Virus record (IMG/VR): IMGVR_UViG_3300010883_000551
Span: 1 to 22,461 of that record
Source of the DNA: a virus
Direction: 5' to 3' (one strand)
DNA: 22,461 nucleotides
The notes beneath the pieces were generated by a model. It was not told where the DNA came from and ran no database searches. It saw only the letters and a program-made list of their open reading frames with translations. Shown piece after piece: positions 1 to 22,461 of the stretch. How positions within the stretch are numbered: the first letter of the stretch is position 1; every line of letters begins with the position of its first letter. Made by a program: the position numbers and the translations under genes.

Positions 1-1850
1 ACCCCCTTGCATCCGGATTCCCAGCCGGCCATGTATACTTTCTTAACAGTATCAACATCAGCATCGCTGGGCAAATTGGTTGTGTTTGATATTGCATGAC
101 AAACCCACTTTTGTGCTGCAGCTTGCACTTTAACTTTGGCAACCCAGTCAATGTCGCTAGATGTAGCATTATGATAAGGAGACTTAGCAGGATCATATTT
201 TCCAGATATATCCATCCAATGCTTAAAGCTATGGTGATATACATCATACTCTTGCCAGGCGTCGCCTGAATCATCTACGAAATCAACATGTGCATTTGGG
301 TCTGTGTCTTGATTGATCTTTTTTCTTCGTGTATACTTCAAAAGATAAGCAGGCTCAATCCCTGATGTCGTTTGTGTCAAGACGCTGACAGATCCCGCGG
401 GTGCTGTTGTTGTCAATGCTATGTTTCTTCTTCCATGTTTTCTATTTAACTCATAGATTTCTGGATCTGCTTCCCAAATTCTTTCAAGAAATGGGTGACC
501 TCGTTCTTTGTCATGATTATGAATTTCAAATGGGCCCCGCTCTTTAGCCAAGAAACAAGAAGACTTGTAAGCATTAATAGCTAAATTTTTGTAAAGATTT
601 TCAACAGTTGTTATAGACTTGTTTGACCCATAAGTAATACCCAAAGATGCAATTGTATCCCCAACAGCAGTAACACCTAAACCTGTTCGGCGGCCGCGGA
701 GAGCTTGATCTTTTATATTAATCCATAAGTCTCTCTCGATTTGCTTAACATTATCAGGCTCAGGATCACTTTCAATTTTAGCTAGTATCTTGTCAACTTG
801 TTCTACTTCTAGATCTATCATATCATCCATAAGGCGCTGAGCTTTTTGAACAACTTGACCCATTTTATCAAAATCAAACTTTGATTTATTGGTAAAAGGA
901 TTAGACACGAAAGATTTTAAATTGATTACCATGAGGCGACAACTATCATAGGGCGATAAAATAATTTCGCCACATGGATTTGTAGACTTAGAACCGAATC
1001 CTTCATCTTCATATATGTCTGACGGTGTCATTTTCTTAGCATTATCCCAAAATAGAAGTCCGGGTTCAGCACAAGCATGTGCTGATTCAATTATCTCGTC
1101 CCAGAGCTCTGTAGCACTTACCATTTCTGATACTTCAGGTTCTTGAGAATCTACAGGAAATCTTAATTCGAAATTATTGTCATTCTTGACGGAATTTAAA
1201 AATTCATCTGAGAGTCTTATTGAAATATTTGCTCCCGTTACTCTCGTTAATTTTCTTTTAATCTTGACAAAGTCTCTAATTTGAGGATGATGTACAGAGA
1301 TTGTGAGCATAAGCGCACCTCTGCGGCCGCCTTGTGCTACTTCCCTGCATGAATTTGAGTATCTATCCATAAATACTTCTATTCCGTCTGTTGTTCGAGC
1401 ACAGTTTCCTGTTGATAAACCTTTAGGGCGAATTGATGACATGTCAAATCCGACTCCGCCGCGGCGCTTAGCAATCTGTACTAACTCTTGATCTGTCTTG
1501 AGAATGCCGCCATATGAATCATGCGGAGGTTCTATGACAAAGCAATTGGATAAAGACTGAATCTGAAAAGGATTGCCAATGCCTGACATAGGGGAACCTT
1601 GTGGCACTACATATTTAAAGTTTTTTAGAAGCTCATAAATCTCATTTTCAGACATGGGATTTTCATATTTCTTTTCAATTCTAAAAAATTCGGCTGCCAT
1701 CCTTCGATGCATATCATCAGGGGTAGACTCATGTATCTTCCCTTCTTTGTCAGTTAACGCATACTTTGTAATGAAAACATTGGCAGCTAGTTCATCACCA
1801 TCGAAGTATTCTAAAGATTTTCTGTAAGCTGCTTCAAAGTCTAACGTCAT
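1..1850 (-). CDS. nrdJ: Class II (B12-dependent) ribonucleotide reductase, partial at left edge
   Basis: It reduces ribonucleotides to deoxyribonucleotides for phage DNA synthesis. About 616 residues are visible and the frame is still open at the left edge; family members usually continue for roughly two hundred more residues. The start is ATG at 1850 with GAGGT upstream (complement of 1861-1865). Visible motifs are the first redox Cys in NCFV (C103), GGVGFDMSSIRP, the radical-site motif NPCGE (N291, C293, E295) and a second redox Cys 11 residues later (C304). Further on are TTAPAGSVSVL, SGIEP and TNLPSDADVD. The last visible residues, GWESGCKG, lead into the TVYRDGSR-type motif that is typical of NrdJ. 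The Cys spacing and the end motif point to adenosylcobalamin-dependent class II rather than class I NrdA. It is last in the helicase-dut-nrdJ run, 17 bases after dut. Confidence 0.93.
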   Translation of the reverse strand, partial: MTLDFEAAYRKSLEYFDGDELAANVFITKYALTDKEGKIHESTPDDMHRRMAAEFFRIEKKYENPMSENEIYELLKNFKYVVPQGSPMSGIGNPFQIQSLSNCFVIEPPHDSYGGILKTDQELVQIAKRRGGVGFDMSSIRPKGLSTGNCARTTDGIEVFMDRYSNSCREVAQGGRRGALMLTISVHHPQIRDFVKIKRKLTRVTGANISIRLSDEFLNSVKNDNNFELRFPVDSQEPEVSEMVSATELWDEIIESAHACAEPGLLFWDNAKKMTPSDIYEDEGFGSKSTNPCGEIILSPYDSCRLMVINLKSFVSNPFTNKSKFDFDKMGQVVQKAQRLMDDMIDLEVEQVDKILAKIESDPEPDNVKQIERDLWINIKDQALRGRRTGLGVTAVGDTIASLGITYGSNKSITTVENLYKNLAINAYKSSCFLAKERGPFEIHNHDKERGHPFLERIWEADPEIYELNRKHGRRNIALTTTAPAGSVSVLTQTTSGIEPAYLLKYTRRKKINQDTDPNAHVDFVDDSGDAWQEYDVYHHSFKHWMDISGKYDPAKSPYHNATSSDIDWVAKVKVQAAAQKWVCHAISNTTNLPSDADVDTVKKVYMAGWESGCKG

Positions 1851-1867
1851 TGTAATAATACCTCAGT

Positions 1868-2377
1868 CTATTTCTTGTTTGTGCTTCCCACACTTCTATT
1901 TCCTCTTTCAAGTTGCTCCATGGATTTCATATAATCTGAAAAGTTCACAGACTTAAAAACGTTAAAGCATGGCAAAACAATCAGCTGAACTGGTAATTTT
2001 GCGCCTGTTTCAATATTGGTTTCTTTTTCACCAATGTTTACTAAATTTACAAATACTTCACCAGAATAACCCGGGTCTATTACGCCTGCCCGGGTCACTA
2101 GACCTGTTTGAGTTATACTGCTTCTATCTCTGATGAGCCCAACACAATGCATAGGTATGTTTATTCTTACACCTGTGGGAATAGCAGTCGTCTTTTCCCC
2201 AAAAGCAGTCCACTTATGTCGACTGTTTAATAATATGGCAGGGCCCATGTTATAAAGATCTATGCCAGCTGACTCGCCGCTATAAGCTGTACCATATGTG
2301 TGAGGATCTAGTCCCAATTGCTGAAATACTACTTGAGCAATTTCTGTAAGGCATATTTTAATCTCTAGCTGGTCCAT
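1868..2377 (-). CDS. dut: dUTPase (deoxyuridine triphosphate nucleotidohydrolase)
   Basis: It hydrolyses dUTP to dUMP and pyrophosphate, which keeps uracil out of DNA and supplies dTTP precursor. The 169 residues show the five motifs of trimeric dUTPases: I, SAGIDLY (36-42); II, RDRSS (83-87); III, GVIDPGYSGEV (98-108, with D101 and Y104 in the uracil pocket); IV, GAKLPVQLIV (125-134); V, RGNRSVGSTN (158-167). Motif V is unusual because the usual G-F before GSTG is S-V here and the final Gly is Asn. The ATG at 2377 lies inside the end of the helicase gene (20-base overlap), with GGAAAGAAG upstream. Placement beside ribonucleotide reductase fits dNTP metabolism. Confidence 0.95.
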   Translation of the reverse strand: MDQLEIKICLTEIAQVVFQQLGLDPHTYGTAYSGESAGIDLYNMGPAILLNSRHKWTAFGEKTTAIPTGVRINIPMHCVGLIRDRSSITQTGLVTRAGVIDPGYSGEVFVNLVNIGEKETNIETGAKLPVQLIVLPCFNVFKSVNFSDYMKSMEQLERGNRSVGSTNKK

Positions 2378-3752
2378 TTACTTCTTTCCATTTTTGTCTT
2401 AATATGTCTTTCATTTCCGAATCTGTCTGTCGGACAGCTTCATCAAGTGTCAAAACAGACTCATCAAGTATTTCAAAAGTACTTCTTGCTGTGTCTATGC
2501 TTAGAGGAAATACAATTCCATCTTTGCCGGCCCTATTTTTTGCTATAAAAAGTCTACCTGCTTTTGTAGCTTTTTCAGTAGGCTTTCTAGAGATAGAAAC
2601 AACAACATCAGCTACCATAGCTTTACCGTACGCTTCTGACATATTTTCAAGGCCTACAATATCCGACTTAGCAGACTCTCGATTTGCCTGTGATGCTGTC
2701 CAAATAGGGACGCTGAGTTCCATTGCAAGATTTCTTAGTTCTTCATATATCAATTTTAATTCATGCCTCAATGAATCATAAGATTTCGTAGATCTCATAA
2801 TATCAGCATAATCTATAATGATAACAGAAGGTATAAAACCTTTTAGCATTAATTTTTCAATATGATTTCTAATTGTTATAGCAGACGCAGATCCTGTTGG
2901 GTATTCTTTGATAATCAATCGACCCAGCTCCATTTTTTCATATTTTTCTAAAACAACTTTTTTTCTGTCTTGGACTTCGCTTGAGTCAATAGCACATAAA
3001 TTTGAATCATAACGAAGGCCCACAGCATGCTCTGTAAGTTCGAATGTATAGTGTAATACATTTTTTCCCACGCGCATTGCATTAGCACCCATAGCCACAA
3101 GCCAGTGTGATTTTCCCACACCGGTGTTAGCAGTAACAACCCCTATCTCTCCTCGGCCGAGACCTCCGTGAAGAATCTCTTTTGTGTCTATTTTTGGCAA
3201 ACCTGTTGGGCAAGCTTGCCTGTTTGTTTTGACAAAACGTGATTCGGCATCTTCAAAAAAATCATGCCCGGTGGTAGATGGTAACCCTACTGAGACTGCC
3301 TTTCTCATAATTGATAAAACAGACTCAAAATTTTCTGTCTGGATTTGTTCAACTGACTCTTCTAATGCTTCTTTGAATGCTTGTTTTCTGCAAAAATCTA
3401 GTGTCTTGTCTTTGACATATCCCAAATCTGCAGAATGAGGATTTGCCTTAATTCTATGAAGAAAGGCAACTATTTGATCTCGTAAAATTGTATCATCTTT
3501 TTGAGATAAATCCTCTTTGATAATTGTAACTAATAATCCTAACGTTGGAAAACACTTATATTTTGTATAGTACGAAAAGAATCTTTCAGACAAATATTGA
3601 AGATAACTTACTTCAAAAAAAGTAGGATTCATAATCTCAACCATCTGAGCTGCCCAATCCTTGTCAGACATAAAAGACTGAAATATCTTTTCTTGAAATG
3701 ACTTTCCGTACCTGCCAAAATGGGGTGATGTGATTTCGTTTACGGCTTGCAT
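2358..3752 (-). CDS. Replicative DNA helicase, DnaB/T4 gp41-like (RecA fold)
   Basis: It is predicted to form a hexameric ring that unwinds the phage replication fork using NTP hydrolysis. The 464 residues comprise an N-terminal, mostly helical domain (about 1-160) and a C-terminal RecA-like motor. Motor motifs are Walker A ANTGVGKS (208-215), catalytic Glu in TFELTE (E238), Walker B VIIIDYADIM (D314), motif H3 WTASQANRES (Q355) and a basic segment IAKNRAGKDG near residue 405, matching the DnaB arginine-finger region (KNRnGptG). The ATG at 3752 starts four bases after the 5' nuclease gene ends, with AGAGG as ribosome binding site inside that gene, so translation is probably coupled. No primase domain is fused. 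T4 gp41-like and bacterial DnaB-like are not separable by eye. Confidence 0.93.
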   Translation of the reverse strand: MQAVNEITSPHFGRYGKSFQEKIFQSFMSDKDWAAQMVEIMNPTFFEVSYLQYLSERFFSYYTKYKCFPTLGLLVTIIKEDLSQKDDTILRDQIVAFLHRIKANPHSADLGYVKDKTLDFCRKQAFKEALEESVEQIQTENFESVLSIMRKAVSVGLPSTTGHDFFEDAESRFVKTNRQACPTGLPKIDTKEILHGGLGRGEIGVVTANTGVGKSHWLVAMGANAMRVGKNVLHYTFELTEHAVGLRYDSNLCAIDSSEVQDRKKVVLEKYEKMELGRLIIKEYPTGSASAITIRNHIEKLMLKGFIPSVIIIDYADIMRSTKSYDSLRHELKLIYEELRNLAMELSVPIWTASQANRESAKSDIVGLENMSEAYGKAMVADVVVSISRKPTEKATKAGRLFIAKNRAGKDGIVFPLSIDTARSTFEILDESVLTLDEAVRQTDSEMKDILRQKWKEVNGPARD

Positions 3753-3756
3753 GCCA

Positions 3757-4716
3757 TTATCCTCTTCTTAAATTTGCAACGAGTGATACATAAAATCCGT
3801 CTACATCAAAATTCTTTATTCCACTTTGTGAAAGCGCTCTTATTAGAGACAACTTGTTTCCCGCGGGCATCTTAGAATCTAAGGAAAAGTTTATTTTTTC
3901 TAATTGCATATATGAAAGATTTTTTATATCTAAGTACATTAACTTCCAGTTTGTCTTGGGTATTTCTTGATTTTCATTAATACTAGTATAAATCTTAAGG
4001 CTACTATTTTCAACTAAGTTTAAAGAATCTTTGATAATATCATTAACACTTACAAAATTATCTTCTTGCATTTTTGGAAATCGTTTAGACAACGATGCAA
4101 AACCAACCCTAGGGACACCGGGTAGTCCGTCAGATGGATCCCCGACAAAGCAACGAGCAGTACAAAAATTTTCTACACTAATTCCAAATTTTTTCTTTAC
4201 ATCTTTGAAACTGATAAATCTCTTTTGCCCAGGAGACCATTGAATTACCCTTTTTGATAAAAGTTGATACATGTCTTTATCAGACGACACTATAACAGCA
4301 CGATTATTATCTAATTTATATTTGACAAAATATCCAATTACATCATCAGCTTCACAGTCATCAGCATAGACTTGTCTGACAGGACAATTTTTAAGTAAAC
4401 TGATAATTTGTGTTATCTGATTGTCTCGATTTTCAATAGTGTCAGGAATTTCTCCGCTATAGTATCTATTTAGTTTTTGAGGGCGGCGGCCTTGCTTGTA
4501 CTCTGGAAAAATTTTTCTTCTTCTAGCAGAGCCACCGCCTTCCCATGCAATTATAATTTGAGATGGGCCTATTCTCTCAGAAAGTAAACGAAGTGATTTT
4601 AAAAATCCAACTACCCCTCCTACATGATCACCTGACTCATTCATAGTGGGGTTTACAACAAAATGCCTCATGAACAAGTTAAGACCGTCGACTACAAGCA
4701 CTGGGCGTTTTGGCAT
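3757..4716 (-). CDS. 5'-3' exonuclease / flap endonuclease (FEN, T4 RNase H-like)
   Basis: It probably removes RNA primers and 5' flaps during lagging-strand processing. The 319 residues carry the acidic metal-binding pattern of the Pol I 5'-nuclease/FEN family: VVDGLNLFMRHF (D10), AWEGG (E59), the basic arch-like segment RRRKIFPEYKQGRR (65-78), YADDCEADDVIG (D119, D120, E122, D124, D125), VSSDKDMYQLL (D146, D148) and GDPSDGLPGVPRVG (D193, D196). The last is the helix-hairpin-helix DNA clamp. The ATG at 4716 overlaps the RecA stop by one base (TAATG), with GGAGG just upstream inside recA, a strong sign of coupling. It stands alone rather than fused to the polymerase, as in T4. Confidence 0.92.
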   Translation of the reverse strand: MPKRPVLVVDGLNLFMRHFVVNPTMNESGDHVGGVVGFLKSLRLLSERIGPSQIIIAWEGGGSARRRKIFPEYKQGRRPQKLNRYYSGEIPDTIENRDNQITQIISLLKNCPVRQVYADDCEADDVIGYFVKYKLDNNRAVIVSSDKDMYQLLSKRVIQWSPGQKRFISFKDVKKKFGISVENFCTARCFVGDPSDGLPGVPRVGFASLSKRFPKMQEDNFVSVNDIIKDSLNLVENSSLKIYTSINENQEIPKTNWKLMYLDIKNLSYMQLEKINFSLDSKMPAGNKLSLIRALSQSGIKNFDVDGFYVSLVANLRRG

Positions 4717-5900
4717 TAACCCTCCGGATCAACTATGGCACTTTCTATTTCCAAAGAAGCTGCTCTAACTTCTTCATAAGAATCACTATCAAAGTCTTCA
4801 CTTTTATTACTTGACATAATTCTAACCATTGTCTTTTCAAGGAGCTCATCGCAATATGATGAATATTCTGGATCTTCTAAAACTTGATCAAAATCTGCTT
4901 TATAGAATTTCTTTTCAACAAGTACCTCGCCAGTGGACACGTTTGCAACAGACAAAGTCTTCCAAGATCCTGAGCCTGTTACACTTATGACTTTTCCGTC
5001 TATTTCTTCAGGACCATTTTTTCTAAGTAAGTCAAATATCTGCTCATGCTCTTTAATGCCTACACCAAAATGAATTTCAAAATTTGCTGTCCTAAATGGA
5101 GGCGCAACTTTATTTTTGATTGTCTTGGCAGACACATTAATGCCTATCACTTCTTTGTCTTTATTTTCAATCTTTTGGCCGGCCCCTAATTTAATACGTA
5201 CAGATGAATGAAAGGGAATTGCTTTGCCACCGGGAGTTGTCGTTGGATCACCGTACATAACACCAATCTTAGTTCTGATCTGGTTGAGTATAACAAATAA
5301 TACGTTTTGATTAGCAATTACACCAGTTATCTTTCTCATCCCTTTAGATATTGCTCGTGCCTGTAGACCTATTGATTCTTTGTCATAATCACCAATAAGC
5401 TCAGCCTTCGGAGAAGAAGCAGCAACAGAGTCCCACACAATTGTAATAGGGACATCCTTATCCATTGCCTTAGCTTTTAAAATAGTAGCCTCAGCAATTG
5501 ACAAAACCTCTTCTGTACAGTGTGTATCAACATACACAAATCTTTTGGTAATATCTACACCAAGCAATCCAAGATTTTCAACAGATGTTGCATTTTCTGT
5601 GTCTATATACACAACGATGCCACCCATCTGTTGAGTTGTTCTAGCAATCTGGATTGCAATATGAGACTTTCCAATCGAGGGAGGACCAAATATTTCTATG
5701 ATTCTTCCCTCTGGAAGACCACCGTCTTTTCGATTTGCTATAATATAGTCTAGCTGCTTAGAACCAGTACTAATCCACCGTTTTACATGGGTGGGAGATT
5801 CATCATATGCAAGATTGTAAGCAACTCTTGATCCGTGCTCTTTATTAAGAGACTTAATCAAATCGTTAGTAAAATCATTCGCTTCACCTTTCTTAACCAT
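4716..5900 (-). CDS. recA: RecA recombinase (bacterial RecA-type)
   Basis: It forms ATP-dependent filaments on single-stranded DNA and catalyses strand exchange for recombination-dependent replication and repair. The 394 residues align by eye with bacterial RecA: Walker A GPPSIGKS (72-79), YIDTEN with the catalytic-Glu equivalent E102, Walker B TIVWDS (D157), SSPKAELIGD, and the stretch NQIRTKIGVMYGDPTTTPGG (206-225) containing DNA-binding loop L2. These resemble cellular RecA far more than T4 UvsX. The C-terminal part (about 285-394) is divergent and ends in an acidic tail. The ATG at 5900 has AGGAG seven bases upstream. An upstream terminator separates it from ssb, so it probably heads its own operon (recA-FEN-helicase-dut-nrdJ). 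Confidence 0.95.
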   Translation of the reverse strand: MVKKGEANDFTNDLIKSLNKEHGSRVAYNLAYDESPTHVKRWISTGSKQLDYIIANRKDGGLPEGRIIEIFGPPSIGKSHIAIQIARTTQQMGGIVVYIDTENATSVENLGLLGVDITKRFVYVDTHCTEEVLSIAEATILKAKAMDKDVPITIVWDSVAASSPKAELIGDYDKESIGLQARAISKGMRKITGVIANQNVLFVILNQIRTKIGVMYGDPTTTPGGKAIPFHSSVRIKLGAGQKIENKDKEVIGINVSAKTIKNKVAPPFRTANFEIHFGVGIKEHEQIFDLLRKNGPEEIDGKVISVTGSGSWKTLSVANVSTGEVLVEKKFYKADFDQVLEDPEYSSYCDELLEKTMVRIMSSNKSEDFDSDSYEEVRAASLEIESAIVDPEG

Positions 5901-5932
5901 AAATTCACTCCTGTAAGGTAAATGTATGCTTT

Positions 5933-5960
5933 ATGATACATGTGTACAGCATCAAAGTAA
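5933..5960 (-). promoter_or_regulatory. Possible sigma70-like promoter for the recA operon
   Basis: On the minus strand, TTACTT (complement of 5955-5960) lies 16 bases before TATCAT (complement of 5933-5938), five of six matches to TATAAT but a poor -35 box. Because a strong terminator lies directly upstream and recA starts at 5900, a promoter is expected in this roughly 60-base interval. This is the best candidate I see, not a firm call. Confidence 0.3.
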
Positions 5961-5961
5961 T

Positions 5962-5990
5962 AAAAAGGCGGCTTGCGCCGCCTTTTTTTT
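5962..5990 (-). terminator. Rho-independent terminator after ssb
   Basis: A perfect 6-bp stem GGCGGC/GCCGCC (5967-5982) closes a four-base loop that reads GCAA on the minus strand, a GNRA-type tetraloop. A run of five T follows the stem in the minus direction (complement of 5962-5966) and eight T follow it in the plus direction (5983-5990), so it could act both ways. It begins right at the ssb stop codon, so it ends the ssb transcript and insulates recA. Confidence 0.93.
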
Positions 5991-6814
5991 TAAATGTCTT
6001 CTAAGTCGGCGAAAGCTTCATCTAAGCTCTTATATTTTTTTGATGAATCATTATCGCTAGATACAGAAGAAGTTGATGTTGTACTAGACTCTGTGCTAGT
6101 CTCTGAAAGGTCACTACTGGTTCCGCCTCTTGAGGTGTAATTGTCAGAAGTCTCTTCAGTGTCACCAGATAACCAGCTATTTACAATATTTTCAAGCTCT
6201 TCATATGATTTAAGGGAGTACATATCGTCGAGTGATGGAATTGAGCTAATCCAAGAAGAAGCAGTATCTGTATTGTCAGACAAAACGCTGCTTTTTCCTC
6301 GAGGACGTACGTCAGTAGATGCCCACATTCGTCCAGGTGCTTTAGTGCACACAACCTTCACGTCTCGGCCTTCGAGAGGATCTGTGATATCTCCATAATC
6401 TTCATCGAGCATAATATTCAAAAGTGTTTGATACACAGTTTTTCCAAATGCCCATACACGAATCCCCTTATCCTCTTCGCCCCGAACAAGAACAGGAGCA
6501 TAAACTCTCATCTTTGGGTAAAGTTTCTTAGCAAGATCGTACGATTCCTTAGAGGCATCTTCACGAAGCTTGTTAATAAGCTCTTGAATAGGATCAGGCT
6601 TTCCAAACTGATGTGGTGCTAAAAGACCGGGATTGTCCCCGATATTATAATAGAACCACCTCTCTTTAAAAGGTTGCCCATCATTGTCTGGGAATGAAAG
6701 AAGTCTAACTGTTGCTTCTTCACCTTCTTGTGGACGCCACATCGTGTTCCTTTTAGATGTTGCCCCAGAAAGTTTATTAAGTTTTGCGCGAATTGCGTCT
6801 AAGTCAAGTGCCAT
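5990..6814 (-). CDS. Single-stranded DNA binding protein, T4 gp32-like, without zinc cysteines
   Basis: It is predicted to coat single-stranded DNA at forks and recombination intermediates. The 274 residues have a gp32-like layout. A basic N-terminus (about 1-26) is followed by an OB-type core (about 27-170) with WRPQEGEEATVRLLSFP, WFYYNIG, the strand VYAPVLV and then GIRVWAFGKTVYQTLLNIM. The core is followed by a Ser/Thr/Asp-rich linker (about 215-258) and a short acidic tip SLDEAFADLEDI suited to partner binding. The Cys/His zinc cluster of T4 gp32 is absent: the only Cys visible is C156. The ATG at 6814 has AAGGAG five bases upstream. A promoter-like sequence, a hairpin and UUUAAA repeats precede it, and a terminator follows directly, so it looks like a separately controlled single-gene unit. 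Confidence 0.88.
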   Translation of the reverse strand: MALDLDAIRAKLNKLSGATSKRNTMWRPQEGEEATVRLLSFPDNDGQPFKERWFYYNIGDNPGLLAPHQFGKPDPIQELINKLREDASKESYDLAKKLYPKMRVYAPVLVRGEEDKGIRVWAFGKTVYQTLLNIMLDEDYGDITDPLEGRDVKVVCTKAPGRMWASTDVRPRGKSSVLSDNTDTASSWISSIPSLDDMYSLKSYEELENIVNSWLSGDTEETSDNYTSRGGTSSDLSETSTESSTTSTSSVSSDNDSSKKYKSLDEAFADLEDI

Positions 6815-6872
6815 TTTATCTCCTTTAAATATTTAAATGTGCAAATGTTTTGGTTACCTAAATAGTTTAGGT
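6815..6872 (-). promoter_or_regulatory. ssb leader with hairpin and UUUAAA repeats, possible autoregulatory operator
   Basis: Read on the minus strand, a perfect 7-bp dyad with a 3-base loop (6856-6872) lies 42-58 bases before the start codon. An A/U-rich, weakly structured stretch follows, with a 14-base palindrome of two UUUAAA units (6824-6837). This runs straight into the AAGGAG ribosome binding site. T4 gene 32 is controlled by gp32 binding an upstream folded nucleation site and then spreading over an A/U-rich leader to the ribosome site, and this layout resembles it. The dyad also overlaps the proposed -10 box, so it could instead be a DNA operator. Confidence 0.45.
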
Positions 6873-6892
6873 CTTTAGTAATAAATGTTCAA
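6864..6892 (-). promoter_or_regulatory. Possible sigma70-like promoter for ssb
   Basis: On the minus strand, TTGAAC (complement of 6887-6892) and TAAACT (complement of 6864-6869) are separated by 17 bases. Each hexamer matches the consensus at four of six positions. The -10 box sits inside the dyad at 6856-6872. A start near 6857 would give a leader of about 43 bases. The same -35 hexamer and spacing recur before the HD-fold gene. Confidence 0.35.
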
Positions 6893-6894
6893 AT

Positions 6895-7356
6895 TTAAGT
6901 TAAGTCATTAGCATTTTGTTGAAGAACTATAAGACTAGAATAAGGTACTTCACTCATGTCTTTTCCGCATATTAAAGTTGCTAAGTCTGGCTTGCCTAGT
7001 TTATATTCTATTTTATACAAAATGCCTGTAGTGTTTTTCTCTTTTGTGTCTTTGTATCTATCTCTTATATAAGATAATACAAAGTCTCCTAGTAATGGCT
7101 TGAGTACTACATTCTCTTCCAGCTTACTCGGATTTAGAAATAGTTTATGACATATGCCTTTTGGGACTGTGTGTGTTTTTTTTAAAGTAGAAAAAGTTGA
7201 TTGGCTTGCGTCTTCGACAATCAAATCACTGTGTCCTACTACTAAAACATTGCATAAACAAACTGTTCCTGCCTTCTTTCCATCTTTTCCTATCTCGCCT
7301 CCGAAAACTGCTACTAAATCTTTAACTTCAAAATGGTGACTTGGGGTGTCACCCAT
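6895..7356 (-). CDS. Unknown protein, possibly a small beta-barrel
   Basis: I do not recognise this 153-residue protein. It is rich in short beta-strand-like segments: FEVKDLVAVFGG (near the start), GTVCLCNVLVVG and SDLIVED. Then come KGICHKLFLNPSKL and GDFVLSYIRDRYKD, where a more helical part begins. The opening V-x-D-L-V-x-V-x-G-G pattern with a nearby Gly-rich turn recalls SH3-like barrels, but this is a guess. I chose the ATG at 7356, which overlaps the end of the preceding gene by 8 bases (ATGGGTGA). A TTG seven codons earlier (7377) is possible but has no ribosome site; the ATG itself has only a weak AGAAG. Its place between the HD-fold gene and ssb hints at a replication-related or early role, nothing more. 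Confidence 0.7.
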   Translation of the reverse strand: MGDTPSHHFEVKDLVAVFGGEIGKDGKKAGTVCLCNVLVVGHSDLIVEDASQSTFSTLKKTHTVPKGICHKLFLNPSKLEENVVLKPLLGDFVLSYIRDRYKDTKEKNTTGILYKIEYKLGKPDLATLICGKDMSEVPYSSLIVLQQNANDLT

Positions 7357-7588
7357 TTTTAGAGTTCTTCTTTTCAACTTTTGAAGATGGAAACTTAGGT
7401 CTTAAATTTCCAGGATAGTTCGCGTTGGAAGCCCCAAGAGGAACAGTAGCACCGGCGACGCCGCCCATTGATATCTCTTTTTCAGGGCGACCTTCTGTTT
7501 CATCAGGCTCAACGAGCAATTCTTCGTCGGTGGATTTTTGTGTTTCTTCTTCTAAAAGAAGCTTTATAAAGAGTCTTAAGGGATGCAT
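7349..7588 (-). CDS. Small unknown protein with amphipathic N-terminal segment
   Basis: This is a 79-residue protein of unknown function. Residues 4-15 (LRLFIKLLLEEE) form an amphipathic helix followed by an acidic linker (about 16-38). A Gly/Ala-rich piece GGVAGATVPLG (42-52) and a basic tail KVEKKNSKNG follow. Small proteins with an LR-x-x-I-type N-terminus and a GA-V/T-PLG piece are, as I recall, common in T4-type and marine myophages, usually unassigned. The ATG at 7588 is 15 bases after the HD-fold stop and in the same frame. AAGGA lies only one base before the ATG, too close for normal use, and both sit in a hairpin. The next Met (M41) would remove the conserved-looking start, so I keep 7588. 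Confidence 0.68.
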   Translation of the reverse strand: MHPLRLFIKLLLEEETQKSTDEELLVEPDETEGRPEKEISMGGVAGATVPLGASNANYPGNLRPKFPSSKVEKKNSKNG

Positions 7589-7608
7589 ATCCTTAAGTAT
7601 CGCTTAAG
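7574..7608 (-). repeat. Cluster of three CTTAAG palindromes forming a hairpin over a start codon
   Basis: CTTAAG occurs at 7574-7579, 7592-7597 and 7603-7608. On the minus strand the second and first copies pair as CTTAAGGAT with ATCC-TTAAG (one bulged base), leaving a 4-base loop AUGC that holds the start codon of the 79-residue gene. A shorter inverted pair, GTATC/GATAC, flanks the third copy at the HD-fold stop codon. The structure could control translation of the downstream gene or be an operator. Confidence 0.5.
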
Positions 7609-8149
7609 ATACACATGTTCTTGCATATTGCACAACTGAAGATAGCAATTGCTTTTGATTTCCGTAATAACGAGACTCTTCTAAGTGTAATCCTTGAGAA
7701 ACTAAAATTGCAGTCCACTCTTCTTGTGTTAGCGATATTCCAAAGTGTTGTAGCAAATATAATGTCCGATGACCCACATTCATCCTGGCACAGTTTTCAT
7801 TAAACTTGTAAGTCTGCCCTAGTTTCTCTCTGTGCCAATCTGAATCTTGATGTATATACATTTCGTGCTCTAAGTCACCTATCCTGCCTAACTCATGTAC
7901 TAAACAGACTTTTACAGCAGACATAGCAATATCTTTACTTGCTAAAGATTTAGCTTTTTGAGCAACTTGAAGTGAAAATTCAATCATTCTACCAGGCTTG
8001 CCTCCCTTTTCTTCTAAGTGAGACAGTGGGCATACAGCCATTCTTTCGCCTAAAGCATCAAACATTTGTTCGATCTTACTAGAATCAAAAACTTTTTTTA
8101 GCAAGCTGAAATACTTTTCGTAATGTTCTAAAATTAAATCGTTATCCAT
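7604..8149 (-). CDS. HD-fold phosphohydrolase-like protein with degenerate active site
   Basis: The 181 residues look like the phage HD-domain family: GGKPGRMIEFSLQV (49-62) takes the place of the usual GG-L-x-EHSL motif. KVCLVHELGRIGDLEHEMYI (80-99) corresponds to FHDIGK-x-GDLE. SDWHREKLGQTYKFNE (103-118), HRTLYLLQHFGISLTQEEW (127-145) and the final YYGNQKQLLSSVVQYA keep the family frame. The metal ligands are changed, though: His of EHSL is Phe (F59), HD is HE (H85-E86), and the late HDG motif is SQG (151-153). So the fold seems kept while metal-dependent hydrolysis is doubtful. Family assignment is from memory of related phage proteins. No ribosome site precedes the ATG at 8149; a promoter-like sequence ends so close that a leaderless message is possible. 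Confidence 0.75.
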   Translation of the reverse strand: MDNDLILEHYEKYFSLLKKVFDSSKIEQMFDALGERMAVCPLSHLEEKGGKPGRMIEFSLQVAQKAKSLASKDIAMSAVKVCLVHELGRIGDLEHEMYIHQDSDWHREKLGQTYKFNENCARMNVGHRTLYLLQHFGISLTQEEWTAILVSQGLHLEESRYYGNQKQLLSSVVQYARTCVS

Positions 8150-8155
8150 ATTAAA

Positions 8156-8184
8156 ATAGTATTAAATTTGACCTAATTGTTCAA
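8156..8184 (-). promoter_or_regulatory. Possible promoter before the HD-fold gene
   Basis: On the minus strand, TTGAAC (complement of 8179-8184) and TACTAT (complement of 8156-8161) are 17 bases apart; each matches the consensus at four of six positions. It lies in the 36-base gap after the upstream gene and has the same -35 hexamer and spacing as the ssb candidate. A start seven bases past the -10 would fall on the A of the ATG. Confidence 0.3.
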
Positions 8185-8185
8185 C

Positions 8186-8734
8186 TTACATTACATAAAC
8201 TGTAATATCGTAATTAGAAGATTGTCCGAACTGAAGGCCGCCCTGAAGGTTTAAGAAACCTGCATTAACAGCAGCAGTAAGAGTATGCGCTAAAAATCTT
8301 ACACCATTTTTTCTATCAAGCTCTCCAAGATTAATCGCGACCATTGCTCTAGAGTCATTTTCTCCTTTCGCAATATCAGATACTTCTCTAGCCCCAACAT
8401 ATGCTCTTGACATAAGAGAATTAGTATGAATTGCCATATTAATAATCTTTAATGTTTGATCTAAGTCTGATCCTGATACTTTTTTTGCAATTCCTAAGTC
8501 TTGTAGAAGACCTTTTGGATCTTTGGCTGCTCGCGAGCCGGCATCAGAAACGAAACGCTTTGATCTGCCGCCAGATCCGAATGCGCCCTTTGTACTAATC
8601 ATACCCTTGACAGATCTTTTTTTCTTGGGTGTTTTCTCTTTTTGTTTATCTACTGTGTCTTCTGATGAGTCTGCTTCTTCAGATAGTAAATTTAGAATAG
8701 ATTTTCTTATAGTTTTTCTAAGTCTTTTTTCCAT
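8186..8734 (-). CDS. Unknown phage protein with basic linker
   Basis: This 182-residue protein is unrecognised. It opens with a basic amphipathic helix (KRLRKTIRKSILNLLSEE, 3-20) followed by a charged low-complexity linker (about 21-45, acidic then KKKR). A compact-looking domain follows, with RFVSDAGSRAAKDPKGLLQD, a helical stretch IINMAIHTNSLMSRAYVGA, RAMVAINLGEL and a terminal strand YDITVYVM. No enzyme motif is visible. I chose the ATG at 8734, four bases after the polymerase stop. A TTG at 8770 overlapping the polymerase has GGAG nine bases upstream and would add 12 residues, so it remains possible. It lies between the polymerase and HD-fold genes; the helix-plus-linker design would suit a docking protein, but that is speculation. 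Confidence 0.75.
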   Translation of the reverse strand: MEKRLRKTIRKSILNLLSEEADSSEDTVDKQKEKTPKKKRSVKGMISTKGAFGSGGRSKRFVSDAGSRAAKDPKGLLQDLGIAKKVSGSDLDQTLKIINMAIHTNSLMSRAYVGAREVSDIAKGENDSRAMVAINLGELDRKNGVRFLAHTLTAAVNAGFLNLQGGLQFGQSSNYDITVYVM

Positions 8735-8738
8735 ATAT

Positions 8739-9896
8739 CTAAATATCAAATCCTGTGACTTTTGCTTCAAATTTCCAATCTCCGACCTTTAAAGTAAGAA
8801 TTCTATTTTTTGTAAGAGTATCGGATGTTTTTTTGTCGCAGTCAACAATTAACGCGTCGTGTATAATGTATAGCGGAATTGCCCCTTCTTTATTATGCTT
8901 GCACCACTCAGAAAATGCTAATATAGATATCTCAGCTGCTGAGCTTTGAAGAAAATAGCTTATCAAAAGTCTTTGATCATTTTCTGGAAGGAAAATTGGT
9001 CTTCCTAAAACATTTCTTAAGTTACTGTTTCTTTGACTGTTTTTCAAAATGCTTTCTAGATTATAGACATCAAAAAATTGCTTTGTTTCTCTAATGATAA
9101 CTCTAGGACTAATAGAATCAGGGAGCGATTTTTTTAAATTCTCTGGGGACTGACCATATAATGAACATAAAGTTATTAACTTTGCTTGATCACGAGTAAC
9201 TTTCCCTTCTAAGATTACTTTCGAAATGTGATCATACACATCAGTAATAGAATCTTTTCCCTGCATATGCAAGGCAATTTTGGGCTCTGCTGATATCAGA
9301 TCTATTTGTAAGATTTTTCCGGAAGAAAACGAACTCTTAAAAGCTTTTCTTGATTTACTGGGCAATGTTAAAATTTGGGGCCCAGATGTAACAACTAGAC
9401 GACCGGTTCTGCTTCCTAACATTCCGTACTCTGTTTTTTTAGCTTTTCCGTCTGGTCCAGGCATTAGCTCTAACATTCTTTGTCCTGTAGGAGCATGTGC
9501 TGTTTTTGTGATAATGTCACGTAAAATGAGTTTATCAACAATAGGTGCAGATAGCTTTCTAAGGAATCGCTTCATTTCTAAATAGGAAACAAGGTACTCT
9601 TCGTTCTCCTTGCAACAGAGGACATTCTGGAGTGTTTCTGTTATACTCTGGAAGTGGTTCTTTACCGTTTCTGCAGGAATTGCCCTTATTAGTTCCATTT
9701 CAGACAAACCGAGAATTTTTTTTATGCTACAGTAACTTTCTGGAAAAACCCTGGCATTTGCACCCGTTAGTTTTAAAAAGCCTATACACTCATCATAAAA
9801 CTCATTATCTGAAAGAATTATTGAAGAAGCAGCTGTTGTATCAACAGATGATATCTTTATCTTGTCAAAATTTGATGTCTGTAATTTTACATCCAT
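8739..9896 (-). CDS. Family A DNA polymerase, compact, no exonuclease domain
   Basis: It is predicted to copy DNA 5' to 3'. The 385 residues carry palm/fingers motifs of Pol I-type enzymes: SRTGRLVVTSGPQILTLPS (162-180), motif A QIDLISAEPK (D199, steric-gate Glu E204), motif B RDQAKLITLCSLYG (R235, K239, Y247), LGRPIFLPE (297-305) and motif C IIHDALIVD (H346, D347). Both metal-binding Asp are kept, so activity is plausible. Differences are Phe to Leu in motif B, HDE to HDA in motif C, and Lys where motif A usually ends in Arg. Only about 160 residues precede TGRL, so there is no 3'-5' exonuclease domain. I chose the ATG at 9896; a TTG two codons earlier is possible. Neither has a clear ribosome site. 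It sits between structural genes and small genes rather than beside the helicase. Confidence 0.9.
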   Translation of the reverse strand: MDVKLQTSNFDKIKISSVDTTAASSIILSDNEFYDECIGFLKLTGANARVFPESYCSIKKILGLSEMELIRAIPAETVKNHFQSITETLQNVLCCKENEEYLVSYLEMKRFLRKLSAPIVDKLILRDIITKTAHAPTGQRMLELMPGPDGKAKKTEYGMLGSRTGRLVVTSGPQILTLPSKSRKAFKSSFSSGKILQIDLISAEPKIALHMQGKDSITDVYDHISKVILEGKVTRDQAKLITLCSLYGQSPENLKKSLPDSISPRVIIRETKQFFDVYNLESILKNSQRNSNLRNVLGRPIFLPENDQRLLISYFLQSSAAEISILAFSEWCKHNKEGAIPLYIIHDALIVDCDKKTSDTLTKNRILTLKVGDWKFEAKVTGFDI

Positions 9897-9935
9897 ATAC
9901 AATTAAAACAGTTTACTTGAAAAAGTACAGTATGA

Positions 9936-12900
9936 TTACTCTAAATTTTTTGCGTAAGTCCCTATTATCTGTCTTAATGTTTTATCAATCGGAATATCTA
10001 TATCGCTATTTTGGACTTTTGTAAATTTACACTTTGTCTTAAAACCGCCAGGTTCAACAGTATGCTCTACAGCGCCCACCATATAGACACCGTCGACGTC
10101 TGTCCCTGTGCCTATGTCTAAGTAATAAGTCTGTCCATTGGCCAAGTAAGGACACCCTAACATATCAGCATCAGCCTCTACTGGCATGGTTGTAAAACTA
10201 GAAGGATCTTCTCCTTCTGCACGTGCCACACCTGCTTTCATGAGTTCACTTCCACGTTTCTTTGAAGACGTTCGAAGGCTTTTCTCAGCTGGATTTTGTA
10301 TAGTTTGAATTTGTAGTCTTTCTAGCGCAGTGTTGGCTCCTCCGTAAATGATAGTTGGCTGCAGCTCAGTCAGCATTGACTTTATCTTTATGAAGTCAGG
10401 CTGCACAACCATAAAATTATCTCCAACCTCTGTAGCAAATTGTGCGCCTGTGTAGCCCGAGAGCTTTGCAGTCAAAGAGCTGTCAATAGGTAAGACGACG
10501 TTTGCACCGTCTGGTCCTAACTTTTCTAAATACTGATCGTAATTAGCTCCGTGATTAGAGCAGTAAGGATATCCGCCGGGTGTTGCGCCCAGTTTGGTCA
10601 TGTCCGCGGAATTATTTCGTTTGCTAGGCTGGAAAACCATGCCTTTTCCCAAAGCTTCAAATATATCTTTAAATACTCTTTGGCCCGGGTCGATTGTTTT
10701 CTCATCATAGACGTGTATTTTCAGAATCGGAGCACCTACGGCGCCATACTCAGTAACAGTTTCTCTACTGGGTACAACTTCTGTTTTAATAGAAAGTCTG
10801 ACTGGTGAAAAAGTGCTATCCAGGGGGTTTTCTGAGTCATAGATAGTTTTCATATTTGCATTAATCTTTCCTCTTGATGGCCCTCGTCCGTATGCTCCTA
10901 CTGTTTTGTTTGATATTAAAACTTCAAGAAAAGACACAAAATCCGAGATAGACATATTGTTATTTCTTTTCATAATGTCTTTTACACCCTTCTCAAAATC
11001 GCTCATTAAGATGGGAAAAGATGCAAGATTGAAATCGTGGGCGCCGCCGGCATTGTGATTACAAGCATAAAAAATTGTCTGGATTTCTCGAGGTGTAGAA
11101 GATATGCGAAGTGGGCTTATCATAAACCAATGAAGTAACTTCCCCAAAGAAGCGTAAGTAGAGTTCTTACCGCCGCCGGCTCCTGGGCCCGGTTTTTTGT
11201 GGTTATTACCAAGACAGGCCGGTCTTAAAAAAGGATCAGGCTTTTGTTTAAATTGACTTAGTAAAGCATTGAGTGCTTTTATGCCGCTAGGCGGGGATTT
11301 GGGAGAGTAGGTTCCGTCATGTCTAAAAAAAGCTTTCTCCATCACGGCTATATCTTCTTCACTTACAATTTGTTTTTCTTCAATCGCATCGAGAAACTTT
11401 CGTATCGCCATCTTGGCCTCGAGCGTATCAGGAATATAACCAGTGCCATCTACAGTCAACGACGGCAAAACGGTCTGGATTAGTGCGGTGCCTTTTTTAC
11501 TGCCGCCTGCTGTTTGAAAAAGAGCAGATGATATAACAGAATTTGTTCTACTCAGCAGGCCTGAATATGCATCTGCAGGGGTGTCTTCATCGCTTGGTCC
11601 AGAAGTTATTTGTCTTACGTGTTTGTCTAGACCCATTACAGAAGTCTGAAGGTCTACATCAATTGATATTTCGCCTGAGTCTTCGAAACTAAATCTCACA
11701 TTATTAGGTTCGTATACTTTAGTAACCTTCATTAAGCCTAAAATATCACCAAAACGTGCGCTAGCGTTAGCATCTGACGGTCTATCCAGATGAAGCACAG
11801 ACGGGTGTGACCATCCGTAAGTTACACAAATTTGAGTTGTATTAAATGCAGAGGGTGAAACTAATCCAGAAATTTCTCCCAAACGACTTCGATCGTGTAG
11901 TTTGAGTCTTAGAGATGCAATTTCATCAACAATGGCCTTGTATCCGCCGGCACCAGAAGATTTTGAGTCTGTCTGACTTTTTAGCAGAGTTTTAGTTTTA
12001 AAAGAAAGTACACTCATAAAAGGTCGAAATGGATCTTTGATTCCAGATGACATGGCTGTGTTATGAATACCATTTTTTTCAAACGAAGTAGAATTCCTAT
12101 CAGCATTTACTAATGATTGTGGCCACGTGAAAAGATCCATACCACCAATAGCAGAAAATTGAGATGCACCAATATCGGCCTGCTCCTGAGTCAGTTTGGT
12201 GCTCTTTCCGTTAGGAAAGCCTTGCCATTCTGCTAAGGCCATATTCTCCAATCCTTCAGACCAACCTCCTGCTGGGTGAGCGTGGACATCTTTAGCAAGA
12301 TCGCCTAATATCCACTTGTATGAAGACATAGGGGGTGAAGGAATGGTTTCAGAACCTTCATCGGCCTCGTGAGGCTGATATGAAGCTAAAATCGCTACTT
12401 CCAAATAGGGTACGCAGAGGTTCATTTCTGATGGTGGGATTCCGTTGAGGAACAAAGAGACAATATCACTTTGTGTGTGAGATGGAGAGCCCGCGGGTGG
12501 AAATATTTGAATTGCTGTGCACTTTGGAAGTGTTTTTGCCATATCATCGTCTAGATTGGGCATCATATCTGCTGTAGTAAAATATGCGAGCTCTGGTGAC
12601 CCTGCGCCCTGGAACACAGCTGGGGCGCTGCCGAGAGCCTTTCCATAACCTGCATGAAGCATACCCATAGCACCGTCACCGGACAGCTGTTCGACTTCGA
12701 CATCGAATTTATCAGGATAGACAAGCATTGGCCCTGCCAATGATAGCACGGTGTTTTCATTGAGTGCGATGTCGTCGCCGAGGCCATCTCCGGACAGAAA
12801 TTCAACATTTTCTTTTAGAATGCCGGCTGTTGTAGGGGTAGATTCTCCCGAACCACAGATAGCACTAAAAGTTCCCTGGAGTCTACTAAGACTATCTTCT

Positions 12901-13100
12901 CCAGCGCTATCAACCGTGTCTACGACTTCTTCTCCGCCTCCGATCCATTCCGGCCATTCCCACGATCCACGGTTGACCATGGTAAATTGGCCAGGTGGCA
13001 GGTTAGAAATACCAATTCCGCCCGTTCCGTTAATGCCATAAAAGCGTCCTAACTGAAGCACAGCCTTTCTAAGTCTTGATTTCGGATAATCTTTTGGCAC
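9936..13100 (-). CDS. Baseplate hub-like virion structural protein
   Basis: This is a large protein (1054 residues from the chosen start), probably part of the tail tip or baseplate hub. The best clue is the C-terminus: GCPYLANGQTYYLDIGTGTD, then GVYMVGAVEHTVEPGGFKTK. This resembles the ends of gpD/gp27-type hub proteins, where a GQ-x-x-YID strand precedes a Y-x-V-x-x-V-x-H segment. The middle is Gly/Ser/Pro-rich with GPGAGGGKNS (about 640) and no enzyme motif I can name. The start is a GTG at 13100 that overlaps the preceding stop by one base (TAGTG), as expected for coupled translation. The longer TTG reading from 13175 would overlap the LysM gene by 76 bases and has no ribosome site. The N-terminal residues KSRLRKAVLQLGRFYGI look like a genuine start. 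Confidence 0.75.
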   Translation of the reverse strand: MPKDYPKSRLRKAVLQLGRFYGINGTGGIGISNLPPGQFTMVNRGSWEWPEWIGGGEEVVDTVDSAGEDSLSRLQGTFSAICGSGESTPTTAGILKENVEFLSGDGLGDDIALNENTVLSLAGPMLVYPDKFDVEVEQLSGDGAMGMLHAGYGKALGSAPAVFQGAGSPELAYFTTADMMPNLDDDMAKTLPKCTAIQIFPPAGSPSHTQSDIVSLFLNGIPPSEMNLCVPYLEVAILASYQPHEADEGSETIPSPPMSSYKWILGDLAKDVHAHPAGGWSEGLENMALAEWQGFPNGKSTKLTQEQADIGASQFSAIGGMDLFTWPQSLVNADRNSTSFEKNGIHNTAMSSGIKDPFRPFMSVLSFKTKTLLKSQTDSKSSGAGGYKAIVDEIASLRLKLHDRSRLGEISGLVSPSAFNTTQICVTYGWSHPSVLHLDRPSDANASARFGDILGLMKVTKVYEPNNVRFSFEDSGEISIDVDLQTSVMGLDKHVRQITSGPSDEDTPADAYSGLLSRTNSVISSALFQTAGGSKKGTALIQTVLPSLTVDGTGYIPDTLEAKMAIRKFLDAIEEKQIVSEEDIAVMEKAFFRHDGTYSPKSPPSGIKALNALLSQFKQKPDPFLRPACLGNNHKKPGPGAGGGKNSTYASLGKLLHWFMISPLRISSTPREIQTIFYACNHNAGGAHDFNLASFPILMSDFEKGVKDIMKRNNNMSISDFVSFLEVLISNKTVGAYGRGPSRGKINANMKTIYDSENPLDSTFSPVRLSIKTEVVPSRETVTEYGAVGAPILKIHVYDEKTIDPGQRVFKDIFEALGKGMVFQPSKRNNSADMTKLGATPGGYPYCSNHGANYDQYLEKLGPDGANVVLPIDSSLTAKLSGYTGAQFATEVGDNFMVVQPDFIKIKSMLTELQPTIIYGGANTALERLQIQTIQNPAEKSLRTSSKKRGSELMKAGVARAEGEDPSSFTTMPVEADADMLGCPYLANGQTYYLDIGTGTDVDGVYMVGAVEHTVEPGGFKTKCKFTKVQNSDIDIPIDKTLRQIIGTYAKNLE

Positions 13101-13393
13101 TATGCAAGACTCTGTATGTCTATTATATTCTTCGGTATTTTGATGATAGTGCCTGGTGGAGTTTGCATTGCCCAACCAATATTACTGCACGCTGCAATTA
13201 CCCACCAGAGACGGCCGTCTCCCCATTCACTTGCAGCTATTTGGTCTAACCTTTGTCCAACTTTGAGTGTTAAAACTTTATATGGTATTTGTCCGGCGCG
13301 CATGCGTTTTCTTATCTCAGAAACAACTCGAGCTGTTTTCAGTATTGTTCCGCCTCTTATCGGGGTATCGTTTTGGTATCTTGAAAATGACAT
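13100..13393 (-). CDS. LysM-type baseplate protein, T4 gp53/tail protein X-like
   Basis: This is a 97-residue protein. Residues 38-89 form a LysM-like unit as found in baseplate wedge gp53 and tail protein X: YKVLTLKVGQRLDQIAASEW, GDGRLWWVIAACSNI and the closing PPGTIIKIPKN. In these families the small domain sits at the tail tip and links hub and wedge parts. The N-terminal 37 residues are basic (RKRMRAGQ). The ATG at 13393 has AGGA nine bases upstream, within the last codons of the preceding gene, and the stop overlaps the hub gene GTG. Placement between two giant structural genes fits a baseplate role. gp53-like versus tail X-like cannot be settled by eye. Confidence 0.85.
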   Translation of the reverse strand: MSFSRYQNDTPIRGGTILKTARVVSEIRKRMRAGQIPYKVLTLKVGQRLDQIAASEWGDGRLWWVIAACSNIGWAMQTPPGTIIKIPKNIIDIQSLA

Positions 13394-13399
13394 TTGCTA

Positions 13400-16300
13400 T
13401 TATCCTGGTGGTTCCACCACTGGAGGAAGATAAGATATTGCAGCCTTAGCTTTATCCTGTACTTTTATAAGTTTCTCGTCAGCCGAAATAAAGTCATTAG
13501 AGTTCTCCATAGATTGAACTCCGACAGGATGTGACGGTGCAAACATTTGGCCGAATTCGTCCAGACCAAGTGGGAAGTCGTGAACTGGTGCAAATGAAAT
13601 TGTTACGTCGACGACTTTGGGTGCTCGAAGCCCTTTATCTTGGGCACCTTGCTCGAATGTGGTTCCCCAAAGCTTATCATTATAGCCTAGCGACATTTGC
13701 TGAATAAACCCGGCAAGGCCTTTTCCTCCCGAGGATTTAAAGGCTCTTATAAGCGGATTGCCGTCGCCTAAGAAGGTTCCCAATTCTTCCGAGGATCTGC
13801 CGTCAGCCCCACCAAGGGCATCAACTTCCGCGGTGGCAGCTATGAAATTTGCCCCTGCTGGGCCGAGGCTGGCGTGGTGCTCGTTAGCAAAAGCGTCAAT
13901 ATTTTCTGCAGTCATGAATTCAGTTAATTTCCATGCAATAGGACACTCGCCGAGTGTGTCTCTAGCAATGAAGACGAGCATTGTGGCTGCTGGAGGGAAC
14001 GGAGGCGGAAAAGTCGGTCCGGCATCGGCCATGTTCGCATCAAAGAACTCTAAAAGAGGCTCTCCGCCTAACGCCATTGCTGATACTCTATCTACAATCA
14101 CCTCAGCGATATTGATACTCCATCCAGCTACAGATCTTTCCACTTCTTCTTCGGCGTTGATGGGGTCTGGGACGTTTATTTTTCCTACTTCAATCAAAGT
14201 TTCAAGCGTTGCTTTTACAGCGTGGCGACAGACAAATGTAACCAAATTAGTTTTCTTTGAAGGAGGTATTGACAGCGACGGCATGCCGCCGCCGGTGCCA
14301 TCGACGGTACAGTAAACAACTGTCCCTTTCTTAAGAACAACTGGGAAGGCCTTGATGTCGTCTTTGATGTCCAAAACTTGCGGGAGTGGAATGGGATCCA
14401 CCAAGATGAGACCAGCGTCTGAGGTGAGTTTACCGGATTTCATAAACGTAAAGTCCAAAGAGCTTTTGTATTTTCCTCTGATCCTTTTTCTTGATGAGTT
14501 TAACGTGCTTATAGCAGTTGCAAATGCTTTCTGGTCCTCAGCAGCGATTTCAGGAGGTGCTGTGAGCGTTTCAGCACCTCCGAAAATTCTTTCAAATGAT
14601 CTTTGCGAAGAGTTTGATCCTAAGACATCGCCAAGACGGATTCTCACTAAAGGTGAAGCTGCAACTGTCTGAGAGAAAGGTTGTATAAATGGCTTTCCGT
14701 CGGACATGACGCGTTTAATCCCTCTGTCTCTTTGTGGATAGCACATCGCGACTAATCTATTAATAACATACCACATATACTCATGGTCAGGTCCGTTCAT
14801 CGCGACGAGAGTAAATGTAAACCCTACATTTCTTGTAGTCTTAGTGTAAATATGAACAGGATCTGTTCTTCCAAACCCGTGTGAAGTCCCGTATTCAGCA
14901 TTAAAATCATCTTGTATGTCTGAGACAAACGCAGGCAAAGAAATAATCTCATTTGTTCTCACATCATGAATAGAAAAGGGAACGTACTCCCCGTCAATTC
15001 TTGATTCTACTTCTTCGAGCTCTTCAGGAGTCATTCTTCTTGCAGCAGGAAGCTCTTCGACACCAGCAATAATTCCGTTGGGATTATTTATGTCGTTCAG
15101 ATCAGATATTGACGCGTTTATACTAATATCACTCCACGGGCCGACGAAGAGTGCAGAATTAAATGTATGTAAAGAATGTGTACCGACGACTGTTCCAGCA
15201 GGATTGTGCCATCGTGTCATAAGAGTTCTGTTTCCAGGTGTGAGTCTTTGCTCAACAGACTGTCTTTGAAGAGGTATTACTGTTCCTCCGTGTGCTATTT
15301 GTCCTGGATTTCTTGATTGTCGATGGAGCCATCCAATCCAAGCTGACAGGAAGAAAAAGCGTATTGTTTTACTAGTAAATATTGTTTTAATAAAAGCTAG
15401 GGCAGATGTAACATTGTTTGCGCCACCTGATCCACCGATTCTATTGAAAGCGGTTGCTACATCGTCCCAGTCGCCCATCACACGTCTAGACATAACTACA
15501 TAGAAACCCGGGCCAAACATAAGATTGATAAGTGCTTCAACAATATCACCCATAATGTCAGCAAACTTGCCACCGGTGAAAGGTACGCCGTATAACACAA
15601 GAATACCTACAAGGATATCAAAGAATCCAAATTCGGGCATTCTTGGAATTCCAAATATTTGCAAAAATTTTGCTACAAACCCACGACCCTTGACAGGAGC
15701 CCCGCTGCCGAACGTCATATTCCACGGTTCTTCAGGTATATTTCTATTGCCTTGGCCTGGTATAATGAGGAGTATCGACATTGCAAGAGTAAAGATAAAG
15801 CCCATGACGGCCATGAATAGCATGCTTGTAATTGCTGCGAAGACCATACCCAAAGAAATAAAGTCGCCAAAAGGCTCAGAGGGGTTGTTTAAGTTACCGT
15901 AAGAGCTGCCGCCGGCTTTCGAACCGAGATTGTTTGGGTCTGGTAAAAAGTCTGCTGCGGATTGCTTGTTTGGCCCGTTTGATCCGTAAGATTTGACAGC
16001 AATAATATCATCGTCAGCAGAGCCTTTCCACACAGCGCCAAAAGCACCCGCTGCTTTCGTGGCACGGATTCTTAATTTATCAATGGGTAAAAGATTTCCT
16101 TCTCCAACGGAGATCCCGAATATATGTGGCCCGCCGGATTGGAGCCCGAAAGGCTTTATAATCATGGATGCTGCAGCGAGACCAAAGCCTTTATCATAGA
16201 TGTCCTGAGCAGCTGACTTGGCTGTGGCGTCGTCTGCATTTGATGCTTTGAGCAGCAACTGAATGGCTGCTTTTCTTAGACCGCGGACAGTTACAGATGT

Positions 16301-17083
16301 CCCTTTTGGATCGAACTTACCAAAATTGCCGTCTTGAAGTGAGAATAGGTGACCGGGTTCCCCTCCCTGTCCGCCAGTTAAGGCAGCTTCTCCATCTCTA
16401 TTTTGTCCATTAACAAAAGGTGAATTCTTTCCTGGGGAGTACTTGTTTTCTGTATTCATCATTATTTGTACTAATTCATGAACACCGTGACTTACACCTC
16501 CAACTGGACTTGTATCACCTACCTCAAGGCCCTTATCCCAATACCCAGGATCAGATTTAGCCCCGCGGGCTGGGCCTGTGCCTTTTTGATTTCTTAGCAT
16601 CACAGAACCCAACTTATCAGGTTGAGCTCCTGTTTTATCAAGTATACCACTTATACTTACATTCTCTTCGGTGTTATCTAGATACCCTGAGGTTGTTCTT
16701 AATGATGGTAATGATTTACCTCGTGCTGATCCTTCAGGATGCGAAGCGGTTTCATCTAGATAAACTTTGGTGCCAATGGCTTTACCGAGGGTGTTCCCGC
16801 GGGTGCCCGGAACAGTCATGCCTTGTGTATCTGTAGGGCTGTATGTATTGCTAGCTGCGATGTTATCTTGGGCATATTGAGAAAATGCACCCAATGCGGC
16901 CATGGAAATATCTGTTTGTCCTACAGCAGCTGCTATTGCACCTTCATCAGGGCCGCCTGGTATAGAGTCTTGTCCCGCGGAATAAGTTGGAGGGAACAAA
17001 TCAGCGGCATAGCCAGAATCAGTCTGCGCAGGAGTCTCCATTCCTAAATCTGCCAGAACTTCACCCAATGTCTTTTTAGGCAT
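13400..17083 (-). CDS. Giant baseplate/tail structural protein with hydrophobic helices
   Basis: A 1227-residue protein between the tape measure and LysM genes. The N-terminal third (about 1-400) is Gly/Ser/Pro-rich and low in recognisable features. Three hydrophobic segments follow at about 409-442, 487-503 and 516-531, the first long enough to cross a membrane. A module at about 698-820 (VPFSIHDVRTNEIISLPAFV, GFGRTDPVHIYTKTTRNVGF, YVINRLVAMCYPQ, LVRIRLGDVL) resembles a conserved part of large virion proteins in T4-type marine phages, from memory. The C-terminus ends in EPPG after VDVTISFAPVHDFPLG, typical of a beta-rich structural end. The ATG at 17083 has GGAGAAG about 8-10 bases upstream. 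A precise tail role cannot be assigned; the position suggests the baseplate or inner tail tip. Confidence 0.72.
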   Translation of the reverse strand: MPKKTLGEVLADLGMETPAQTDSGYAADLFPPTYSAGQDSIPGGPDEGAIAAAVGQTDISMAALGAFSQYAQDNIAASNTYSPTDTQGMTVPGTRGNTLGKAIGTKVYLDETASHPEGSARGKSLPSLRTTSGYLDNTEENVSISGILDKTGAQPDKLGSVMLRNQKGTGPARGAKSDPGYWDKGLEVGDTSPVGGVSHGVHELVQIMMNTENKYSPGKNSPFVNGQNRDGEAALTGGQGGEPGHLFSLQDGNFGKFDPKGTSVTVRGLRKAAIQLLLKASNADDATAKSAAQDIYDKGFGLAAASMIIKPFGLQSGGPHIFGISVGEGNLLPIDKLRIRATKAAGAFGAVWKGSADDDIIAVKSYGSNGPNKQSAADFLPDPNNLGSKAGGSSYGNLNNPSEPFGDFISLGMVFAAITSMLFMAVMGFIFTLAMSILLIIPGQGNRNIPEEPWNMTFGSGAPVKGRGFVAKFLQIFGIPRMPEFGFFDILVGILVLYGVPFTGGKFADIMGDIVEALINLMFGPGFYVVMSRRVMGDWDDVATAFNRIGGSGGANNVTSALAFIKTIFTSKTIRFFFLSAWIGWLHRQSRNPGQIAHGGTVIPLQRQSVEQRLTPGNRTLMTRWHNPAGTVVGTHSLHTFNSALFVGPWSDISINASISDLNDINNPNGIIAGVEELPAARRMTPEELEEVESRIDGEYVPFSIHDVRTNEIISLPAFVSDIQDDFNAEYGTSHGFGRTDPVHIYTKTTRNVGFTFTLVAMNGPDHEYMWYVINRLVAMCYPQRDRGIKRVMSDGKPFIQPFSQTVAASPLVRIRLGDVLGSNSSQRSFERIFGGAETLTAPPEIAAEDQKAFATAISTLNSSRKRIRGKYKSSLDFTFMKSGKLTSDAGLILVDPIPLPQVLDIKDDIKAFPVVLKKGTVVYCTVDGTGGGMPSLSIPPSKKTNLVTFVCRHAVKATLETLIEVGKINVPDPINAEEEVERSVAGWSINIAEVIVDRVSAMALGGEPLLEFFDANMADAGPTFPPPFPPAATMLVFIARDTLGECPIAWKLTEFMTAENIDAFANEHHASLGPAGANFIAATAEVDALGGADGRSSEELGTFLGDGNPLIRAFKSSGGKGLAGFIQQMSLGYNDKLWGTTFEQGAQDKGLRAPKVVDVTISFAPVHDFPLGLDEFGQMFAPSHPVGVQSMENSNDFISADEKLIKVQDKAKAAISYLPPVVEPPG

Positions 17084-17118
17084 TAGTTTTCTTCTCCCAT
17101 CTGTCTATTCTTAACAAC

Positions 17119-17487
17119 TTACTCTTCGCTATCTGTTTCTTCTTGAGACGCTTTTAGTACGCCTTCTTTAAGTATGTCTAGAGGAGAACTCATGCCCTGC
17201 ATAGACTTTGCCATTTTATTAATCTCATCAGAAAAATTTTGCTTTATTTTTGGATCTGTTATTGATTTTTGGTTCAAATCTTGTAGCGTCGATCCCATCT
17301 CGATAGCTTGTAACCATATGTTGTCACAAAATTCTCTAAGATAGGGATGAGCTGTTCCAAGAACACCTTCGTAAAATCCATTAATAACAGAGCCCTCTCT
17401 TTTTATTTCTTTTTCAAGAATTTTTTGGGCATCTGCTCTTTCGAAGGGTATAGTAGTCTCATGATTATTATCTTTTTTATCGCTCAT
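17119..17487 (-). CDS. Small unknown protein between tape measure and baseplate genes
   Basis: This 122-residue protein is charged and helical in appearance, without signal peptide or membrane segment. It has an N-terminal polar stretch (MSDKKDNNHE), a middle with AHPYLREFCDNIWLQAIEMG (about 46-65) and an acidic end (EETDSEE). I recognise no family. AAGGT lies nine bases before the ATG at 17487. It follows the tape measure gene by 32 bases and precedes the giant structural gene by 35, so it is almost surely co-transcribed with tail genes. It could be a small tail part or an assembly factor, and the sequence alone does not decide. Confidence 0.75.
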   Translation of the reverse strand: MSDKKDNNHETTIPFERADAQKILEKEIKREGSVINGFYEGVLGTAHPYLREFCDNIWLQAIEMGSTLQDLNQKSITDPKIKQNFSDEINKMAKSMQGMSSPLDILKEGVLKASQEETDSEE

Positions 17488-17519
17488 TTTTTCTTACCTT
17501 GTTATTACAAATTTAGCTA

Positions 17520-20500
17520 TTAGCCGCCTGCTTGTTTGGGTCCTGTTTGGATGTATGTCGATCCGCCATCGAGAGGTGCTGCCACAATGGCATTGCCCAT
17601 CTGTTGAGCATTAACATACACAACAAACGTTGCTTCTATTTTACCTTGCTGGTGAACAACTGTTAATGCTCCACCTTGATTGACTGCTTTAGCTAAATCA
17701 ACCACGCCTTTGATCTTCTTCCCAGCGAGTGATTGATCAGATAGCTGATCGATCATCTTCCGGACACCTTTCATGGCGATATCTGCTCTGTTTACTTGTG
17801 CTCTGATGTCTTTTGGAATTTGACCGAAAATTACAGGAGCAAAGCTCATCGATGCATTTAATTGTTGAAGTACTGAATTTGCCTTTACTAGAGCTGCAAG
17901 CGTGGATTGATCAGCGCCGACGCCTTTTAACATTGCTGTTGATTGTTCGATTCCGTATTTTAGGAGATCGATTCTTTGTTTCTGTTTAGATTCTCCTGGT
18001 ATCGGCTTGTCAATAACAGCTGAGATGAACTGTCTAATTTCCTGGACATTGGCCATTTGACCCATAATCATACCGCTTATAACAGTTGCTGTGGCTCCGG
18101 CACCCATACCGTGTGCCTTAACAGCAGAATTCATCGCATCAGAAATAATCTTAGCAGACTCAACAAGCAATTTTGCTTGAGATTCTAGCTTTTTCTTACT
18201 TATACCTTTCAGCTTTTTCTCAAGCACCTTTAATTTAGCTGGAATACCTGATAGTGCTTCTATTCTCCTAACAGTTTCAGCAGCTGCTTCAAGTTGCTCC
18301 ATTTTTTCCATTTGTGCTGCGTTAGACGTAGACTTTCCTGTACTAGCCTTTACAATTGCAATTTCAGCATTGGCCATCTCTTGTGCAGTTGTAGAAAGAT
18401 TTTTGAACATATTTCTATCAATGGCCAACTTCACAGACTGCCTGGATCTGTTGGTGATGTCTTTGACAATGGCCTCTTTTTCTTTGGCAGACATCTTTTC
18501 CCAGCTGGCTTTCCCTCCCAGTTTTACAAGCGTTTGGGAGAAAAGTGCTTTGTGTTCGGCCTCGGCCATCTTCTCGAAAATATTTCCCCTCTCTGATTTC
18601 TTGAATGCATCCCTTCTAAGGGCATTCATTCCAAACTGCAGTGCCGCTTTTTGTTTTTCGAGCGCTGCTGCCTGAGCTTCGGCCGCTTCGCCTCCTTTGC
18701 TCTTGAGCGAGGCAATCTGCTTGTCCCAAAATACTACCATTTCGCTGGCTTGGTCGATACCACCAAGCTGTTTTACCATAAATTTTCTTCCAACTTGTCC
18801 GACCCTACCGCGGGCTTTAAGCATCTCGGTGTCTAGCGAGCCGGCGGCTTTATCCAACTGTTCTTTCCACTGAGCACGGATACCTGGATCGCTTAAGTCG
18901 ATGACACCGGACTCAGACAGTGCTTTATTGATTGCTGCAGCCAATTCCGGGCTTTTACCGGACTTCCTGAGTTTTTTGTACATACGCGAGGCCGCTTGGT
19001 TGGCATCGTTGCCGGACAAGGAGACGGAAGATGTTGGACCGATTTCGGTCGAGTTCTTGCCGCGGTAGATGGTTTCGGAATCTTGTCTAAAACCGCTGCG
19101 TAGGCTGGCCACCGTTGCACCCCGGGTTGTCAAGTTGGCGATCTGCTTATCAGCAAAGACGGCCTCTTTATCTGCCATCCGTCGTGCATTGTTAAGAACG
19201 ACGTTCAGAGCATGATCTGATGTTTTCATTTGATTCTTCATCGCATTATTAGCTGCGGAGTCTGCATGTTTAATTGCTTTTGCATGATCCCTGTATGCCC
19301 TTGACATGTCGTGGGCGGCTGCAGCGTTTTTCCCCATTCGTGAAGTTAACTTATCAGACGATTTTCCTAGCTGGTGCATTGTGTCGCGAATAGGCTCTTC
19401 AAACATCGGGCCAAAGAGCTTGTCTGTTATACCAAAAGTAACAGACCCTAGAGCTGCCTTGAATCCGGCTTTCATTTTTCTTCGCCAGCCGCCTTTGGTA
19501 TTCCTAATCGCTGTTCCGAAATTGAATCCTGCCAAGCCGGCGCCGATGACTGCACCAATCGGGCCCGCAACTCTTAAAAATTTAGTTCCGACTTTAGTGA
19601 AGGTCTTGAGGAAACCGCCACCTTTGCTGAATATCCTCTTTGCCCAGGCAACAGCGCCGGCCCCGCCGGTGGTAGCCGCCGCGGCGGCTGGAACTAAGGA
19701 TGATGTGCCCGCGGCAACATTGGTCGCCACCGTGGCAGTGCCTTTGGCGACCATCGCTGTGGTCATTGATTTTGAAACAGCAGCTGATACAAGACCTTGA
19801 TTCACCATTGCCATGGCGATTTTTGGTGCGAAATTCATAGCTAGCCATGGAAGAATTTTTCTTGCAAGCACAACTTTAAGCATGCTGACGATTCCTCCGC
19901 CAATTGCCGGAACCATTAGCATAAGCCCAATAGTAAATCCTTCTTTTGAAAACATAGCGCCTGCCATGAATTTCATGAATTCCCACTTCATTTTAAAGAC
20001 AAAAAGCATGGTGTCTTTAATACCTTCAAAGATTATTCTTTTATGTTTCCACATCCAGCCTTTCATTTTTTTGAAAAGTAGCATGACAGCTTTGCCAATG
20101 ACAGGAGCAGCTCTTTTAACTGCAGGTATTAAGTCAAACTTTATAGTATTAAATAGATTAACGAATTCTTTTCCGAAGCGTTGACCCATGGCATCGCCTG
20201 CGGCGCCAAACTGATCGCCTACTTTAGAATCGCCGGACATCATGGATTGCAGTCCGTCAGTGAATGCATGAATAGTACTAGATGCCATCTTGACAGATCG
20301 CTCTAAGAGTATTAGTTTAATGTTACCGTATAATGTAACAATCGTATCCAGCGATTGCTTAAACATTTCAACAGCCTGTCCTTTGCCGCCAAAATATTTT
20401 TTCAGGGTACCCATCACGCCTTCGCCTAACTGATCTATAGCTTTGCGAGTATTGCGGCCGCCTGACAACATCTTAAAGAACACATCAAAATGTTGGTTGA

Positions 20501-22169
20501 TTTCTCTAAGCGCAGGGCCTAACTTGGCTGGATTAAAGAAGTCTTGAAGTGCTGCAAGAAGCTGCTTCACTCCTGGGAAACTCTTAATAAAGTTTCGACC
20601 TAGTTGCTGGCCAGCTCGATCTGTCATGTGCAAGCTTCTTCGAAGATTTCTCATAACCCCTCGAAACTCCTGGGTTCTTCTAGCACCTTTAACAAATCCT
20701 TGACCCATAGCATCAAAGAATCCTTTATATTTTTTACTGCCAGATCCAAATACTTTGTCAATTTGCTTTGTTAGCTTTAATAAAACTTGTGCGGTTGAGA
20801 GCTCTTTCTTTTTATTCTTATTAGAAAGATCTTTTATCTTGTTGTAATCTCCCTCGAGATTGTTTCTAGCATACAAGATTCTCGCTTCTTTCTCAGTCAT
20901 GCCAGATCGCTTAGCAAGTTCAGCAACGCGTCGACGTCCCATAGTTTCGACTGACTTACCTGTGGCTTTAAATGCTTTTTGCAGCATCATTATTCTTTCA
21001 ACAGGATCCTCTTTTCTATGAAGCGCTAGCATGTCTATATGCATTCCGAAGTTTCTGTTCAAGCTTGCAACGTTTTGAGCTGCAGTGTCGAAATCATCGA
21101 AAGCACCAATTACGCCTTGGAGTGTCTTCATGTCGACGCCTAGACGTTTTGTCGCGACGGACATGTTTCCTAATTCTTGCTCAGTAAAGCCTCCAAAGTT
21201 TTTAACGTCTTCGAACATCTTGCCCATAGTAGTGCCTATTTGTTTTGCACTAAACTCTGTGCCGCGGCCCATAGTCACAGCAACTTCCGCAAAACGCTCT
21301 TGCATGCTCATGACACCATCGCCCTGTTTATAAGCGAGATTTATCATGAGCGCTTGAGCTTCTGCTGTGATTCCGAGACTACGTCGATATTTTGCGAGCG
21401 ATGAATAGTTTCCTTTTAACTGTCCAGCGAGTGTTGCATAAGTTCCGCCGAGGGCTTCTACGAGCTCCATGTTGAATTTTAAGCCCGCTGCCATTCCTTC
21501 AGGACCATAACCAAACATTCTTCCAAATGTTATTCCGCCGGCGCCGGCTTCACCATACATACCACGCATTTCTTTGCGCATTTCTCTAACAGATCCAGCA
21601 GCTGCTTTACCTGGCCCAGATCCGATATCTCCCAGGGTTTTTCGAACTTCTTCTAAAGCTTGCAAAAATGCCGGTGAGCCCATTTGATTTGACATCTCAA
21701 CAAGGCCTGAGAATATCTTGAAGGGAATCGATAAAATTGCCTTACCGACATTGAACAAACTTTTGGCAAATGATCCAACAAGTCTAACAGCTCCACTCAT
21801 TACATTTTTTAATGCGCCAAAGCTCTTTCTTAGTCCCTTGATAAATCCAACAGCACCTGCAGCCATCAAAGCTTTCTTATTCATTGCTTCAAATGAATCA
21901 GCAGAGTCTTTTGCAGACTTATTTAGATCCCCCATCGAGCGGCCGGCTGTGGATGCTTTCTCAGCTGTTTGAGATAGACTATTATTTATGCCATTTAAAC
22001 GACTTTCTAAACCATCGAGCTCTTTACACTCAAGTGCCTTGCATAATTCTTTAGCTAAGCGTGCCTGCTTGTTAAGGGAACTAGCATTCTTTTCAAGCAA
22101 AGATTGCCTGTCAGCTAAAGCTTTATTTATCTGACGTTGAAGTTCTAATTGTTTACTAAGATCTGCCAT
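17520..22169 (-). CDS. Tail tape measure protein
   Basis: This protein fixes tail length by acting as a ruler inside the tail tube. The 1549 residues begin with a coiled-coil-like helix (about 1-95) followed by an Ala/Gly/Phe-rich amphipathic-hydrophobic stretch (about 99-160). More hydrophobic segments lie at about 741-800 (FTIGLMLMVPAIGGGIVSML, ILPWLAMNF) and 861-883 (GPIGAVIGAGLAGFNFG). Long Lys/Ala/Met-rich helical parts make up most of the rest. This combination and length are typical of tape measures. No peptidase or lysozyme motif is evident. Using the usual 0.15 nm per residue, the tail would be about 230 nm long. The ATG at 22169 lacks a clear ribosome site. A GC-rich Ala/Gly patch lies near 19,650-19,720. 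Confidence 0.92.
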   Translation of the reverse strand: MADLSKQLELQRQINKALADRQSLLEKNASSLNKQARLAKELCKALECKELDGLESRLNGINNSLSQTAEKASTAGRSMGDLNKSAKDSADSFEAMNKKALMAAGAVGFIKGLRKSFGALKNVMSGAVRLVGSFAKSLFNVGKAILSIPFKIFSGLVEMSNQMGSPAFLQALEEVRKTLGDIGSGPGKAAAGSVREMRKEMRGMYGEAGAGGITFGRMFGYGPEGMAAGLKFNMELVEALGGTYATLAGQLKGNYSSLAKYRRSLGITAEAQALMINLAYKQGDGVMSMQERFAEVAVTMGRGTEFSAKQIGTTMGKMFEDVKNFGGFTEQELGNMSVATKRLGVDMKTLQGVIGAFDDFDTAAQNVASLNRNFGMHIDMLALHRKEDPVERIMMLQKAFKATGKSVETMGRRRVAELAKRSGMTEKEARILYARNNLEGDYNKIKDLSNKNKKKELSTAQVLLKLTKQIDKVFGSGSKKYKGFFDAMGQGFVKGARRTQEFRGVMRNLRRSLHMTDRAGQQLGRNFIKSFPGVKQLLAALQDFFNPAKLGPALREINQHFDVFFKMLSGGRNTRKAIDQLGEGVMGTLKKYFGGKGQAVEMFKQSLDTIVTLYGNIKLILLERSVKMASSTIHAFTDGLQSMMSGDSKVGDQFGAAGDAMGQRFGKEFVNLFNTIKFDLIPAVKRAAPVIGKAVMLLFKKMKGWMWKHKRIIFEGIKDTMLFVFKMKWEFMKFMAGAMFSKEGFTIGLMLMVPAIGGGIVSMLKVVLARKILPWLAMNFAPKIAMAMVNQGLVSAAVSKSMTTAMVAKGTATVATNVAAGTSSLVPAAAAATTGGAGAVAWAKRIFSKGGGFLKTFTKVGTKFLRVAGPIGAVIGAGLAGFNFGTAIRNTKGGWRRKMKAGFKAALGSVTFGITDKLFGPMFEEPIRDTMHQLGKSSDKLTSRMGKNAAAAHDMSRAYRDHAKAIKHADSAANNAMKNQMKTSDHALNVVLNNARRMADKEAVFADKQIANLTTRGATVASLRSGFRQDSETIYRGKNSTEIGPTSSVSLSGNDANQAASRMYKKLRKSGKSPELAAAINKALSESGVIDLSDPGIRAQWKEQLDKAAGSLDTEMLKARGRVGQVGRKFMVKQLGGIDQASEMVVFWDKQIASLKSKGGEAAEAQAAALEKQKAALQFGMNALRRDAFKKSERGNIFEKMAEAEHKALFSQTLVKLGGKASWEKMSAKEKEAIVKDITNRSRQSVKLAIDRNMFKNLSTTAQEMANAEIAIVKASTGKSTSNAAQMEKMEQLEAAAETVRRIEALSGIPAKLKVLEKKLKGISKKKLESQAKLLVESAKIISDAMNSAVKAHGMGAGATATVISGMIMGQMANVQEIRQFISAVIDKPIPGESKQKQRIDLLKYGIEQSTAMLKGVGADQSTLAALVKANSVLQQLNASMSFAPVIFGQIPKDIRAQVNRADIAMKGVRKMIDQLSDQSLAGKKIKGVVDLAKAVNQGGALTVVHQQGKIEATFVVYVNAQQMGNAIVAAPLDGGSTYIQTGPKQAGG

Positions 22170-22224
22170 TACATTCGTACTCTGTAGTAATTATACAGCC
22201 ACATCAGTGTGTGGAAGACAGGCA

Positions 22225-22461
22225 CTACGTAAATCTTCTGAGTTTGGCTGGTGTATTAGGTCTTGCCATTCCCATCATTGCTCTTGTCTCTGGATCGTTA
22301 GTATGGGCAGCCCTGCTATTTGCGTTTTCACCCTTCTCGTTTGCTCTCTTGAACTCTTCATTAATACGATTAATAAACCACTTTCTTTGCCAAAGTGGGA
22401 GTCTAAAGGCTTCTGAATACGTGAAGCCCATATAATACATTAGCAGAAAGATCTGCTCAAG
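22225..22461 (-). CDS. Probable tail assembly chaperone, C-terminal part, open at right edge
   Basis: The frame is open from the right edge to a TAG at 22225-22227, 78 codons. The visible protein contains EQIFLLMYYMGFTYSEAF followed by RLPLWQRKWFINRINEEFKR and a polar tail rich in Asn, Ala and Arg. The pattern of an aromatic-hydrophobic helix, then LP-x-x-x-R-x-WF-x-x-R, recalls small proteins just upstream of tape measure genes that serve as tail or baseplate assembly chaperones (T4 gp26/gp51-type or gpG/T-type). That is an inference. Internal ATGs at 22440 and 22431 have no ribosome site, and the hydrophobic helix begins before them, so the real start is probably beyond the window. The tape measure gene begins 55 bases downstream. 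Confidence 0.65.
   Translation of the reverse strand, partial: LEQIFLLMYYMGFTYSEAFRLPLWQRKWFINRINEEFKRANEKGENANSRAAHTNDPETRAMMGMARPNTPAKLRRFT

Follow-up and report, generated by a model that had tools for sequence, protein, structure and literature searches.

Ahead of the gene for a gp32-like single-stranded-DNA-binding protein (SSB), on a 22,461-nucleotide stretch of viral DNA (the window), lies a conserved control region that, judging from sequence comparisons, we read with moderate confidence as a new variety of gp32-type autogenous leader. The clade that carries it is a large group of uncultured, largely marine, T4-like phages. Relatives were collected by scanning IMG/VR with gp32-like queries; five scans were run, and the first four yielded 115 distinct leaders. 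Promoter conservation, hairpin position, periodicity, gene-specificity among the sampled promoters and the protein fold were computed directly.

The gp32-like gene and its promoter

The leader belongs to a gp32-family SSB gene. The open reading frame (274 aa, positions 5990-6814, minus strand) matched the profiles PHROG 1192 (E 1.6e-23) and Pfam gp32 PF08804 (E 1.4e-8), and its AlphaFold2 model, built from 24 aligned sequences (mean pLDDT 64.5), had the RB69 and T4 gp32 cores (2a1k, 1gpc) as best Foldseek matches, with E values of about 3e-8 to 1e-7. The C-terminal tail is acidic and the zinc-site cysteines found in the T4 protein are missing: in the clade alignment, residue 156 of the window protein is the only well-conserved cysteine. 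The gp32-like protein without zinc motif that had originally been predicted is thus borne out by the profile matches, the predicted fold and the cysteine alignment. Other genes of this 22-kb virus record encode UvsX-like, DnaB-like helicase, 5'-3' exonuclease, dUTPase and family-A polymerase proteins. The family-A DNA polymerase (387 aa, 8739-9902, minus strand) aligns only to positions 965-1214 of the 1445 positions of phrog_17 and is possibly a split or shortened polymerase.

In a tree of the 115 proteins, the window protein paired with that of L117 (SH-aLRT 99, 85% identity), followed by L001, L147, L011, L153 and L003. The open reading frame upstream of the leader (6895-7377, minus strand) matched nothing in Pfam or PHROG, and the viral-contig scan gave no relative of it, so that it could not yield further leaders.

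A gapped position-weight matrix trained on the first leader set converged on TTGAAC, 17 nt and TANNNT, the 17-nt spacer being found in 90% of the training sites. In the window, this matrix places a -35 element TTGAAC at 6887-6892 (minus strand) and, 17 nt away, a -10 element TAAACT at 6864-6869 (minus strand), with a score of 18.5 as compared to 4.7 +/- 3.3 in shuffles, 2 of 1000 of which scored as high. The same sigma70-type promoter precedes the gp32-like gene in 85 of the 115 leaders at a score of at least 13.9 (84 at a score of at least 14), counts that are optimistic because the matrix also scored the leaders it was trained on; outside the training set, 29 of 43 leaders scored at least 14. 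The two hexamers, 17 nt apart, are conserved across the relatives, and TTGAACATTT and TA.A.T are common to the window, L117, L001, L147, L011, L153 and L003, with TA.A.T invariant in the window clade. A TTGAAC-type promoter was not found in the distant relatives Mel-JY01 and Flavobacterium phage immuto. The predicted transcription start (+1), set six bases past the -10, falls at 6857 (minus strand) in the window; applied to several sister promoters, this six-base rule lands on the A of the ATG, and in relatives of the gp32-like leader it lands on the first hairpin base. The original prediction had overlooked this promoter, whose -10 lies in the hairpin, as well as a third 8-nt repeat unit.

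Promoters of this type also precede other genes. They are found before uvsX, with short leaders, and a pattern search of eight long contigs, in which 20 stretches around matches were inspected, added candidates ahead of tRNA genes, primase-like genes and one epimerase-like gene. Some of these matches probably arose by chance, since in several contigs a reversed control pattern matched about as often. Wherever an open reading frame came next, the leaders of the sampled sister promoters were about 0-27 nt long, and the gp32-type hairpin and array were absent at all of them; the long leader is therefore specific to the gp32-like gene among the sampled promoters. That the promoter carries a hairpin to many genes was considered and rejected, the sampled sister promoters having none. 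Within the window, an HD-like gene (7604-8149, minus strand) has TTGAAC at 8184 in a TTGAAC-17-TACTAT arrangement that puts the predicted +1 at the A of the start codon (ATG, 8149); its message would be leaderless by this prediction, and the same layout occurs in several relatives. Likewise, the promoters of the primase-like genes of L341, L345, L347 and L348 are placed for what is predicted to be a leaderless or near-leaderless message. In L337 and L343, a TTGAAC-type promoter stands right before tRNA-like sequences (GGCCTCTAGCTCAA...).

A predicted intrinsic terminator (5962-5987, minus strand) lies just 3' of the gp32-like gene, and 74 of the 115 relatives have a terminator-like site at most 80 nt downstream of the gene. 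RNA started at the promoter of the gp32-like gene would therefore carry that gene alone. A terminator upstream of the -35 was seen in 4 of 83 relatives and in none of the other 79, and the upstream same-strand open reading frame ends at most 60 nt from the -35 in 71 of 78. With so few upstream terminators and an upstream frame that ends near the -35, read-through RNA from upstream genes is possible.

The hairpin in the window and across relatives

A hairpin had been described 42-58 bases before the start codon, and it is present: ACCTAAA-CTA-TTTAGGT, at 6856-6872 on the minus strand (ATG at 6814), forms a perfect 7-bp stem with a 3-nt loop that spans -15 to +2 and overlaps the -10. Taken alone, the window hairpin and the TTTAAA units downstream of it are weak evidence, because a Watson-Crick stem at least as long occurs in 9% of dinucleotide-shuffled 80-nt leaders (40% if G-U pairs are permitted), two TTTAAA occur in 7% of them, and the folding z-score of the leader is -1.87. 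Rfam, at gathering scores, gave no match in the window, and no DNA similarity to the leader region was detected in annotated phages.

The relatives were compared with shuffles in which the promoter hexamers were fixed and the remainder was shuffled, using a hairpin threshold of dG <= -3. Hairpins starting at the predicted +1 were found in 41% of 85 leaders and 37% of 59 cluster representatives, as compared to about 1.3% in shuffles (z 34 and z 28, respectively), and start offsets from -2 to +1 were all enriched. A separate peak was evident at -15, with 12% of the leaders and 14% of the representatives against 0.5-0.7% (z 13 and 17). By threshold, 34 of the 59 representatives fall in class I (hairpin at +1), 10 in class II (hairpin overlapping the -10) and 15 have no hairpin, a division that rests on energy thresholds and the predicted start and admits to class I a few weak, large-loop stems. 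The window is class II; in most relatives the hairpin begins at the predicted +1. The 3' end of the hairpin lies at a median 39 nt from the ATG in class I and 41.5 nt in class II, the -10 at 63 nt and 51.5 nt, respectively. A folded element about 40-67 nt upstream is strong in the clade; in the window it overlaps the promoter, and in L117 it is lost. No pseudoknot partner is evident for the 3-nt loop of the window hairpin, in agreement with the original prediction, and class I loops did no better than shuffles (loop-to-downstream pairing 2.9 vs 3.0).

Class I stems begin with 21 different 5' tetramers, and at positions +1 to +4 each of the four Watson-Crick pair types occurs; because the pairs were selected by pairing, the hairpin statistics rest on the shuffles and not on such counts. 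Across the relatives the stem sequence is free to change, in line with the diverged sequence originally suggested. The dyads overlap the -10 or the start site, a common place for repressors to bind, and they could be DNA operators for a transcription repressor acting at the promoter. We consider this very unlikely: the arm sequences are almost freely different between related phages, and G-U accounts for 17 of the 209 pairs in class I stems, which is not expected of a DNA dyad.

The start of the hairpin is anchored to +1 (SD 1.4 nt) far more tightly than to the ATG (SD 7.4 nt). Such a tie to the 5' end would suit an mRNA stabiliser of the ompA kind, in which a 5'-terminal hairpin protects the 5' end from decay in the message of a protein needed in bulk, the A/U tract does no more than leave the ribosome site accessible and the SSB does not bind its own message. 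Stem-loops at the 5' end are known to stabilise mRNA (Emory et al. 1992, as cited in PMC7509114 and PMC3997798), and T4 gene 32 mRNA is likewise unusually stable (PMC3014915). However, a stabiliser leaves unexplained both the distance of about 40 nt to the ATG in the two classes and the 7-8-nt periodicity of the array (below), and it fails for the hairpins overlapping the -10, which cannot be 5'-terminal. We therefore regard it as unlikely and keep to the autogenous leader.

In the window itself, the hairpin is the weakest part. With the -10 inside it, messages begun at the local promoter would probably lack the hairpin: RNA from the predicted +1 keeps only its last two bases and folds like shuffles (z -0.30). 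L117, the nearest relative, has kept the promoter and the array (AAAACATTTGCACATTTAA) and has no stem; within the window clade only L003 has a comparable stem, and most members are without a strong hairpin. Of promoter, array and hairpin, the hairpin is consequently the least conserved as judged from these alignments, and of the elements originally proposed to be kept in relatives, the array was retained in L117 and the hairpin lost. It may be that the inverted repeat that forms the window hairpin around the -10 arose by chance and that promoter and array alone are functional, a reading in line with the stem's absence from L117 and most of the clade and with the 9% of shuffles that form an equally long stem. 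We take this seriously, while holding it to be somewhat less than evenly probable, because hairpins at exactly -15 are enriched (14% of representatives vs 0.5%, z 17) and because pairing between the -10 region and the start of the RNA also exceeds expectation, occurring in 12 of 59 leaders of the window's clade (1.7 expected) and 14 of 45 cyanophage gp32 leaders (2.9 expected).

In the window's clade, the start segment also pairs with downstream sequence in 31 of 59 leaders (2.5 expected). The simplest account of the -10 pairing would be that it lets read-through messages retain a hairpin suitably spaced from the AUG. In L149, L063, L034 and the cyanophage S-MbCM7 (L451), the start segment can pair with either the -10 or the downstream sequence, in mutually exclusive hairpins. 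L356, a gp32-like locus (61% identity) among bacterial MAG contigs, has TATAAT, six bases, and then GTTAC-TTCG-GTAAC.

The repeat array

Downstream of the hairpin, an A/U-rich array of three 8-nt units, ACATTTGC ACATTTAA ATATTTAA, occupies 6825-6848 (minus strand) and is followed by AGGAG (to 6820). The two UUUAAA units that had been described between 6824 and 6837 as leading into AAGGAG are confirmed: TTTAAA is present at 6824-6829 and 6832-6837, and AAGGAG at 6825-6820, all on the minus strand. The Shine-Dalgarno AGGAG (6820-6824, minus strand), recognised from its sequence, abuts the 3' end of the array. No second copy of the array motif was found in the window with up to 3 mismatches.

Across the leaders, self-matching within bases -46 to -13 peaked at 7 nt (z 11.8) and 8 nt (z 9.1), and also at 14-16 nt, relative to dinucleotide shuffles; a period of 7 or 8 was the best one in 53 of 59 leaders, about 14 being expected from shuffles. 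The 34 nt preceding the -35 had no 7-8-nt periodicity peak. The shared array sequence owes part to common ancestry. Shared ancestry as the sole source of the periodicity was rejected, as the signal was reduced and still present among 14 leaders mutually less than 65% identical (period 7, z 5.3; 11 of 14 best at 7 or 8). L023 has a near-exact direct repeat as the array of its gp32-like gene, an 8-nt unit (CTAACAAA) occurring about four times.

An unstructured A/U-rich repeat runs into the ribosome site, with a unit of 7-8 nt, unlike the 5-nt UUAAA of T4. T4 gp32 occludes 7 nt (PMC10484735), and the period of the array matches this footprint. Since the repeat of the T4 leader itself has a period of 5, the agreement is suggestive only and may be a coincidence.

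Proposed mechanism and comparison with known systems

From these observations, we infer promoter use, protein binding, repression and read-through as follows. The sigma70-type promoter would start a short transcript bearing the gp32-like gene alone, with a bipartite leader, in which a hairpin whose 3' end is about 40 nt from the AUG is followed by the A/U-rich 7-8-nt repeat into the Shine-Dalgarno. When single-stranded DNA is saturated, surplus SSB would nucleate at or beside the hairpin, spread cooperatively over the repeats with about one monomer per unit and cover the ribosome site, like T4 gp32. In most relatives, each message from the gp32 promoter would open with the hairpin. In the window, only read-through RNA would contain it, and messages from the local promoter would retain the repeat array alone. 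It is tempting to go further and propose that the phased 7-8-nt array sets the register of the SSB filament on the RNA, and that the RNA-start segment can take either of two partners, the -10 region if the RNA reads through from upstream and downstream sequence if it is initiated at the promoter, so that the two kinds of message respond differently, an arrangement that would recur in cyanophages. This extension is speculative and, in our estimate, rather improbable as a whole.

In most relatives, the hairpin resembles ompA-type stem-loops in standing where the message is predicted to begin. The window hairpin differs: it is not 5'-terminal, its first base lying 15 nt ahead of the predicted +1. 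We know of no repeat array as a part of ompA-type elements.

Kyanoviridae (cyanophage) gp32 leaders are related in layout. They have a sigma70-type promoter with a 17-nt spacer and, in some, a hairpin over the -10 or from +1: the cyanophages S-RIM2, S-CAM8, S-H25, S-RIM8, P-RSM3 and S-MbCM7 show TTGAC(A/C/G)-17-TACGAT/TATCCT/TATGAT with a dyad over the -10, and in the named Kyanoviridae phages the hairpin ends about 24-42 nt before the ATG. In L446, L447, L448, L449, L451 and L457, the -10 region of the cyanophage gp32 promoter is complementary to the predicted message start. Among 45 cyanophage representatives, start-to-downstream pairing was found in 7 (1.8 expected), beside the 14 with -10-to-start pairing. 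Unlike the present leaders, those of Kyanoviridae are shorter and A/C-rich, with a weaker period of about 9, and many have no hairpin. No published description of cyanophage or present-clade gp32 leaders was found in the literature searched, which was mostly without subscription papers.

Closer to T4, RB69 gp32 represses itself via a diverged leader with a similar folded structure (PMC535899, PMC3014915), and the RB49 leader has UUAA repeats and no evident pseudoknot, repression being untested in that paper (PMC535899). Both are coliphages near T4, unlike the present clade. In T4 itself, gp32 nucleates at a 5' pseudoknot and spreads across UUAAA repeats to the ribosome site (PMC535899, PMC3014915). 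The original prediction of this architecture holds across relatives, in which a zinc-free gp32 fold is encoded next, the hairpin 3' end lies about 39 nt from the AUG and an A/U repeat runs to the Shine-Dalgarno; it is not borne out in detail, the window hairpin sitting on the -10 and the repeat being of 7-8 nt and not 5-nt UUAAA. The T4 gene 32 operator shares the gp32-fold protein encoded next, a folded element whose stem (GCTATGA/TCATAGC) ends 39 nt before the AUG, as counted by hand, and the unstructured A/U-rich repeat into the ribosome site (PMC535899, PMC3014915). It differs in having a pseudoknot where the present leaders have a simple hairpin with no loop partner, a repeat of 5 nt (UUAAA) instead of 7-8 nt, messages cut by RNase E at -71 whereas here the promoter is directly at or inside the hairpin, and a protein with a zinc site. 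The basis on which T4 gp32 distinguishes its mRNA from other nucleic acids has been called unclear, and self-regulation in T4 relatives without a pseudoknot has been left open (PMC535899). With more than 100 natural leaders, freely varying stems and a footprint-matching repeat, both questions, own-message recognition and pseudoknot-less autoregulation, become testable.
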